Below are positions 1-64,000 of a stretch of 64,000 bases of DNA, piece after piece. How positions within the stretch are numbered: position 1 is the stretch's first letter; each line of letters opens with the position of its first letter. The stretch is from Ignavibacteriales bacterium (GTDB lineage Bacteria > Bacteroidota > Ignavibacteria > UBA10030). Location: contig JAPLFQ010000030.1 of the NCBI GenBank assembly GCA_026390595.1, forward strand, positions 1 through 64,000, read 5' to 3'. The notes under the pieces are model-generated. The model searched no databases. It was not told where the DNA came from and saw only the letters and a program-made list of their open reading frames with translations. A program made the position numbers and the translations under genes.

Positions 1-41
1 TTCTCGTGCTCTCCCTCTTCGACCTGCTTACGGCGCCTCAT
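1..41 (-). CDS. motB: Flagellar stator protein MotB, N-terminal 13 codons only (runs off left edge)
   Basis: An ATG at 41-39 overlaps the motA stop in an ATGA junction and opens a reading frame MRRRKQVEEGEHE that continues past the window edge. The short basic then acidic N-terminus before the single membrane segment is typical of MotB, and motB follows motA in most genomes. MotB pairs with MotA to form the ion-conducting stator and anchors it to peptidoglycan. Only the cytoplasmic tip is visible, so the call rests mainly on position and on this short sequence. Confidence 0.72.
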   Translation of the reverse strand, partial: MRRRKQVEEGEHE

Positions 42-814
42 TCTTTCACCTGCTCTGATTTCGCCAGCATACTGTTCAGCTTTGCCTTGATCACTGTCGG
101 CACTTCACCCCCCTGGATTTCCAGGATCCCCTCCGTGATCATCTCCATGTAGAACCGCTCATCGTTATTGATATTCTTAAGCCGGTCAGCCACCGGAAGC
201 CACACGATGTTTGCCATGAAAACACCCCAGAGGGTTGCAATAAACGCGCTGCCGATATGTTTGATCAACGTATTGGGATCGGCTCCGGCGGACGCCAGGG
301 TTGCGATGAGACCCATGACTGTCCCTATGATGCCCATGGTCGGTGAATACCCCCCCATGCGCTGGAAGATCGCGATGTACTGGTTGTGCCTCTGCGTGAC
401 ATATACTGTCTCCGCTTCAGCCACGCCCCGAAGGACTTCAGGGTCCGCCCCGTCGATCAGAAATCGGAGCATCTTTGCCATGAACGGGTCCTCGATTTTC
501 CCGCTTTCCCTCTCGAGCACCAGCAGTCCTTCCTTCCGTGCTATTGTGGAAAACTGGACAATCTGAGACATGGCAGACTTGACCTCAAATCTTGGAGGAA
601 ACAGAGCGATCCGCATGAGCGTCCCGACTTTCGAGAACACTCTGAGCGGCGTTCCTATCATCGCAGCGGCGAACGTACCGCCGAAGACGATTGTCATCGC
701 AGGTATCAGAAACAGCGCCCCCACCTGTCCCCCCTCAAGCAGGAACGAACCGAAAATCGAGAGCAATCCGAAGAGAAGACCGCCGGCCATTCCTATGTCC
801 ATGCTTCGTTTCAT
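38..814 (-). CDS. motA: Flagellar motor stator protein MotA
   Basis: 258 aa, the usual MotA/PomA length. Hydrophobic segments lie near residues 8-25, 33-52, 150-172 and 185-205. The conserved stretch GYSPTMGIIGTVMGL carries the proline needed for torque, and TLWGVFMANIVWLPVADRL is the typical fourth helix and exit. MotA forms the inner-membrane stator with MotB and pushes on FliG. It starts 2 bp after flgL and overlaps motB by 4 bp, so it is probably the next-to-last gene of the long sigma-54 operon seen here. Whether it conducts protons or sodium cannot be read from this protein. Confidence 0.96.
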   Translation of the reverse strand: MKRSMDIGMAGGLLFGLLSIFGSFLLEGGQVGALFLIPAMTIVFGGTFAAAMIGTPLRVFSKVGTLMRIALFPPRFEVKSAMSQIVQFSTIARKEGLLVLERESGKIEDPFMAKMLRFLIDGADPEVLRGVAEAETVYVTQRHNQYIAIFQRMGGYSPTMGIIGTVMGLIATLASAGADPNTLIKHIGSAFIATLWGVFMANIVWLPVADRLKNINNDERFYMEMITEGILEIQGGEVPTVIKAKLNSMLAKSEQVKE

Positions 815-816
815 CG

Positions 817-1704
817 TTATTGCAGGAAATCGACAAGCGTTTTTGGAATGGTCCTGGCACCGGCATTCAGCGCCGCTTCCAGCATCGTCTCCTGCTGTTT
901 CAATTGTGTCACCGAAGCTGCAAGGTCAGCATCCTGGTCGTTGGAGAGAAACTGCGTCAGCTGCGTCTTCTGATCATCCAGGTGCTTTGTCAAGTTTTGC
1001 ATGTTCTGTACGTACGTGCCCGCTTTACTCGTCTTGAGAATGATATGGTCAAACCCATTGTTGACACTGTCGACCTGCGCGGCAGTTGGAGGAATCCCCC
1101 CCTGAAGATTGTTCTTTATCTGGATCAGGATGTCAAATAGCGCTGTCCCCTGAAAAGCTTCCTCACCGGAGATATTCACCTGCTGGCTCAGGCCGTCGCC
1201 CACCTGGTAGCTGATCGTCCCATTGATCCCATTCGGGTTCTTCGTCACGGAGGAGTGATCCGCCGCGAGGGTGTACGGAGGATCCGTGGTCTGTGTCCCG
1301 CCAAAGAGATACTTTCCGTTGAACTTCGTGTTGGCGTAATTCACCGCCTCACTCAACAGCTGGTCGACCTGCTCTGCGAATGTCGAATATTCGCCGATCG
1401 ACGAGGGGCTCGACGCCCTCGTCACAACATCCTTCACGTCAATAAACAGCGAAGCAAAACCATCCAGCGCATTTGCCGTCGATTCCGCTATGCCGCTTCC
1501 ATCAGCCACGTTATTCGAATACTGCTCGTTGGCGTCCAAGGCAACCCTCAGCCGCAGGATTGAGTTCGTGGCGCGGGGATCATCCGATGGTTTCAGTATG
1601 CTTTTCCCCGTGGCGATCTTCGATTGAAGGTCTACTATTCTCCCCCTCGCCTGATTCACGCTCGACAGGTAACTATCCGACACTGCTTTCTCGGTCACTC
1701 TCAT
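817..1704 (-). CDS. flgL: Flagellar hook-filament junction protein FlgL (HAP3)
   Basis: 295 aa. The N-terminus (MRVTEKAVSDSYLSSVNQAR, then a KIATGKSILKPSDDP stretch) is the flagellin-like D0/D1 domain of FlgL, and the C-terminus is a long heptad-rich helix that packs against it. FlgL joins the hook to the filament and is exported by the flagellar secretion system. Its ATG overlaps the flgK stop by one base, the normal flgK-flgL coupling. No flagellin gene is nearby, so this is the only flagellin-fold protein in the window. Confidence 0.96.
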   Translation of the reverse strand: MRVTEKAVSDSYLSSVNQARGRIVDLQSKIATGKSILKPSDDPRATNSILRLRVALDANEQYSNNVADGSGIAESTANALDGFASLFIDVKDVVTRASSPSSIGEYSTFAEQVDQLLSEAVNYANTKFNGKYLFGGTQTTDPPYTLAADHSSVTKNPNGINGTISYQVGDGLSQQVNISGEEAFQGTALFDILIQIKNNLQGGIPPTAAQVDSVNNGFDHIILKTSKAGTYVQNMQNLTKHLDDQKTQLTQFLSNDQDADLAASVTQLKQQETMLEAALNAGARTIPKTLVDFLQ

Positions 1705-3074
1705 TATGACACCATCCCAAGCATAGTTTGATACATCTGATTGACTGTTGTAATGACTTTGGCAGCTGCGTTGAATCCATTCTGAAATTTGAGCAGTTGG
1801 ACCATCTCCTCATCAATGGAGACACCTGAAATCGAGTCGCGCTGGTTCTCCAACTGTTTCAACACCAGCGTCTGCGACTCGGAAGTATTCCTCACAGTCT
1901 GGATCGTCGATCCGATGTCACTTACCAGGTTCGCGTAGTACTGCTGAATCGTGGTGGACCCGCCGCTCAGAACTTTCTGCGAAGAAACAGCCGACAATGC
2001 GAGCGCTATCGTATTGTTGCCTGGAGCGCCATCGCCGGACGCGGCCACGAGATTCAGGTTTGCCACAATTGCCGGATCTACATTGACAGAACGGGCATCG
2101 ACGCCGGTGAAGAAGTTGTTTCCAGTCGGAGGTGGCGTTCCAAGACCATATCCCGTCGTATGGACGGCATTGATCGACGTGATGATCGCCGATGCAAGAC
2201 TGTCCAATTTGGACTGGTATGCCGGGATCTGGGCATTACGGGTTTCCAGAATTCCCCCCAGATCGCCGCTGGAAATGTCGACTACGCTCGATGTACCCGA
2301 AACCGTAACCTGCAACTGCGAACCCGACACACCCACCTGCAGCGTGCTGTACCCCGCCTTGTCTTCAACGAACGCCGTGCCAAGCGTAATGAGCGTGCCT
2401 CCCTGGCCGTCATCTGACACCTTGATATTCGCAAGCTTCGCGAGTTCTTCAATTTTGCCGTCCCTTGAATCTCGCATATCGTTCGCATCGAGTCCACCCG
2501 CCTCCAAAGCCGTAATCCGCTTGCCAGTATCGTAGATTTCCCTGACGAGCACATTGATTTGATCGACTTTCGTCTGTGCGTCGAGGACCAGATCGTTTTT
2601 CAGCTGGTCAAGGCTCGAAGTAATGCGATGGAACCCGTCATTCATCGCTCCCGCCTTCTGCACCACCGCATTCCTGAACGAGCTGTCTTCGGGATGAAGG
2701 GAGAGATCCTGAAACGAATTGAAGAAGCTGTTGATCAGTGATCCCACCCCGGCATCGGTAGGTTCATTAAACGCCGCTTCGATCTGACTCAGAACATTCT
2801 CTTGCGTCGAGGACTTGCTCAGGAACTGGTTCGTATTCCAAATCTGCTGGTCGACAAAGCTCTGGCGAATTCTCTGGACTCCTATCGCAGCAACACCAGT
2901 ACCGACATAGCCGAACCCCTCCCTCGTCGGCGGCGTCGCCGCGAGCTGCAGCCTCTGGCGTGTATACCCTGCCGTGCTTGCATTGGAAATATTATGGCTC
3001 GTGACGTCAATCCCCGCCCGCTGCGCAGACAATGCACGTTTTGCGACATCCAATATTCCATTCAGTCCGCCCAC
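1704..3074 (-). CDS. flgK: Flagellar hook-associated protein FlgK (HAP1), GTG start
   Basis: 456 aa. The rod/hook family N-terminal motif is present (GIDVTSHNISNASTAGYTRQ), and the C-terminus FNAAAKVITTVNQMYQTMLG is the matching family helix. FlgK is the first hook-filament junction protein. The start codon is GTG with GGAG eight bases upstream; the family motif begins at the right distance from it, so no upstream start is needed. It sits 17 bp after flgN, which encodes its export chaperone. Confidence 0.95.
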   Translation of the reverse strand: MGGLNGILDVAKRALSAQRAGIDVTSHNISNASTAGYTRQRLQLAATPPTREGFGYVGTGVAAIGVQRIRQSFVDQQIWNTNQFLSKSSTQENVLSQIEAAFNEPTDAGVGSLINSFFNSFQDLSLHPEDSSFRNAVVQKAGAMNDGFHRITSSLDQLKNDLVLDAQTKVDQINVLVREIYDTGKRITALEAGGLDANDMRDSRDGKIEELAKLANIKVSDDGQGGTLITLGTAFVEDKAGYSTLQVGVSGSQLQVTVSGTSSVVDISSGDLGGILETRNAQIPAYQSKLDSLASAIITSINAVHTTGYGLGTPPPTGNNFFTGVDARSVNVDPAIVANLNLVAASGDGAPGNNTIALALSAVSSQKVLSGGSTTIQQYYANLVSDIGSTIQTVRNTSESQTLVLKQLENQRDSISGVSIDEEMVQLLKFQNGFNAAAKVITTVNQMYQTMLGMVS

Positions 3075-3091
3075 AGCGCTTGCTCCTCGAG

Positions 3092-3547
3092 TTAGATTGT
3101 CTTGTCCACAAGCTGACGGGCATTGTCGTCAGTCAGTATCCGGAGTGTGTGCTTGATGAACCGGGCCGAGCTATCGAGCAGTAGGCGGTTCTGCTGGTTC
3201 GTATGCTGGACGCGCAGGCCCACGGTCTTGATCCTCTGCGCAAGCTCAGAGAGCCGCGTCCCGGTGTTTCCGCCGACGTAGTGTACGACATCGCTCACCG
3301 TCGCGCCCCCACGCTTGTCTTTGAACGCAGGCAAGGCAGAAACGATGTCCGCCACAATTGTCACACGCTCCAGCTCGAGATCCCGCATTCGATTGAGCAG
3401 CGAGCGTTCACGATCCACAGCGTCAGCCATGACATCCGCTTTGAAATAGATGAGCGATTCTTGTTTCCTTTCCATCGCGTTGAGCAGTTCGTCCGAGACG
3501 TCTGCCTCGGTTTGCAGCACATCAGCGAGCTGTTCGGCTGTCCTCAT
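3092..3547 (-). CDS. flgN: Flagellar export chaperone FlgN
   Basis: 151 aa, all helical, with the FlgN-type pattern LLNAMERKQESLIYFKADVM near residues 21-40 and a C-terminal LDSSARFIKHTL. FlgN binds the C-termini of FlgK and FlgL and brings them to the export gate. The stop of flgJ and the start of flgN share one base, and flgK follows 17 bp later, the expected chaperone-substrate order. FlgN is poorly conserved, so the call leans on both sequence and position. No FlgM-like gene precedes it. Confidence 0.85.
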   Translation of the reverse strand: MRTAEQLADVLQTEADVSDELLNAMERKQESLIYFKADVMADAVDRERSLLNRMRDLELERVTIVADIVSALPAFKDKRGGATVSDVVHYVGGNTGTRLSELAQRIKTVGLRVQHTNQQNRLLLDSSARFIKHTLRILTDDNARQLVDKTI

Positions 3548-4383
3548 TACTCGGCACTCCCTTGTTGTTCGAAGAGACGGATGTACTTCATGACTCTGTT
3601 CACGTACTGGTTCGTTTCAGGAAAAGGAGGAACGCCCTGGTGCTTTTCGACAGCCTGGGGTCCGGCATTATACGACGCGACCGCCAGGCGCACATCACCA
3701 TCAAACCGGTCAAGGAGCTGCTTGAGATATTTCGATCCTCCAAAGACATTCTGTTGCGGATTCCACACATCCTTGACACCCATGGCGGTCGCCGTTGAAT
3801 CGATCAGCTGCATCAGCCCCTTCGCGCTTTTCGGTGACATCGCACGGGGGTTTCCGGCCGATTCGGCGGCGATGACGGCCTTGATCAAATTCGCATCAAC
3901 GTCATACTTCGTGGACGCATCCTTAATGATGTTCTGGAGCTGATCAATCCTTTTCGGCATGCTCTTCGAACTCGTGTCGGCCGGAGCGATGGACACGGTT
4001 GCACGGGGAGGCGGGGGGAGTGACACTTTCACATGGTCCGGCAGACTGACAGGTGCACTTGCCGGCCTCGGCGCCTGCTTCGGAAGGCTCTCGCCCGTGA
4101 GCTGCCTGTACAACATGTCCCCCATTCCAAGGCTGCTCTTGCGGGCGACATGTTTTGCGATTTCCAGATCAAACATCCCCTGCATCATCTCACCGCCGAA
4201 ATCGGAGCTCTCGTCTTCCGATTTCTGCACCGTCTTCCGCATGTTTTGCAGCAGGTAATTGACGAAGATCGCCTCGAAATCCTGGACGGCCTTCTGGAGC
4301 TTCAGCTTGGCTTTCTCGTCGAGGACTTTCGTCTTCGGAGTGGCCTCAACTGTGGCTGCAGCATTTGTGACATCAGGTATCAT
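3547..4383 (-). CDS. flgJ: FlgJ-type protein: rod-binding domain fused to a lytic transglycosylase (SLT) domain
   Basis: Residues about 20-95 form the rod-binding domain (QDFEAIFVNYLLQNMRKT, GMFDLEIAKHVA). A proline-rich linker follows, then residues about 145-275 form a GH23/SLT fold: the AAESAGNP motif holds the probable catalytic Glu (about residue 174), and KGLMQL and ASYNAGP are the other SLT signatures. The classical enterobacterial FlgJ carries a GH73 glucosaminidase here instead. It should cap the growing rod and open the murein layer. Start: ATG at 4383, 13 bp after the flgI stop, is preferred; a TTG at 4410 would add nine residues. No signal peptide is seen, so export would be by the flagellar system. 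Confidence 0.9.
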   Translation of the reverse strand: MIPDVTNAAATVEATPKTKVLDEKAKLKLQKAVQDFEAIFVNYLLQNMRKTVQKSEDESSDFGGEMMQGMFDLEIAKHVARKSSLGMGDMLYRQLTGESLPKQAPRPASAPVSLPDHVKVSLPPPPRATVSIAPADTSSKSMPKRIDQLQNIIKDASTKYDVDANLIKAVIAAESAGNPRAMSPKSAKGLMQLIDSTATAMGVKDVWNPQQNVFGGSKYLKQLLDRFDGDVRLAVASYNAGPQAVEKHQGVPPFPETNQYVNRVMKYIRLFEQQGSAE

Positions 4384-4396
4384 GTCCTGCCCATGC

Positions 4397-5500
4397 TTAG
4401 ATGATGACAAGATCTGCTTTGAGAGCGCCAGCTTCTTTGAGTGCCTGGAAAATGGCGATGATATCCCTTGGAGACACCTTGAGAGCGTTCAACGATTTCG
4501 CAATATCCTGCACTGTTGCAGCCCCTTCGAGCGCCACGACCGACGAACTGTCAATCCCGGCAGCCACAGTCGTCATTGATGTAGAGACGGTTTTGCCGCT
4601 GGAAAACGCATTCGGCTGAGATATGACCGGAGTCTGCTGAATCTCGATGTTGACACCGCCATGGGAGATCGCCACGGGCAGGATGGAGACATTTCCGCCG
4701 ACCACGATTGTTCCCGTCCGCTCATTGATGACAACGCGCGCAGCGACGTCGGGATTGATTTCAAGTATCTCGATGATGGAGATAAATTCCACAAGCTTGC
4801 CGTCAGTACGGGAGCTGTCCGGCACTTCGACAGCTACCGTGGAAGCATCCGTCGCCCATGCGATCTTCTTCCCGAGCTTTGCGTTGATTCCCTCGGCTAT
4901 GCGGCTCGCCGTCGTGAAATCCGACTGCAACAACACTATGGCAACCTTCCAGCCTTTCGCGTAATCCGTGGTAACGGATTTTTCGAGCACTGCGCCGCTC
5001 GGGATTCTCCCCGCAGCGGTGTGGTTGCGGCGTACTTCGCTTCCGCCGGCCCGCACGCTCATGCCGCCCACCGAGAGAGCTCCCTGGGCTGTCGCATAGA
5101 CAGCGCCATCAAGCCCTGACAGCGGCGTCATCAACAACGTGCCCCCCTGCAATCCCGTCGCGTCACCGAGCGAAGAAACCATCACGTCAATGGCGCCCCC
5201 TTCCTTTGAGAAGGCAGGGACCGTGGCGGTCACCATCACGGCGGCCGCATTGCGCGTCCGGACGTCACTCGATGGAACGGTGATACCGAATCGTTTCAGC
5301 ATACTGGTCACAGACTGGATCGTAAATGTCGATCGCTGCGTGTCTCCGGTACCGTTGAGACCGACAACCAGCCCGTACCCGATAAGCTGCTGACCGCGCA
5401 CTCCCTTGACGTACGCGATGTCCTTGATCCTCGTCGCAGACCAACCGGCCTGGAACGACACTATCAGCAGAACGAAAACCAGTTTCGATGTGCATTTCAT
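4397..5500 (-). CDS. flgI: Flagellar P-ring protein FlgI
   Basis: 367 aa from the ATG at 5500. That start gives a clean signal peptide (MKCTSKLVFVLLIVSF..AGWSA) followed by the mature FlgI start TRIKDIAYVKGVRGQQLIGY, and lies 8 bp after flgH. A longer frame beginning at 5542 would run into flgH and hide the signal peptide, so it is rejected. The GYGLVVGLNGTGD motif is diagnostic. FlgI forms the bushing in the peptidoglycan layer, assembled with help from FlgA encoded just upstream. Confidence 0.96.
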   Translation of the reverse strand: MKCTSKLVFVLLIVSFQAGWSATRIKDIAYVKGVRGQQLIGYGLVVGLNGTGDTQRSTFTIQSVTSMLKRFGITVPSSDVRTRNAAAVMVTATVPAFSKEGGAIDVMVSSLGDATGLQGGTLLMTPLSGLDGAVYATAQGALSVGGMSVRAGGSEVRRNHTAAGRIPSGAVLEKSVTTDYAKGWKVAIVLLQSDFTTASRIAEGINAKLGKKIAWATDASTVAVEVPDSSRTDGKLVEFISIIEILEINPDVAARVVINERTGTIVVGGNVSILPVAISHGGVNIEIQQTPVISQPNAFSSGKTVSTSMTTVAAGIDSSSVVALEGAATVQDIAKSLNALKVSPRDIIAIFQALKEAGALKADLVII

Positions 5501-5508
5501 AGTCACGC

Positions 5509-6105
5509 TCAGAATAGCCAATGAAAGAGCTTCGTCAGCCAACCGGGGCCCTGCGACCTGTCGATCATCCCGCTCCCCTCAAAGACTATCTTCGCATCGG
5601 AGATGCTGGAGGAGTAGACGCTGTTGTCTGCCTGAACATCCGTTGGACGGATGATGCCGGAGATTTTGATTACCTGTTCCTCGCCGTTGATGCTGATCAG
5701 TCGGCTGCCGTTGATCCACATGTTTCCGTTGGAAAGAATAGAGTCGACCCGGGCGCTGATACTTGCACGCACCAAGCCCTGGCTCTGCGTGGCGCCAGAC
5801 CCCTTGAAGGTGTTTCCCGATCCGAGGTTGAATCCGGCATCTGGAATCGGCGTTGCGCCGGCTTTCGCTGATCCGGAAAGTGAGATGCCGCTTTCACGGG
5901 ACGAGGAGGTCTTGGAATCATTTGATGCACTCGATGCCTCCACGACGAGCACCGTAACTGCGTCGCCAACATGATTTGCCTTCTGGTCAGAAAAGAGAGA
6001 TCGACTCAGATTTTCCCGCAGATCCTGTGCTTGCACCATGCTGCCCACTGCTGCTGCGCATACCAACACCACACATCTCATAGCCCACGTCCTGATCATC
6101 TTCAT
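5509..6105 (-). CDS. flgH: Flagellar L-ring protein FlgH
   Basis: 198 aa. The L-ring signature is clear: SLFSDQKANHVGDAVTVLVV near the N-terminus and WINGSRLISINGEEQVIKISG with GIIRPTDV in the C-terminal half. FlgH forms the outer-membrane ring of the basal body. FlgH is usually a lipoprotein, but here the leader ends SMVQA/QD with no lipobox Cys (the only leader cysteines are preceded by R and V), so signal peptidase I cleavage is predicted. A second ATG at 6099 has an equally good ribosome site and would only shorten the leader by two residues. Confidence 0.95.
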   Translation of the reverse strand: MKMIRTWAMRCVVLVCAAAVGSMVQAQDLRENLSRSLFSDQKANHVGDAVTVLVVEASSASNDSKTSSSRESGISLSGSAKAGATPIPDAGFNLGSGNTFKGSGATQSQGLVRASISARVDSILSNGNMWINGSRLISINGEEQVIKISGIIRPTDVQADNSVYSSSISDAKIVFEGSGMIDRSQGPGWLTKLFHWLF

Positions 6106-6115
6106 CCTCTCTCAC

Positions 6116-6832
6116 CTAATTGTTCTGTATGCCGGGAACGGGCTGTCCGATTTCGACGAAGACCGTGCGGGCATCAAGCACAGTCGCCTTGAGCCGTTCT
6201 TTCGAACCGGATCGCTGGACTGCAATAATATCACCGACACATCCCTCCTGTTTCGCCACCCCCTGTGCAGTCACGACCGCCTTGCCAGTCCGAATGGATA
6301 TCGTCACCGCATCCTCCTGCCTGACAACGGGCAATCGTTCCAGCATGCTCGCACAGAGAACGGAATTCGCCCCAACGATCCGGACTGACCGCATTCCTTC
6401 GAGCTCCGTTCCCTCAAAAATGACGTCTTCCGGAAGGCCGGTGGTTTCAAGACGCCGCGACATCATGCCCCCGCCGGTGATCGCCTCGTGACGCTGCAGC
6501 TGCCGGTTCGTCGCCACGACATTCCCATACGTCCTGACTTGTGCAGGGATTACTATCCTTCGCTCGACCCGGTCGTTGCATACAATTTCAACCGGTATGC
6601 CGACGTACCCCTTCAATTTCGGGACTGACCCGATCCCGACGCGGACGGAATACGACGATGATGACACCTTGATGGCCGACGGAACTTCCCGGAACTCCAC
6701 CTGGAATTGCTCACGTTTTGACTCCCATCGACCGGCGACATATGCCTCGACCGCCTTCTTTATCCTGTCGGGATGAACAATCGTCACACCGGTATTGAGG
6801 CAGAGCAGTATTGATAGAAAAGCCGTCATCAC
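6116..6832 (-). CDS. flgA: P-ring assembly chaperone FlgA (SAF domain)
   Basis: About 238 aa. A short N-terminal hydrophobic leader is followed by the FlgA N domain and a C-terminal SAF-type domain: RRIVIPAQVRTYGNVVATNR, GVAKQEGCVGDIIAVQRSGS and the final LDARTVFVEIGQ. FlgA acts in the periplasm to help FlgI polymerise. The first codon is GTG at 6832, eight bases after GGGAG; the ATG at 6829 is an equally likely start and changes only one residue. It is directly upstream of flgH and flgI. Confidence 0.93.
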   Translation of the reverse strand: MMTAFLSILLCLNTGVTIVHPDRIKKAVEAYVAGRWESKREQFQVEFREVPSAIKVSSSSYSVRVGIGSVPKLKGYVGIPVEIVCNDRVERRIVIPAQVRTYGNVVATNRQLQRHEAITGGGMMSRRLETTGLPEDVIFEGTELEGMRSVRIVGANSVLCASMLERLPVVRQEDAVTISIRTGKAVVTAQGVAKQEGCVGDIIAVQRSGSKERLKATVLDARTVFVEIGQPVPGIQNN

Positions 6833-6860
6833 TTTGTACGCTCCCGAGGAGTCTGATCCG

Positions 6861-7649
6861 TTACCGCTGCAAATTATTCGCCATGGCGAGCATATCCTCG
6901 ACAGTTTTCACCGTCTTCGAGTTTATTTCGTATGCCCGTTGAGCGACGATCATGCTTATCATCTCTTCGACCACATCGACATTGGAGGACTCGAGCGAAC
7001 CCTGCATCAGATCTCCAAATCCCTCTCCCCCTGCAACGCCCAGATTGGGTTTCCCCGAGGCGGGAGTCTCGACAAACAGGTTGTTCCCGATTGCCCTCAG
7101 ACCCCCGGGGTTCACGAACTTTGCGAGTTCGAGTTGCCCAACCTTCGTCGGGGTCGTTTGTCCCACGATGGTCGCCTCGATGGTCCCTTCTTTTCCTATC
7201 TTGACGCTTGCCGTATCTGTGCCGAAGCTGATCCCCGGCTCTATCATATCTCCGAGGGATGTCACGAGCTGGCCTTCTCCTGAAATCTTCAGCGCACCAT
7301 CTCTCGTGTATGCGATCGTGCCGTCCGGCCGCCTCACCTGCAGGAATCCCTCTCCCTGGATCATCAGATCGAGTGGGTTGTTTGTCGGCTGCACATCGCC
7401 CTGGCTGAACGACTTCACGACCGCAGCTGGCATCGTACCGTTTCCAATCTGGATCTCCGTTGCTTCCTGCGTTTGCCCGTCGGGAGACGTGGAACTGGCT
7501 TTGATCGTCTGATACATAAGATCCTGGAACTCTGCACGGCTCTTCTTAAAACCGGTCGTGTTGACGTTTGCGAGGTTGTGCGAGATCAGGTCCACATTCA
7601 TTTGCTGGGCCAACATCCCGGTTGCCGCTGTTCGAAGTGCTCTGTTCAT
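6861..7649 (-). CDS. flgG: Distal rod protein FlgG
   Basis: 262 aa, the usual length. It has the rod family N-terminus (MNRALRTAATGMLAQQ, then ISHNLANVNTTGFKKSRAEF), the FlgG-type NPLDLMIQGEGF motif, and the C-terminal VEEMISMIVAQRAYEINSKT helix. FlgG forms the distal rod crossing the periplasm. AGGAGAG lies six bases before the ATG. flgF lies upstream and flgA downstream, the common flgF-flgG order. Confidence 0.97.
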   Translation of the reverse strand: MNRALRTAATGMLAQQMNVDLISHNLANVNTTGFKKSRAEFQDLMYQTIKASSTSPDGQTQEATEIQIGNGTMPAAVVKSFSQGDVQPTNNPLDLMIQGEGFLQVRRPDGTIAYTRDGALKISGEGQLVTSLGDMIEPGISFGTDTASVKIGKEGTIEATIVGQTTPTKVGQLELAKFVNPGGLRAIGNNLFVETPASGKPNLGVAGGEGFGDLMQGSLESSNVDVVEEMISMIVAQRAYEINSKTVKTVEDMLAMANNLQR

Positions 7650-7674
7650 GCTCTCTCCTCATCAATGGAAATCA

Positions 7675-8418
7675 TCAAACCCTGCCGACATCGAGCGCAC
7701 GCTCGAGCGTCGTGTCCTGGGCTTTGATCGTTCGTTGGTCCGTTTCGAAACTTCTGCTCAGTTCCACGAGTTGAATCATTTCGCCCAGGGCCTCCACGTT
7801 CGATTCTTCCAGAAACCCCTGACGGATTACTACTGAATGACCATCAACTGCGGCGCGCTGTTCGGGAGCATCGGTCGTAAACATCGTCTGGCCGGCTTTC
7901 CTCAGCTGTGACATGTCGCGGAAGTCGGCAATGCGCAATTGCCCAAGGACTGCCTTTCCCACCGTCACCTCGCCCCGCTCGTTAATCGTAATCGACGAAC
8001 CAACAGCTTTCTCGGGCCGCGGAATCTGAATATGGCCCGACGTGCTTAGCACGGGATATCCCTCAGCATTGACCACCGTCCCGTCCTGCGAAAGCGAGAA
8101 CCCGCCATTGCGAGTGTACTTGATCCCCTGCGGCGTTTCGACGACGAAGAATCCCTTTCCCTGGATCGCCAGATCCAGAGGGTTGTGTGTCTGGGCAAAG
8201 GAACCTTCTGAAAAGTCGGTAAACTGCTTGCTGTCCAACCCTTTCAAATCCGCAAGCCCTTCGACCTGCGACAGCCCTGCATCCTTCATGGCCTGGATGA
8301 AAAGGCTGTCTCTCTTGTACCCCGTCGTGGCCGAGTTCGCGATATTGTTTGCGAGGACCTCGAGGCGCGTCATCCGCGGCTGCATCCCTGTACCTGAATT
8401 GTAGATTCCTTTGATCAT
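7675..8418 (-). CDS. flgF: Proximal rod protein FlgF
   Basis: 247 aa. Rod family motifs: MIKGIYNSGTGMQPRMTRLE, NNIANSATTGYKRDSLF, NPLDLAIQGKGFFVVETPQG and the C-terminal EMIQLVELSRSFETDQRTIK. It is shorter than FlgG and next to it, which favours FlgF (FlhO type) over a second FlgG. It forms part of the proximal rod. Its ATG overlaps the stop of the upstream membrane protein gene by 4 bp, tying that unknown gene to rod production. Confidence 0.93.
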   Translation of the reverse strand: MIKGIYNSGTGMQPRMTRLEVLANNIANSATTGYKRDSLFIQAMKDAGLSQVEGLADLKGLDSKQFTDFSEGSFAQTHNPLDLAIQGKGFFVVETPQGIKYTRNGGFSLSQDGTVVNAEGYPVLSTSGHIQIPRPEKAVGSSITINERGEVTVGKAVLGQLRIADFRDMSQLRKAGQTMFTTDAPEQRAAVDGHSVVIRQGFLEESNVEALGEMIQLVELSRSFETDQRTIKAQDTTLERALDVGRV

Positions 8419-9608
8419 GCTGCGTCCTCCGTCTCCTTCTGAGCGAGAGATAACCGCAAGAGCTTCGACGCCAATTCGAGCTCACCCTTGCCAACGCCAA
8501 GCTTTTTGGCAGCCGAGATTCTACCCTTGGCCGGTATGATGGTAGTTCCTATCGTACGTGTGACGCTGAGATGACCCTGCGTCCGTGCGTTGTCCCGAAT
8601 TCTCATTGCGAGTTCGACGTCTCCCTGATTCCTATGATACTGTTCTGCGAACGTCAGTGCAGGCACTCCGTCCCGCTCAATCCTCTCCTCCGGTTCGAAT
8701 TCATACTTCCGTTCTTCCCGTGAGCGCTCGGGGACAGCGGCCTCACCCCTCTCTTCGTCGTTCGGCGTGCGCGTCTGTAACGACCGCGCCTGCGCTGATG
8801 CGAAGAGCAGCTGTTCGAGTTTGTTTGCCCTGGTCATCTTCCGCTTGATGAGGATAGCCAATGCGGCGATGGAGGTCAGGAGAGAAAAGCCTGCCACGAC
8901 AAGCCACACCAGGAGCTTCCTACCTGCGGGAGTTGGCTCCGAACCGGACTTCGAGCTCTGCAATGTCAGATTCGCCTGCGCCGGTGCATTACCTGCTGCT
9001 TTCGGATGACCAGCATCCTCGAGCTGTTGACGGGCGAGGGCAGCGATGTCGAACAGCGGCGACGGATGGTGTGGATCGTCCGGCAATGCTCTGTCCTGTG
9101 ATCTCTTCGCTGCGGCCTGAGGCCGACTCTGCTTTGCTTCTTTCGTCTGAGTTGGAGCAACCCTCGTCTTTACCGGAGATTCATTTGCGACGATGCTCGC
9201 GGCTGGGGCTACGGTGTTCTTCGCGAACACATCGATCCAGATTGCCTCGTGACGGTCGTGCTGGGTTACCTGGAACCTCGCGTAGCCATTCCGCAGCAGC
9301 ATGACTATTTTAGAAGTCGCGTTGACAACCGGTTCGACTGATGCGTTCTCTATGAGGCCGTTACGGAACTGCTTGTTCCACCCGCTCTGAGAAAGCGCCG
9401 ATTTGATATCAGTCACGGTCAGCGTCAGGACATTGCCGCGTAGTTCCTGAGAATACTTCAACGGTCCCTTGAAGAACACCAGGAGGCGGGTGTACTCGGG
9501 ACGAACGGCATAGCGCACATTTCCTTTCGCGGCGTCATCCTGCATCCCGGCAGCCGCACAGGAGAGCAGAATCATCGAAACCATGAGAGCAGTTGTGCGA
9601 GATCTCAT
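8415..9608 (-). CDS. Membrane protein with AMIN-like periplasmic domain and SwrB/DUF6115-like cytoplasmic tail
   Basis: 397 aa; no named family recognised for the whole protein. Residues 1-21 are a signal or signal-anchor segment. Residues about 30-128 read as an AMIN-like beta domain (YTRLLVFFKG, NVLTLTVTDI, IWIDVFAK). A low-complexity linker leads to one TM helix (LLVWLVVAGFSLLTSIAALAILI, roughly residues 228-250), given here in part. The cytoplasmic part ends GRISAAKKLGVGKGELELAS, which resembles the helix-turn-helix-like tail of DUF6115/SwrB proteins found in Bacillus flagellar operons. It overlaps flgF and the upstream kinase gene by 4 bp each. Role unknown; position suggests a basal-body or regulatory function at the cell wall. 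Confidence 0.8.
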   Translation of the reverse strand: MRSRTTALMVSMILLSCAAAGMQDDAAKGNVRYAVRPEYTRLLVFFKGPLKYSQELRGNVLTLTVTDIKSALSQSGWNKQFRNGLIENASVEPVVNATSKIVMLLRNGYARFQVTQHDRHEAIWIDVFAKNTVAPAASIVANESPVKTRVAPTQTKEAKQSRPQAAAKRSQDRALPDDPHHPSPLFDIAALARQQLEDAGHPKAAGNAPAQANLTLQSSKSGSEPTPAGRKLLVWLVVAGFSLLTSIAALAILIKRKMTRANKLEQLLFASAQARSLQTRTPNDEERGEAAVPERSREERKYEFEPEERIERDGVPALTFAEQYHRNQGDVELAMRIRDNARTQGHLSVTRTIGTTIIPAKGRISAAKKLGVGKGELELASKLLRLSLAQKETEDAA

Positions 9609-10987
9609 TGGGCAGTCCTCCTCACAGGCAAGCTGATAGAAAACGTAGTCCCCATTTCGGGGGACGATTGCACCTTGATCTCCCCCTTATGCTGCGATAT
9701 GATCTTGCTGCAAATCGAGAGACCGAGTCCCGTTCCCTTGCCGGCTTCCTTCGTGGTGAAAAACGGAGCGAAGATCTTCTCAATAACTTCCTTCGGAATT
9801 CCAGTGCCGGTGTCTGCCACGTGGACAAGCACTTTGAATCCTTTCGACTCCGTAGAGACCGCCACCTTGCCTCCGTCCGGCATGGCATCCCGGGCGTTGA
9901 TGAGCAAATTAAGAAACACCTGCTGGAGATAGTTGGCGTTCCCGGGGATCGTTGGCAGCGTCGCAGCCAAGTCCGTGGAAATTGCGACCCTGTTGTTCTG
10001 GAAATCATGCTTGACAATTGCAACGACATCCTCGATGGCTTTGTTAACATCCACGAGCTCGATCTGGAAATCGTCCGACACTTTCCGGGAGAATGTCATC
10101 AGCCGTTTCGTGATCTCCGCGAGCCGCCGCACCTGCTGGTTGAACATCTCAAGCCAGTTTGGTACCGGTTTTCCCTTCATCGCCATGTCCAGATGCATCA
10201 TGAGGATCTGGATTGGATTCTTTATCTCGTGGACGATACTTGCTGCCAACTCGCCGAGTGCGACGAGCTTCGCCGCCTGCATCATCTGCGCGTGGGAGGC
10301 CTTCAATTCCTGGTTGGCCTTCACGAGCTGGTGATAGGAGCGCCAGTTCTCGACCCCGGCCGCGGCCTGGTTTGCGAGCACGGTGAGGAGCTGCATGTCC
10401 TGGTTGGAGAATTCCTGCTGCGGCTTCTGTGTGTGGATCAGGTAGATACCGACATCCTTGTTACGCAGCACCAACGGGACGATCACAAAGTTCTGGGGCG
10501 ATCCGTCTCCCATCATATGAGAGAGATCGGGGATAATCACGGTCTTCTTTTCCGAGAACACCCAGTCCACGATGCCTGATTCGAGGTGCTGCTGGGCCTC
10601 GGCCACAAGGAGCTCCGAGCCATGAGATGTCAACGGGAGCAAGCGCTTATCCGACATGTCAAACAAGAAGACGTTCGCTTCGATGATGGGGAGCACCTGC
10701 TGGCTCAGCTCGATGAGCGTGCTCACAATGCGCTCCGGCTCGACGGCCGTGCTGATCGTGTTCGACAGCCGCTGCATCGCGACCAGCTCGTCGATCGACG
10801 ACCGAATGTCGAGGTTGTTCTTGTTGAACTGATTGTTCTCCCGCTTCAGGGCATCGATCGTCTGTTCCAGGGCCTTGATGTACATCTCCCTGTTTTCGAT
10901 GAACTGCTCTATCCGCGGCTCAGCCTCATCCACGAGATGCAGGCGGGGTCGGTCCTCTGATGGATTATTATGTTTGTTCGATGTCAT
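9605..10987 (-). CDS. Cytoplasmic GAF-domain sensor histidine kinase
   Basis: 460 aa, no TM segment. An N-terminal coiled coil (about 25-60) leads to a GAF domain (about 65-215), then HisKA with GELAASIVHEIKNPIQ (His253), and an HATPase with the N box LLINARDAMPDGG, G1 DTGTGIP and G2 GKGTGLGLSI. The family is close to NtrB/FleS/FlrB kinases that phosphorylate sigma-54 activators of flagellar genes. The two sigma-54 promoters in this window make that role attractive, but no NtrC-type regulator is encoded here. It overlaps the AMIN-like gene by 4 bp and follows an HDOD gene by 2 bp. Confidence 0.93.
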   Translation of the reverse strand: MTSNKHNNPSEDRPRLHLVDEAEPRIEQFIENREMYIKALEQTIDALKRENNQFNKNNLDIRSSIDELVAMQRLSNTISTAVEPERIVSTLIELSQQVLPIIEANVFLFDMSDKRLLPLTSHGSELLVAEAQQHLESGIVDWVFSEKKTVIIPDLSHMMGDGSPQNFVIVPLVLRNKDVGIYLIHTQKPQQEFSNQDMQLLTVLANQAAAGVENWRSYHQLVKANQELKASHAQMMQAAKLVALGELAASIVHEIKNPIQILMMHLDMAMKGKPVPNWLEMFNQQVRRLAEITKRLMTFSRKVSDDFQIELVDVNKAIEDVVAIVKHDFQNNRVAISTDLAATLPTIPGNANYLQQVFLNLLINARDAMPDGGKVAVSTESKGFKVLVHVADTGTGIPKEVIEKIFAPFFTTKEAGKGTGLGLSICSKIISQHKGEIKVQSSPEMGTTFSISLPVRRTAQ

Positions 10988-10989
10988 TT

Positions 10990-11865
10990 TTACATCACAT
11001 TCAGATGCGCAAGCATCGCCGCTTCACGGATATCGGCGTTGATCACTTCGGTGTAGTTTCTGATGTATTCCTCAAGCACGTTTGGATCGTCCAGCTGCAG
11101 CCGCGTGAGGGCCCCGGCGTCAAACTCGATTCCTTTATCAAACTCGACTGCTCCGCCGTTGATTCTCGCCGCGAACACGTCCGCGCAGTGGATAATGGCA
11201 ACCAGATCAGGGTTCTTCTCCGCTTTGCCCGGGTCGCTGTGCAGCAGCACGCCTTCGGCAAGGTGATCGGGCAGGTTCCATCGTTCGGCAAGCCAGCTGC
11301 CGATGTCCGCATGCGTGACACCCAAAACGCTCTCCTCCGCTTCCATAAACGTCAGATCGCTTTCGCGTGCAATATCGACAATGCGCTTAAACTCATTGTT
11401 GAAGTAGCGATGCATGACCGAAATGCCCATGTCGTGCAGCAGTCCTCCGACAAACACTTCTCCGCTCACACGGTAGCCGAGATCCCTCGCGAGCCTTCGT
11501 CCGATGACTCCGGTTGCAATGGAATGGTCCCAGAAGGCCTTCGAATCGAAATACTTGTCCGACTTTTTCTGCAGCGAACTCACCAGGGAGATGCTGATGA
11601 CAATCTCCTTCAGCGCATCAAAACCGAGGACAATGATCGCAAAATCGATCGTCGCGATCTTCTTGGGGAACCCGTAGAACGGGGAATTCGCGATCTTCAG
11701 GACTTTCGCGGTCAGCGCCTGGTCGGTGGAAATGATCTTTCCAAGTTGCGAGGCGCTAGTCTTCGGATTATCCACCATCTCCACAACCTCCATCGCAATC
11801 GACGGAAGCGCTGGCAGGTTGATAATGGTTTTAACTTTATCGCGTATGTAGTCAGCAGAGAGCAT
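10990..11865 (-). CDS. HDOD domain protein
   Basis: 291 aa. The HDOD domain covers about residues 10-215: INLPALPSIAMEVVEM, STDQALTAKVLKIANSPFYG, ATIDFAIIVLGFDALKEIVI and GGLLHDMGISVM. HDOD proteins are HD-fold relatives that usually lack phosphodiesterase activity and act in signalling or as scaffolds; several control flagella or chemotaxis. The C-terminal part is an extra helical stretch without a known catalytic motif. It lies 8 bp after a second HDOD gene and 2 bp before the GAF kinase gene, so the three are probably made together. Confidence 0.92.
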   Translation of the reverse strand: MLSADYIRDKVKTIINLPALPSIAMEVVEMVDNPKTSASQLGKIISTDQALTAKVLKIANSPFYGFPKKIATIDFAIIVLGFDALKEIVISISLVSSLQKKSDKYFDSKAFWDHSIATGVIGRRLARDLGYRVSGEVFVGGLLHDMGISVMHRYFNNEFKRIVDIARESDLTFMEAEESVLGVTHADIGSWLAERWNLPDHLAEGVLLHSDPGKAEKNPDLVAIIHCADVFAARINGGAVEFDKGIEFDAGALTRLQLDDPNVLEEYIRNYTEVINADIREAAMLAHLNVM

Positions 11866-11873
11866 GGGAGAAG

Positions 11874-12932
11874 CTACACAATTAGGGTTATTGCTGCGCG
11901 CAGTCTGGCAAGGGCTGTGGTCTGCAACTGCTCGACATCCGGAACTGAAACGCCCAACACTCTGGAAATGTCCACAATCGGAAGCCCCTCATAGTACAGC
12001 AGGGCGAGTACGACCCGTTCCTGTTCTGACAGCTCCTGCATTACCTCAACGAGGTTCTGCTTCAGTTCCGTGATCAGGGTTGCAAACTTCGGAGCGTGGG
12101 AAAGGTCCTCGCGGATTGAGGCAACGTATCCTGAGGCAGAATCGTTGGTCAGCGCCGCTTCCGTCAGCCCTAGAGTCGCAAGCGCCTGAGGGTCATATCC
12201 TTCGATCGATTCGTAATCCGTCTTGTGAATCTGGAGACGATGGCAGAGAACTTCAGCGGTATGAACGATGGAGACCAAGGTCCTGTGCGTCGTCGCGGAG
12301 GCCGGCTTGTGGTGAAGCCTGATCGCCGTGACGATATCATCCGACAGATGCCAGTGCGTCGCCAGCCAGGCACCTACATCAGCATGATCCTGTTTCGGGA
12401 GGGACGCGGAGACTAACCCTTTCGAAGTGCCTGCGCCCCCCTTGTTCATCCCATCATCACTGACGTGCTCATTGAGAATGACATAGCCAATATCATGGAG
12501 CAACCCGGCGACAAACGCGTCGTTCGGGTCGCAAAGGCCGGTCTGCTCAGAGATGAAGCGTGCCCCGAGCCCACATCCGATGGAATGGTCCCAGAACGCC
12601 TCGAACCGAATCATACTGTTCACCATGCGTCGGAACGCCCCCGTGACGATGGAACGAACCACCATTTCGCGGAGAGCGTCAAATCCGAGCAGGATAACGG
12701 CAAAATTAGGGTCCTTGACGCGTCGCGAAAACCCGTAAATGGGCGAATTCGCCTGCCGCAACACCCGTCTGACGAGCGTTTGGTCCTTTGAAATTGCCGA
12801 CGTGAGTTTCGCCACACTCGTGAGCGGATTGTCGACGAGTTCGATGATCTCATTCACGCGATTCGAAATCGAGGGACGCCTCACCAGGGAGACGTAGCTT
12901 TCGGACACCAACTGATCGGACGTTGTTGTCAT
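11874..12932 (-). CDS. HDOD protein with a C-terminal sigma-70 region 4-like helix-turn-helix
   Basis: 352 aa from the ATG at 12932, which overlaps the fliA stop in ATGA; a longer frame up to 13133 lies wholly inside fliA and is rejected. Residues about 10-210 are an HDOD domain (QANSPIYGFSRRVKDPNFAV, AGLLHDIGYVILNEH). The last 56 residues align without gaps to the last 56 of FliA, with 21 identities by hand count, including the ALLYYEGLP/ALYYYEELT helix and the LARLR/LQELR end. In the would-be recognition helix the FliA residues SESRV become SVPDV, so -35 contacts may differ. I know of no described protein of this architecture. It may tune FliA or share its targets; that is inference. Confidence 0.88.
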   Translation of the reverse strand: MTTTSDQLVSESYVSLVRRPSISNRVNEIIELVDNPLTSVAKLTSAISKDQTLVRRVLRQANSPIYGFSRRVKDPNFAVILLGFDALREMVVRSIVTGAFRRMVNSMIRFEAFWDHSIGCGLGARFISEQTGLCDPNDAFVAGLLHDIGYVILNEHVSDDGMNKGGAGTSKGLVSASLPKQDHADVGAWLATHWHLSDDIVTAIRLHHKPASATTHRTLVSIVHTAEVLCHRLQIHKTDYESIEGYDPQALATLGLTEAALTNDSASGYVASIREDLSHAPKFATLITELKQNLVEVMQELSEQERVVLALLYYEGLPIVDISRVLGVSVPDVEQLQTTALARLRAAITLIV

Positions 12933-13687
12933 ACCGTGTCCTCTAAGTATGTGCGCAATTCTTGCAGAACAGCTGTGTGGATTTGAAATACGCGTGACTC
13001 CGAAATCCGAAGGATCCGGCCGATCTCCCGGAATGTCAACTCTTCGTAATAGTACAGTGCCATCACCAGGCGATCCCGCTCTTCCAGCGACTCCAGCGCT
13101 CCGATCAACCGGCTCCGCGTATCTTCGGCACACAGAATCTCATGGGGGTCGGTGGACGGATCGGCTGCGATGTTCTGAATAACATCGGTTTCGTCGTCGT
13201 AACTGACACGGTGATCCATGGTGGCACCTTTCGCTGCGGTCAGCAATTCCTGATATTCCTCAATCGTTAACGAGAGTTTCGTCGCAATTTCCCCGGCCGT
13301 GAGCGTCTGGTTGTCCGCGCTCTCAGATTCCTGAACTACCCGGTTTCCCTGCCGCCCCTTCTTCCGAACAGATCGCGGAATCCAGTCGAGTTTTCTCAAT
13401 TCGTCGAGGATGGTGCCCCGGATCCTGGTTACCGCATACGTCTCAAACCGTACATTCTTTGCCGGATCAAACTTCTCGATAGCGTCCAGCAATCCGAGGA
13501 GTCCGAATTGGATCAGATCCTTCTCTTCAAGAACACGCTCCTGTGCTGTATGAATAAAGCCAAACCGGCTCGTCACATAACGGACAAGCCCGAGATTGCT
13601 CTCGACCAGATCTTTCTTTGAGCAGCATAGATCTTCGCCGGACATCGACCGGTGCTCCATGGATCTCTGTGCAGACATGGTCATCAT
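12929..13687 (-). CDS. fliA: Flagellar sigma factor FliA (sigma-28)
   Basis: 252 aa. Region 2: KDLIQFGLLGLLDAIEKFDP, NVRFETYAVTRIRGTILDEL and LDWIPRSVRKKGR. Region 3: LTAGEIATKLSLTIEEYQEL. Region 4: RLVMALYYYEELTFREIGRI and SESRVFQIH. FliA directs late flagellar and chemotaxis transcription; a good match to its promoter type lies at 50468-50494. The start could be any of the ATGs at 13687, 13684 or 13678, with no strong ribosome site. It is coupled to the HDOD gene downstream. Its usual anti-sigma factor FlgM was not found in the window. Confidence 0.96.
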   Translation of the reverse strand: MMTMSAQRSMEHRSMSGEDLCCSKKDLVESNLGLVRYVTSRFGFIHTAQERVLEEKDLIQFGLLGLLDAIEKFDPAKNVRFETYAVTRIRGTILDELRKLDWIPRSVRKKGRQGNRVVQESESADNQTLTAGEIATKLSLTIEEYQELLTAAKGATMDHRVSYDDETDVIQNIAADPSTDPHEILCAEDTRSRLIGALESLEERDRLVMALYYYEELTFREIGRILRISESRVFQIHTAVLQELRTYLEDTV

Positions 13688-13708
13688 GAATATTCTGGAA
13701 CCCCCTGA

Positions 13709-13945
13709 CTAGGCCGCAGTCTGCGATGGTTTACTCACAGGGCGCGGCTCCTCTTTTTGCGGACTCCGCTCTTTGCTTGCGATCAACACTGCAAGGGCAA
13801 GGAGCGCTGAAAGTGCAACCGTGACAATGACAAATACAATAAACGCACGGGCAACGGTGTCAAGAACCGGATAGCGTTCCGTCGAGAACGCCACAAGGGA
13901 AACGAAGAACGCCAATGCTCCAATTTGGAAGATGATCTTGTTCAT
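13709..13945 (-). CDS. Small two-helix membrane protein of the flagellar operon, unknown
   Basis: 78 aa. Two hydrophobic segments, about residues 5-20 (FQIGALAFFVSLVAF) and 31-53 (ARAFIVFVIVTVALSALLAL), are followed by a basic, proline-rich tail SKERSPQKEEPRPVSKPSQ. No family recognised. Its ATG overlaps the flhG stop by 4 bp and fliA follows after 21 bp, so it is translated with FlhG and probably real. The layout between flhG and fliA may hint at a membrane partner for either one, but nothing in the sequence shows that. Confidence 0.75.
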   Translation of the reverse strand: MNKIIFQIGALAFFVSLVAFSTERYPVLDTVARAFIVFVIVTVALSALLALAVLIASKERSPQKEEPRPVSKPSQTAA

Positions 13946-14802
13946 ACCGGCTCCAGCCTCCTTGCTTCCGTGTGGGATGGTACCTGAGCACCAAATGTCC
14001 TTGCGAGTGCCCGAAGAGACAGCGCTGCTGGTGAGTAAGGATAGAGCTTCACCAATGGCTGCTGTTGCACGACCGCCCGCAGTGTGTTGTCATCATAGGG
14101 AATGAAGCCGATGTAGCTGGCCTGCGCGTTCAGGAAGTGACAGAGCGCAGTCTGCAGTTTCTCCGCAGCCTCGTTGGCACATTGAGCGAGCCGCACGGCG
14201 TTCATGAGAAAACTGATTGGAATGCCGGGATTTCCCGCAAGGATGATCTTCATCATCGCGTAGGCATCCATCACCGACGTCGGTTCGACGTTTGTGACGA
14301 CCAAGACGTCGTCTGAATGAATGGCGAAATTCACAATCTCTCTGCTCAGTCCCGCCGCCGTGTCAATTACGACGAGATCAAAATGTTCCTCTGTCGATAC
14401 GAGGTCATGCATCAACCGGTTCTGGTGCTCCAGATCGAGCTGCGGATACGCAGGATCGCCTGAACTCCCTGCGAGAATCTTCAGCCGCTGGTACGGGCTC
14501 ACCACTGCGTCCTCAATCCCAAGCTCGCCCCTCAACACGTTGTTCAGTCTCCATTTCGGTGAGATGCCGAGCATCACGTCCAGGTTTGCGAGGTTTGCGT
14601 CCGCGTCGAGCAGGAGAACATTCTTGCCTGTTTCCGAGAGTGTGATGGCCAGGTTCAACGCGACAGTGCTCTTGCCAACGCCCCCCTTTCCAGAGGTAAT
14701 CGTGACGACATGAGGTCGGACGCGGCCGACTTCGACATGACGCCTGGATGTCATCCGCCGCAACCCTGAAGCTTGATCCTGTATGTGTGTCTCGTCATGC
14801 AT
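13942..14802 (-). CDS. flhG: MinD-like ATPase FlhG (FleN/YlxH)
   Basis: 286 aa from the ATG at 14802, which overlaps flhF by 8 bp; a longer frame to 14847 lies deeper in flhF and is less likely. The deviant Walker A TSGKGGVGKST is at about residues 36-46, followed by LLLDADANLANLDVMLG and LVVIDTAAGLSREIV, all typical of ParA/MinD ATPases. FlhG controls flagellar number and position by acting on FlhF and on the C-ring. The C-terminus lacks an obvious amphipathic membrane-binding helix. It sits directly after flhF, the usual order. Confidence 0.95.
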   Translation of the reverse strand: MHDETHIQDQASGLRRMTSRRHVEVGRVRPHVVTITSGKGGVGKSTVALNLAITLSETGKNVLLLDADANLANLDVMLGISPKWRLNNVLRGELGIEDAVVSPYQRLKILAGSSGDPAYPQLDLEHQNRLMHDLVSTEEHFDLVVIDTAAGLSREIVNFAIHSDDVLVVTNVEPTSVMDAYAMMKIILAGNPGIPISFLMNAVRLAQCANEAAEKLQTALCHFLNAQASYIGFIPYDDNTLRAVVQQQPLVKLYPYSPAALSLRALARTFGAQVPSHTEARRLEPV

Positions 14803-16087
14803 GAGCCAATGCGCCTTGATACACCAATGATGCAAACTTGATGCCATCGGCTACGACGATATCGTCCGGAACTCCTTGTCCTGTCGTCAGATAAGAAACG
14901 TTCACATTTGCCTTCTGCGCAATATTGAACAGTGGTCCGAAAGTAACCGCCTCATCAATTTTCGAAAAAATGATGTTGTTCGGGCGAAGAACCTTGAACT
15001 TCTCGACGATTTCGAGGAGTGTTCTGGCGCCGGTGGAAGCACTCAGGACCAGGTGTACCTCGTCCGGTTTGGCAGCTTCCACGAATTTCCTCAACTCCGT
15101 CAGGTCCTTTGAGGAGCGCTGGCTTCTGCCGACCGTATCGACGAGGATTACGTCCTTGTCCGAGAATTTCTTCAGTGCTGCGCTCATTTCCGACGGCCTG
15201 TAGACTACTTCCATGGGAATATCAGCAATGGAGGCAAACGTCCGGAGCTGTTCAATTGCTCCGATCCGAAATGTGTCTACGGTGATCAAACCAACCCGCG
15301 CGCTGTTCAGGAACTTCTCAATGGCAGCAAGCTTGGCAATCGTCGTTGTCTTGCCTGCCCCGGTGGGACCAACGAGCGCGACGACCCGGGAACGCTTCGT
15401 CTTGTGCCTGGGGGGGGCTCCGGTTTTCACCAAAGCGGCGATCGTCTCGATCAGGCGCCGGTCTATGATCTCTTTCCTGTCCAGATGCCCGGGAGGCACG
15501 CTCTTGAAGACAGCATCCGTCAACCTGGTTGCCGATTCCTCACTGACATCTTGTTCAATCAGATCCACATACGCCCGTTTCAGATGATCCGGCAGGGCGG
15601 GCGTCTGGCTGAATCTCAGCGTGTGCGCAATTTCTGTCACTGTGGATTTGATATCCTCCACTTCGGATTTCAGGTGGTAGTATTCGGCCGCTTCTCTCGC
15701 CTGCGGCGGAATCAATTTGGAGCTCTCCGTATGCCGCTTTTCGAAATGCTCAGCCACTTTTCTCAAACCGTCGACAGTCTGATGGCTTTCACCGCGCACA
15801 TTTCCCGTTGGCACCTGGAGGCCGGTATTCTTCAGCAGGGCCTCGAAGCTCCTTGCGTGCCGCCCGTCTGCGTCACGGCTTCCCCCCGGGGAGTACGTGG
15901 AATGCTGCAGGTCCACCTGCTCGTCGATTGCTGCGGTGATTTCTATGAGTTCTTTCCCGAGGACTCCGAGTACACCCCCCTTTGAGACCCGGTGCGTATT
16001 CAAGACGATAGCGTCCGGACCAAGTTCGTTCTTCATCTGTTGTGTAACGCTCTTGATGTCCGGACCGACAAATTTCTTAATTCTCAT
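14795..16087 (-). CDS. flhF: SRP-type GTPase FlhF
   Basis: 430 aa. The FlhF-specific B domain begins MRIKKFVGPDIKSVTQQMKN with ELGPDAIVLNTHRV. A variable middle part leads to the NG GTPase domain: Walker A GPTGAGKTTT (residues 240-249), LITVDTFRIGAIEQL, ILVDTVGRSQRS and SKIDEA, where Ser replaces the more common Thr. FlhF marks the site of flagellum assembly, often the pole, and recruits early export and MS-ring parts. It overlaps flhA by 11 bp upstream and flhG by 8 bp downstream. Confidence 0.96.
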   Translation of the reverse strand: MRIKKFVGPDIKSVTQQMKNELGPDAIVLNTHRVSKGGVLGVLGKELIEITAAIDEQVDLQHSTYSPGGSRDADGRHARSFEALLKNTGLQVPTGNVRGESHQTVDGLRKVAEHFEKRHTESSKLIPPQAREAAEYYHLKSEVEDIKSTVTEIAHTLRFSQTPALPDHLKRAYVDLIEQDVSEESATRLTDAVFKSVPPGHLDRKEIIDRRLIETIAALVKTGAPPRHKTKRSRVVALVGPTGAGKTTTIAKLAAIEKFLNSARVGLITVDTFRIGAIEQLRTFASIADIPMEVVYRPSEMSAALKKFSDKDVILVDTVGRSQRSSKDLTELRKFVEAAKPDEVHLVLSASTGARTLLEIVEKFKVLRPNNIIFSKIDEAVTFGPLFNIAQKANVNVSYLTTGQGVPDDIVVADGIKFASLVYQGALAHA

Positions 16088-18185
16088 CGCTTGCCTCCAG
16101 CTTTCCTAGGAATTCGATATCCGTTTCGGGTGGGAGTTCGGTGAACGAAAGCACAGCAACATTCGGGAACGTCGTATGAACAAGCCTGTAGAAATACGGT
16201 CGAACCGTTGCAACGCAGAGGACGACGGGCTGATAACCGGCAATCGTTGCAGTCTTCACATTCTCCTGCAGACTCTGATGGATACCCTGGACCGTGACAG
16301 GGGAAAGGCCGAGACTCGGGCTGCTCTCGCGATTACTCTGCAACGCGTGCGTTAACACCTGCTCCAGCGCGGGGTCCATTGCGATCGCGTGAATGATCCC
16401 GCGTTCGTCACCGTACATCCTTGCAATCGTTTCAGAAAGGGAGTGTCTGACGTATTCCGTCAGGACCTCCACATTCTTCGTGACCCTTGAATAGTCGATG
16501 AGTGCTTCGAGGATCGTGGCGAGATCGCGAATCGGGATACCTTCCTTCAGGAGGTTCTGAAGCACCTTTTGTACAGTGCCGAGAGGCAGTGTGTCAGGAT
16601 TGAGCTCTTCGACGACTGCAGGGTATTCCTTTTTGAGATTCTCGATCAGTTTCTTGGTATCCTGACGGCTCAGAATCTTGTCGGCGTTGCGCTTCAGAAT
16701 TTCCTGCAGATGCGTCGCAAGCACGGTGCACGGATCGACGACCGTGTATCCCTTGAGCTCCGCCTCTTCGCGTTCGCGTTCCGACACCCACACGGCAGGA
16801 AGTCCGAATGCCGGTTCTTTCACCGCGATGCCGGCGATTTCTTCCGCCGCAAAGCCCGGGTTCATGGCAAGGAACTTATCCATCACTATCCGGTCGGTGG
16901 CGACGACATTCCCGCGGATCTTGAACACATATTCACTTGGCTCGAGCTGCAGATTGTCCCGCACCCGAACCGGGGGAATGATGATGCCGAACTCGAGCGC
17001 GAGCTGCTTCCTCAGATTGGTGATGCGGTTGAAAAGGTCCCCCCCTTTGGCCTCATCGACCATCGAGATCAGGCCGTAACCAATTTCCAATTCGACCGGA
17101 TCCACCTGAAGGAAATCCTCAATTTGCTCCTCTTTCTTTTTGATCTCCTTCGGCGTTTGTCCACCTTCGGGCACCGCGACGGAGACGGCAGGACCGTTCT
17201 TCAGGTTCACGTAGCCGACAACCCCGGACAGGCCGGAGAGAATCAGGAATGGGACCGTCGGAAGGCCCGGTACAATTGCGAAAGCCAGGAGAGCTCCCGA
17301 AGCGATGAGAAGCGCCTTTGGCTTGCCAAGGATCTGTCCCCTCAACTCCTGCTCCAGGTGTTCACCGGAAGCGCTGCGCGTGACGATCATGCCAGCCGCC
17401 GTCGCGATAATCAGCGACGGTATCTGCGTGACGAGTCCATCGCCGATCGTCAACAGCGTGTAGCTCTTCAGCGCGTCGGTGAAGCTCATCCCCCGCTGCG
17501 CTACCCCAATCACAAAACCACCGACGATATTGATCACGTTGATGACCAATCCGGCGATCGCGTCCCCCTTGACGAACTTGCTGGCGCCGTCCATCGCGCC
17601 ATAGAATTCCGCCTCCCGGGTGATCTGCAACCTGCGCTGGCGTGCTTCCATCTCGGTTATCAGTCCGGCGTTCATGTCGGCGTCGATGGCCATTTGTTTT
17701 CCGGGCATCGCATCCAGTGTAAACCGGGCGGCGACCTCCGAGATACGCCCCGATCCTTTCACAATGACGATGAACTGAATGAGCACAAGGATGAGGAAGA
17801 CGATAAATCCAACGACGTAGTTACCCTGGACCACAAACGTGCCGAACGAGCTGATCACGTCTCCCGCGTATCCTGTTCCGAGGATGAGGCGCGTCGAGGC
17901 AACATTAAGGGACAGCCTGAAGATCGTGATCACGAGCAGCATCGCCGGGAACACGGAGATCTCCAGCGGGCTCGTGATGTACATCGAGACCATGAGAATT
18001 ACGATTGCGATGGTAATATTCGCGGAAAGGAAGATGTCGAGCAGCATCGCAGGCAGCGGGATAATCATGAGCGCAATGATCATGATAACCGCTACAGCGA
18101 GAAAGACATCGGTGTTCCGGGCAAGCGCCTTCATCGCGCCTGAATTCATCAATACACTGACACCGTTGGGGGCTCGTTCGTCCAC
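16077..18185 (-). CDS. flhA: Flagellar export gate protein FlhA, GTG start
   Basis: 702 aa, normal length. The first 330 residues hold about eight TM helices and the conserved FHIPEP-family loop (ARFTLDAMPGKQMAIDADMN). The C-terminal cytoplasmic half (for example EIGYGLISMVDEAKGGD, GYTVVDPCTVLATHL) binds export chaperones and forms the ring of the export gate. Start is GTG at 18185 with AGGA upstream, 6 bp after flhB; several in-frame ATGs a little downstream are less well placed. Confidence 0.97.
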   Translation of the reverse strand: MDERAPNGVSVLMNSGAMKALARNTDVFLAVAVIMIIALMIIPLPAMLLDIFLSANITIAIVILMVSMYITSPLEISVFPAMLLVITIFRLSLNVASTRLILGTGYAGDVISSFGTFVVQGNYVVGFIVFLILVLIQFIVIVKGSGRISEVAARFTLDAMPGKQMAIDADMNAGLITEMEARQRRLQITREAEFYGAMDGASKFVKGDAIAGLVINVINIVGGFVIGVAQRGMSFTDALKSYTLLTIGDGLVTQIPSLIIATAAGMIVTRSASGEHLEQELRGQILGKPKALLIASGALLAFAIVPGLPTVPFLILSGLSGVVGYVNLKNGPAVSVAVPEGGQTPKEIKKKEEQIEDFLQVDPVELEIGYGLISMVDEAKGGDLFNRITNLRKQLALEFGIIIPPVRVRDNLQLEPSEYVFKIRGNVVATDRIVMDKFLAMNPGFAAEEIAGIAVKEPAFGLPAVWVSEREREEAELKGYTVVDPCTVLATHLQEILKRNADKILSRQDTKKLIENLKKEYPAVVEELNPDTLPLGTVQKVLQNLLKEGIPIRDLATILEALIDYSRVTKNVEVLTEYVRHSLSETIARMYGDERGIIHAIAMDPALEQVLTHALQSNRESSPSLGLSPVTVQGIHQSLQENVKTATIAGYQPVVLCVATVRPYFYRLVHTTFPNVAVLSFTELPPETDIEFLGKLEASDEN

Positions 18186-18191
18186 AGTTTC

Positions 18192-19283
18192 CTACCGCCT
18201 GTGAGTTCGATTGTGTTGATCGCGCATACGATAGATGTATGCGAGCACCTGAGCAACCGCCTGAAACAGCTGTTCAGGCACTTCATCGCCTATGTCAACC
18301 GCCTTGTACAGCGCCTGCGCAAGCGGCTTGTCTTCAACAATGGGAACATTGTTCTGCTTGGCGACCTCTTTGATTTTCTGGGCAATCAGGTCTGCGCCTT
18401 TCGCAACAACCTTCGGTGCCGTCATCTTTGCCAGGTCGTATTTCAATGCCAGCGCAAGGTGCGTGGGGTTCGTCACCACAACGTCAGCTTTAGGGACGTC
18501 TGTCATCATGCGCTTGTAGGCGATCTGACGCTGGATGGTTTTGATCCGCCCCTTCACCAGAGGATCTCCCTCCAGCATCTTATACTCTTCCTTCACTTCC
18601 TGCTTCGTCATCCGCAGGTTGCGTTCGTACTCAAGCCTCTGGAACGCGTAATCAAACCCGGCCAGGACGAGCATGACTGCACTGGCCTTTAACCCTACCG
18701 CAAACGCCCCTTTTGCCATGAAGGCCATGACGGCATTGGCGTCGGCGTCGATCAACTGCAGGGAATCGGAGAGGATTGAATCGAGCGTGAAATATGAGAC
18801 AAGGCCGATGAGCGAGATCTTGACAACCCCTTTGCCGAGCTCGACGGCCGAACGGCGTGAAATGAGGATGTTTCGTATTCCGGACAACGGATTGAGTTTG
18901 CTCCATTTTGGGCGGATGGTCTCAAACGTCAGAAGAAAGCCGACCTGAGCGAAGTTCGCCAGGAGTCCGACGAGGACCAGACCTATTGCCAGAGGAGCGA
19001 CTGCGATACCGATGATAGCGAACACGCGGGCGAATTCATTCTGCAGCGTGTTGCGCGTAATCTCCATCTCTGCAGCGTGAGCGAAAAACGATTTTGCAGC
19101 CGCGCTGAGCTGCTGTGCGATCATACCGCCGGAGAAGTAAATGATCATCAGGCCGAAGATGAGCACCAGGGCGGAGTTCAGCTCCATGCTCTTCGCAACC
19201 TGTCCCTTCTTCCGGGATTCTTCCTTCTTGCGGTCCGACGCCGGTTCAGAGCGTTCGTCGGCATTTGGCATCTCTTCTGCCAT
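18192..19283 (-). CDS. flhB: Flagellar export switch protein FlhB
   Basis: 363 aa. Four TM helices fill residues about 35-215. The cytoplasmic domain has the autocleavage motif NPTH (within VVVTNPTHLALAL), which switches export from rod/hook to filament substrates. The N-terminal SEPASDRKKEESRKKGQVAK is the usual leader. It starts 2 bp after fliR and is 6 bp before flhA. The switch is read with FliK, encoded in the other sigma-54 unit. Confidence 0.97.
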   Translation of the reverse strand: MAEEMPNADERSEPASDRKKEESRKKGQVAKSMELNSALVLIFGLMIIYFSGGMIAQQLSAAAKSFFAHAAEMEITRNTLQNEFARVFAIIGIAVAPLAIGLVLVGLLANFAQVGFLLTFETIRPKWSKLNPLSGIRNILISRRSAVELGKGVVKISLIGLVSYFTLDSILSDSLQLIDADANAVMAFMAKGAFAVGLKASAVMLVLAGFDYAFQRLEYERNLRMTKQEVKEEYKMLEGDPLVKGRIKTIQRQIAYKRMMTDVPKADVVVTNPTHLALALKYDLAKMTAPKVVAKGADLIAQKIKEVAKQNNVPIVEDKPLAQALYKAVDIGDEVPEQLFQAVAQVLAYIYRMRDQHNRTHRR

Positions 19284-19285
19284 CT

Positions 19286-20053
19286 CTACAATGCCCTCAC
19301 CAGTTCAAGAATATTGTTTTCAAACACCAACAGGAGCTTCTTGAACACGAATACCATCACGGGTGCCGACGTCATCAGGACGACAAGGCCGACTCCGATT
19401 TTCAATGGAAATGCGACACCGAAGATATTCATCTGCGGCATCACCCTAGTGATGATCGCAAGGGCTATGTTGGTGAGGAACATTGCAACGATGACCGGGG
19501 CGGCGAACTTGACTGCAACGGCAAACATCAGTCCGGAGAGACTCACCATCTTCTGGTATGCGGCTGCCGCAAGGGAGAATCCACCGATGGGAACCGCTTT
19601 GTAGCTCAGCTGCAGTGCCTGCAGTATGAAATGATGTCCATTCAGAGCGAGAAACACCAGCGCCATAAACGTATAGAGGACTTCACCCACAACGGGAATC
19701 GTAGCGTTCATCTCAGGGTCGTACACGCTGGCGATGGAATATCCCATATCGAAGCCGATGAGTTCACCGGCGTAATGGATGCCGGCGAACAACAACCCAA
19801 CTGCAAACCCGATGATAAGTCCTACACAAATCTCCTGCAGAACAAGCACAATCATGCCGATTAACTTGATATCGATTTTCAATGCCACGGATGACTGCAT
19901 GGGGAAGAGCACAAACGTCAGAAAGAGCGCCAGGGCCACTTTGAGCTGCGCCGGAATCGCCTGATGGCCGAGGATTGGTGCGACCACGATCAGCGACGCG
20001 ATCCTCGCAAACATCAGAATAAAGACCATGAATTGTGAAACATACACTTCCAT
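19286..20053 (-). CDS. fliR: Flagellar export gate protein FliR
   Basis: 255 aa with six predicted TM segments. FliR family features are seen in IASLIVVAPILGHQAIPAQL near the start, IGFAVGLLFAGIHYAGELIG mid-protein, and VMPQMNIFGVAFPLKIGVGL near the end. It forms the core of the export channel with FliP and FliQ, whose genes precede it. It lies 4 bp after fliQ. Confidence 0.96.
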   Translation of the reverse strand: MEVYVSQFMVFILMFARIASLIVVAPILGHQAIPAQLKVALALFLTFVLFPMQSSVALKIDIKLIGMIVLVLQEICVGLIIGFAVGLLFAGIHYAGELIGFDMGYSIASVYDPEMNATIPVVGEVLYTFMALVFLALNGHHFILQALQLSYKAVPIGGFSLAAAAYQKMVSLSGLMFAVAVKFAAPVIVAMFLTNIALAIITRVMPQMNIFGVAFPLKIGVGLVVLMTSAPVMVFVFKKLLLVFENNILELVRAL

Positions 20054-20057
20054 GCGG

Positions 20058-20327
20058 TCAGTGTCCCAGCGTGGGTATTTGGCTGAACAAGTTGATTGTG
20101 AACGACATCAGGATATCAAGAATCCAGGGGAGCGTCAGGACGATGACTGCAGCCATCACAATGATCTTCGGCACGAAGGTAAGTGTTGCCTCCTGGATCG
20201 ACGTCGCGGCCTGAAAGATCGAAATCAACAAGCCGATAACAAGCGATATCAGAAGCGTCGGACCTGAGACGAGGATGAGGGTATAAAATGCTTCCCGAAA
20301 CACGTGGATGATGAAATCTTCTGTCAT
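20058..20327 (-). CDS. fliQ: Flagellar export gate protein FliQ
   Basis: 89 aa with two TM helices, the standard FliQ form. Signature regions are FREAFYTLILVSGPTLLISL and GLLISIFQAATSIQEATLTF, with KIIVMAAVIVLTLPWILDIL forming the second helix. It joins FliP and FliR in the export channel. fliP lies 38 bp upstream and fliR 4 bp downstream. Confidence 0.96.
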   Translation of the reverse strand: MTEDFIIHVFREAFYTLILVSGPTLLISLVIGLLISIFQAATSIQEATLTFVPKIIVMAAVIVLTLPWILDILMSFTINLFSQIPTLGH

Positions 20328-20365
20328 GCTATGTTCTCTGTCTGCTGTGAACCGAATGCGGGGAC

Positions 20366-21121
20366 TTACACATGGAAGCTGGCGATCAGAGATCCGATCA
20401 CGAGGTGCCAGCCATCCACGAGAATGAACAGGAGTATTTTGAACGGCATCGAGATCATCGCCGGGGGCAGCATCATCATGCCCATGGCCATGAGAATGCT
20501 TGCCACAACCATATCGATAATCAGGAACGGAACGAAGAGCACCAGGCCGATCTGGAACCCGATCCGCAGCTCGCTTATAGAAAACGCCGGAATCAACACA
20601 TAGGTTGGAATTTCCGTTCTGTTCTTCGGTTTTTCCAGGTTCGCCATCTTGACGAACAAGGCAAGATCTTCCTCCCGGGTCTGTTTGAACATGAATTCGC
20701 GCAGCGGTTCCACGCCCTTGTCGTATGCATTGTTCATCGTCATCTTGTTCTGGAGGTAGGGCTGGAGTGCCTCGGTGTTAACTTTGTTCCAGACGGGAGC
20801 CATGACGAAGAACGTGAGGAACATCGCCAACCCCAGGAGCACCTGCGCTGGAGGCATCTGCGGCGTTCCCATGGCCTGCTTCAGGAAATGGAGCACAACG
20901 ATGATGCGTGTGAACGCGGTCGTGAGAATCAGCAACGCCGGCGCAAGCGACAGGATCGTCATCAGAAACAGGATCTGCAGCGTGACGGAGACATCCTCCG
21001 GCTTTGTCGCTTTACCCACCTCGAAGGAAATTTTCGGCATCGGAAGAATCTTTTGCTGAGCCGGCAATTCTGCCGCCAGAACGGCGAGCAACAAACATAC
21101 AACTGCGAGTTTTCTAATCAT
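20366..21121 (-). CDS. fliP: Flagellar export gate protein FliP
   Basis: 251 aa. A cleavable leader (MIRKLAVVCLLLAVLAAELP) is followed by the FliP domain: LTTAFTRIIVVLHFLKQAMG, GLAMFLTFFVMAPVW, VLIPAFSISELRIGFQIGLV and MGMMMLPPAMISMPFKILLF. FliP forms the main ring of the export channel. Downstream is fliQ after 38 bp. Upstream fliO, its assembly helper, is 51 bp away. Confidence 0.97.
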   Translation of the reverse strand: MIRKLAVVCLLLAVLAAELPAQQKILPMPKISFEVGKATKPEDVSVTLQILFLMTILSLAPALLILTTAFTRIIVVLHFLKQAMGTPQMPPAQVLLGLAMFLTFFVMAPVWNKVNTEALQPYLQNKMTMNNAYDKGVEPLREFMFKQTREEDLALFVKMANLEKPKNRTEIPTYVLIPAFSISELRIGFQIGLVLFVPFLIIDMVVASILMAMGMMMLPPAMISMPFKILLFILVDGWHLVIGSLIASFHV

Positions 21122-21172
21122 GGTTCCTTAGCGTATTGAACGACGCGTCCCTGCAGTCCCTGTGCCCGTGGA

Positions 21173-21628
21173 TTACGAGTGTACTACCTTGCCTGCGTCG
21201 ACGGAGGAAGCAATCCCCGGCTTATCCCCTCTCCAGAGGATGACATTGAAAGGTTTGTGGAAGAAATCACCGAGCGTCTCGGCGGTGCGGAGTCTTTGCT
21301 TGAAGCTCACAAACGAGGACTCCTTCTGATCCCGGGCGCTTTCCTGCCGGGCTTCCAGCGATAGAACTACGGCCGCGTCATCGATCTCCCCAACCGGCTG
21401 GATACCCTGCTCGGTGGAACTGATCACCAGAACTTTGTTCAGGACCTTGACGACGTACAGCATGCGCTTCGGCTGAAGAACCTTCTGGCTCAGGACCTCG
21501 ATATCGACCAGATTTGCCCTGCTCCCGGAGCCTATATGCGAGAACTTCTTCACCGCTAGCAGTACCACGACCATCAACCCAAGCACAGCTATCAGGGAGA
21601 AGATCGTCTTGACAAGTGCGAATTCCAT
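21173..21628 (-). CDS. fliO: FliP assembly factor FliO
   Basis: 151 aa with one N-terminal TM helix (TIFSLIAVLGLMVVVLLAVK) and a small cytoplasmic beta domain reading VLSQKVLQPKRMLYVVKVLN and KVLVISSTEQGIQPVGEID, the FliO pattern. It helps FliP assemble into its ring. The place between fliN and fliP is standard. The C-terminal third is not conserved with anything I recognise. Confidence 0.9.
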   Translation of the reverse strand: MEFALVKTIFSLIAVLGLMVVVLLAVKKFSHIGSGSRANLVDIEVLSQKVLQPKRMLYVVKVLNKVLVISSTEQGIQPVGEIDDAAVVLSLEARQESARDQKESSFVSFKQRLRTAETLGDFFHKPFNVILWRGDKPGIASSVDAGKVVHS

Positions 21629-21630
21629 AC

Positions 21631-22059
21631 TTACCTCCCCAGTGCTTTGACACGCTCGGCCGTCTCGACCAGGCTTGTGATGCGGATTCCGAAGTGCTTC
21701 TCGATGACGACCACTTCTCCTTCAGCCATTTTCTTGCCGTTGATCAGAATGTCGACCGGCTCGCTGGCTAGCTTTTCAAACTCCACTACGGAGCCACGCT
21801 GCAGATCGAGAATATCCTTGATCAACATCGTGGTCCGGCCCAGCTCGATGGACACCTGCAGTGTCAGGTCCATCAGCATGTCCATCTTCCGGTCCTTCGA
21901 ACCGCTGTGCGGACTCGGGTCGACTTTCTGGAACTGGGCAGTCTGTACTTCCGCTGCCGGTTGAGCCGCCTGCACACTCTCCTGCGTCTGAGCCTGCCCG
22001 GCTGCAAACGCCTCGAGCATCAGTTCTTCTGCCTTCGCTTCTTCATCATGTGCATCCAT
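21631..22059 (-). CDS. fliN: Flagellar motor switch protein FliN
   Basis: 142 aa. An Ala/Gln-rich N-terminal extension (about 60 residues) is followed by the SpoA domain: DLTLQVSIELGRTTMLIKDI, LDLQRGSVVEFEKLASEPVD and GEVVVIEKHFGIRITSLVE. FliN builds the lower C-ring with FliM and docks FliH. It lies 22 bp after fliM and 2 bp before fliO. Confidence 0.96.
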   Translation of the reverse strand: MDAHDEEAKAEELMLEAFAAGQAQTQESVQAAQPAAEVQTAQFQKVDPSPHSGSKDRKMDMLMDLTLQVSIELGRTTMLIKDILDLQRGSVVEFEKLASEPVDILINGKKMAEGEVVVIEKHFGIRITSLVETAERVKALGR

Positions 22060-22081
22060 AGTGCCATCTCTTCGTTGGTGA

Positions 22082-23083
22082 TTATTGAGAATCCTTTTGT
22101 GCTTCCGACCCTACGCGCTGAACCTTGACCGCCATCCGGCCGTTCGAAACACCAGGTCTGCCCCACAGCCAGGGCTTACCTCCGATGTCCACTTCCACCT
22201 CGCCCGAAATGGGAAGGTTCGTCCGAAGAATATCACCAGGCTCGAGTTCCAAGAGTTCACTCAGCGCGATCGTTGTGTAACCGAGCACAGCCGTTGCCGG
22301 GACCGTGGTTGTCGAGATGTCCTTCATCAAGGCGGTGGACCATTTCCCGCTCTTGCTCGAGATCGTCATGCTCTTCAGCGATTGTGTGTTCAACTTCGAG
22401 AGCACTTCATCGAGAGCAAATGTCGGAAAGCAGATATTCATGAGATATTTCTGGTCCCCGAATGACAGTTCGAGCGACACCAGGAGAACGATTTCGCTCA
22501 TCGGTGCAATCTGGACGAAATCACCCTCCGACTCGTACCGTTCGAGCTGGAATGTGAGCGAGCCGACTGTTTTCCACGCCTTCTGCAGGTCAGAGAGCGC
22601 TCTGAGAACGATTCCTTTGATGATGCTCTGTTCGATCTGCGTAATAAGTCTTGGGTCTTTCTCAGACTCCAGCGAGCCGCCGAGCAGCCGGGAAACGATC
22701 GAAAGAACGAGCTGCGGGGAAAGCTCAATCACTGCAAGGGCGTCTGATTCGACAATGCGGAACAAATACAGACAGCTTGGATTGCCGATAGAAAGGACAT
22801 ATTCCGAGTAGAAGATCTGGTCCACTGAAGTCACTGACACATTCAGGTTTGTCTGTAACCTCGAAATCAGGTAGGAGCCAAATGTCTCGCTGAAGCCTTC
22901 GTGCACCGCCTGAAGCGTTCTCAGCTGATTTTTCGAAAGGCGGTGCGGAAGCCGGAAATCGAACGTGATGATGTCACGCACAGCCTTCCGTTCCGTTTCT
23001 TCAGGCACGACGGGCTCGACAACACCGGTCGAGATCCCGGCGAGAAGACTATCGATCTCTTGTTGTGAAAGAATCTCAGGCAT
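22082..23083 (-). CDS. fliM: Flagellar motor switch protein FliM
   Basis: 333 aa. The N-terminal LSQQEIDSLL is the CheY-P docking peptide, so motor control by the CheY proteins encoded at 40561-41381 is expected. The middle domain contains FSETFGSYLISRLQTNLNVS and NPSCLYLFRIVE, and the C-terminal SpoA domain has LELEPGDILRTNLPISGEVE. FliM links FliG to FliN in the C-ring. It follows fliL by 14 bp. Confidence 0.97.
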   Translation of the reverse strand: MPEILSQQEIDSLLAGISTGVVEPVVPEETERKAVRDIITFDFRLPHRLSKNQLRTLQAVHEGFSETFGSYLISRLQTNLNVSVTSVDQIFYSEYVLSIGNPSCLYLFRIVESDALAVIELSPQLVLSIVSRLLGGSLESEKDPRLITQIEQSIIKGIVLRALSDLQKAWKTVGSLTFQLERYESEGDFVQIAPMSEIVLLVSLELSFGDQKYLMNICFPTFALDEVLSKLNTQSLKSMTISSKSGKWSTALMKDISTTTVPATAVLGYTTIALSELLELEPGDILRTNLPISGEVEVDIGGKPWLWGRPGVSNGRMAVKVQRVGSEAQKDSQ

Positions 23084-23097
23084 GCGTGATCAGGTTC

Positions 23098-23640
23098 TTA
23101 TTGGATGATGAACTTGCTGATGTAGACGTTTTTCAGTTTACCGCTGCGCAGCAGCTTGCTGACGCTCTTGCCGATTTCTTCGCGGAGGGCATCCCGTTGT
23201 TCCGGGGCCGCCAGTTCTTCCAGGCGTTTGCCGGTGAGTATCGTGACGAGCACGTCGCGCGTTTGAACTTCTTTCTGCTCCAATTCCGTTTTCGCCTCTG
23301 CGGTCAGCACTTCGATGCCGACAGTTGTGACCAGCAGACGATTGCCATTTGTCCCTGCCGGATTGACAATAACATCCTTAATGACAACGATTTGCGTCGT
23401 CTGTTCTCCCCCTTCTCCCTTCTTCTCGTCATGTTCCGCTGCAACGACTTCCTGTCCACCCTGTGCCGGCGACGGGGCGAGGAATTTCGTCACGAGGAAG
23501 TAAATGACGACGATTTGTACAAGGATGATCGGCCCGCCGAACATCAGGATCTTCTTCATTGACAGACCTTCTTTCGCCGGCGGCGCTGCTGGTGCTGGTT
23601 GTGGTGCTTTAGGATCGAGTGCGGGCGTATCTTTTGCCAT
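23098..23640 (-). CDS. fliL: Flagellar basal body-associated protein FliL
   Basis: 180 aa. A Pro/Ala-rich cytoplasmic start is followed by one TM helix (ILMFGGPIILVQIVVIYFLV) and a periplasmic FliL domain (KDVIVNPAGTNGNRLLVTTV, TRDVLVTILTGKRLEEL, LLRSGKLKNVYISKFIIQ). FliL forms rings around the stators and affects motor torque. It is the first gene after the sigma-54 promoter at 23671-23686, with about 20 bases between the predicted start of transcription and the ATG. Confidence 0.95.
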   Translation of the reverse strand: MAKDTPALDPKAPQPAPAAPPAKEGLSMKKILMFGGPIILVQIVVIYFLVTKFLAPSPAQGGQEVVAAEHDEKKGEGGEQTTQIVVIKDVIVNPAGTNGNRLLVTTVGIEVLTAEAKTELEQKEVQTRDVLVTILTGKRLEELAAPEQRDALREEIGKSVSKLLRSGKLKNVYISKFIIQ

Positions 23641-23670
23641 GATTGGTCTCCGTTTATCCAGACCTAGTCG

Positions 23671-23686
23671 GGCAAACCTCGTGCCA
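23671..23686 (-). promoter_or_regulatory. Sigma-54 promoter of the fliL operon
   Basis: On the minus strand the site reads TGGCACGAGGTTTGCC. It matches TGGCACG-N4-TTGC with the required GG and GC dinucleotides exactly ten bases apart. Transcription should begin about 12 bases past the GC, near 23659, just upstream of fliL (ATG at 23640). No other gap larger than about 50 bp occurs between here and the left edge. Confidence 0.85.
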
Positions 23687-23807
23687 ACCGGTCGGCGCTC
23701 TCAAAGGCCAGAAATGGCTGAATCGTTGGATACTGTGAAGATCTGAAAGGGGAGAAACCGGGGAGTGTCGAGCTTGTTGGCTAATAGTAGGCAGATGTGG
23801 ATTATTG

Positions 23808-23830
23808 AAAGCCTGTGGCGATCAGGCTTT
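23808..23830 (-). terminator. Possible hairpin terminator at the end of flbD
   Basis: A perfect 8-bp inverted repeat (AAAGCCTG / CAGGCTTT, 7-base loop) spans the flbD stop codon. On the minus strand it is followed by TTTCAATAA, a weak T tract. It would separate flbD from the sigma-54 promoter of fliL. Confidence 0.5.
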
Positions 23831-24022
23831 GCGTTTCCTGGGCGATGTGAACTCCTTCTTGTAGGCTATCACCTTCTGAATGACCTCATCGACCGACTCC
23901 TTCACAATGATCTTCTTCCCGGTCGTCGTGCTGATGATAGTGTCCGGGGTCGATTCGAGGAATTCGATCAGGTCTGCACTGACAATGATCTTCTGATTCT
24001 GCAACCTGTGCAGCTCAATCAT
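23822..24022 (-). CDS. flbD: FlbD family small flagellar protein
   Basis: 66 aa, the whole length of the FlbD family. It starts MIELHRLQNQKIIVSADLIE and continues with the family pattern TPDTIISTTTGKKIIVKES and VIQKVIAYKKEF. Its molecular role is not established; the gene is usually next to flgE or motA. This family is not the NtrC-like FlbD of Caulobacter despite the name. AGGAG lies upstream of the ATG. The gene stands alone between the flgE terminator and the fliL sigma-54 promoter, with no clear promoter of its own, so it may depend on read-through. Confidence 0.92.
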   Translation of the reverse strand: MIELHRLQNQKIIVSADLIEFLESTPDTIISTTTGKKIIVKESVDEVIQKVIAYKKEFTSPRKRKA

Positions 24023-24112
24023 GGATGCTCCTGTATTTGAACCGGAAGGTCACGGCAGTAAACTGCCAGGTGACGGACCGGATCCGTTCTGTTCTTGACA
24101 AGAAAACAAGTA

Positions 24113-24143
24113 CTCCGGGGAAGTCACGCGGACTTCCCCGGAG
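24113..24143 (-). terminator. Strong intrinsic terminator after flgE
   Basis: A perfect 12-bp inverted repeat, CTCCGGGGAAGT and its complement around a 7-base loop, begins 10 bp after the flgE stop. On the minus strand it is followed by TACTTGTTTTCTTG. This ends the flgB-to-flgE unit. Confidence 0.85.
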
Positions 24144-24152
24144 CGAAAACGA

Positions 24153-25424
24153 TTACCGCTTCAAGTTGACCACTTCATTCAGGATTTCATCACTCGTTGT
24201 GATGACCCTCGAATTCGCCTGGAAACCGCGCTGTGCCACAATCATCTTCGTGAACTCCTCCGGCAGATCGACGTTCGACTGCTCGAGGGATGATGGCAGG
24301 ATCCGGGATGTTGATCCGGCACCCGGGTTGATGATCGATATTGTTCCGGAATTCGGCGAGATGTCGTACAAACCATCGCCGACCCTGCTCAGGCCCGACG
24401 GATTCGTCGGCTCACCGAGTACAATACGACCCAGCGTCATGACCTGGCCATTCGTGAAACTTCCGGTGATGTAGCCGTTCTGGTCAATTGCCCAACTTGA
24501 CATATCTCCGGACGCGTATCCCGCAATATTGGTCGGGGTCAGCACCGAAGTTCCCTGGGTCTGCGTAAGCGTACTGAAATCAAGACTGACATTGAGGCTC
24601 GATGCACCGTTTGTGAGTGCAACCGCCGGGATCACAGCGGGCGATCCCGTAGCGACGGAACCGTCCGCGTTGAAGGTCACACTCCCCGTCCCGAGCGATA
24701 CCCCTGCGGCGTCAGTCACCTTGTAGTCCCATTTGTTGGCCGTCGCGTTCTTGGTCAGCGTCGCAGTGAATGCGTGCGTGATGCCGAGTGAATCGAACAC
24801 GTTGAACGTCGTGTTGACCTTGCCACCAGATTCAGGAACCGCCGGCGGGCCCGCCGCTGCCGGGACGTACGTGGCAGCCGAAGCGTCCAGGTTTCCGGCA
24901 ATTTTCGCAACGTCCGTCGCTTTTGGTGCCGACTTCCTTGACATGTCAATGACCACGTCACCCAAACTGGCACCTGCGGGAATAACACCCTGCCCATTGG
25001 CCAGCTTTCCCTGAAGCACGGCTCCCGTACCTTTCATCACGAGCGCACCAGTCGAATCGCGTTCGTATGCTCCGACGCGAGTGTAGAGATTCTTGTTGCC
25101 ATTCCTGACGATGAACAAACCAGACCCTTCAATTGCGAGGTCGGACTGATTGCCAGTGGACTCGATAACTCCCTGTGAGAAAATCGTATCGATCGACATC
25201 ACAGATGCTCCAAGACCAACCTGAACCGGGTTCGTGCCACCTGTGGTTCCGGTGTTCTGCGTCGCTCCACGTACCGTCTGAGAGAACAATTCACCAAACG
25301 TGATACGGCTGCTCTTGAAACCGATAGTGTTGATGTTGGCGACGTTATTACCGATTACGTCCATCATGGTGGTGTAGTTTTGCAGACCAGTGACGCCTGC
25401 CGAAAGAGACCGAAGAAATGCCAT
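24153..25424 (-). CDS. flgE: Flagellar hook protein FlgE
   Basis: 423 aa. N-terminal hook/rod motifs: MAFLRSLSAGVTGLQNYTTM, IGNNVANINTIGFKSSRITF. Further on are LAIEGSGLFIVRNGNKNLYT and the C-terminal EEFTKMIVAQRGFQANSRVI with ITTSDEILNEVVNLKR. The middle Ala/Gly/Thr-rich part is the variable surface domain. FlgE polymerises into the hook; length is set by FliK and capping by FlgD, both encoded upstream in the same unit. AGGAGGG lies eight bases before the ATG. The 119-bp gap before it shows no convincing promoter. Confidence 0.97.
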   Translation of the reverse strand: MAFLRSLSAGVTGLQNYTTMMDVIGNNVANINTIGFKSSRITFGELFSQTVRGATQNTGTTGGTNPVQVGLGASVMSIDTIFSQGVIESTGNQSDLAIEGSGLFIVRNGNKNLYTRVGAYERDSTGALVMKGTGAVLQGKLANGQGVIPAGASLGDVVIDMSRKSAPKATDVAKIAGNLDASAATYVPAAAGPPAVPESGGKVNTTFNVFDSLGITHAFTATLTKNATANKWDYKVTDAAGVSLGTGSVTFNADGSVATGSPAVIPAVALTNGASSLNVSLDFSTLTQTQGTSVLTPTNIAGYASGDMSSWAIDQNGYITGSFTNGQVMTLGRIVLGEPTNPSGLSRVGDGLYDISPNSGTISIINPGAGSTSRILPSSLEQSNVDLPEEFTKMIVAQRGFQANSRVITTSDEILNEVVNLKR

Positions 25425-25543
25425 AGTAGTACCCTCCTGAGAGTTTTGTGTGTATGCTTCGCCAGATATCGGTCGGTCAACCTGGCGGAGGGGCCTCCTT
25501 TGTGACCGCGTGTGCGGCGTAAAGGGCCAGCCCTGGTTGTTGG

Positions 25544-25933
25544 TTATGATGCTACAATCGCGCTATCTATGTTTGTGAACACGTTTTCCCGCAGATGCTC
25601 ATTGTCAATCGCCGTAACGACGGTTTTGTTCTTCACGCTGACGATGAACGCCAAGTCCCGCAAGAACACCAATGAATCCTGAGCGCCTTTCTGTTCAGCG
25701 AGCGTTACGGCCTTTTCCAGTTGTTGTTTATCCGCGTCAGTCAGCTCGATATGACGCTGCTGAAGCCGGTCCTGCGCGTGTTTCGAGAACTTCAGCCCGC
25801 TCAACTCGCTGTCGAGGACTTTTCTGAACGAACGTTCCTCGGGCACATCAAACGGCTTCTTCTGTGCTAGTCCACCCACACCGCCGATCGGCAGGAAGGG
25901 GACATTGACTCCATTGATGTTGGTTGTCGACAT
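25544..25933 (-). CDS. Flagellar operon protein, TIGR02530 type
   Basis: 129 aa. The central block LKFSKHAQDRLQQRHIELTD, then ADKQQLEKAVTLAEQKGAQD, and the end block RDLAFIVSVKNKTVVTAID are the pattern of the TIGR02530/Flagellar_put family. These small proteins are found between flgD and flgE in many flagellar operons, as here (3 bp from flgD). No biochemical role is established; a link to hook assembly is inferred from position. Confidence 0.88.
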   Translation of the reverse strand: MSTTNINGVNVPFLPIGGVGGLAQKKPFDVPEERSFRKVLDSELSGLKFSKHAQDRLQQRHIELTDADKQQLEKAVTLAEQKGAQDSLVFLRDLAFIVSVKNKTVVTAIDNEHLRENVFTNIDSAIVAS

Positions 25934-25936
25934 ATA

Positions 25937-26605
25937 CTATCCTTGCATGATTTCAAGTATGTTTGCGAGCGAGATCTCGACGTCATCGATCACAAACACA
26001 GTTCCCTCTGGTTTGAACCGTACGCCCGAGACTTTCCCGAATACGTACGTTTTCGCATCAATGCTGGCGCCGGTGCTGTCCGCCGCATCCACCTTGAATG
26101 TGTAGTTGCCTGTCCCCACCCTCTGACCATTCTCGTCCGTTCCGTCCCACGTAACGTTGTTCTCGCCAACTCCTTTTGAGCCGGCCAGCGTTTTTACAAG
26201 ATTGCCTGCGCCATCGTAGATCTTCACGGTTACAGACGACGCTGGAGTGCTCAACGAGTACCCCAGTTTCACATTTCCCGTGTTATTGTATTGGAACGAA
26301 CTCGCTGAGGCCCGCACCTCTTTGCCGATGAATGTCGCGGCCAGGGCGTTGTTGATCGAGGAGGCCAGGAATGCGTTAGCCGTCAGACTCTGCGTGAGGT
26401 TCGAATTGATGTTCGTCAACTGTTCAAGCGAGCTGAATTGCGCGAGTTGCGCAGCGAACTCGGTGCCTTTCATAGGATCAAGAGGGTCCTGATGCTGCAT
26501 CTGCGTTACAAGCAGGTTCAGAAAATCATCCTTACCCAGCGTGCTCTTCGGCGTTCGGGCCGGAGTAACCGTTTGTCCGCTTGTCAGTGGCTGAACGTTT
26601 CCCAT
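25937..26605 (-). CDS. flgD: Hook cap protein FlgD
   Basis: 222 aa. The export/cap region LGKDDFLNLLVTQMQHQDPL with MKGTEFAAQLAQFSSLEQL is diagnostic. The C-terminal FlgD Ig-like and tudor-like parts include VTVKIYDGAGNLVKTLAG and WDGTDENGQRVGTGNYTFKV. FlgD caps the growing hook so FlgE can insert. It lies 18 bp after fliK. Confidence 0.96.
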   Translation of the reverse strand: MGNVQPLTSGQTVTPARTPKSTLGKDDFLNLLVTQMQHQDPLDPMKGTEFAAQLAQFSSLEQLTNINSNLTQSLTANAFLASSINNALAATFIGKEVRASASSFQYNNTGNVKLGYSLSTPASSVTVKIYDGAGNLVKTLAGSKGVGENNVTWDGTDENGQRVGTGNYTFKVDAADSTGASIDAKTYVFGKVSGVRFKPEGTVFVIDDVEISLANILEIMQG

Positions 26606-26623
26606 GGTTTTTCTCCTGACTGA

Positions 26624-28924
26624 TCAGATGAGGTATTCCACTGTATTGTAACCCAGAAAGCGGGTTGACTCGTAGGCTTCCACTCCTTCTACATCTGCGC
26701 GGCGTTTTGATCCCCCCTTGCTCTTTTCCCGACCCTGGCTCTGTGACTCGCGGGATGAAGAATTCGAGGACGTCAGGATGTCGATGCGATCGACCCGGAT
26801 ACCTTTGTTGGCCAGAGCATCACTCAGCTGAGCAAGATTCGCCTCCAGTGCCGTACGGACCTGATTATGGCTCACCTCGATGCGGGCTACCATCGAACCC
26901 TCTTCCATCCTCACGTTGAGCTCAACTTCTCCGAGGGACTCGGGCTTCAGGACAAGCCTCATTTCAGACACTTTGTCGAGGAGCTTGAGAGATATTTCTT
27001 TCGCCACCTGATCGGGGACGCTGTTCAATAGCTCTGGAGAAAACGTCGCCTGCTTCTGCTGCACGGTCACAGTCTCGTGACGTTCTATCCTCGCCTGAAA
27101 CGCTGTCGGCTGGTTTCTCTGGATCTCAGCGGCTTCCTTGAATGTGGTTCCGGCGGCGGATGGTCCTTTGGAATCAACTGAAGTCTTAGTCGAGGCATCC
27201 TGCTTTGAAACGCTCTTCTCGGACGTTGCCGGCTGATCCTGCTCTTTCTCCTTTTCCCCGACTTCAGCCCCTAACTCCTGCTGTTTCACCTCAGGCTTCA
27301 CGATTGAGCTAACGGAAGCACCGGACGGGATCGCACCACCTTCCTTCCGTTCCAGCAGACTGATCGGACGGTCGCCTGCTCCAACAATCCCGCCTGCCGT
27401 TGCCACGTCAACACTGGCAGACGCCGCATTGGTCCCGGCACTCCGCCTCACCCCGCCACTGCTCCGGCTGTCTTCATCGCTTCGATCAACCACATCCACG
27501 GCCGATTCAGCCAGCCTAATGCTGCCATGCTTGCCACCAGGCATGTTCGAGGTTTCTGATTGCAGCGACGGCTTCGCAACATCGATAACCGGCAGTTCCC
27601 CATCAGGGACAATCGGAACCTCCGTCGTTCCATTACCAGTCGCGAAGGAAGCGATGTCAACCGCACCATGGGAAGAGTTCTCTGCTTTTACCGCGGGCTT
27701 GCCGCTCGCAACCCGCGTCAAACCGAGTCTGTCCTGAACCAGCTTCAGCAATTCGCGACTCACCTGCGTCAATGTGACAGGACTTCCCGACCCACTTGGC
27801 GCTATGACCTCCGCAGGATTCGATTTTCCAGAGTCAAGATCCGCCTGGACCATCCTCGGCGAAGGCGGCAGCTGTATGCCGGGGACATCGCTCTTCCTGA
27901 TTGCGTTGGCAGATGCTCCAAAAGGCCTCTCCACCTCAACCTTCTGATTCCCCGGTTCCGACTTCGGTGTGACCGCGTCCTTCTGAGACGTCACGCGAGC
28001 CGTCCATTGTGTGGCGTCAACCTTTCCCTGTGGTGATGACGGCGACTCCGATTTCGTTCCGGTGGACTCGAGCTGACCTTTCGGTTTCGCTGGAGCATTC
28101 TGCATTGTATTCTCTCGTGCAGACGCGGGTTCAAATTTCATCGTCCGATCAGGAACCGATTCCCGGGCCTGACTCAAACCGGAATCGCCAGTCGGACGAA
28201 CCAGGCGCAACGAAGAGAGTGCGTTCTGTTCGTCTTCGGTCAGCACCTGATCTGGACTGGTCTTGACCATGAGTTGAGAGATCGCATCGGCGTGGCCCGC
28301 TGGCGACAGCGTGGCGGATACCGCAGTTTCGCTGCCGGAGTTCGGTTCGTCGACTGCGGACGCGATCGCAGCCACGTTCGCTGGAAGCGAATCTGAATAC
28401 GTCAGGACGGTGGCTGAAGAATCCGCCTGAGGATTCACAACTGCGGAAGGCGAAAGTTCGAGGTCCCTGGCAAGAGAGATCCCGGCTCCGCCTCCCGCGG
28501 CGGCCGTACTGACCGCAATACCGATCCCGGTAATGAGAGTTTCTGAGACTGTCGATGCCGCGCTGTCCGTCTTCGCAGCCGGTTGTGCTCCCGAAGGAAG
28601 AACCATGAGTCCCTGCGCTGATACTGCTACCTTCATCAACTCTTCGCTGATGCAGGGCACAGAGACTGAAGCTTGGTCACTTTCATCAGGAGCAGATTGT
28701 ATCTGAGTCTCCACAGCATCGCCCGACGATTCGGAAACCTTTGGTGTGGTCCCGGCCTGCGACGCAGCGATCATCTGCTCAAGAATGGGATTAAACGTGT
28801 TGCCCGGCGGAGCGGCAACATCCTGCGCGGAACCAATTCCGGCATCCGTTTCATTTTGGCTCTTCTTCGGCGAGAGAGAAGTTGGACTCTGCGCTACACC
28901 CAGGATCGATACGATATCTGCCAC
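26624..28924 (-). CDS. fliK: Hook-length control protein FliK, GTG start
   Basis: 766 aa, longer than most FliK. The first 600 residues are low-complexity, rich in Ser, Ala, Pro and Val, which fits a flexible molecular ruler. The C-terminal Flg_hook domain is clear: MRLVLKPESLGEVELNVRME, VARIEVSHNQVRTALEANL and LAQLSDALANKGIRVDRID. FliK measures the hook and acts on FlhB. Start is GTG at 28924 with GAGGTG just upstream. A long ruler would predict a long hook if the usual length relation holds. Confidence 0.93.
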   Translation of the reverse strand: MADIVSILGVAQSPTSLSPKKSQNETDAGIGSAQDVAAPPGNTFNPILEQMIAASQAGTTPKVSESSGDAVETQIQSAPDESDQASVSVPCISEELMKVAVSAQGLMVLPSGAQPAAKTDSAASTVSETLITGIGIAVSTAAAGGGAGISLARDLELSPSAVVNPQADSSATVLTYSDSLPANVAAIASAVDEPNSGSETAVSATLSPAGHADAISQLMVKTSPDQVLTEDEQNALSSLRLVRPTGDSGLSQARESVPDRTMKFEPASARENTMQNAPAKPKGQLESTGTKSESPSSPQGKVDATQWTARVTSQKDAVTPKSEPGNQKVEVERPFGASANAIRKSDVPGIQLPPSPRMVQADLDSGKSNPAEVIAPSGSGSPVTLTQVSRELLKLVQDRLGLTRVASGKPAVKAENSSHGAVDIASFATGNGTTEVPIVPDGELPVIDVAKPSLQSETSNMPGGKHGSIRLAESAVDVVDRSDEDSRSSGGVRRSAGTNAASASVDVATAGGIVGAGDRPISLLERKEGGAIPSGASVSSIVKPEVKQQELGAEVGEKEKEQDQPATSEKSVSKQDASTKTSVDSKGPSAAGTTFKEAAEIQRNQPTAFQARIERHETVTVQQKQATFSPELLNSVPDQVAKEISLKLLDKVSEMRLVLKPESLGEVELNVRMEEGSMVARIEVSHNQVRTALEANLAQLSDALANKGIRVDRIDILTSSNSSSRESQSQGREKSKGGSKRRADVEGVEAYESTRFLGYNTVEYLI

Positions 28925-28927
28925 TGT

Positions 28928-29470
28928 TCACCTCAGAAGTTTGGCTGCACGGACCGGATCAAGAATTGCGAGGATTTTCCCCGCCTGTCTTTTCTTGACC
29001 TTTCCCAGCACCTGTTTAACATCGGCGTCGTTCATTTCTTTGAGAATCTTACATGCTTCCTCTGCGCCCATCGATTCGATCAGCTTTGCAGTCGATTTCC
29101 AGTCTTGCTGCGCCGTCGTATCGGTTTTCGTTTTCACTCCCTGAAGCTGTCGCTTCAGCGAATCTACCTGGGATTCCAGGTCCATAGCTTTCGATGAGAG
29201 TTTCGCAACAAGCATCGTGTCGACGCGAGCCATCGAGGAGTCATTTTTGACATCCTGAGCAGCGGTCTGTGACGTGTCCGCCCCACCACTGGCGAGGAGT
29301 GAATCGCGCGATGCCCGTGTTGCGGCATTTGTTGTCGTTGCTGCCGGCTGCTGCGCCTTCGCGGCTCCTCCGAACCATTCCGGCTTTGCGGACCTCAGTG
29401 CCAACCCCGCCGTGAGCAGCGTCAGAAATGAGATCAGCGAGCCCACTACGAGAATGACTGCAGTTTTCAT
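28928..29470 (-). CDS. MotE-like membrane protein with MgtE N-type domain
   Basis: 180 aa. An N-terminal TM helix (VILVVGSLISFLTLLTAGLA), a Ser/Ala-rich stretch, a coiled coil (SKAMDLESQVDSLKRQLQG) and a C-terminal MgtE intracellular N-type domain (AEEACKILKEMNDADVKQVL, KKRQAGKILAILDPVRAAK). This matches MotE/FlbB-like proteins, some of which are periplasmic helpers of motor or stator proteins. The gene overlaps fliJ by 4 bp and precedes fliK by 3 bp, the usual place for such genes. Confidence 0.85.
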   Translation of the reverse strand: MKTAVILVVGSLISFLTLLTAGLALRSAKPEWFGGAAKAQQPAATTTNAATRASRDSLLASGGADTSQTAAQDVKNDSSMARVDTMLVAKLSSKAMDLESQVDSLKRQLQGVKTKTDTTAQQDWKSTAKLIESMGAEEACKILKEMNDADVKQVLGKVKKRQAGKILAILDPVRAAKLLR

Positions 29471-29937
29471 GATATCTCGGTGCGTATTCTTTGAGCGAGA
29501 ACGTCGATGAGACGTTGTTCTTTCCGTTCGGTTTCTTTGGTCTCTTCCGCCTGCATTTTCTTGTCCAGCTTCTCGATCATGTTCGACGATTTCGACCGCT
29601 CAACCAATTCCTCACGCTTCTCGAATTTCTCCGCCCGAACCTGGGCAACCTTTTGTTTCTGTTCATCGATCTCGCGTGAAAGCTGTTTGATAAAAGCCCT
29701 GCTCGTCTGAGCTTCGGTGGCTTTGATTTTCATGTTCCTGACCGCATCGGTGAGCGCGGTCTTCTGGGTTTCCTTGATCTCTGTCAGCGTCGCTTCTTCC
29801 CGAGCGTGGACAAGCTCCAGTTGATACAATTCCGATTGAGCCTTCCTCTCCTGGATCTTCTTCACCTTCAAAACAGTTCTGAACTTTGAAGAAGCGGAGA
29901 CAGTCGCGAAAGTATTGTTCTGGTCAACCGTCATCAT
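29467..29937 (-). CDS. fliJ: Flagellar export protein FliJ
   Basis: 156 aa, one long antiparallel coiled coil without TM segments, as expected for FliJ. The N-terminal FRTVLKVKKIQERKAQSELY is the best conserved part. FliJ links the FliI ATPase ring to FlhA and recycles chaperones. It follows fliI by 5 bp. Two successive ATGs (29937 and 29934) are possible starts. Confidence 0.88.
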   Translation of the reverse strand: MMTVDQNNTFATVSASSKFRTVLKVKKIQERKAQSELYQLELVHAREEATLTEIKETQKTALTDAVRNMKIKATEAQTSRAFIKQLSREIDEQKQKVAQVRAEKFEKREELVERSKSSNMIEKLDKKMQAEETKETERKEQRLIDVLAQRIRTEIS

Positions 29938-29942
29938 TCGTG

Positions 29943-31310
29943 CTAGCCTTCCTGCATCAATGTGATCAGCGATTGGACGCTCCGGCCGAATTCCGCCTTC
30001 TCCTCTGACTTCTGGCGCAAAAAGGACCGGATCGGTGCGATTCGCTTGATGGCCTCGTCAATCCGTGGATTGCTGCCTTTGACGTATGCGCCAATGTTGA
30101 TTAGATCCTCCGCCTCGCGATAGGTCGCCAGCATGTCCAGGAGCTTGTGTGCAGCATCCCGCTGTTCTTCGCTCGTAACCGACGGCATGACTCTGCTCAC
30201 GCTTTCGAGAACGTCGACGGCCGGATAGTGCCCGGAGGAAGCTAATCTGCGCGAGAGCACGATGTGACCATCGAGGATCGAGCGGACGGCGTCTGCCACC
30301 GGTTCGTTCATGTCATCCCCCTCCACCAGCACCGTGTAGAGACCGGTGATGCTTCCTGTGACCGAATTACCGGCCCGTTCGAGGACTTTCGGCAGCAACG
30401 CAAACACCGACGGGGTATACCCCTTGGTCGTCGGCGGTTCGCCAATTGCGAGACCCACCTCTCGCTGAGCCATGGCGAACCGCGTGACGGAGTCCATCAA
30501 CAACATCACATCCAAACCCTTGTCCCTGAAATACTCTGCGATCGTCGTTGCCATGAAGACCGCTTTGATCCGGATGAGGGCCGCCTGATCGCTCGTTGCA
30601 ACAAGAACGACCGACCGTTTCAGTCCTTCCACCCCCAGTTCCCTGTCCAGAAACTCTCCGACTTCCCTGCCGCGTTCACCTACAAGACAGATGACATTGA
30701 CATCTGCACTTGTGTTCCTCGCAATCATGCCAAGCGCCACGCTCTTTCCAACTCCGCTTCCCGCAAATATACCCACACGCTGTCCCTTGCCACACGTCAG
30801 AAGCGCATCGATCGACCGTATGCCGGTGGCGACAGGCTCCACGATGCGTTTACGTTCGAGCGGGTTCGGTGGAGCATTGTTGATAGGGCGCATTTCCTCA
30901 GGCTCGATAGGTCCTTTTCCGTCCAATGGCCGTCCCAATCCATCGATAACACGACCAAGAAGCGATTTACCGACGCTCACTGACAGCGCACGCCCCGTTG
31001 CGACGATCTCACTTCCCGGACTAATCGCTGCCGCATCCCCCAGGATCATCGATAGAACGCGATTGTTGCGGAATCCCACGACTTCGGCGTAGCACACATC
31101 CTCGCCCCCCTTCGACTTGACGACACAGACTTCACCGAGGGACGAATTCGGACCGTTCGACTCTACAACCAAGCCGATAACCTGCGTGACGCGGCCGTTG
31201 ACTTTAATCAGGTCAACGTGTTTGAGGCGAGACAAGTACGTATCGACGTTCTCGGCGAAACCGATAATCTTCGGACTGCCTTCTGTCTGGAATAGCGTAG
31301 CGGCTTCCAT
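29943..31310 (-). CDS. fliI: Flagellar export ATPase FliI
   Basis: 455 aa from the ATG at 31310; a GTG one codon upstream is an alternative, and GAGGGAG is eight bases before the ATG. Walker A is FAGSGVGKS near residues 182-190. VICLVGERGREVGEFLD, MLLMDSVTRFAMAQREVGLA and GEPPTTKGYTPSVFALLPKV are typical of F1-beta-like export ATPases. FliI energises export together with FliH and FliJ. Confidence 0.97.
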   Translation of the reverse strand: MEAATLFQTEGSPKIIGFAENVDTYLSRLKHVDLIKVNGRVTQVIGLVVESNGPNSSLGEVCVVKSKGGEDVCYAEVVGFRNNRVLSMILGDAAAISPGSEIVATGRALSVSVGKSLLGRVIDGLGRPLDGKGPIEPEEMRPINNAPPNPLERKRIVEPVATGIRSIDALLTCGKGQRVGIFAGSGVGKSVALGMIARNTSADVNVICLVGERGREVGEFLDRELGVEGLKRSVVLVATSDQAALIRIKAVFMATTIAEYFRDKGLDVMLLMDSVTRFAMAQREVGLAIGEPPTTKGYTPSVFALLPKVLERAGNSVTGSITGLYTVLVEGDDMNEPVADAVRSILDGHIVLSRRLASSGHYPAVDVLESVSRVMPSVTSEEQRDAAHKLLDMLATYREAEDLINIGAYVKGSNPRIDEAIKRIAPIRSFLRQKSEEKAEFGRSVQSLITLMQEG

Positions 31311-31344
31311 CACGCGTTCTCCCTCTGGACTCTTACGCCCCGGC

Positions 31345-32028
31345 TCATGACACCACCTTGCTCTCGAACAGCACGTTCTCGATCTGCTTCAGCTGGGTCG
31401 AAAGCCGCGCATCGATGTTTCCCATGTCGCTTTCGAGAACACAGTCGCCCAGTGCAAGTCCCTCGTCGCCTTCGACGACGATTTCACGAATCGAATCGCC
31501 GTTCGATTGAATAACGCTTTTCTGCTCCCGCACTGCCGCGAGTTCGTCCGGGTGTACACGGATGGTCAAGCGCTCGACACCCAGGACGCGACGGACGCTC
31601 TCCCTGATCTGTCCCAGGACAATCGTGCGATCGAGGCTCACTTCCCGTCGAATAATCCGTTCCGCCACACCGAATGCAAATTTCACGACTGCCTCTTCTG
31701 TCGATCCATACAGGGCAGAGAACTGCTCACGCACAGCGTTCACGATGCCGTCAATCCTGGCCTTTTCCGCAAGCAGTCGTTCCTCATACTCGTTTCCAAG
31801 CTGCTCGGCAGCATTGCGGTTCCCCTGGGCGACTCCCTTGTTGTATTCCGCTCTGCACAATTCGTCGATTTCATCTTCTCTTGTCCTGGCCGGACGATGT
31901 TCGATGTCCCCTTTGCCGGAGATGGAGAATTGATCGCGAACCGGCGTACCTTTCATGGGTGTAATCTCAGGCAGCGCGGCGGCAGCGCGGACTACCCTGA
32001 TCCTTGAATGCGATGAGCGAAGTTTCAT
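31345..32028 (-). CDS. fliH: Flagellar export regulator FliH
   Basis: 227 aa from the ATG at 32028, 4 bp after fliG. An upstream frame to 32073 lies inside fliG. A helical middle (EYNKGVAQGNRNAAEQLGNE) is followed by the FliH/HrpE C domain: VVKFAFGVAERIIRREVSLD, LTIRVHPDELAAVREQKSVI, GDCVLESDMGNIDARLSTQL. FliH holds FliI inactive and docks it to FliN. The GAGG before this ATG is close, so the exact start is not certain. Confidence 0.9.
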   Translation of the reverse strand: MKLRSSHSRIRVVRAAAALPEITPMKGTPVRDQFSISGKGDIEHRPARTREDEIDELCRAEYNKGVAQGNRNAAEQLGNEYEERLLAEKARIDGIVNAVREQFSALYGSTEEAVVKFAFGVAERIIRREVSLDRTIVLGQIRESVRRVLGVERLTIRVHPDELAAVREQKSVIQSNGDSIREIVVEGDEGLALGDCVLESDMGNIDARLSTQLKQIENVLFESKVVS

Positions 32029-32032
32029 GACC

Positions 32033-33058
32033 TCAGACAACCACTTCCTCCTTGCCTCCGCGGCCGGCGACAACGAGTTCTCCCGAGTCTTCCAACTGAC
32101 GGATAATCATCACGATGCGGGTTTGAGCTGCCTCGACTTCTTTGAGTCGTACAGGACCCATGAATTGCAGCTCTTCTCTCAACAATTCCTGTGCACGTTC
32201 CGACATGTTTTTGTAGATCTTCTCTTTCAAATTCTCGTCCGCCACTTTCATCGACAGTGCAAGATCTTTTTTGTCGACCTCACGGAGCAGACGCTGGATG
32301 CCCCTGTCATCGATGTACACAAGGTCCTCGAACATGAACATAAGGCGCTTCACTTCATTGGCAAGATTACCGTCTTTCAGCTCGATGAACTCGAGAATTC
32401 CCTTCGCCGTCGCATTGTTGATTTTGTTCAACACGTTGGCGACAGATTTCGTCCCGCCGACCGTGCTCATGTTCTGGCTGATCTCAGCTTCCGCGACTTC
32501 TGAGAGCACGTCTTCGATTTCGGTCAGCAGAGTCGGCGATACCTTTCCAAGCGTCGCTATACGGAGGACGACTTCATTGCGCAGATCATCAGGAAACTCG
32601 GCCAACACGCCGGCGGTCTGATCGCCGGAGAGATTGGACAGCACGAGCGCGATTGTCTGTGGATGCTCCTTCTGAAGAAAGCTCGCGAGCTGTTTGGGAT
32701 CTGCCTTTTTCAACATGGCAAAACCGGTCACGTGTGTGAGCGTTTTAACCTTGTCCATCACGCTTCGGGCCTTCGATGCGCCGAGAGAGCTCTCGAGTAG
32801 TTTCTGTGCGAACTCCCACCCCCCCTGCACCACGTACTCCTGGGCTGTGATGAGCTGGTGAAACTCCTCGATAACGGTGTCGATCTGAAGCGAATGCACG
32901 CCTTTCAGGCTTGCGATCTCCACTGTCAGAAACTCGATCTCTTCCGACGTCAGCCCTTTCATCAGCCGCGTCGCGGCTTCCACATCCAGTGAAAGCATCA
33001 GGAGTGCAGCTTTTTGCTTGTTCGAGATCGCTCTGCTCGGAGATGTTTTCTTATCCAT
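32033..33058 (-). CDS. fliG: Flagellar motor switch protein FliG
   Basis: 341 aa. The middle domain holds the EHPQ motif (FLQKEHPQTIALVLSNLSG). The C-terminal torque helix contains FEDLVYIDDRGIQRLLREVD with the usual alternating charges. FliG couples MotA to rotation and binds FliF. It lies 31 bp after fliF and 4 bp before fliH. Confidence 0.97.
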   Translation of the reverse strand: MDKKTSPSRAISNKQKAALLMLSLDVEAATRLMKGLTSEEIEFLTVEIASLKGVHSLQIDTVIEEFHQLITAQEYVVQGGWEFAQKLLESSLGASKARSVMDKVKTLTHVTGFAMLKKADPKQLASFLQKEHPQTIALVLSNLSGDQTAGVLAEFPDDLRNEVVLRIATLGKVSPTLLTEIEDVLSEVAEAEISQNMSTVGGTKSVANVLNKINNATAKGILEFIELKDGNLANEVKRLMFMFEDLVYIDDRGIQRLLREVDKKDLALSMKVADENLKEKIYKNMSERAQELLREELQFMGPVRLKEVEAAQTRIVMIIRQLEDSGELVVAGRGGKEEVVV

Positions 33059-33089
33059 GTCGAGACTTGAATCCTCTGAATTGGAGTTA

Positions 33090-34640
33090 CTATTCCGCCA
33101 ACCAAACCTTCAGAAGCCTGGAGGCATCCTCGGGGGACTTTTTGATGTAATCACCGATGCGATTACGCCGTTCCGCACGTACCAACGCATCCTGGGAGAT
33201 TTCTTCCTCAGGCGAAGGGACATAGATAGGCTCTCGGGGCATCAACGGCGATCCGGCGCTCAGCGAGCCGATCGCAGGATCACCCAAGGTTCCTCTTCCC
33301 ATTTCGAACGGCGTGCGTATGCGGTTCAGCAGCGATCGCATCACGACGACGGCACCAGCCATCGCCAGGAGCATGAGAACCTTTTCACCGATGTCGTACC
33401 AGTTCGCAAACGGCGAGTCTTTCAGCAGGAAGCCTTCCTCCGTGTTCTGATCGAATTGAAGGTTGACAACCGACACTTCGTCGTTCCGCTGGGAGTTGAA
33501 CCCGACCGCTTTCTTCACGAGTTCGGTCAACCGATCCATTTCTTCCTGGGGCCGCGGTGTATGCACAACGGACTTTGCCCCGTCCTTTTCCACCACACGT
33601 TGTTTCTGATTGACAATCGCCGCAACGGAGATCCGCTTGATGTTTCCGACGTTTTCTACGATGCGCTCGACAGTCTTGTTTACCTCGTAGTTGGTCACGG
33701 TGTTCAACCGCGTCGAAGGCGGGAGAGAGTCACGCATGGCGCTTTTCTCTTCCGTCGTCTGCTCACTGCGCACAACCGTGTTGTCGGGATCGTATTGCTC
33801 GAGCGTCCGGTCCACCTGCCGGAAATCGAGCTCCGCGCTGATCTGAACCATGGAGTTTCCGTTGCCGAGGGCGCCGTCGAGCAGCGTCTGAGCCTTCTGG
33901 GCCAGGTAGGATTCAACCTTATGCTGGAGGTCGTACTGTGTGGAGCTGAGAGCTGTGAGAGAGTTGGATTTCGTATTCTCGGAGAGCATCGATCCACGCG
34001 AATCGACGATGGTCACATTCGAGGCATCCATGCCTTCAACACTGCTGGCGATAAGGTGTGCAATGCCTTGTGCGCTCCCGCGGGCAAGCGGCTTCCCGCT
34101 TTTCAATTTCAGGACCACGGACGCCGTCGGAGGCTTCTCATCATCGCGAAACAACGCCTTCTCCGGAGTTACGATGTGGACGCGCACGCCTTCCACTTCA
34201 TCGAGCTGAAGAATGGTCCTCGAGATCTCGCCTTCCAGCGCTCTCCGATAGTTGATCCTCTGGACAAAGTCGGAGACGCCGAGGTTCGTGCGATCGAATA
34301 TTTCGTATCCGATCGTGCTCGAATGCGGCAGACCGTCGGAGGCAAGAGCAAGCCTGAGCTCGTACAGCTGCTGTCGGGGGACCAGGATGGACTTGCCGCC
34401 GTCTTCCAGTGTATAGGGAACAGATTTTTCCTTGAGCTTCTCGACAATTTTCGAGGCATCCTGTTCGGTCAGATTGCTGAACAACAATCCATACGTAGGA
34501 CGATTGACAACATTGACCAGCACAACCATGCCGATGACGACTGCGACGGTCACGGCAGCGATGAGAGCTTTCTGCCTGCCTGTAAGCTTTGTGAACAGTC
34601 GTGAAGCCTGATCAGCAACGAGATTCCTGTTTTCGGCCAT
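33090..34640 (-). CDS. fliF: Flagellar MS-ring protein FliF
   Basis: 516 aa. Two TM helices, near residues 28-48 (AVTVAVVIGMVVLVNVVN) and 423-443 (EKVLMLLAMAGAVVVMRSLL), flank the periplasmic ring-building domains, which include GLLFSNLTEQDASKIVEKLK and LALASDGLPHSSTIGYEIFD. The cytoplasmic tail binds FliG. FliF forms the MS ring that houses the export gate. It is 3 bp after fliE. Confidence 0.97.
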   Translation of the reverse strand: MAENRNLVADQASRLFTKLTGRQKALIAAVTVAVVIGMVVLVNVVNRPTYGLLFSNLTEQDASKIVEKLKEKSVPYTLEDGGKSILVPRQQLYELRLALASDGLPHSSTIGYEIFDRTNLGVSDFVQRINYRRALEGEISRTILQLDEVEGVRVHIVTPEKALFRDDEKPPTASVVLKLKSGKPLARGSAQGIAHLIASSVEGMDASNVTIVDSRGSMLSENTKSNSLTALSSTQYDLQHKVESYLAQKAQTLLDGALGNGNSMVQISAELDFRQVDRTLEQYDPDNTVVRSEQTTEEKSAMRDSLPPSTRLNTVTNYEVNKTVERIVENVGNIKRISVAAIVNQKQRVVEKDGAKSVVHTPRPQEEMDRLTELVKKAVGFNSQRNDEVSVVNLQFDQNTEEGFLLKDSPFANWYDIGEKVLMLLAMAGAVVVMRSLLNRIRTPFEMGRGTLGDPAIGSLSAGSPLMPREPIYVPSPEEEISQDALVRAERRNRIGDYIKKSPEDASRLLKVWLAE

Positions 34641-34643
34641 TCA

Positions 34644-34949
34644 TCACACCTGCATACGCATGATCTCCCGGTAGACGTCGATCGTCTTGTTGCGTATCTC
34701 CATCAGAAGGTCAAAGCTTGTCCGGGCTTTTTCGACAGCGATCATCACTTCGTGAAGATCGGTTGCCTCGCCCGTCACCATTTTCTCAACGGCTTTGCCT
34801 GCCTGCTGCTGGAGACCGTTCACATCGGCGATGGCCTGATTCAGCGTGTCGCCAAACGATGCGTTCGTCTCTTTGAGAGTCTTGTTAATCGTGCTCTTGC
34901 TCGGTCCGTCGAGTGTGGGAAGTACAGTCAGTCCTTGACTAATCTTCAT
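34644..34949 (-). CDS. fliE: Flagellar hook-basal body protein FliE
   Basis: 101 aa. The FliE core ASFGDTLNQAIADVNGLQQQ, then ATDLHEVMIAVEKARTSFDL and MEIRNKTIDVYREIMRMQV, is complete. FliE joins the rod to the MS ring and export gate. fliF follows by 3 bp. Confidence 0.96.
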   Translation of the reverse strand: MKISQGLTVLPTLDGPSKSTINKTLKETNASFGDTLNQAIADVNGLQQQAGKAVEKMVTGEATDLHEVMIAVEKARTSFDLLMEIRNKTIDVYREIMRMQV

Positions 34950-34955
34950 GGCCCA

Positions 34956-35276
34956 TTACCCTTTCATGTCAACCAGCGATCCGACATCCGCAGATAGCTT
35001 CATCCCGTTCCTGCCGTACGGCGAGTACGACCGAATCTCGTCCGCTGATGTTGGGAACAGGTCTTCGAAATACTGTTTCTCAGTGTCCGAGATCACGCTG
35101 TCCGCTGCATCTTCATGTGCCGCCCCCTTCACAATCTTTTCACTTGCCGTCTTCTTCCCGGGAGCGACTTCTTTCGCTTCGCCGGCCATGGGACGGCGCT
35201 GCTTCATCACCGTCGACTGCCCGTGCGGCGTGTAGGTGGGGAATTGAGCTGATGAGAATTTTGTATTCACGTTCAT
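34956..35276 (-). CDS. Unknown small protein between flgC and fliE
   Basis: 106 aa; no family recognised. It is polar, with no TM segment or signal peptide. The N-terminal third is Thr/Gln/Pro-rich, the middle is basic, and the C-terminal part ISDTEKQYFEDLFPTSADEI, then RSYSPYGRNGMKL, looks like a folded or short linear-motif region. It is 2 bp from flgC and 6 bp from fliE in the middle of the rod genes, and codon use looks like its neighbours, so it is probably a real part of the basal-body programme. A role as rod component, cap or export substrate is a guess. Confidence 0.78.
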   Translation of the reverse strand: MNVNTKFSSAQFPTYTPHGQSTVMKQRRPMAGEAKEVAPGKKTASEKIVKGAAHEDAADSVISDTEKQYFEDLFPTSADEIRSYSPYGRNGMKLSADVGSLVDMKG

Positions 35277-35278
35277 TG

Positions 35279-35776
35279 TCAGATCTCCAGGGAATCTTTC
35301 GCCATCGTTTTCGCGGCGTTCACGGCTGTGACATTCGCTTCATACGATCGTGATGCAGAAATCATATCGACCATTTCAGTAACGACGTTGACGTTTGGCA
35401 TCTTCACATATCCTGACTCATCAGCATCCGGGTGGCTCGGATCGTAGACCGACCTGAACGGCGATGAGTCAAACGACTCCGCTGCGTCTACGGCCGGGGC
35501 ACTTGCGCCGCCCTGCATTGATTCACCCTCGCCCTCCGAAAAATGGGCACCATCTGTGGCGGTGAGGCGTCCCCCCGCATTCTTCATCATACTCCCGAAC
35601 GTTTCCTGCAGCTTGGAGTGGAGCAGGACAATCTTACGACGGTACGGCCCGCCATCTTCCGTCCGGGTCGTTTCCGCATTCGCAACGTTCGACGCGATGG
35701 CGTTCATGCGTTTGCGCTGTGCACTCAGTCCGCTCGCGCTGATGTTCAGTCCCGAAAACATGCCGTCAATCTTCAT
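35279..35776 (-). CDS. flgC: Proximal rod protein FlgC
   Basis: 165 aa. N-terminal LNISASGLSAQRKRMNAIAS and NVANAETTRTEDGGPYRRK, then VKMPNVNVVTEMVDMISASR and SYEANVTAVNAAKTMAKDSL at the C-terminus, are typical FlgC. It forms the proximal rod with FlgB and FlgF. Its ATG overlaps the flgB stop by 4 bp. Confidence 0.97.
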   Translation of the reverse strand: MKIDGMFSGLNISASGLSAQRKRMNAIASNVANAETTRTEDGGPYRRKIVLLHSKLQETFGSMMKNAGGRLTATDGAHFSEGEGESMQGGASAPAVDAAESFDSSPFRSVYDPSHPDADESGYVKMPNVNVVTEMVDMISASRSYEANVTAVNAAKTMAKDSLEI

Positions 35777-36198
35777 ACTTGTCCTCGAATGCTCTTCTGT
35801 ATGCCCCGGAATGACTCACCGAGAAGTTTGGATGCGAACTTAAAACGAAGCTGGTTCTTTGCCAGTTCAGTCATCTCCCTATCGATATCGACGTCGTTGA
35901 TGCCGCTTGCTGTCGGATCACTCTCGGCGCTTCCATCCAGTCCGGATTCTACGATTTCTGGTGATGATTCCCTTGCCGACATTGCGCCGACGGGGATATG
36001 GTCTGGATTCGTTGTCGTCCCTGTAATTGTTTTGCCTGACATCGCTCCGTTCAGTTGTTCCTCGAAGCTGACGTTTTGGCTGTGATATCCGACGGTCGTG
36101 ATGTTGGCAATATTTGAGGAAATGGCCTTGTGTCGCAGCGTGTATGCTGAGAGCGCCTTTGAAAGAAGCGGGATTTTGGTGTCTTCGAACATTTTCAT
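35773..36198 (-). CDS. flgB: Proximal rod protein FlgB
   Basis: 141 aa. LSKALSAYTLRHKAISSNIA, then NITTVGYHSQNVSFEEQL, and the C-terminal DVDIDREMTELAKNQLRFK are the FlgB pattern. A GGAGG lies seven bases before the ATG. FlgB starts the proximal rod. The tiny membrane ORF at 36256-36417 lies upstream on the same sigma-54 transcript. Confidence 0.96.
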   Translation of the reverse strand: MKMFEDTKIPLLSKALSAYTLRHKAISSNIANITTVGYHSQNVSFEEQLNGAMSGKTITGTTTNPDHIPVGAMSARESSPEIVESGLDGSAESDPTASGINDVDIDREMTELAKNQLRFKFASKLLGESFRGIQKSIRGQV

Positions 36199-36255
36199 GG
36201 ATGTGCCTCCCCTTGCCTGCGGACAATCGTAATCGTTATCGGGTCCTGTCCTGCA

Positions 36256-36417
36256 CTACACCCCAATGATGTCGTCCCAATCATCCGACAACCCGTTTGT
36301 CACGCTACCATCGTGCGTTACGAATGCCATAACAGCGGCTGTTGCAGCAACAGCGGTGACGAGGCCTATAAGAAGTGCAACGCTTGAACCGAAGCGATGA
36401 CTGGATGTACGTTCCAC
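36256..36417 (-). CDS. Small single-TM leader ORF of the flgB operon (GTG start)
   Basis: 53 aa from a GTG at 36417 that has GGAGG six bases upstream. One TM helix (SSVALLIGLVTAVAATAAVM) lies between a short basic N-terminus and an acidic C-terminus (GLSDDWDDIIGV). A longer frame opens with an ATG at 36465, but that codon lies inside the sigma-54 promoter (36457-36472), so it cannot be on that transcript. No family recognised, though the helix recalls YtxH-like small membrane proteins. It ends 57 bp before flgB. It is real only if this GTG is used. Confidence 0.55.
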   Translation of the reverse strand: MERTSSHRFGSSVALLIGLVTAVAATAAVMAFVTHDGSVTNGLSDDWDDIIGV

Positions 36418-36456
36418 TGAATCCCTCCATTCCTTTTTCAGATGCACATAACGCAA

Positions 36457-36472
36457 TGCAATCATGGTGCCA
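36457..36472 (-). promoter_or_regulatory. Sigma-54 promoter of the flgB-flgE unit
   Basis: The minus strand reads TGGCACCATGATTGCA, a near-perfect match to TGGCACG-N4-TTGCA with GG and GC ten bases apart. The transcript should begin near 36445, upstream of the 53-codon ORF and flgB. Just upstream, 36486-36497 is a perfect 12-base palindrome, TTCGAATTCGAA, of unknown meaning. Confidence 0.85.
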
Positions 36473-36568
36473 CACCTGCAATGGCTTCGAATTCGAAATT
36501 AGGGGGAAATGGAAAGGATGGAACGCGGAAGCAACTTGGGGGGCTGGCTAATATTCAACTCTTGAGCA

Positions 36569-36832
36569 TTATTCTTCGTCATACTCCAAATCCAGGTGGG
36601 CAGACCTCCCACACGAGCAGATGAACTCGATCTGCTTGATCCTGTCGCCTTCGCGCTGGACCTGGATGGTCGGAGCGCCCTGATCACCTTCGATGATCTC
36701 GATTTTTGCCACACCTGCATTGCTGACGGCGGTCGATTTGATGATGCTCGAACTGGTCCTGGTTGCATCAGCTCGAACGCTCTCGAACGCGTTGAGATCG
36801 ACAAACGAGCTGTTGTTTGCTGAGCCGCTCAT
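36569..36832 (-). CDS. Unknown 87-aa protein translationally coupled to cheB
   Basis: 87 aa, no family recognised. The N-terminal half is Ser/Ala-rich, the C-terminal half is a probable beta unit (VAKIEIIEGDQGAPTIQVQR) that ends IEFICSCGRSAHLDLEYDEE, with a C-x-C-G pair before an acidic tail. Two cysteines alone cannot make a full zinc site, so metal binding would need a dimer. Its ATG overlaps the cheB stop in ATGA, and it is the last gene of the che operon, 97 bp from the sigma-54 promoter of the next unit. A role in receptor modification or switching is only suggested by position. Confidence 0.78.
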   Translation of the reverse strand: MSGSANNSSFVDLNAFESVRADATRTSSSIIKSTAVSNAGVAKIEIIEGDQGAPTIQVQREGDRIKQIEFICSCGRSAHLDLEYDEE

Positions 36833-37923
36833 ATAGTGATGTTTGTTTTAAAGATTCTGCTCAATACGGAAGGGATTTCCTCCAACGGATGAACGACATC
36901 CGCGACTCCCGCGTCGACCGCTGCTTTGGGCATTCCATAGACAACGCAAGAGGCTTCGTCCTGTGCTATCACAAATCCCCCCTTTTTCTTGATATCCTTC
37001 AATCCCTCGAGCCCGTCTTTGCCCATCCCCGTCATTATGAGCCCGAGAAGTGGAGCGTTGTAGACTTCTACCGCCGATTTCATCATGACGTCGGCCGATG
37101 GATGATACAGTGTTCCAAGGGGTTCATCGGAAATCTGGACACGGACGGTTCCCATGGACTTGCTGAATGTCATGTGTTTCCCGCCGGGGGCAACCAAGGC
37201 CACGCCCCTCTCCATCACGTCCCCATCTTCCGCTTCCCTGACCTCGATCTTGCTGAGGCTGTTGAGGCGCTCAGCCATGGACTTTGTAAACCGCGGGGGC
37301 ATATGCTGGACGATGGCAATGCCAACCGGGAAATTCTCAGGGAGCTTCGGGATCGTCTGCAGCAGCGCAAATGGACCACCCGTGGATATCCCAAGGACCA
37401 CTGCTTTGAGCTCCCTCTCGGGAACCTTCGAGGTGCCTGGACGCGGCGCTGACGGGGTGGATGAAGACTGCATACCGGACGACGCCGACCTGATGCGCTG
37501 AAGGCGGAACATCATGGAACGGCTCTGGACAATCTGCTTCACCTTGAAGACCAGTTCATCCCGGATCTTGGCGATGTCCAGCGAGACGTATGAGAGCTCT
37601 TTCGGTATGAAATCCACTGCACCAAGGCTCAACGCGTCGACTGTCGCTTTGGCACCTTCCGAGGTCAACGAGCTGATCATGAGAACCGGCAGCGGCATTT
37701 CCTTCATGATGATCCCCAACGCCGTCAGGCCGTCCATCACGGGCATTTCGATGTCCATCGTGACGATATCGGGACGCAGGAGCTTGACCTTCTCGATGCC
37801 TTCCTTGCCGTCCCGTGCCGTCGCCACCACTTTGATCCCCGGGTCCGATTCCAGCATCATGGAGATGGATTTTCGCATGAACGCCGAATCGTCGATCACA
37901 ATAGCGTTGATAATCCTGGTCAT
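36829..37923 (-). CDS. cheB: Chemotaxis protein-glutamate methylesterase CheB
   Basis: 364 aa. The receiver domain (residues about 5-125) has the DD pair, phospho-Asp57 in VTMDIEMPVMDG, and GAVDFIPK. After a linker the methylesterase domain has the catalytic set Ser (GISTGGP), His (VQHMP) and Asp (MTGMGKDG). CheB removes receptor methyl groups when phosphorylated by CheA, giving adaptation with CheR (41389-42270). It lies 23 bp after cheA. Confidence 0.97.
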   Translation of the reverse strand: MTRIINAIVIDDSAFMRKSISMMLESDPGIKVVATARDGKEGIEKVKLLRPDIVTMDIEMPVMDGLTALGIIMKEMPLPVLMISSLTSEGAKATVDALSLGAVDFIPKELSYVSLDIAKIRDELVFKVKQIVQSRSMMFRLQRIRSASSGMQSSSTPSAPRPGTSKVPERELKAVVLGISTGGPFALLQTIPKLPENFPVGIAIVQHMPPRFTKSMAERLNSLSKIEVREAEDGDVMERGVALVAPGGKHMTFSKSMGTVRVQISDEPLGTLYHPSADVMMKSAVEVYNAPLLGLIMTGMGKDGLEGLKDIKKKGGFVIAQDEASCVVYGMPKAAVDAGVADVVHPLEEIPSVLSRIFKTNITI

Positions 37924-37946
37924 AACCTCTTTCCTGACGAGTCAGC

Positions 37947-39758
37947 TCAGGCAATCGTTGCGCAGAGCTTCATGAGTTCCCCGACATCCACAATCATGAT
38001 GACCCTGCCGTCACCGAGGATTGTCGACCCGGCGATCCCGCGCACGTTGCCCAAATAGTCACCAAGGCTCTTGATGACGACTTCTTTCTGGCCGAGGAGC
38101 GAGTCAACAACGATTCCCAGCCTCTGCTCGGCCAATCCCACGACGACCACATACATTTCTCCCCCCCGCTTACCATTTCCGTTTTGCCGCATGCCGAAGA
38201 TCTCCGAAAGACGGGCCAGGGGAAGGACCGAATTCCTCAACCGGATCACTTCTCTCCCGTTGATCGTTGAGAGTTCCTGTTGTCCAACCCTTACGACCTC
38301 ATGGACCGAATCAAGAGGGATGCTGAACACTTCTTTGTTGACTTCCACCAGCAGTGCCTGGATAATCGCGAGCGTCAATGGCAGCTTGATGATGAACTTG
38401 CTTCCCTTGTTCAGTTCCGATTCGATGTCGATGGTCCCCTTCAGCTTCAGGATGTTCGTCTTGACCACATCCATTCCCACACCGCGACCCGACACGTTAG
38501 TCACCTTCTGGGCCGTGCTGAAACCCGGCGCGAAGACGAAATTGAAGATTTCCTTTGTGGACAACTCACGAGCCAGGGCTTCGGTCGTCAGTCCTTTCTC
38601 GATCGCTTTCTGCCTGAGCTTGTCAGGGTCCATTCCTTTTCCATCATCCTGCACGGATATCACGATATGGTTCCCCTCATGCTCAGCCCGGACAGTGACG
38701 GTTCCCCTCGCTGGCTTGCCGGCAGCAATTCTGTCCTGCGGACATTCCACGCCATGATCCCCGGCGTTCCGCAAGAGGTGCACCATGGGATCATTAAGCT
38801 CTTCGATCAACGTCTTGTCCAGCTCGGTTTCTTCCCCAACAACAATCAGGTCTATCTCTTTCCCCATTTCTTTTGACACTTCGCGGATGAGGCGGGGCAG
38901 TTTGTTAAACACCTTCGCAATCGGGAGCATGCGGGTTTTCATCACGGCCATCTGCAGCTCCGTCGTGATGAAATCGATATGGGAATTCGTCTCGGCGAGC
39001 TCCCGTACTGCGGCGAATCCTTCTTCATGCTCATTCATCTGGTGGGTGATCTGAGAAAGGCGGTTTCTGCCAAGGACGAGCTCCCCGACCAGGTCCATGA
39101 GCGAGTCCAACCGAGCTACATCGACTCGGATTGAAGTATCCGCTGCTTTCGCGAGCTGAACCTGCGCCGTTTGACCGACCGGACCATCTGCGGCTTTCAT
39201 CGCCGGATCTTCGGCCGGGGGTTTTGCGCTGTCTGTGGGCTCTTCGACGACCACAGCCTCTTCTTTCTCGGGTTCTACCGGAGCTACAACGGCCGGCGCT
39301 GCGTTCACTTTCCGCGATGACTCCACGGTTTTTCCCTGGGCGATCGCTTCGAGTTTCGCAGCAACGTCATGGATATCGACGGGAGTGCCGTCCTTTGTCT
39401 CAATCCGACGAAGGAGTTCCTTCAACAAATCATACCCCTCAAACATCACGTCCATTTTATCCGACGTGACCTGCAGTTCCCCTTTGCGAATCTTGTTGAG
39501 AACGTCTTCGAACTTGTGTGAGAGGCCTGTCATCTGCTCAAAGCCAAGGAACGAGGAAGTCCCCTTCAGTGTGTGCACGGCCCGGAAAATGACATTGTGG
39601 AGCTCGGCATCCGTCGGTGTTTTTTCGAGATCCATAAGGTTCTGCCCAAGCTTGTCCAGGATCTCATTTGATTCCACGATGAAGCTTTCGACAATTTCTG
39701 CCATTTCGTTGTCGAATGACGGCAAGGCGTTTTGATTCTCAGGATTGCTCGTACTCAT
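37947..39758 (-). CDS. cheA: Chemotaxis sensor kinase CheA
   Basis: 603 aa. The P1 Hpt domain has phospho-His62 (AVHTLKGTSSFLGFEQ). Residues about 135-205 are a low-complexity Ala/Pro/Glu linker and there is no recognisable P2 CheY-binding domain. P3 dimerisation follows (LDSLMDLVGELVLGRNRLSQ), then P4 ATPase (HLLRNAGDHGVECP, DDGKGMDPDKL, VSGRGVGMDVVK) and the P5 CheW-like domain to the end. CheA phosphorylates CheY and CheB. Absence of P2 is also known in some other phyla. Confidence 0.97.
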   Translation of the reverse strand: MSTSNPENQNALPSFDNEMAEIVESFIVESNEILDKLGQNLMDLEKTPTDAELHNVIFRAVHTLKGTSSFLGFEQMTGLSHKFEDVLNKIRKGELQVTSDKMDVMFEGYDLLKELLRRIETKDGTPVDIHDVAAKLEAIAQGKTVESSRKVNAAPAVVAPVEPEKEEAVVVEEPTDSAKPPAEDPAMKAADGPVGQTAQVQLAKAADTSIRVDVARLDSLMDLVGELVLGRNRLSQITHQMNEHEEGFAAVRELAETNSHIDFITTELQMAVMKTRMLPIAKVFNKLPRLIREVSKEMGKEIDLIVVGEETELDKTLIEELNDPMVHLLRNAGDHGVECPQDRIAAGKPARGTVTVRAEHEGNHIVISVQDDGKGMDPDKLRQKAIEKGLTTEALARELSTKEIFNFVFAPGFSTAQKVTNVSGRGVGMDVVKTNILKLKGTIDIESELNKGSKFIIKLPLTLAIIQALLVEVNKEVFSIPLDSVHEVVRVGQQELSTINGREVIRLRNSVLPLARLSEIFGMRQNGNGKRGGEMYVVVVGLAEQRLGIVVDSLLGQKEVVIKSLGDYLGNVRGIAGSTILGDGRVIMIVDVGELMKLCATIA

Positions 39759-39788
39759 GGGTCGTTATCCTCGCGCGCAACGTCGCTT

Positions 39789-40481
39789 TTAGTCAGCTTT
39801 GGTCTGGTTCCACTGCTTGATGATCTCATCGGCAAGGTCCTGGCGATCGGGCGCCTTGGTGAAATGGGCATCGCCGTCAAAAGGCTTGCCTTCCGCTGAC
39901 TCGCTCTCCTTGCCTGCCCCATTCTCCGATTCGACTTCCGGCGACGGATCGTCGAAGCGCTTGAGTGCATGAAACAGATGTGTGCGGATCGACTCGATAG
40001 TATGTGACACTCCCGCGATCTGCTGGCTCGTGATATCCTGCACCTGGAGCGCGATGGCGATGTTCATTGAATTGTCTTTCGTTTCCGAAAGTGTTTTTTG
40101 GATCGATGTAATTATCTGAACTGTTTCCTCACTCCCCGGGACATGGCTTGCGGACACTACGAAGCGCTTCACGGCGTCCAGCGCCTTCTCGCATTTTTCG
40201 ATCTGGCCTGTGACAGCTTCGACGACATTGAGAATTTCCACCGTTGCGGATTCCGTTGCCTCGGTGACTTTGGAAAGCTGCATCGACGCCTTGGGTATAC
40301 GGCTCGAGCTTTCTTCGATCGAATGCTTCACGTTTTCGAGGAGGGGGATTACCCCGCGCACATGCTTGATGAAGTCTTCGATAACCCCAAAATCGTTCGC
40401 ATCGACGCCAAAAGTTGATTTGTGCTCTTCCGGCGGGCGCATCGCGTCGTATGAAAGCGTGTGGACGGATCCGTTCTCCAT
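39789..40481 (-). CDS. cheZ: CheY-P phosphatase CheZ
   Basis: 230 aa. Long helices form the four-helix bundle; the active-site motif is ALQVQDITSQQIAG with the Asp and Gln that act on CheY-P. The C-terminal helix RQDLADEIIKQWNQTKAD fits the CheY-P tether. CheZ ends the signal from CheA. It lies between cheA (30 bp) and cheY (79 bp); no CheC or FliY phosphatase was found in the window. Confidence 0.93.
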   Translation of the reverse strand: MENGSVHTLSYDAMRPPEEHKSTFGVDANDFGVIEDFIKHVRGVIPLLENVKHSIEESSSRIPKASMQLSKVTEATESATVEILNVVEAVTGQIEKCEKALDAVKRFVVSASHVPGSEETVQIITSIQKTLSETKDNSMNIAIALQVQDITSQQIAGVSHTIESIRTHLFHALKRFDDPSPEVESENGAGKESESAEGKPFDGDAHFTKAPDRQDLADEIIKQWNQTKAD

Positions 40482-40560
40482 GATCTCGTACTCCTGAAAG
40501 TAGTGGGAACTCTACGAATTCCCGTGACAGTGATTGCCTCGTCCTGAACCGAAGTCAGGG

Positions 40561-40953
40561 CTACGCTGGTTTCAGTTCCGTGGACTTCAAAATCTGGTCA
40601 ATTTTTTCCTTGAGCCCCTGCGGGGTGAACGGTTTGACAATGTAGTTGTTCACACGCGCCTTCAACGCTTCGATCACATCGTCCTTGTTACCCCGGGTGG
40701 TAATCATCAGGATCGGCGTGTTCTCAAATTGTTCGTTTGACCGGAGCCATTTCGCCAGTTCCAGGCCATTCATCTCGGGCATGTTCCAGTCCGTAATGAC
40801 GAAACCGGCCCCCTCGCTCAGCATCTTGGCAACAGCATCCTTGCCGTCGCATGCTTCAATGACATGATCGTATCCCTGCCCTTTGAGCGCGTTGACAACG
40901 ATACGCCGCATCGTCAGGGAATCGTCAACGATAAGAAATTTCAGGTCTGCCAT
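40561..40953 (-). CDS. cheY: Chemotaxis response regulator CheY (first copy)
   Basis: 130 aa from the ATG at 40953, which has AGAGAG upstream; a longer frame to 40977 is not needed. Acidic pair in FLIVDDSLTMRRIV, phospho-Asp55 in VITDWNMPEMNG, Thr in MITTRG and Lys in IVKPFTP are all present. It is a single receiver domain that binds FliM when phosphorylated. This copy, next to cheZ, looks most like the classical motor regulator. Confidence 0.94.
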   Translation of the reverse strand: MADLKFLIVDDSLTMRRIVVNALKGQGYDHVIEACDGKDAVAKMLSEGAGFVITDWNMPEMNGLELAKWLRSNEQFENTPILMITTRGNKDDVIEALKARVNNYIVKPFTPQGLKEKIDQILKSTELKPA

Positions 40954-41006
40954 GGTTCTCTCTTCGACTGGTTGCACAATAATGGTTAAAGAACAGCAAC
41001 GAATTC

Positions 41007-41381
41007 CTAGTCTGCCCAGCTTACATACTTTGCAACTTCGTACTGGATTTTCTCAAGGCTGAACGGCTTCACGACGTACGAGGACACCCCCAGCTGTGAA
41101 CCTGTTTCCCTGTTCGCCTGATCAGACAAGGACGACAGGATGATCACCGGAAGGTCGTGGTATTCCGGGTTCTCCCGCAGCGCCCGGATGAACTCGAAAC
41201 CGTCCATGTTGGGCATATTCAGATCGGTAATGACGAGATCGAACTTGCGTTTCGGGAGCTGTTCCAGCGCATCCATGCCGTCGCAAGCGATGGAGACATC
41301 GAACCCCTGCATCTCGAGCGATACGGAAACGAACTTCCGCACGGTTGCGGAATCATCTACCACAAGGACCGTCTTGTTCAT
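41007..41381 (-). CDS. cheY: Chemotaxis response regulator CheY (second copy)
   Basis: 124 aa single receiver. VLVVDDSATVRKFVSV, phospho-Asp53 in VITDLNMPNMDG, ILSSLS (Ser instead of Thr at the switch position) and VVKPFS. It differs clearly from the first copy, so it is not a recent duplicate. It could act as a phosphate sink or drive a different target. It is 7 bp from cheR. Confidence 0.92.
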   Translation of the reverse strand: MNKTVLVVDDSATVRKFVSVSLEMQGFDVSIACDGMDALEQLPKRKFDLVITDLNMPNMDGFEFIRALRENPEYHDLPVIILSSLSDQANRETGSQLGVSSYVVKPFSLEKIQYEVAKYVSWAD

Positions 41382-41388
41382 ACGGAGT

Positions 41389-42270
41389 TTACTCCTTCTT
41401 GTAAGCCACAGTCTTCGGAAAATTGATCAGCTTGAATGCCGTCGAAATCCCATGCAGGGATTCCGCGTAACCGATGAAGAGAAACCCGCCGGGGTTGAGC
41501 GCATCATAGAGGTCGGATACCACCTGTATCTTCGATTTCGCGTCGAAATAGATCAGCACGTTTGCACAAAAGATAATGTCGAAGCGCGCCATGAGTCTCA
41601 TTTTCGGACGGTCATACAGATTGAGGTGTTGGAACTTCGCCAGGCGTTTCACGGATTCATCGATGTAGTACCTTGAATCTTCGGCTTTGAAGTATTTCTG
41701 GAGATAGTACTTCGGGGTATTCCGGATCGAGTACTCTCGGTAGATACCCTGGCGAGCGGTCTCAAGCACGGTGGAATTGATGTCTGTCCCGACAATCTCG
41801 ATGTCGAGCCCCGGATGTGCCGGCTTCAGGCGTTCTTGATACAGCATGCCGAGCGTGTACGCTTCCTCGCCCGACGAGCTCGCTGCACTCCACACGCGCA
41901 ACGTCGTCTTCCCGGAGGAGCGTTTTGACGCGACAATCTGGGGGACAAGTGTATGCTCAAATGCCTCGAACTGCGGCTCGTTACGGAAGAAGAACGTCTC
42001 ATTGATCGTCACGGCGTCGTAGAGGAACTTCAACTCCTCGGCCCGCCGGGTTCCGAATTTTATCAGCTGAAGATACGATTCGTAGTTCGGGAGACTGAGC
42101 ACCTGCAGCCGTTTCGACAAGCGGCCTTCGAGAAGGTACTTTTTTGTATCCTGGAACATGATGCCCGTCAGCGTGTAGATGTAATCCCGGATTTGACGGA
42201 ACATGTCATCCGACATCTTCACCGTGCTGGTGGTCTGCAATGGATTCGCGAGAGATGTTGTAACCGTCAA
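41389..42270 (-). CDS. cheR: Chemotaxis receptor methyltransferase CheR, TTG start
   Basis: 293 aa. The N-terminal helical CheR domain (FRQIRDYIYTLTGIMFQDTK) is followed by the SAM-binding domain: VWSAASSSGEEAYTLGMLYQ, IVGTDINSTVLETARQG, FDIIFCANVLIYFD and GGFLFIGYAESL. CheR methylates chemoreceptors. The start is TTG at 42270 with GGAG six bases upstream; an in-frame ATG 18 codons later has no good ribosome site. None of the three receptors here ends in the CheR-tether pentapeptide. Confidence 0.94.
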   Translation of the reverse strand: MTVTTSLANPLQTTSTVKMSDDMFRQIRDYIYTLTGIMFQDTKKYLLEGRLSKRLQVLSLPNYESYLQLIKFGTRRAEELKFLYDAVTINETFFFRNEPQFEAFEHTLVPQIVASKRSSGKTTLRVWSAASSSGEEAYTLGMLYQERLKPAHPGLDIEIVGTDINSTVLETARQGIYREYSIRNTPKYYLQKYFKAEDSRYYIDESVKRLAKFQHLNLYDRPKMRLMARFDIIFCANVLIYFDAKSKIQVVSDLYDALNPGGFLFIGYAESLHGISTAFKLINFPKTVAYKKE

Positions 42271-42361
42271 CCGTGACTCCGTGGATTAATGATCAACCGT
42301 GGATACTATTCACTGCAACGTGTTGAGCCTCTACCCGCATCTCGAACACTCCATGTCGTGC

Positions 42362-43765
42362 TCAGCGTCCCGCCAGCGTGGAAGCGGCGACATCGCGCAC
42401 CATCTCGTCTTCATCTTCCAGGAACCTGCCGATGAATTGAGGAATGCGACGGTCGTTCAGGGGAGAGAGCAGCTCGATGACGTGAATCCGCAACCATGGA
42501 TCCGGCTCATCGACGATCGCATCGAGGACTTGTACGGCCTGGTCCCCGTCCAGCCTGAAGAGCGTGTCAACGATGACCGCCCGAAGTTCCTCGGTCGCAT
42601 CGCCCCATGCACCCTTCACCGCATCAAAAGCCCGCTGCAAGAGCCGGCCATCGGACTCGATCAATTCCTTCGGGATGGCCGCATACTCGATGTGCGACAC
42701 CAGCTTGCCCATGAGCGAAATTACTTCTTTTGTCGGGGTGATTGTGCCCGCCTCCAGGAGGTTCACCATCACCTGGAACGCGCCTCCACGGTATTCGAGG
42801 ATGGGAGTCAGCACAGAATCGCACTCCTCGGATCGATTCACTGCCTCGACGAGCGCAGCTGTCACATCATCCCCCTCCAGATTTGCCAATCCCTTCACAG
42901 CGCTCACCTGTATGGAGCAGTTTCGATCTTTGAGTGCGTCGATGAGGTCGGTTTTGACAGCCTGAGCACGATCCAACGCAATCGTGCACCGTTCGCCAAT
43001 CCTGATGATGGCATGGAGAAGGATCCGGCGAAGTTTCCCTTTTACCCCGGCGAGATGATTGCAGAGCTCGTAGAATGCCTTGTCGTACCCTATCAGACTG
43101 ATGGCTTCGAGCAAGGCATAGAGAACCAGAGGGTCCGACCCCGGTTCGCCGATATGTGTGCTGATCTGTGAAAGAAGAAAATCGGTCGCCTTGGTGCCGC
43201 CAATCTTGCCGATGGCTTCTGCAGCTGTGGCTTTGGCATAACCGATTTCATTGAACGCCTTCGTAAGGGCGGGAATGGCAGACTCCGAGCGGACATTGCC
43301 GAGCGCTTCGACGGCAGAGATCACCACGTTTTCGTCCGGGTCGACGAGCAATTTGATGAGATGCGGAATGGCATCATTGCTGCCATTTGCCCCCAGGATA
43401 TCGACCACGAACTTGCGGACATCCTGGTCGGCATCATATAGATACGGAAGCAGAGCCTCCAGAGACTCTTCGCGGAGCCGCATCAGAAGTTCAGCGGCCA
43501 GGTTCCTGGTCGTAATGTTCGGATCGGCGAGGTATTCGACGACCGCTCGTGCAACATTCTTGTTGCCGATTTGGGACAAGGACCTCAATGCTGCGTCACG
43601 GACCCCTTTGTTCTCATCCCTCAGAGCAGCCGCGAGTGCCGCTATGGGCGCAAATCCGGTGCACGCAGCCAGTTCCTCGGCAGCCCGCCGCCGAGCAGCG
43701 GGATCGCTGTCTGACAAAACTGCGGCCAGATGTTGTTTAGTTTCGTCCATGCTGTGTGTCATCAT
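42362..43765 (-). CDS. HEAT-repeat protein in the che operon
   Basis: 467 aa built of about eleven HEAT/Armadillo-type helical repeats, for example DENKGVRDAALRSLSQIG, DADQDVRKFVVDILGANG and DPDENVVISAVEALGNVR. No catalytic motif, TM segment or signal peptide. HEAT proteins are scaffolds; a few sit in che clusters of other bacteria, but no role is settled. It is 17 bp after the FapA-like gene and 91 bp before cheR. It might dock CheR, CheY or receptors; that is inference. Confidence 0.88.
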   Translation of the reverse strand: MMTHSMDETKQHLAAVLSDSDPAARRRAAEELAACTGFAPIAALAAALRDENKGVRDAALRSLSQIGNKNVARAVVEYLADPNITTRNLAAELLMRLREESLEALLPYLYDADQDVRKFVVDILGANGSNDAIPHLIKLLVDPDENVVISAVEALGNVRSESAIPALTKAFNEIGYAKATAAEAIGKIGGTKATDFLLSQISTHIGEPGSDPLVLYALLEAISLIGYDKAFYELCNHLAGVKGKLRRILLHAIIRIGERCTIALDRAQAVKTDLIDALKDRNCSIQVSAVKGLANLEGDDVTAALVEAVNRSEECDSVLTPILEYRGGAFQVMVNLLEAGTITPTKEVISLMGKLVSHIEYAAIPKELIESDGRLLQRAFDAVKGAWGDATEELRAVIVDTLFRLDGDQAVQVLDAIVDEPDPWLRIHVIELLSPLNDRRIPQFIGRFLEDEDEMVRDVAASTLAGR

Positions 43766-43782
43766 CCAGCAGATTGTTGGAA

Positions 43783-45171
43783 TTATTCAAGAGGCTTTTC
43801 TTCGATCTTACCGCCGTACTCGGTGAGAATAACCTCTTTGAGCGCGTTGTGATTCAGCTTCCTCAAGCCGTTCATCTCAAGCGAAACATTCGGGAACAGC
43901 GTATCCCGCACGATGATGCGTGCCATACTGTCTTTGTTGAGCTCGAGTTTGAGACTTTCTTTGTCTTTCTGCAGTTGTTCTATCTTCCGTTGAAGCTCTG
44001 TCTGCAGGAACCTGAGCTTTGCACTGAGCTGCTGCTGTTCGGGTGACAAGCCCCCTTTGTCGAGCTGTATTCTGACAATCTTGTAGAGCGTGTCTTTTGT
44101 GTCACTCGCTTGCTTCTGGACAACTGCGATATCCTTGTCCACCGTGTTCACACGTTCATTCAGAATTCCTCTTCGGCCGACGCGCGCTCTCGACTGCCCC
44201 TCCTCACCATTTCCGAGGTTGAGGACTTCGATTTCGTTCCCTGCCTCCAGAACACATCCCACAAACACTGCCGTCGGGGCTGTGATCCTGTTCCCGGCGA
44301 CAATCTTCGCGCACACCGCTTCCCGCACGACAATTACTTCTGAACCCGCTGTGACCTTCTGATTAAGCACGTGATGGACGGTCGCTTTTCCTCCCGCCTG
44401 GAGAACTCCTTTTCCGGTTCCGATGAATCCATTCCTGACAACAACGTCTCCGCCAGCTTCGATCGTGGCATCTTCCACGTTGCCGTGTATTTCGATTGAC
44501 TTTTTTGCCTTCACCGTAAAATCGGACTTGACGTCTCCGGTGATTATTACCGAGCCGACGAAGTCAATGTTGCCTGTGGAATAGTCCACGTCTCCGCTGA
44601 TTGTGATCGTCGTCTCCACGTGCAAGGTGCCATCTGCGTCGAGCACGGCGTTGCCGTCTTCAAGAGCAATGACACGATCAGGATACCCCGGATCGAGGGA
44701 GACTCCTTTTCCCAGCTTGATGGACGGCGTTGTTACCGATTGCGGATCCACTTTCTCACCGGTGACGCTTGTCCCAGGGACTCCCGGCTCAGCCGGATGT
44801 ACCTCTGCGACAATTTCGGATTTCGAAACGTTGTTGATCCATCCAAGCTCATGGAAATCGACCTTTTTCGCCTCTTTTTCCTCCTGAGGCGGCGGATGTT
44901 TTGCGTGGGAGTATTCTATCCACCCGTCCTGGCCCTGAATCGGTCTCATGCCTTCAGCTATCAGAAATGGTCCGGATCTCGGATCTGCCTGCATCAGCTT
45001 TTCCACTGCCTCTTCACGAATTCCAAAGACGATGTTATGGTCGCGGAGCAACGAGGCAATTTCTTCTCTCGAAGGCAACATCGGTTCAGCTTCGCCGTTG
45101 CAAGAGAGGCACGCCTCCATTCCGTCAGCGGAGATCAACATTTTTGCTGCCATCACCGATGCATCACGCAC
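43783..45171 (-). CDS. FapA (DUF342) family protein
   Basis: 462 aa from a GTG at 45171, chosen because AAGGGG lies five bases upstream; an ATG at 45153 is possible, and a TTG at 45327 would add an unlikely leader. The N-terminal globular part (MLPSREEIASLLRDHNIVFG, GTSVTGEKVD) is followed by the FapA beta-helix (SGDVDYSTGNIDFVGSVIIT, GGDVVVRNGFIGTGKG) and a C-terminal coiled coil (about residues 355-415). DUF342 proteins occur in che and flagellar loci, and some affect chemotaxis arrays or polarity. First gene of the che operon here. Confidence 0.85.
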   Translation of the reverse strand: MRDASVMAAKMLISADGMEACLSCNGEAEPMLPSREEIASLLRDHNIVFGIREEAVEKLMQADPRSGPFLIAEGMRPIQGQDGWIEYSHAKHPPPQEEKEAKKVDFHELGWINNVSKSEIVAEVHPAEPGVPGTSVTGEKVDPQSVTTPSIKLGKGVSLDPGYPDRVIALEDGNAVLDADGTLHVETTITISGDVDYSTGNIDFVGSVIITGDVKSDFTVKAKKSIEIHGNVEDATIEAGGDVVVRNGFIGTGKGVLQAGGKATVHHVLNQKVTAGSEVIVVREAVCAKIVAGNRITAPTAVFVGCVLEAGNEIEVLNLGNGEEGQSRARVGRRGILNERVNTVDKDIAVVQKQASDTKDTLYKIVRIQLDKGGLSPEQQQLSAKLRFLQTELQRKIEQLQKDKESLKLELNKDSMARIIVRDTLFPNVSLEMNGLRKLNHNALKEVILTEYGGKIEEKPLE

Positions 45172-45416
45172 TTCGGCCCCTTTCTCACAGATTCCACATG
45201 TCCCATTTTGCAGTGAGATCCTGACAATTGTTCTTTCATCATCTGACAAGTATCGTGCCCAACAAAAGGGCGCGAATAATGTGCAAATTGGAAATAAGGC
45301 GAAAGGTGACTGAAAGGGGGTGGCCAAAAGCAGACACTTGCCTAAAATGTTATTGCAAGCGAACTAATGAGATATCGAGGCAATTGAAGCGGCGGGTGCA
45401 TGCGAGAAAACCGGAC
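45172..45416. other. Intergenic region between the fapA-like gene and the receiver genes
   Basis: 245 bp without a supported gene. It holds a weak terminator (45411-45428) for the receiver unit and a sigma-54-like sequence (45246-45259). The rest is AT-richer than its surroundings and has no clear ORF. Confidence 0.6.
45246..45259 (-). promoter_or_regulatory. Candidate sigma-54-like promoter of the che operon
   Basis: The minus strand reads GGCACGATACTTGT. The -24 part matches GGCACG and the spacing is right, but the -12 part is TTGT rather than TTGC. Transcription would start near 45235, 64 bases before the chosen GTG of the fapA-like gene, and this also argues against the TTG start at 45327. 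The changed -12 base makes it doubtful. Confidence 0.35.
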
Positions 45417-45428
45417 TTATCGTTCCGG
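45411..45428 (-). terminator. Weak hairpin terminator after the receiver genes
   Basis: A 5-bp stem CCGGA/TCCGG around the stop codon of the gene at 45417, followed on the minus strand by TTTTCTCG. The stem is short, so some read-through is expected. Confidence 0.4.
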
Positions 45429-46001
45429 AGTGGACTTTTCACGAGCCAACAGCTGCAGCTGGGGCACGATGTGTTCGTGATAGCAATCAGGGCAAACGCC
45501 GTGAGAAAACGAAGCATCCGAGCGATACTTGACGAAGCGATCGACGGGCTGCCACTCTTCGTGGTCGTCCCTGATCCGTTTGCAGTAGGAGCATATCGGA
45601 AGCAGGCCTTCGAGTTGATTCACTTTCGTCTTCAGATGAAGGAGCCTCTCGGCTACGCGGAGACGCAGGACGATGTCCATGACTTCGCATGGCTTGGCAA
45701 GGACGTCATCGGCCCCGGCATTCATCGCATCGAGGTATTTGACCTTGCCGTCTTCCGAAGTGAGAATGATGATATAGGTATACTTCGTGTCTTTCTGACC
45801 CCGAATGCGCCTGCACAGTTCGAGGCCATCACTCTCGCCAAGAGCCCGTTCGGTGATCACAACGCGAGGGGTTTGAATCCTGAACGTCATCCACGCGCTT
45901 TCTCCGGTCGCCGCCTCGAGGACTTTGTGATCCTGATCCGCCAAGGATTGGGCCAGGAAACCGCGCCATTCGTTGTCACTACCAGCCAATAGAATCTTCA
46001 T
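45417..46001 (-). CDS. Degenerate receiver protein with CxxC tail (phospho-Asp replaced by Glu)
   Basis: 194 aa. Residues 1-120 are a receiver fold, but the acidic pair is missing (MKILLAGSDNEW), and the phospho-acceptor is Glu51 (RVVITERALG). The Thr (LTSEDG) and Lys (LAKPCE) remain. A helix joins this to a tail [17 protein letters not shown] ... [13 protein letters not shown], with two CxxC pairs, a probable zinc site. The same tail ends many sensor kinases; its role is unknown. It is a diverged copy of the gene at 46087 and likely acts without phosphorylation, or mimics the active state. Confidence 0.9.
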   Translation of the reverse strand: MKILLAGSDNEWRGFLAQSLADQDHKVLEAATGESAWMTFRIQTPRVVITERALGESDGLELCRRIRGQKDTKYTYIIILTSEDGKVKYLDAMNAGADDVLAKPCEVMDIVLRLRVAERLLHLKTKVNQLEGLLPICSYCKRIRDDHEEWQPVDRFVKYRSDASFSHGVCPDCYHEHIVPQLQLLAREKSTPER

Positions 46002-46086
46002 TAGGCACGATCATGTTTTAGATATTCATCTGCTATCGTGCTCCTGCACGCAGCGAGCGCTAGGGACATCTTCCACACGCTGCCTA

Positions 46087-46713
46087 TCAAAGATCCGTCT
46101 CAGCAGAGATATCCCCACCGGTCCCTACGCTTTCCTCCTTCACCTGCTTCGTGCGACGAAACTCATCAATCTCGGGCCGGAGATGTTGTTCGTAACAATC
46201 TGGACAGACGCCGTGGGAGAACAGCGCATCGGTCCGCTGTGTGATGTACTTCTCAATGGGGAGCCACGTCATATCCTCTTCACGTATTCTCTTGCAGTAT
46301 GAGCAAATCGGCAGCAGCCCCTGCAACTGCTTGATTTCGCGCTGCAGACCCAGGATTCGCTCAGCCACATGCAAGCGCGCGGCGAGCTGGTCGACATCAA
46401 ACGGCTTGGTAATGAAATCGTCCGCTCCCGCATCCATCGCCTCGAGATAACTCCCTTTGCCATTGAGAATTGTGAGGAAGATGATGTACGTATAGATCTC
46501 CCTGTTCTCTGCTCGTATCATGCGGCTGAACTCGAGCCCGTTAATATTTGGCATGATCCAATCTGTGATCACCAGCTGCGGCCTGGTCGACAGGTACAGT
46601 TCCCATGCCTCCCGTCCATCCGCAGCAATGGAGACAGTGTGCCCGAGTGATTTCAATTGTTCGGAAAGAATCAGTTGCGATACAACTTCGTCATCAGCTA
46701 TGAGGATTTTCAT
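46087..46713 (-). CDS. Response regulator with CxxC zinc-like tail
   Basis: 208 aa. A complete receiver: MKILIADDE, phospho-Asp51 in [21 protein letters not shown] and FITKPFD. The tail [18 protein letters not shown] ... [16 protein letters not shown] carries two CxxC pairs. No DNA-binding domain. It overlaps the hybrid kinase gene by 20 bp, so it is a likely partner of that kinase, taking phosphate from its Hpt domain. The paralogue 85 bp downstream has a broken phospho-site. Confidence 0.92.
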
Positions 46714-49186
46714 TTCGCTTTACCCCTGTCAAGTGTTTGGAAAGTTCTATCAGCGCTGTCTGTAGAGCATGCTCCAGTTCGTCCACCAACCTGAAAGCTT
46801 CCTGCAGAGAGTCACCAAACGTCTGCACCTCGAGCTCCTGGCACAACCTGGTCACAACAACGACTCCCAACTGGGCACTGCTCCCACGCAGCTTGTGCGC
46901 AGCAAAGCCGAGGGACGTGAAATCGCGTGCCTGAATACTCTTGTGCATCGTTTCCAATCGTTCCGGCGCATCCGTCACGTATTGCTGGATGATCAGTTCC
47001 AGAAGAGGAGGATGTGTGTTGGATCCGATACTCGCGAGCTCGTCAAACCGTGCCTTGTCGAGAACCGTCACCGGAGCTTCCGCCCCCATCGCGTCGATTC
47101 CTTCCGGTTCTGACTCCACGTTGACTGATTGCAGAATCCTCGCGACCCATTTCTGGAGAGTTTTGCGCAGTACCTCTTGTTTAATGGGCTTCGAGACGTA
47201 GTCATCCATGCCCGCTGCGAGACATTTCTCCCTGTCACCTTGCAGCGCATTAGCAGTCATTGCTACGATAATCGTGCGCCTGCCCTGTTGTTCATTCTTT
47301 CGGATATGGCCTGTCGCTTCGTACCCATCCATGACGGGCATCTGACAATCCATGAATACAAGATCGTAGACACTTCGTTCAAGCGCGTTCACTGCCTCTT
47401 CACCGTTTCCAACCACTGAAGGCTGGAAACCGGCTTTCTCGAGCATGCGAACACAGACCTCCTGATTGATGGCATTGTCTTCTGCGACAAGTATCCTGAT
47501 CGGGCGTGAGCGCCGGCTCTCCGTTTTGTCCTGCCCGTTTCCGAGCGGTGCGGGACATGCTTTGACGCTGATCAGAGAGCTTGAACCCTGGGTGATACCC
47601 ATCTCACTTCCGCCGCTACCCCCTCCTCCTTCGCGCATATCTGTGGTATTCGCGGGGACAGCCTTCTTGAACTTTGCCGAGAACCAGAAAGTGCTCCCCA
47701 CGCCAATGGTGCTGCGGACACCAATCGTCCCCTCCATCATTTCCACAAGGCGTTTCGAAATGGCGAGGCCGAGGCCGGTTCCCCCGTACTTACGTGTCGT
47801 CGAACCGTCAGCTTGTGTGAATGCCTGAAACAGGCCGGACTGAACGTCCGCCGGAATACCGATTCCCGTGTCCGCGACGGAAAAGAGAAGCTCGACCGAC
47901 GAAGTGTGTTCACACACCATTTCGATCGTCAGGGTCACCGCACCGCGCTCAGTGAATTTGATCGCATTGCCAACGAGGTTGGTGACGACCTGGCGAAGCC
48001 GTGTAGGATCACCGTTCAAGGGCGATGGGCAATCACTGCACACTTTGCCGACAACCTGCAGGCCTTTCTCATGTCCCCGCTGCAGGAGCGGTGCGAGTGT
48101 CTCATCCAGAACGCGGGCGAGATCGAACTCAATACACTCCATGGACAGCTTGCCAGCCTCAATCTTTGAGAAATCGAGAATATCGTTAATGAGCGTCAGC
48201 AAAACATCGCTCGAGCTTCGCATGATGTCTAGGTAACGGCGCTGTTCCCGATCAAGCCGCGTATCAAGCATCAACTCCGCCATTCCAACGATTCCATTCA
48301 GCGGCGTGCGGATTTCGTGACTCATGTTCGCAACGAACTCCGACTTAAGCCGCGAAGCCTGCAAGGCGACTTCTTTCGCAGCCTTCAGCTCAATCGCCTT
48401 CGTCTCGAGCACCGCCGCCTGTTCCTCGGCGGTCGTCTTTGCTTTCAGCAGCTGTTCATTGAACCGGACAAGTTCACGTTCCACTTCGAGCTTGCTTTCA
48501 ATGGCCGCCTCCACCCGCACAATAGTCTTCCGCAACTCACTTTCGATGCTGCGCTGCTTCGATAAGGCCTCCGACAACTCCGTGGTTCTCTCGGCCACCT
48601 TCTGTTCCAGCAGCTTGTTCTGATTGCTGATCCGGTTGTAGAGTTCAAGCTGTTCGAGGCCAATTGCCGTTCGGAACAGTAAGATCGACATGAGGTTCAG
48701 CGTGACCTCATTCGGTATCAGCTCGGGTTCCTTCACAACACCCACGAAAACACCCACAACACGCGAACGCGTCGCGAGCCGTTGTATGATCAAAAGACCT
48801 GCTTCATTGCGCACGGGGATGGTGACGGCCCGGTTCTGCTGCACAGCCCATCCGAACAGCCCTTCGTCGATGATGTTGTTCAGCTTCTGCTGCAGAGGCT
48901 CCTCGTCCATTCGCGGTTCGACGTACTCGAGGACGAACTCGTTGTCAGACTCTTTCACTTTGAAGAATGCAACAGCCTCGAACGCAGCGAGTCTTCTCAG
49001 ATGCACGTCGGCGGAACTGAACAGGGCCAGTTGGTCCTCTTCACCCCCGGTTTGAGCATGGATTTCATCGACTGCTGCCACCTCTTCGAAGGCCTCCAGC
49101 ATCCACTGGTTGGTCGCCTCAAGGTAGCGCACCCGTTCTGCAAGATCCGTATCACTCGGGCTTTGATGATGGTGCGATTCGATCAT
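46694..49186 (-). CDS. Cytoplasmic hybrid sensor kinase (GAF-HisKA-HATPase-REC-Hpt)
   Basis: 830 aa without TM helices. GAF-like domain about residues 50-185, a long coiled coil to 285, HisKA with [15 protein letters not shown] (His290), HATPase with [16 protein letters not shown] and [18 protein letters not shown], a receiver about 570-690 ([22 protein letters not shown]) and a C-terminal Hpt ([15 protein letters not shown]). It can run a full internal phosphorelay and then pass to the overlapping receiver gene. It follows the HDOD gene by 3 bp. The signal is not known. Confidence 0.95.
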
Positions 49187-49189
49187 ACG

Positions 49190-50038
49190 TCATTCCGACA
49201 AGAAGCGGTCGAACACTTCGGTCGATTGGCGATCGACCATGTCCATCAACCTTGGGAGAACGTCCAACGACAGCCCGAGAGATTCCCATGCATCTTCGTT
49301 GATGCTGGGGACCGATTGTTCTCCGCTGCTCCCGATCCGCATGGCATGAACGATAGCATCAGCGAGGTGAACGATGACAGTCTCCACGTTGTACCGCGTT
49401 GCGAGCTCGGGGGCATGATGGAATCCAATGATCTGCTCCAGACTCAGCGGGAGTTTCCAGTTTTGGACCAGTGAACTTCCGACGGCGGCGTGGTCATACC
49501 CCAGGACATTGCGTTCTGCCTGAAACAACGGCTCGTCTGAGGATGATACTCTCTGGAAGATCTCTTCTGCCTTTTCGGGAGCTTTCTCGAAGATTATCAG
49601 CCGCCCGACATCATGCAAAATGCCCGCGACGAAAAACTGTTCCACGTTCTGTTCACCGACGAGCGATGCGATCGTGCGTGCGGCTGTTCCGCACGCCACG
49701 CTGTGTTTCCAGAACGATTCGATCGTGACGAATTTCTCCGGGATTCGCTTGAACGATTTGATCACGGAAGTCGCCAGCGCAAGATCCCGCAGTTGCTGCG
49801 TGCCAACGACTATGACGGCGCGCGAAATTGTGTCGATTTTCCGCGGGAACCCGAAGAAGGCGCTGTTCACAACATGCAGCAACCGCGCACTCAGCCCGGG
49901 GTCCTGGCTGATGATTGTACTCATGTAACCGACCGAAGAGCGCGGGCTGTTGATGGCTTCATTCAGTTTGGTGTACACCAACGGCACCGACGACAGTTTC
50001 TCCATTCCACGCAGAAGATCCCGGGGACTACTGAGCAT
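49190..50038 (-). CDS. HDOD domain protein (third in window)
   Basis: 282 aa from the ATG at 50038, which has AAGGAGG upstream; a frame extending to 50179 runs through the preceding gene and is rejected. HDOD features: LSSVPLVYTKLNEAINSPRS, ISQDPGLSARLLHVVNSAFF, RAVIVVGTQQLRDLAL and AGILHDVGRLIIFE. It overlaps the 117-aa gene by 11 bp and precedes the hybrid kinase. No sigma-like tail, unlike the protein at 11874. Probably an adaptor within this sigma-28-driven signalling unit. Confidence 0.93.
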   Translation of the reverse strand: MLSSPRDLLRGMEKLSSVPLVYTKLNEAINSPRSSVGYMSTIISQDPGLSARLLHVVNSAFFGFPRKIDTISRAVIVVGTQQLRDLALATSVIKSFKRIPEKFVTIESFWKHSVACGTAARTIASLVGEQNVEQFFVAGILHDVGRLIIFEKAPEKAEEIFQRVSSSDEPLFQAERNVLGYDHAAVGSSLVQNWKLPLSLEQIIGFHHAPELATRYNVETVIVHLADAIVHAMRIGSSGEQSVPSINEDAWESLGLSLDVLPRLMDMVDRQSTEVFDRFLSE

Positions 50039-50381
50039 TGTGCACCTCCTTAGACCTGGCCTTGGCGATACGGAGAGTTGCGAGCCGGAACAATTCATCA
50101 ACAAATTGGTTTTTCCGATCCGTATGCCGGAAGAGAACCTTTGCTTCGTTCTCAGCGAGTTCCATAACCCTGGGGTCAAGACTCTTCACCGCTGTCACTT
50201 GCTCTCCGGCGGCGGCTGTATCCACAACGGTGACTTCGACGACTCCCCACATCTTCAGGATCTTTGCGGACTTTTCGGTAATCAGGCTCCCCTCTTTCAT
50301 CAACACGCGCCCGTGTAGATCCTTCACCGGATCCTCCAACACCATCCCCTCCGTCAAGCTTTCTATGTCAATTTTGCCCAT
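50028..50381 (-). CDS. Small conserved protein resembling the N-domain of HD-GYP proteins
   Basis: 117 aa from the ATG at 50381 with GAGAG six bases upstream; the longer frame to 50477 would start inside the sigma-28 promoter. Residues 1-45 (IESLTEGMVLEDPVKDLHGR, then MKEGSLITEKSAKILKMWGV) recall the DUF3391-like segment found before HD-GYP domains and in stand-alone proteins beside HDOD genes. The rest is helical and basic. First gene of the sigma-28 unit. Function unknown. Confidence 0.83.
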   Translation of the reverse strand: MGKIDIESLTEGMVLEDPVKDLHGRVLMKEGSLITEKSAKILKMWGVVEVTVVDTAAAGEQVTAVKSLDPRVMELAENEAKVLFRHTDRKNQFVDELFRLATLRIAKARSKEVHNAQ

Positions 50382-50467
50382 ATGATCTCTCTGCCCTTTC
50401 AGATTGCATTCCGCAGTTACCCTGGGTACGATCATGAGACACCGATCGACACACTTCCACACATAGA

Positions 50468-50494
50468 TAATCGGCAATTTCAGCGGGAACTTGA
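50468..50494 (-). promoter_or_regulatory. Sigma-28 (FliA) promoter
   Basis: Minus strand TCAAGTTC-N11-GCCGATTA, against the consensus TAAAGTTT-N11-GCCGATAA: six of eight and six of eight matches with the exact 11-base spacing. It lies just past a terminator and about 85 bases before the ATG at 50381. This places the 117-aa gene, HDOD, hybrid kinase and both receiver genes in the late, FliA-dependent class. Confidence 0.75.
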
Positions 50495-50540
50495 TAGACG
50501 CTGGCGGAGAATCAACGAGACTCTATCGCGGCCTAAAAAG

Positions 50541-50575
50541 AAATCGATGCGCCGATTCAGGCAGCGCATCGATTT
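50541..50575 (-). terminator. Intrinsic terminator of the chemoreceptor gene at 50700
   Basis: A perfect 12-bp inverted repeat (AAATCGATGCGC with its complement, 11-base loop). On the minus strand it continues TTTCTTTTTAGG, a good T tract. Confidence 0.88.
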
Positions 50576-50699
50576 CCATTGTGCTCTCCGGTGTATGATC
50601 CCCGCGCATCACATTGGCTGCTGCAAACGATGATCTCACCCCAATTCTCCCAGATTGAACGCGAGCTGATTCAAACAATCCGTACTATGCTCACCACAT

Positions 50700-52412
50700 T
50701 CACGCCTGGTATCTGACCAGACCGCCTTCCTCATTTACGGCCTGCCGGGCCTTTTCCTGCCTCTGCTCCAGACCCTGGTCCCGTCGACCTGTCTGGCGTA
50801 CCGGCCTGGCCTGCTTCTCTCCAGGCAGCCGAAATCTGTCCACGAGCCCCTGCAAGTTCTCGGTCAATCGGTTGAGGTCTTCAGCCGCGTGAGAGATTTG
50901 CTGGGTCGAGCCTGCCGTTTCGCCGCTGACCGTGCTGATCGCTTCGACATTCCTGCTAATCTGCTCACTCGCGCTCGATTGCTGCTCACTGGCGGCTGCG
51001 ATGCGCGAGACCATGTCCATCAATTGCTCAGAGATCGTGCCGATTCCACGCAGGGACGCTCCGGCTTTATCCGCAAGCGCGATCCCCTCCTCCACCTCCT
51101 TCGTGCCTGCTTCCATCGTTTGCACCGCCCCGGTGGTCTCCGTTTGAATGTTCTTGATCATCGATCCGATTTCCCGAGTAGCTTTTGTCGTGCGTTCTGC
51201 GAGTTTCCTGACTTCATCTGCCACCACAGCGAATCCCCGCCCCTGCTCCCCGGCCCGCGCCGCCTCGATGGCAGCATTCAACGCAAGCAGATTAGTCTGA
51301 TCCGCGATGTCCCCGATGACTCCGGTAATCTCACCTATGTGATCGCTCGATTTCCCCAACGCTTGTACGGTGACGGCCGATTTGCGAACGACATCAGCGA
51401 TCCGCGTCATTCCTTGAAGGGTTTCCGCGACTATCTCGCCACCGCTGGCGGCCGCATCTTTTGCCTTCCGCGCTGTATCCGCGGTGGCTGCGGCGTTGCG
51501 GGAGTTCTCGACAATGGTCTTAGACATCTCCTCGACGGCGGATGCCACCTCCACGGCCTGTGTGCTTTGCTCCTGCGAGCCTGCGGACATCTGCTCCGTG
51601 CTCGAGCTGATTTCTGTGCTAGCGCTCGCTACTGCAGCTGACGCCTCACGTACCTCTCCAATGATTGTTCTCAGTCCGCCTATCATCTTGGCAAACGCAC
51701 GAGCCATTTGACCGATTTCATCGGCAGCGTCAATCCGCTTACTGATCTCCGGGGTCTCTACAACCGTCAAATCACCTTCTGCCACTCGCTCAGACTGAAC
51801 CGCAAACTCCTTGAGAGGCCGTACAATAACCTTGTCCAGAAAGTACCCGATCAACAGAAGTACGCTGACAATAAGCACCACCCCCCCGATTGATGCAGCG
51901 AGAAGCATTTTGGCTTTCTGGGAATCCAATTCCTGCATCGAGGCTGACACTCCGAATGCCCCCACAAGATCGCCCGCCTTGCGATCTTTGAACGTGTCCA
52001 CTCCCATTGACATGTGACAGCTCATGCATTCGTCCAGATTCCGTCCGGGAGCGAACACATACATGACCCTGTTCCCACTCTGATCGACCTGTTTCGAGAA
52101 CAAATCCAGTTTCGGGTCTGCTTCAAACGCCTTGAGCGCTTCCCGTTCCACCGCATTCGCTTCTGAGTTCTTGTTCTGCGACCCTTCTGCAACCCGGTGA
52201 AACGTGTAACCCCTGCTTTTCGCGAAATCGTCAGCGGAGCTGTGGATCATGAATCTTGACGTGCTGGCTATGGTTGCGACGTTGTCACCGAACACATGCT
52301 CGAATTCCCTGTTCTGCCAGGTTATTGCGAATGCCAATGCCACCGTGACGAAAGCTGCGATGACGAGCGCCGTCGGCAGGAAGACTTTCATTCTAATGCT
52401 TGAGAGCTTCAT
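50700..52412 (-). CDS. Methyl-accepting chemotaxis protein with periplasmic CxxCH heme motif
   Basis: 570 aa from the ATG at 52412 (GGAG upstream). TM1 about 8-30, periplasmic domain 31-168 with [10 protein letters not shown] (CxxCH at 129-133), TM2 about 169-192, HAMP, and a full signalling domain with the hairpin tip [20 protein letters not shown]. The periplasmic part looks like the DUF3365/Tll0287-type heme sensor. The motif predicts a covalently bound c-type heme, so redox, oxygen or NO sensing is likely. No C-terminal CheR-tether peptide. Ends at the terminator 50541-50575. Confidence 0.93.
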
Positions 52413-52508
52413 CGTTTTCTCCAGGACTTTGATTATGCGGGATGGCGTCACCGGAACGTGGCTGCAACAGTCATCCCGTGATGATCGAGTTCTACGTCTC
52501 AGCCAACC

Positions 52509-52976
52509 TTAATTATTGATCACTTTCTCCAGATCGAGCAGAGTCAACAATCGGTCGTCGAGCTTGCCAATCGCCGTGATGTAATCAACATTACTCGTGG
52601 AAGCCACCGAAGGGGGCGGCTCGGTCACGCTCCGCGGAATACGGAGCACTTCGCTGACGGCGTCCACCACAAAGCCGATGATCCTGCCGCCGAGTTCCAT
52701 CACGACGATCCTGGTGTTCTTATCATGATCTTTTCGTTCCATGCCAAACTTCTCACGCAGATCAACAACAGGGATCACCTTCCCCCGTAGGTTGATGACC
52801 CCCACGACATGGGGAGGGGCGTTTGGAACCCGCGTGATATCGAGCATGCGGTTGATTTCCTGAACCTTCAGGATGTCGACGCCGAATTCCTCGTCACCGA
52901 TCTTGAAACTCACCAATTGGAGAAGTTCCTCGGCGCCGTTCTGGCTGGCCGCTTTCGCATCATGCACATCTGCCAT
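52509..52976 (-). CDS. cheW: Chemotaxis coupling protein CheW (first copy)
   Basis: 155 aa from the ATG at 52976, with AAAAGGG eight bases upstream; a GTG three codons earlier is less well spaced. CheW pattern: LQLVSFKIGDEEFGVDILKV, VVGVINLRGKVIPVVDLRE and LTLLDLEKVI. It links receptors to CheA. It is 28 bp after the second cheW and 96 bp before the heme-motif receptor gene. Confidence 0.95.
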   Translation of the reverse strand: MADVHDAKAASQNGAEELLQLVSFKIGDEEFGVDILKVQEINRMLDITRVPNAPPHVVGVINLRGKVIPVVDLREKFGMERKDHDKNTRIVVMELGGRIIGFVVDAVSEVLRIPRSVTEPPPSVASTSNVDYITAIGKLDDRLLTLLDLEKVINN

Positions 52977-53004
52977 GGTATGCACCCTTTTCTAGATTTG
53001 GATT

Positions 53005-53505
53005 TCATGCCTGCATCTGGTTGTTCGCGACTCCATCCAACTGTCCCAGAGAGCCCGCGTCAATCACTTTGTCGAGATCGAGCAGAATAAGCAGCCTGTC
53101 CTCGAGCTTCGCAATGCCGGTGATATACTCTTCGCCGGCGGCGGTGCTCAATTGGGGAGCTTGCTCTGTGACGTCCCTTTGAATACGCAGCACTTCGCGT
53201 ACCGCATCTACTACGAAACCCACGACGTTCTCAGACAACTCCACGACAACGATGCGGGTGTTTTTGTCGTGGGCTTTCTTTTCCATCCCGAAGCGTCCCC
53301 GAAGGTCGATGATCGGGATTACCTTACCCCGCAGATTGATTATTCCATCGACAAATGAAGGAGCATTCGGAACGTGCGTCACGTCGAGCATCCGATTGAT
53401 TTCCCGGACTTTCAGTATGTCGATCCCATATTCCTCCTGGCTGAGGTTGAAACTGACCAACTGAAGCTCGCCCATAGGCCGACCATCTCTTGTTGAGGCA
53501 TTCAT
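53005..53505 (-). CDS. cheW: Chemotaxis coupling protein CheW (second copy)
   Basis: 166 aa. LQLVSFNLSQEEYGIDILKV, VDGIINLRGKVIPIIDLRG and LILLDLDKVID. Closely related to the copy downstream, with the same motif order and many shared blocks, so a tandem duplication is likely. It is 23 bp after the chemoreceptor gene at 53529. The ribosome site at its first ATG is only fair; an ATG 10 codons later is possible. Confidence 0.95.
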   Translation of the reverse strand: MNASTRDGRPMGELQLVSFNLSQEEYGIDILKVREINRMLDVTHVPNAPSFVDGIINLRGKVIPIIDLRGRFGMEKKAHDKNTRIVVVELSENVVGFVVDAVREVLRIQRDVTEQAPQLSTAAGEEYITGIAKLEDRLLILLDLDKVIDAGSLGQLDGVANNQMQA

Positions 53506-53528
53506 CGCTGCGTTCCCTTCGCCTATGC

Positions 53529-55271
53529 TTAGGTATGGTGAACAAGTTTTCCGTTCGCGCGTACGGTCATGCTCCCCAGCGGCTCTCTCGTTTTTACCGG
53601 ATCGTGATGATCCGTACTCCGCGAAGCCGGCGCAGGCCCGCCGGACAAGTTGAATCTCGCTATGTAGCTCTGCAATGTCTCCGTGAGACGATTGAGGTCT
53701 TCTGCGGCACGCGCAACCTGCTGGACGCCGCTTGCCGTCTGTGATGTCACCGTACTGATTGCCTCCACATTCTTCGAAATCTGTTCACTGGCACTTGATT
53801 GCTCTTCGCTCGCTGCGGCAATCTGAGAGACCATATCGGTCACTCTCTGTGAGATCCCGACTATCTCCTTCAGCGATGCCCCCGCTTTGTCAGCCAGTTG
53901 AATTCCCGCATCGACCTTCTTCGTTCCCTGCTCCATCGATTCCACCGCACCGGCCGTGTCGTTCTGAATCGACTTGATCATCGAAGCGATTTCCTTCGTC
54001 GCCTTGGTCGTCCGCTCGGCGAGTTTCCGCACTTCATCCGCCACCACTGCAAATCCCCGCCCCTGTTCCCCGGCTCGTGCGGCTTCGATCGCAGCATTCA
54101 GGGCAAGAAGGTTGGTTTGGTCAGCGATGTCATCGATAACGCCAATGATCTCCCCAATCTGGTCGCTCGATTTCCCCAGCGCCTGCACAGTTTCAGCAGA
54201 CTTCCTCACGACTTCGGCGATTCCCTTCATTCCTTCGACTGTTTCCTCGACCACCGCCCCTCCTACCCTTGCAGCCTCCTTCGCATCCTTCGCAGTCGCA
54301 GCTGTATCGACCGCGTTTTTTGAATTCTCCATGATAGTCTTAGTCATCTCTTCGACCGCACTCGCAACTTCTCCTGCCTGGCTCGTTTGCTCCTGAGCAC
54401 CGGCGGCCATCTGTTCTGTGCTGCTTGAGATCTCGCTGCTGGCGCTTGCGACAGCGGACGACGACTCCGCCACCTGAATAAGTATGCCTCGAATGCTCTT
54501 CACCATTTCGCTGAATGCTCCCGTCAACTGTCCGATTTCATCCTGGGAATGCTGCGTGAGTGTCACACTCAGGTCGCCTCTCGCCATCGCCTCAACCTTG
54601 CCTACCAGTTCTTGTATTTGCTTGCTAAGTATTCGGGCAACGAACAAGCCAAGCACGATTGCAGCTGCAACACCAACGGACACCAGGATTAACTGCACCA
54701 TCACTGAAGCGTTTTCCGTCGCTTGATTTTCCCCAGACGTCTGCTTCGCCTCATCCTTCTGCAACTTCACGAATTGGGTGATCTGTTCTTGGACGACCTT
54801 GCGCGCTTTGTCGGTTTCCCCGTTGGTCAATGCAATAGCCTGTTCTCTTTGGTTCGACTTGGCCAATTCGATGACCTGTTCAACCAATCCATAGAACTGC
54901 TTGCGTGACACATTGAACTGTTCCATCAACTGCCTGTCCGCTCCCGTGTTTAACTTCGCATTGAGCTCCAGGACATTCATTTCGATATCTGCCCTCCTGT
55001 CGGAGATCTTGCTCGCGGATTCGGCTATCCGCTGCGGGTCCGTTGCAAGCAGAATCGTGAACAAATCCGATCGTAACCGGTGAAAGTTGGTTGAGATCCC
55101 TTCGCAGTTTGCGAGTGGGAGCGTCATTTCCTCATAGAGCTTGAGGTCAGCGGCTCCCACCTTTTGCAGGCTGGTGATTCCTTGATAGCCGTTTGCCGCA
55201 GCGATGACAGCGACAATCATGAAACACCCAATCACCTTTTTGGCGATGCTCAAATCATAGAACCACTGCAT
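53529..55271 (-). CDS. Methyl-accepting chemotaxis protein, 4HB type (first)
   Basis: 580 aa. TM1 about residues 10-28, a helical four-helix-bundle periplasmic domain, TM2 about 190-212, HAMP, then the signalling domain with methylation helices and the tip [25 protein letters not shown] lies before the ATG. The ligand cannot be read from the sequence. No tether peptide (ends KLVHHT). It begins about 30 bases after the terminator of the porin-like gene, leaving little room for its own promoter. Confidence 0.95.
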
Positions 55272-55302
55272 TTGTCCTCCTGAAGAAACCTATGTAAAAG
55301 AG

Positions 55303-55340
55303 GGGTACGCTCCAGGCTCGAGCGTCCGCAGACCGTACCC
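55303..55340 (-). terminator. Hairpin terminator after the porin-like gene
   Basis: GGGTACG/CGTACCC arms (7 bp) flank a 24-base loop that may pair further. On the minus strand it is followed by CCTCTTTTACATA. It lies 33 bp past the stop of the gene at 55374. Confidence 0.6.
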
Positions 55341-55373
55341 TTCTCTTCGGCTAGGCCTGTGATGTTCTTCGCG

Positions 55374-56480
55374 TTAGAAATTCAGAATGGTATGCAAGAA
55401 CCACCGCCTGTCGGTATCGAGCAATACGTTGTCAGGGGCACGTTTGAGCGAATTTGTTTCACAAAACAGGATCTGGTTGTCGAGTGCCAGCGTGAGTTTG
55501 TCGGTCACTTTCCAGACAAGCCCGGCGATCAGGTAATGAGTCTGATCCCCGCCTTTGTCCACGTTCGGTTCAATGCCATCAAACCGGACGACGAGCGACA
55601 GTTTCGACTGGAGGTCGGCAAACGGAGCTTTGATCTCACCGATCAACGAATAGACATTGCCCGTCCTGACTGTGTCGGGATTGGTTGGAGCATCTTTCCG
55701 GACAAGATACTCAGCGCCGAGTGAGAAAATGGAATAGGAATACCCCACGAGTGCACCGTAACGGTCCCGTTGCAGTGCTCGCGTTGTACCTCCTGCACCA
55801 AATGAGGCCACTCCACTCACTGCAAAGCTCTTGAGCAATTCGACAGATCCGAAGGGGGTGAGAGTTGCCCTGACCGAATAGTCCTTGAATCGATTGGCTT
55901 CAACAGCGCTGAACCCGTCTCCGTTCACCATGTAGGCCGCGACTTCACCGAGCTTACTGGGAAGGGCATAGGTTGCAGACAAGCCAACGTCAGCAGTCGA
56001 GAAATATCCGTTCTTATCACTGATCGTTTTCTCGATTCCACGGTACCGCCACGCTGTCTCTTCCGTGCTGTTCCAAACGCCGGGAATCATACCGAACTTC
56101 ACCGACAATCCCTGCAGAGGAGCATAATCCAGGTATGCGAACTTCAAACGCACCGCCAACCCGGCATAGTACGAACCCGCAGCTGCGTTGCGGTAGATAT
56201 CGGTCGTTATCTGAAACTTCCAATCGTCCGCAATTTGGCTCTTCATGGTGAAATAGACGCGTTCCATGTCGAACTTGTTGTAGTCCTTTCCATCTGTCCC
56301 ATTGATGACATAGGTGTAGTTTCCGAAGAATTGGGCGCCGAACGTCGGCACGATTCCCGCTGCCGGTTTTGGAGCAGCTGCGTTTTCCGCCGGCTTCTTG
56401 GCCTCCACGGGTTTGTCCTGGGCTGATACGCCTACGAGCGCTGCGAAACAAACGCAGCACAATAGAAGGGCTTTTTTCAT
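55374..56480 (-). CDS. Outer-membrane beta-barrel (porin-like) protein
   Basis: 368 aa. A signal peptide (MKKALLLCCVCFAALVGVSA) is cut before a Pro/Ala-rich spacer. The rest is alternating hydrophobic strands ending with aromatic residues and a C-terminal Phe (RRWFLHTILNF), typical of outer-membrane barrels; it resembles phosphate-selective-type porins. Flanked by two chemoreceptor genes, with its own terminator. It may let chemoattractants or anions through; the substrate cannot be told. Confidence 0.85.
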   Translation of the reverse strand: MKKALLLCCVCFAALVGVSAQDKPVEAKKPAENAAAPKPAAGIVPTFGAQFFGNYTYVINGTDGKDYNKFDMERVYFTMKSQIADDWKFQITTDIYRNAAAGSYYAGLAVRLKFAYLDYAPLQGLSVKFGMIPGVWNSTEETAWRYRGIEKTISDKNGYFSTADVGLSATYALPSKLGEVAAYMVNGDGFSAVEANRFKDYSVRATLTPFGSVELLKSFAVSGVASFGAGGTTRALQRDRYGALVGYSYSIFSLGAEYLVRKDAPTNPDTVRTGNVYSLIGEIKAPFADLQSKLSLVVRFDGIEPNVDKGGDQTHYLIAGLVWKVTDKLTLALDNQILFCETNSLKRAPDNVLLDTDRRWFLHTILNF

Positions 56481-56524
56481 CTGATCCTCACTTTCGCAAT
56501 TATTGGTTTATGTCAATCTCTCAG

Positions 56525-58279
56525 TTATGAAACTGCCTCGGCAAACGACGCAGCATCGTACTGGATGTGCGGCGATGCGTAAGACTGCCTGGCCGGCGAT
56601 GATGTCCCAGCGGCTGCCGGACGGCGCTTTTCCTCGTGATCTCCCAGCTGAAATTGAGACACAAGCTGATGGAGATTTTCGGTCAAACGATTGAGATCCT
56701 CTGCCGCCTTCGCAATCTGTTGTGTACCCGATGCCGTCTGGTTCGTGACCGCGCTGATTCCTTCGACATTCTTGCTGATTTGCTCGCTGGCGGTCGATTG
56801 CTGCTCACTCGCTGCTGCTATTTGTGTCACCATGTCCGTGACCTGCTGACTTATCTGAACGATTTCGCCAAGGGAGGATGCAGCCTTGTCAGCGAGCTGT
56901 ATTCCCGCTTCCACCTCACGAGTCCCGGCATCCATCGCAGAGACAGCCCCCTGCGTGTCCGCCTGGATCTGTTTGATCATCTGAGCGATCTCTTTTGTCG
57001 CCTTCGTCGTGCGTTCGGCCAGTTTGCGAACCTCGTCCGCCACCACGGCGAAACCCCGCCCCTGCTCGCCAGCCCGCGCCGCTTCGATGGCAGCGTTCAA
57101 GGCAAGGAGATTTGTCTGATCTGCGATATCGTCGATGACCCCGATGATCTCGCCGATCTGGTCACTTGATTTTCCCAGTTCTTTAACTGTCCCGGCAGAT
57201 TTCCTCACGACCTCTGCTATGCGCTGCATACCATCGACCGACTCCTGGACAACGACGCCTCCCTTTTCGGCGGCTTGCTTCGCCTGCTTTGCTGTTTCCG
57301 CAGTATGCGTCGCATTCCGCGAGTTCTCGATGATGGTTTTCGCCATTTCCTCCACTGCGCTTGCGACTTCTCCCGCCTGCGATGTCTGTTCGTGAGCCCC
57401 TGCAGCCATCTGCTCGGTGCTGGAACTGATCTCCGTGCTCGCGCCGGCCATCGTGTTCGTTGCCGCGGTAATTCTGCCTATCATCTCCCGCAGGTTTGCC
57501 ACCATCGCGTTGAAGCTTCGCCCCATTTCACCGATCTCGTCCTTTGAATCAACCGGGACATCTCTCGTCAGGTCACCCATAGCGAGCCGATTGATTACTT
57601 CCGTCATCGATCGGACCGGGCCCAGGATGAAAGAATTGACAAAGAGAGTCACGATGATCGAGAGCGCGGCAGCAGCTGCAACCATGATGAGGAAGAGTGT
57701 TACCACGCGAGAATAGGTGCTGAGAGCCCCCTCGTAGCTCTCACTACTCAGCTTTTGCTCACGATCTTTCACCTGGCGGAGCGTAGCGGCCAGGACGTTG
57801 AATTTGTCCTCCGCCGTCCCCATGGACACCGTCGCAGTGTTCAGCTCAACAGTTGCAAAGTCAACCACGGTGAAAGCGGACTTGCGGTAGTCCGCAGCCT
57901 GATCAGCCGCCTGCTGGTACCGCTTCTTTGTCTCCTCATCCGTCGCCAGCGCCACCATCTTCGTCAACGCTGCGATGGATTCATCCACTCTCGTGATCTG
58001 AGTTTTGCCAAGCGCTTCAAGCCTGCCGGACTCGTAGTTTGCTCTCGCCCACGTGATCAGCTTGTATAAATTGCCGTGCGCATCAGCCGTCGTTTCAGAA
58101 ATCCTCGTCACTTCCTCGTACGTTTTGAAACGATTATTGAAGATATCTCCAATGGCAGATTTCAGGCTTTGCATACCAACAAGAGCCGTCAAACCAATCG
58201 CAACGAGAAAGGTCATCACAAGCGTCGGCGCGACCAGAAGCTTCCTTGACAGCTTGAGGTTCCCGATCAGCTTTTTCAT
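56525..58279 (-). CDS. Methyl-accepting chemotaxis protein, 4HB type (second)
   Basis: 584 aa. TM1 about 14-34, a helical periplasmic four-helix-bundle domain, TM2 about 192-215, HAMP ([20 protein letters not shown]) and a signalling domain with the tip [20 protein letters not shown]. The signalling half is nearly the same as in the other two receptors. GGAGG is well placed. It follows a gene for a soluble periplasmic Cache-like protein by 71 bp, which could supply it with a ligand. Confidence 0.95.
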
Positions 58280-58310
58280 TCATCCTCCATTCTTTTCTGG
58301 TAATGAGACA

Positions 58311-58339
58311 GCGGCCGGGCAATTGCTGCACCCGGCCGC
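58311..58339 (-). terminator. GC-rich hairpin after the Cache-like gene
   Basis: A perfect 9-bp inverted repeat GCGGCCGGG/CCCGGCCGC with an 11-base loop, 11 bp past the Cache-like stop. The T tract that follows is poor (TGTCTCATT), so it may only attenuate transcription into the chemoreceptor gene. Confidence 0.55.
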
Positions 58340-58350
58340 CGAGTGTGCGC

Positions 58351-58806
58351 TTACTGCTTGTATGCTCCGCATCCGATGATCACGTCATCGGTCTTTTCAA
58401 TGTAGGCTGTCTTGTCTTCAATCTTGCTCGTGGTGGGGTTGTTCCACTTGTAGTTCTGCCAGCCGCTCCCCTTCGTCTTTGCAATCTCAACCCGCTCTTT
58501 CACGAAAGACTTGCCGTCAGCATCCTTCATCTCAATGAGATCTTTCCCAATCATCTTCTGGTTGCCGCCGTGTGCAACGCACTTGCCGGTAAGGTCGTAC
58601 ACAAATACATAAAGATCACCGACGACGAACTTTCCTTTGGGATCGCTGAATTCTGCAAACGCCTTGTCTTTCCCGTTGGCTTTTACGAACGCAATGGCCT
58701 TTTTCACGAGAGCTTCTGCCTCAGCTGACGTTCCCTTCTTCTGACGAGCGGTGGTCGTGCCGACGACCACGAGTGCCATAAGAACGAATGCAAGTAATTT
58801 TCTCAT
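58351..58806 (-). CDS. Soluble periplasmic Cache-like domain protein
   Basis: 151 aa. A signal peptide (MRKLLAFVLMALVVVGTTTA) is followed by about 125 residues with a single-Cache pattern: GDLYVFVYDLTGKCVAHGGN, IGKDLIEMKDADGKSFVKER and KGSGWQNYKWNNPTTSKIED. Such domains are usually the outer part of receptors; here the domain is free. It may be a binding protein that presents a ligand to a chemoreceptor such as the one downstream at 56525. Confidence 0.85.
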   Translation of the reverse strand: MRKLLAFVLMALVVVGTTTARQKKGTSAEAEALVKKAIAFVKANGKDKAFAEFSDPKGKFVVGDLYVFVYDLTGKCVAHGGNQKMIGKDLIEMKDADGKSFVKERVEIAKTKGSGWQNYKWNNPTTSKIEDKTAYIEKTDDVIIGCGAYKQ

Positions 58807-59103
58807 ACGTGCCTCCTTACAAACATGAATGGTGTGGGTTTAGGTGTATTTGCACTGCGTATTGCAAAACTGATTGGTCGGTGATCGATTCTGGAACATG
58901 TCCCTCGTCAAAGTCCGTGCCGCAACATGGCATTCCATCCTGCTTGTGGTGATTCTCCAGAAGTCGAAGGAAAGTGAAACATTTCGAAGCGGGCCGGCAA
59001 TCCGTCAGGAATGGCTGACTGCAATTGATGGCTACTATTGACCAATTGCTTAATGGATGCGAGGAGCAGAAGGAGAGCGTTTGATTGAGGCTGGTACGAG
59101 AGA
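58807..59103. other. Intergenic region between hemerythrin and Cache-like genes
   Basis: 297 bp with no supported gene. A minus-strand frame (58908-59207) overlaps the hemerythrin gene and resembles nothing. The sigma-54-like element at 58904-58921 is the only notable site. Confidence 0.55.
58904..58921 (-). promoter_or_regulatory. Sigma-54-like element (copy 1 of a shared 18-mer)
   Basis: Minus strand GGCACGGACTTTGACGAG. It fits GGCACG-N4-TTG at the -24 and spacing but has TTGA, not TTGC, at -12. Seventeen of 18 bases recur at 60284-60301. Transcription would begin near 58896, about 90 bases before the Cache-like ATG. Confidence 0.4.
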
Positions 59104-59502
59104 CTAGCGTATGCCTTTGCTTGCGAAGTGGCTGCAGTATCTCCTATCAATTCCCAGAATATGGTTGGACCACCACGAGATGAGGTACGCGTGCAGTTCT
59201 TCTGCAACCGACGAGTTGCCGTGATTCACCTCGCGCTGATATTGCTGGATCCTGCCGATCATGGATTCGTGTGCAAGCTTGTGGTTCGCATAATCCGGAT
59301 ATCCGGACTGATGCATCAATCGTTCTTCCGAAAGAAAGTGTGCCTCGGCATACTGACCCAGCGCCGCTACAACGTCGTCGAGATTGCGATACTGCGTTCT
59401 TTCGACCAGATTCAGGCGGAGCTCTTCAATGAGTCCGAACAGCTTTTTATGTTGCTGATCCAGGAGACTAACATCAACGTTGTATTCATTCTTCCATGTC
59501 AT
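59104..59502 (-). CDS. Bacteriohemerythrin
   Basis: 132 aa. All seven di-iron ligands are present: His18, His55, Glu59 (HFLSE), His74 and His78 (HKLAH), His114 and Asp119 (HILGID). GAGG lies five bases before the ATG. Hemerythrins bind oxygen at a di-iron site, and are used for oxygen storage or sensing, often as part of chemotaxis pathways. It sits with zinc-ribbon genes upstream and chemoreceptors downstream, which supports a sensing link. Confidence 0.94.
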   Translation of the reverse strand: MTWKNEYNVDVSLLDQQHKKLFGLIEELRLNLVERTQYRNLDDVVAALGQYAEAHFLSEERLMHQSGYPDYANHKLAHESMIGRIQQYQREVNHGNSSVAEELHAYLISWWSNHILGIDRRYCSHFASKGIR

Positions 59503-59699
59503 TCAGACCTCGTTAGCCGAAGATTGGACAATACGCTTGCTGCACGTTCTTGACTTCAATGACCTGGACGTTGCGAGGCTGAAATCGTCTTTCCGGATCA
59601 CGGTGGGCATCAGCGTCTCGAATAATGCCCCCTGTTCTTGGCCAGGCAGGTAACCCCAGGCCGACTTCTGCTGATCCCTGACATCACGAACCGGATGAT
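59503..59699. other. Intergenic region upstream of hemerythrin
   Basis: 197 bp. An open minus-strand frame (59503-59724) overlaps the zinc-ribbon gene and resembles no family, and there is no ribosome site, so no gene is called. No promoter recognised. Confidence 0.5.
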
Positions 59700-59921
59700 T
59701 TAGGCGGCCGGCCTGTATTGCCACGATTTCATATCCGTATGTGCTTCTTCCTCACTTCCAAAGAGATCGTCATCTTCGTCTTCATCGCTCAGAAGAAAGT
59801 ACCGGCAGTCGTGGTAGTGATTTTGTTCGTCGTCGATCCAGATGTGTCCGCATTCGGGACATTGCTCTTCCTCTTCCCCCAATTCAACCAGGTCTTCGGG
59901 AAACAGAGATTCGGTATACAT
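59700..59921 (-). CDS. Small acidic zinc-ribbon protein
   Basis: 73 aa, very acidic. CPEC (Cys21, Cys24) and HYHDC (His35, His37, Cys39) form a likely zinc site. The rest is Glu/Asp-rich (LLSDEDEDDDLFGSEEEAHT). GGAGG precedes the ATG at a good distance. No family recognised; 14 bp from the 100-aa zinc-site gene upstream. Possibly a metal-binding partner or a chaperone. Confidence 0.72.
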   Translation of the reverse strand: MYTESLFPEDLVELGEEEEQCPECGHIWIDDEQNHYHDCRYFLLSDEDEDDDLFGSEEEAHTDMKSWQYRPAA

Positions 59922-59935
59922 GGTATCCTCCGTGA

Positions 59936-60238
59936 TTAGGGCCGTTGCCGGCGTGTTGGTGTATGTGTGTGAATTGCGAACTCATTGGTCTCCTCCAAAA
60001 ATGCTTCCGTTTTGAATTTCGTAGCCTCAATTGCCAGCGAGGTGCCGCATTGGTCTTTCCTGTGTGTGAAGATCAGCAATCCCGCGAACCCTTCTCCCGA
60101 GCGAAGCTTCTTCCGGTTCCATTGATAACCATTCAGATGAATGTGCCTGTCATCGAGAAAATCATCTTTGGTGGGCCATTCGGTACCGCACATCGTGCAG
60201 CGTTTGAAATTGCCCTGGAACAGCATGCTTCTTTTCAT
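59936..60238 (-). CDS. Small Cys4-like zinc-site protein
   Basis: 100 aa. CTMCG (Cys14, Cys17), then FLDDRHIHLNGYQWN, FTHRKDQCG (His59, Cys64) and SLAIEATKF. The order CxxCG ... GYQ ... FTH ... CGTxL is a pattern I recognise from conserved small proteins of unknown role in many bacteria. The last 20 residues are not conserved-looking. Two ATGs (60238, 60229) are possible starts. Confidence 0.75.
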   Translation of the reverse strand: MKRSMLFQGNFKRCTMCGTEWPTKDDFLDDRHIHLNGYQWNRKKLRSGEGFAGLLIFTHRKDQCGTSLAIEATKFKTEAFLEETNEFAIHTHTPTRRQRP

Positions 60239-60283
60239 CGATCACACTACCGGTTGTTCAACGAGAAAATCCTTGATGTGAAT

Positions 60284-60301
60284 CTCGTCAAAGCCCGTGC
60301 C
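60284..60301 (-). promoter_or_regulatory. Sigma-54-like element (copy 2 of a shared 18-mer)
   Basis: Minus strand GGCACGGGCTTTGACGAG, preceded by T, so the -24 part is TGGCACG, a full match, but -12 is TTGA. It lies about 45 bases before the ATG at 60238, a good place for a promoter. Seventeen of 18 bases match 58904-58921. Confidence 0.42.
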
Positions 60302-60577
60302 AATGGCATAGTTGTGCAGGACGCACCGTTTTTGGGGAAAAATGGTATTCGGCGATGTGAGAGTGGTTTGAGGAGGGAGGAGCGATGGCTAACATCAGCC
60401 ATCTGAACAAATGCGGCCGAGATCAGCGTGGAACGAAAGTTTGTGGAGAATGGGGAGGCTTGTGCAACTAACTAGACAGCCGGTCGGAAAGTTCCGCCAC
60501 CTAGGCGCTGAGCCAGAGGCTCATGGCCCTCTGGCGCAGAACACACCAACGAGTATGAAAACTTCAATCTTCTGCTG

Positions 60578-60765
60578 CCTTCATCTTTGTGCCTTAAAGC
60601 CTTTGTGGCAAATGACGAGTCTTCGTCTGAGCAGGTCGTTGAAATTCATATTTCAATTGACAGAATCAAACCGCCAAGACCGCAGAGAGACGCAAAGCCA
60701 TTGTCTTTGTAACAGAATCACTGCTCATTTTTCTTCTTGGCGGCCTTTGCGGTTGGTTTTTCAAC
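60578..60765. repeat. Intergenic repeat cluster with inverted CCGCCAAGA arms
   Basis: CCGCCAAGA (60671-60679) and TCTTGGCGG (60735-60743) form a perfect 9-bp inverted pair. Related modules flank them: a TTTGTGCC/TTTGTGGC run near 60585-60620, GACGCAAAGCC at 60689-60699 and CCTTTGCGGTT near 60744-60754. Such modules recur in intergenic DNA of many bacteria; that is from memory and needs a search. Confidence 0.45.
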
Positions 60766-60871
60766 AGCCCGCTTGAGTGGATGGTATTGGTACTGGGCGC
60801 GATTCGCTTTCCAACTTTCCGCGACATCATTGACGGGACGGGGCTCGCATGAGGGCTTGCCTGCCCGCCCA

Positions 60872-63800
60872 TCAGCCAAGATAGGAGTCGAGGGTCTCTT
60901 TGAGCATGTTCCATCGATACGGTTTCTGGAGAAACCCCGACAAACCGAGTCCCTCAAACCGCCCGATCGCTTCCTCCTCACCGTAACCGGACGAAAGCAC
61001 GACCTTTACCGAGGAATCTATGGCTTTCAATCGCCGGAAAGTCTCAGCTCCGTCCATCACCGGCATGGAGAGGTCGAGAACAATAAGGGCTATGTGCGTT
61101 TGATTGTCCTTGAAGATCCGGAGACCGGATTCGCCGTCGGCTGCGGTCAGAACATTCCAACCGACGTCGGTCAACGTCTCGGCGAAGACATCTCGTACGA
61201 CTTCCTCATCATCGATGAGAAGAACAGTCTTGCCGAATGCAGGCTCTGATTCCGGCGCCTGGCGTTGATCTGATTGCATGCTTTGCTCCGTTTGTGGGAA
61301 TGCTGCCCGAAACGTGGTTCCGATCCCTTTTGTGCTCTCCACCTGTAATGCCCCCCTATGTCCGCGTACAATACCGAGAACTGCTGCGAGGCCGAGTCCT
61401 CTTCCTGTGAATTTTGTGCTGAAAAATGGATCGAATACCTTCGCCGCCGTTTCTTGATCCATTCCGCACCCCTTGTCGGTGATCTCAAACTCCGCGTAGA
61501 CACCCGGATCAATTTCAGCGCCAGCCCGTGTCCATCGCCCGACATCCTCTCCGCCGATCGTGCGCAGGGAAGTCTTTAGCCGGATAGATCCGTTTCGTCC
61601 TTCGTATGCTTCAGCGGCATTGATGACAAGATTCATGAGAACCTGCTGAATCTGCGCGCCATCCCCATTGACATAGAGCGATTGTTCTGAGAGACTCAAT
61701 TCAAGGGCTATATTCCGGGGAATGGCAGACTCAAGGAGGTGTTTGTTATCCCTCACCATCAAATTGATATCGGTGGGACGCATGGTGAGTTTTCCTTGCC
61801 CGGAGTATGCGAGGAGCTGCCGCGTCAACTCAGCGGCCCGTTCTGCCGCTTTTTCCGCCTTCTCAATATTCCCCCTTCCGGCACTTCCACCCGGGAGTTT
61901 GCTCAAGGCAAGATGGGCCTGTCCCAGAATTGCCTGCAGCAGATTGTTAAAGTCGTGTGCTATTCCCCCCGCCAGAACTGCGATACTCTCAGTCCGTTGT
62001 GCCTGAAGCAGAGCCTGCTCTGTTTCCCTTCGAGCCGAGATATCACGGCAGACTAATAGCAGCCCCCGGGCCTCACCTTTGCTGCTCATCAGGGCTGAAG
62101 AGCTCACCTCAGCCCAAAATGTCGATTGATCGTGACGCAGCGCTGCGATTTCGAGTGCAGCCAATTTCATTTCGCCGGAGAGTGATTTCCGCAGCAGGGA
62201 TGACGCCGCCCTTCGTCCTTGAGGAGGGATCCAGTCGAGAAAGGAAGACCCGATTGCAGGATTTCCCGGGGGGACACCGAACAACTCGTATGCACGTGGT
62301 GAAACAAAGGAGATATAGCCGTTGGGATCGATAATGATGATGGCGTCCGGCGATGTTTCGACAAGTGTGCGATAATACTCTTCCGACATGCGCAGCCTAT
62401 CTTCCATCTGCTTCCGATCTGTGATGTCGCGATCGGCTCCGCGGAAACCGATGACTTCGCCCCGCTGATTGATAACCGGCGTCGCATTGCTCTCAAGGTA
62501 CCTGAACGACCCGTTTTTGTGGCGCCATCGGACAACGAGGTCACGCCACCCCTTTCGCTCCCGGATACACTCGGGAAGCAGCCGCCCGATCTTCTCCCAG
62601 TCATCAGTATGCATCATCGTGCTGGCAGCCACGCCAATAATGTCCGCGGGCCGATATCCCAGAATTGACTCGACTGCGGGATTGCTGTAGGTGTGAACAC
62701 CATCCTTGCTCAGCCCCCAAATCCATTCGCTTGTTGTCTCGACGATCGTTCGGAACTTTTCTTCGCTCTCCCGAAGCGCGTTTCCGACGACCTTGCGTTC
62801 TGTGATGTCTTTGACTGTGGCGAGAATTGTCGGCTTGCCTTCAAGTGTGAAGAGGGTATTGCTGATCTCCACCGGAATTCGGAGGCCATCCTTGGCTATA
62901 TGCGCTCCCTCCCATGTTGCACTCCCGTCCCGAACCACTTTTCCCATGGCGTCGGGCACGCTGCTCACAGTGTCGGGGGCATCGATGTCAATCGGGCTCA
63001 GCTTCAGCAACTCTTCTCGTGAGTAGCCAAGACGCCTGCACGCGGCTTCATTTGCTTCCAGAAAGCGGCCCGGCAAACCGTCTTTCATCAGGCCATGAAC
63101 AAAAACGCCGTCCTGTATCGAATTGAATAACAGCCGGTATCGCTCATCGCTCCTCCTAAGCGCATTTTCTGCCGCGCTCCTTTCTGTAACATCCCGGACA
63201 ATAGCCTGTGCAAATTCCTCCCTACCCTGTTCGAGACGGCTGAGAGACACCTCGGCATCGAAGATCGTTCCACCCTTCCGGAAGTGCTTCCAGTTCGAGC
63301 GCTGGTTGTTCCCCTTCAGAACGTCACGTACGATGAGCTGGGCTTTGTCTTTTGAATCGCTCCCGTCCGGTTGTTGGGGAGGGCTGAAATCCCATGGGCC
63401 CTTGCCAATGAGCTCAGACCGGTCCCGGCATCCGAATACGGTGAGCGCCATGGAATTGCATTCTACGAACCCATGTTCGTTCAGGATCAGAATTGCGTCG
63501 TTCGCTCCTTCGAACAGAGTCCGGTAACGCTCTTCCGACTCCCTCAACTGATCGGCCTGATTCCGAAGGTCCCGTCCGTTCTTCTGCGCGCGGCCCAGAT
63601 TCGAGATCATGCTATCGGCGAGCAGCCGGACCGTGACCGCCGTGATTCCGAACACCACCATGATATCGAGAATGTCCGAATAGCCAAGATGATCCAGCAC
63701 AACAACCTGAATCACCCCTTTCAATTGAAGGTAGCCGAGGACGGCGATCGACGCAAGCCACGTACCCGTGAACGTGTAAAAGTATCTCCGTTTCAATACC

Positions 63801-64000
63801 AGACCAGCACACACCAAAACCCCCGGGGCGGCAAGCAGCGCGGAATCTGTGATGCCGTTGCTGGTCCAGGCCAGATAGTTTAGAAGACTTAAGAGCGACC
63901 AACACAGAAGACTGGCCGCCCAATCGACCAACCCTTTGCGTGCCAACATAATGACAGTCATACACGTGATGCATCCGCAGACGATAGGAACCCACAGCAG
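60872..64000 (-). CDS. Membrane PAS hybrid sensor histidine kinase, 5' end beyond window
   Basis: At least 1042 codons. The first ATG in view is at 63961, but the frame stays open to the right edge and the extra 13 codons (LLWVPIVCGCITC) complete a TM helix, so the true start is probably outside. About five TM segments lie before residue 130 (counted from 63961), then four PAS-type domains (residues about 145-650; PAS repeats near RYRTLFEGANDAI, RYRLLFNSIQDGV, KFRTIVETTSEWI, YYRTLVETSPDAI), HisKA (GGIAHDFNNLLQAI), HATPase (ITDKGCGMD, GRGLGLAAVLGI) and a receiver (VLDLSMPVMDGAE, FLQKPYRW). The cognate signal is unknown. No gene partner is visible besides the zinc-site genes downstream. Confidence 0.93.
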   Translation of the reverse strand: MLWVPIVCGCITCMTVIMLARKGLVDWAASLLCWSLLSLLNYLAWTSNGITDSALLAAPGVLVCAGLVLKRRYFYTFTGTWLASIAVLGYLQLKGVIQVVVLDHLGYSDILDIMVVFGITAVTVRLLADSMISNLGRAQKNGRDLRNQADQLRESEERYRTLFEGANDAILILNEHGFVECNSMALTVFGCRDRSELIGKGPWDFSPPQQPDGSDSKDKAQLIVRDVLKGNNQRSNWKHFRKGGTIFDAEVSLSRLEQGREEFAQAIVRDVTERSAAENALRRSDERYRLLFNSIQDGVFVHGLMKDGLPGRFLEANEAACRRLGYSREELLKLSPIDIDAPDTVSSVPDAMGKVVRDGSATWEGAHIAKDGLRIPVEISNTLFTLEGKPTILATVKDITERKVVGNALRESEEKFRTIVETTSEWIWGLSKDGVHTYSNPAVESILGYRPADIIGVAASTMMHTDDWEKIGRLLPECIRERKGWRDLVVRWRHKNGSFRYLESNATPVINQRGEVIGFRGADRDITDRKQMEDRLRMSEEYYRTLVETSPDAIIIIDPNGYISFVSPRAYELFGVPPGNPAIGSSFLDWIPPQGRRAASSLLRKSLSGEMKLAALEIAALRHDQSTFWAEVSSSALMSSKGEARGLLLVCRDISARRETEQALLQAQRTESIAVLAGGIAHDFNNLLQAILGQAHLALSKLPGGSAGRGNIEKAEKAAERAAELTRQLLAYSGQGKLTMRPTDINLMVRDNKHLLESAIPRNIALELSLSEQSLYVNGDGAQIQQVLMNLVINAAEAYEGRNGSIRLKTSLRTIGGEDVGRWTRAGAEIDPGVYAEFEITDKGCGMDQETAAKVFDPFFSTKFTGRGLGLAAVLGIVRGHRGALQVESTKGIGTTFRAAFPQTEQSMQSDQRQAPESEPAFGKTVLLIDDEEVVRDVFAETLTDVGWNVLTAADGESGLRIFKDNQTHIALIVLDLSMPVMDGAETFRRLKAIDSSVKVVLSSGYGEEEAIGRFEGLGLSGFLQKPYRWNMLKETLDSYLG

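Follow-up and report, generated by a model that had tools for sequence, protein, structure and literature searches.

An HDOD protein with a degraded FliA-type sigma region 4, encoded directly behind fliA in an Ignavibacteriales bacterium, is a possible FlgM decoy

The window, the whole 64,000-nucleotide stretch of DNA analysed here (bases 1-64000 of contig C30), carries a flagellar locus on its reverse strand. Its fliA gene (12929..13687) encodes a sigma-28 of 252 aa that matches the TIGR02479 FliA_WhiG model above cut-off (1.8e-62). The conserved upstream neighbours are open reading frames for an flhF-type GTPase (14795..16087) and a fleN/flhG-type ATPase (13942..14847), both named from reading their sequence. 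Directly behind fliA lies the gene for H1 (11874..12932), a protein of 352 aa with an ATG start in which an HDOD domain is fused to a sigma region 4. The fliA stop and the H1 start overlap by the four bases ATGA (12929..12932), and the coordinates confirm the coupling to fliA described in an earlier note on this DNA. The same 4-bp overlap was found in two genomes of the same order (G017 and G036) and in five loci compared from another order. H1 is followed by H2 (10990..11865), a plain HDOD protein of 291 aa (Pfam HDOD, 2.2e-62) that is the downstream partner of H1 in every fusion locus, and by a histidine kinase with the Pfam architecture GAF-HisKA-HATPase (9605..10987), whose place beside H2 is conserved. 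A further protein of 397 aa, encoded at 8415-9608 on the same strand, has a likely signal peptide, a likely transmembrane helix and no Pfam match over cut-off; its position between the kinase and flgF/flgG is conserved in the order.

The HDOD domain of H1 spans residues 20-210 (12303..12875), as judged by Pfam (PF08668, 3.3e-47, 161 bits against a curated cut-off of 22.9) and by alignment counts. The tail, residues 288-349 (11886..12071), was matched by a FliA region-4 profile at 3.8e-15. The HMM comparison that the earlier note had proposed for residues 297-352 gave a Sigma70_r4 (PF04545) match at residues 297-346 with 1.6e-10 and 40.7 bits, above the cut-off of 24.1, so that the sigma region 4-like tail described in that note is recovered on an HDOD protein. 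The top NCBIfam match of H1 was FliA_WhiG (TIGR02479, 7.7e-16), confined to the C-terminal third; the score of 58.5 bits falls short of the 189.6 bits required for the whole protein, regions 2 and 3 included. Pfam searches of H1 for a receiver domain or sigma-2 gave no match, and neither did a Pfam search for FlgM (PF04316), which is a separate gene. Aligned end to end without gaps, the last 56 residues of H1 and of FliA share 21 identities, exactly the number counted by hand earlier; 20,000 shuffles gave a mean of 4.9 and a maximum of 14.

Sequence searches of the PDB matched residues 18-231 of H1 to HDOD structures and the tail to region 4 of FliA/WhiG. An AlphaFold model of H1 (pLDDT 73.9, pTM 0.59) gave a similar picture. 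Its residues 284-349 could be superposed on region 4 of FliA as crystallised with FlgM (1sc5_A, Z 9.5, rmsd 2.5 over 66 residues, 35% identity), which speaks against the unrelated helical bundle that the earlier note had considered, and its HDOD part matched the HDOD structure 3hc1. The structure of SadB (9qzk) was also among the fold matches. The pTM of 0.59 is too low for the packing of the domains to be read from the model. By the model, the tail retains the helix-turn-helix fold of sigma-4. HDOD domains are usually regarded as non-catalytic. Seven residues of H1, H116, H146, D147, H183, H207, H208 and H224, are kept in 15/15 fusions; the set is also present in nearly all H2 proteins and resembles the metal ligands of HD-GYP enzymes, which is odd given the usual view.

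We compared 19 tails with 34 FliA proteins encoded in these loci; positions follow E. coli FliA, as verified on chain 6pmi_F. The recognition-helix residues R220, Q223 and H225 were each present in all 34 FliA proteins. Among the tails, R220 was found in four, Q223 in four and H225 in nine, and no tail had all three. In H1 the helix reads SVPDVEQLQ (residues 329-337; 11922..11948), compared with SESRVFQIH in FliA: R220 is replaced by D332 and H225 by Q337, and Q223 is kept as Q335. R220 and Q223 align with R586 and Q589 of sigma-70, which we take to be DNA-contacting residues. The net charge over positions 216-235 was +1.35 in FliA versus -0.74 in the tails (Mann-Whitney p 2e-5, a value that is merely indicative since the sequences are related). 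The core was retained, with L199 and A228 in 19/19 tails and E203 and L189 in 18/19; the pattern of a kept core and a changed recognition helix, noted earlier for H1, is thus general in the family. L232 was also kept, and so was Y201 in most tails, with Leu in the genus from the other order, and R192 and E191, common in FliA, were not. Loss of the DNA-recognition residues together with retention of the core points to protein binding, and the tail is most likely a sigma mimic that binds protein rather than a reader of DNA.

The block flhF-fleN-fliA-[HDOD-region 4]-HDOD-kinase recurred across the loci compared, and both this gene order and the coupling to fliA hold across families and in one other order. 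In a search of 98 genomes of the same order, a fusion profile matched 31 at 1e-40. Full-length fusions were present in eight (G000, the window genome, and G017, G006, G040, G056, G036, G317 and G318), and ten species of one genus from another order of the class carry a fusion of 388 residues, which answers the suggestion that the same fusion be sought beside fliA in other genomes. Region 4 is more divergent in these ten, and the two tails tested fell under the Pfam cut-off; a profile of FliA region 4, made from the sequences of these loci, detected the tail in all five of the fusions tested (2e-9 to 3e-10). Beyond these two groups, no full-length fusion was found in a 395-genome sample of the phylum at the threshold used. 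Peptides specific to the window, scanned against 84,980 species genomes, returned one unfused HDOD only, and a plasmid search returned HDOD parts only. Two species of one genus (G036 and G317) have two fusions each, in tandem behind fliA (L059:4314-6439 and L133:4567-6695); these copies are old and quite unlike one another. Several genomes of the order are without H1, and none of its loci compared here has an H1 with the HDOD domain and without region 4. In other parts of the class, one or two plain HDOD genes come after fliA (L143-L148, L152), from which the fliA-HDOD arrangement looks ancestral and region 4 a later addition.

Region 4 also occurs without a full HDOD domain. In G274 and G312 the gene between fliA and H2 encodes nothing but region 4 (93 residues in G274, 100 in G312), with Pfam region-4 matches of 6e-11 and 4e-9. 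G279 has a protein of 190 aa with about half an HDOD domain and region 4, and G049 one of 229 aa with half an HDOD domain and region 4 (L061:3851-4540, reverse strand). The G049 tail shares 34/74 residues with its own FliA and groups with it in the tree, and its HDOD half resembles the H2 of the same genome; this gene may for that reason be a separate, independent birth of the fusion. Between the two free-standing genes, the region-4 part was 70% identical with a dN/dS of 0.12 and the short N-terminal part 41% identical with a dN/dS of 0.29 (NG86; both values are approximate, as dS is about 1.5 and near saturation). In the genus from the other order, NG86 gave the region-4 part a dN/dS of 0.06-0.15 in those comparisons that allowed dS to be computed; the linker preceding region 4 was the least conserved part. 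These low ratios indicate that the region 4 tail is under purifying selection.

In a tree of the HDOD domains, one branch set apart the fusions of the same order (100/100) and another those of the genus from the other order (100/100). A weakly supported branch (87/47) separated all HDOD domains bearing region 4 from the H2 proteins. The branches of H1 were far longer than those of H2, which means that H1 evolves faster. The region-4 tree, built from few columns, separated the FliA group from all tails but that of G049 (aLRT 97) and placed the bare region 4 of G274 and G312 with the second tandem fusion of G036 and G317 (aLRT 91). Both trees fit an old and likely origin in which a fliA-HDOD pair would have been duplicated in tandem, after which a deletion would have fused the first HDOD gene to region 4 of the second fliA copy; the product would be exactly the order fliA-[HDOD-region 4]-HDOD. 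Other origins fared less well. A recent copying of the tail from the adjacent fliA is at odds with the position of the tails, except that of G049, outside the FliA group. Separate gains of region 4 in the two orders are not needed, because all region-4-bearing HDOD domains can share one side of a branch, although the support for that branch is weak (87/47). The earlier note had also considered a local duplication or a frameshift artefact; many genomes carry this architecture in the same position, which led us to reject that reading along with an assembly artefact.

The textbook checkpoint on FliA is its control by FlgM, which is known to be lifted by export of FlgM through the finished hook-basal body. 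The earlier note saw no FlgM, which is correct for the window and incorrect for the genome. A profile (A2) made from ten FlgM-like open reading frames of relatives, which are short and below the Pfam cut-off, had one strong match in the window genome, 9.3 kb past the window end (C30:73326-73577, reverse strand, in G000; L099:1492-1752, reverse strand), so that an absence of FlgM is ruled out. This flgM adjoins a gene that reads like fliD. At least one match was found in each of 14 other genomes (15/15 in all), with six of the 15 having no member of their own in the profile, or weaker matches. The best PDB match of the profile was Aquifex FlgM (1rp3_B, 8e-4). The stock Pfam FlgM model misses the divergent flgM of the window genome altogether, and the ten-sequence profile would better detect FlgM in this clade. 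FlgM is also present in relatives without the fusion, so its co-occurrence with the fusion carries no signal.

With FlgM in the genome, a decoy for FlgM becomes the simpler reading of the tail. We tentatively propose that H1 is a putative PhyR-like decoy, gated by its HDOD domain, that binds FlgM and frees FliA; on the sequences, the model and the analogy with PhyR, this seems quite possible, though not yet probable. H1 would be made together with FliA, and its tail would fold as sigma-4 and no longer read the -35 element. What the tail would instead present is the face with which sigma-4 binds proteins, and its partner would most likely be the anti-sigma factor FlgM. With FlgM occupied by the tail, FliA would be free, and the late flagellar genes would be transcribed more strongly or earlier. 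A signal would lead the HDOD domain, possibly helped by H2 and the histidine kinase, to expose the tail or hide it. A decoy is the simplest reading because the tail is probably blind to DNA, is coupled to FliA by the 4-bp overlap and is retained even in bare form; the FliA type of its region 4, the selection on it, the constant linkage to fliA and the presence of flgM also speak for it. Slightly more tentatively still, the locus could be a flagellar partner switch, in which an HDOD-gated sigma-28 region-4 decoy, co-translated with FliA and found in some species as a bare form of 93-100 aa, titrates intracellular FlgM beside FlgM export. FlgM wraps FliA and blocks polymerase-binding determinants of both sigma-2 and sigma-4 (PMC4598750). 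Since it binds FliA also via sigma-2, a lone region 4 may compete weakly, and the more diverged tail of the other order, with Leu at Y201, also counts against a decoy.

The face of sigma-4 that contacts FlgM overlaps with the one that contacts RNA polymerase, so conservation cannot separate a FlgM decoy from a tail that docks on the beta flap in place of sigma-4. Docking there would weaken the FliA (or housekeeping) holoenzyme, or tether the HDOD protein to polymerase, in a manner comparable to phage T4 gp33. We consider this rather unlikely. Sigma-4 does bind the flap (PMC4598750). L199, L232 and mostly Y201 are kept in the tails, and the loss of DNA reading suits such docking equally well; against it, R192 and E191 of FliA are not kept. 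An isolated sigma-4 should, moreover, be a weak flap binder. Less likely again is that HDOD proteins encoded beside fliA bind region 4 of FliA itself, and that the fused copy is a pseudo-ligand in cis that determines how active H1 is or connects it with H2. Plain HDOD genes follow fliA in much of the class, from which an HDOD-FliA link would predate the fusion, and interacting partners are often joined by domain fusion. The bare region 4 of G274 and G312 has no HDOD domain in the same gene, however, although H2 could be its partner, and the domain packing in the model, at a pTM of 0.59, is unreliable.

Neither of the two remaining explanations appears probable. Region 4 could be an evolutionary leftover, a by-product of the duplication and deletion with no role of its own, as the faster evolution of H1 relative to H2 and the genomes of the order without H1 might suggest; its dN/dS far below 1, its long retention over two orders and the bare region-4 genes make this improbable. 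The earlier note had also raised the idea that the tail recruits FliA-like DNA contacts, guiding H1 to promoters read by FliA. The tail does have a predicted helix-turn-helix fold, but R220, Q223 and H225, present in 34/34 FliA proteins and together in 0/19 tails, and the positive charge are lost across the family, which makes a DNA-binding regulator highly improbable.

H1 can be set beside several known systems. It is homologous to FliA/sigma-28 in its region 4 and differs from it in the absence of regions 2 and 3 and in its degraded recognition helix, and for these reasons cannot act as a sigma factor. Phage T4 gp33 is a flap-bound sigma-4-like protein without DNA or promoter reading; it differs from H1 in being a phage protein with a sliding-clamp partner. 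SadB of Pseudomonas (PMC6543031) likewise has an HDOD domain tied to motility control, but has no region 4 as matched and lies in another genomic setting. In alphaproteobacteria, PhyR acts by sigma-factor mimicry on the anti-sigma factor NepR; its sigma-like domain now serves to trap the anti-sigma factor, under the control of the regulatory domain fused to it (PMC4598750, PMC5898713). H1 resembles PhyR in joining a regulatory domain, here HDOD, to a sigma-like part whose DNA reading is degraded, and in lying in a sigma-factor regulatory locus without itself being a sigma factor; some tails had sub-threshold matches to the Pfam model of the PhyR sigma-like domain. In contrast to PhyR, which combines ECF-type sigma-2 and sigma-4 with a receiver, H1 combines a FliA-type sigma-4 with HDOD in a flagellar locus. 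In the literature searched, which left most subscription journals outside, we found no HDOD domain combined with sigma region 4, and a search for FlgM-resistant region-4 mutants of FliA gave nothing usable. If true, a sigma-28 mimic behind fliA would constitute a second, cytoplasmic release route from FlgM with a sensor domain of its own and a second case of sigma-factor mimicry, unrelated to PhyR, and would hint at the targets of the many HDOD proteins encoded beside fliA. Thanks to the free-standing region-4 genes, a protein of only 93 residues would suffice to test the decoy idea.

No match to the HDOD family described here was found in five genus mates of the window genome (G001-G005), although relatives from other families that have flagella did match it; flagellar genes seem to have been lost or gained patchily.
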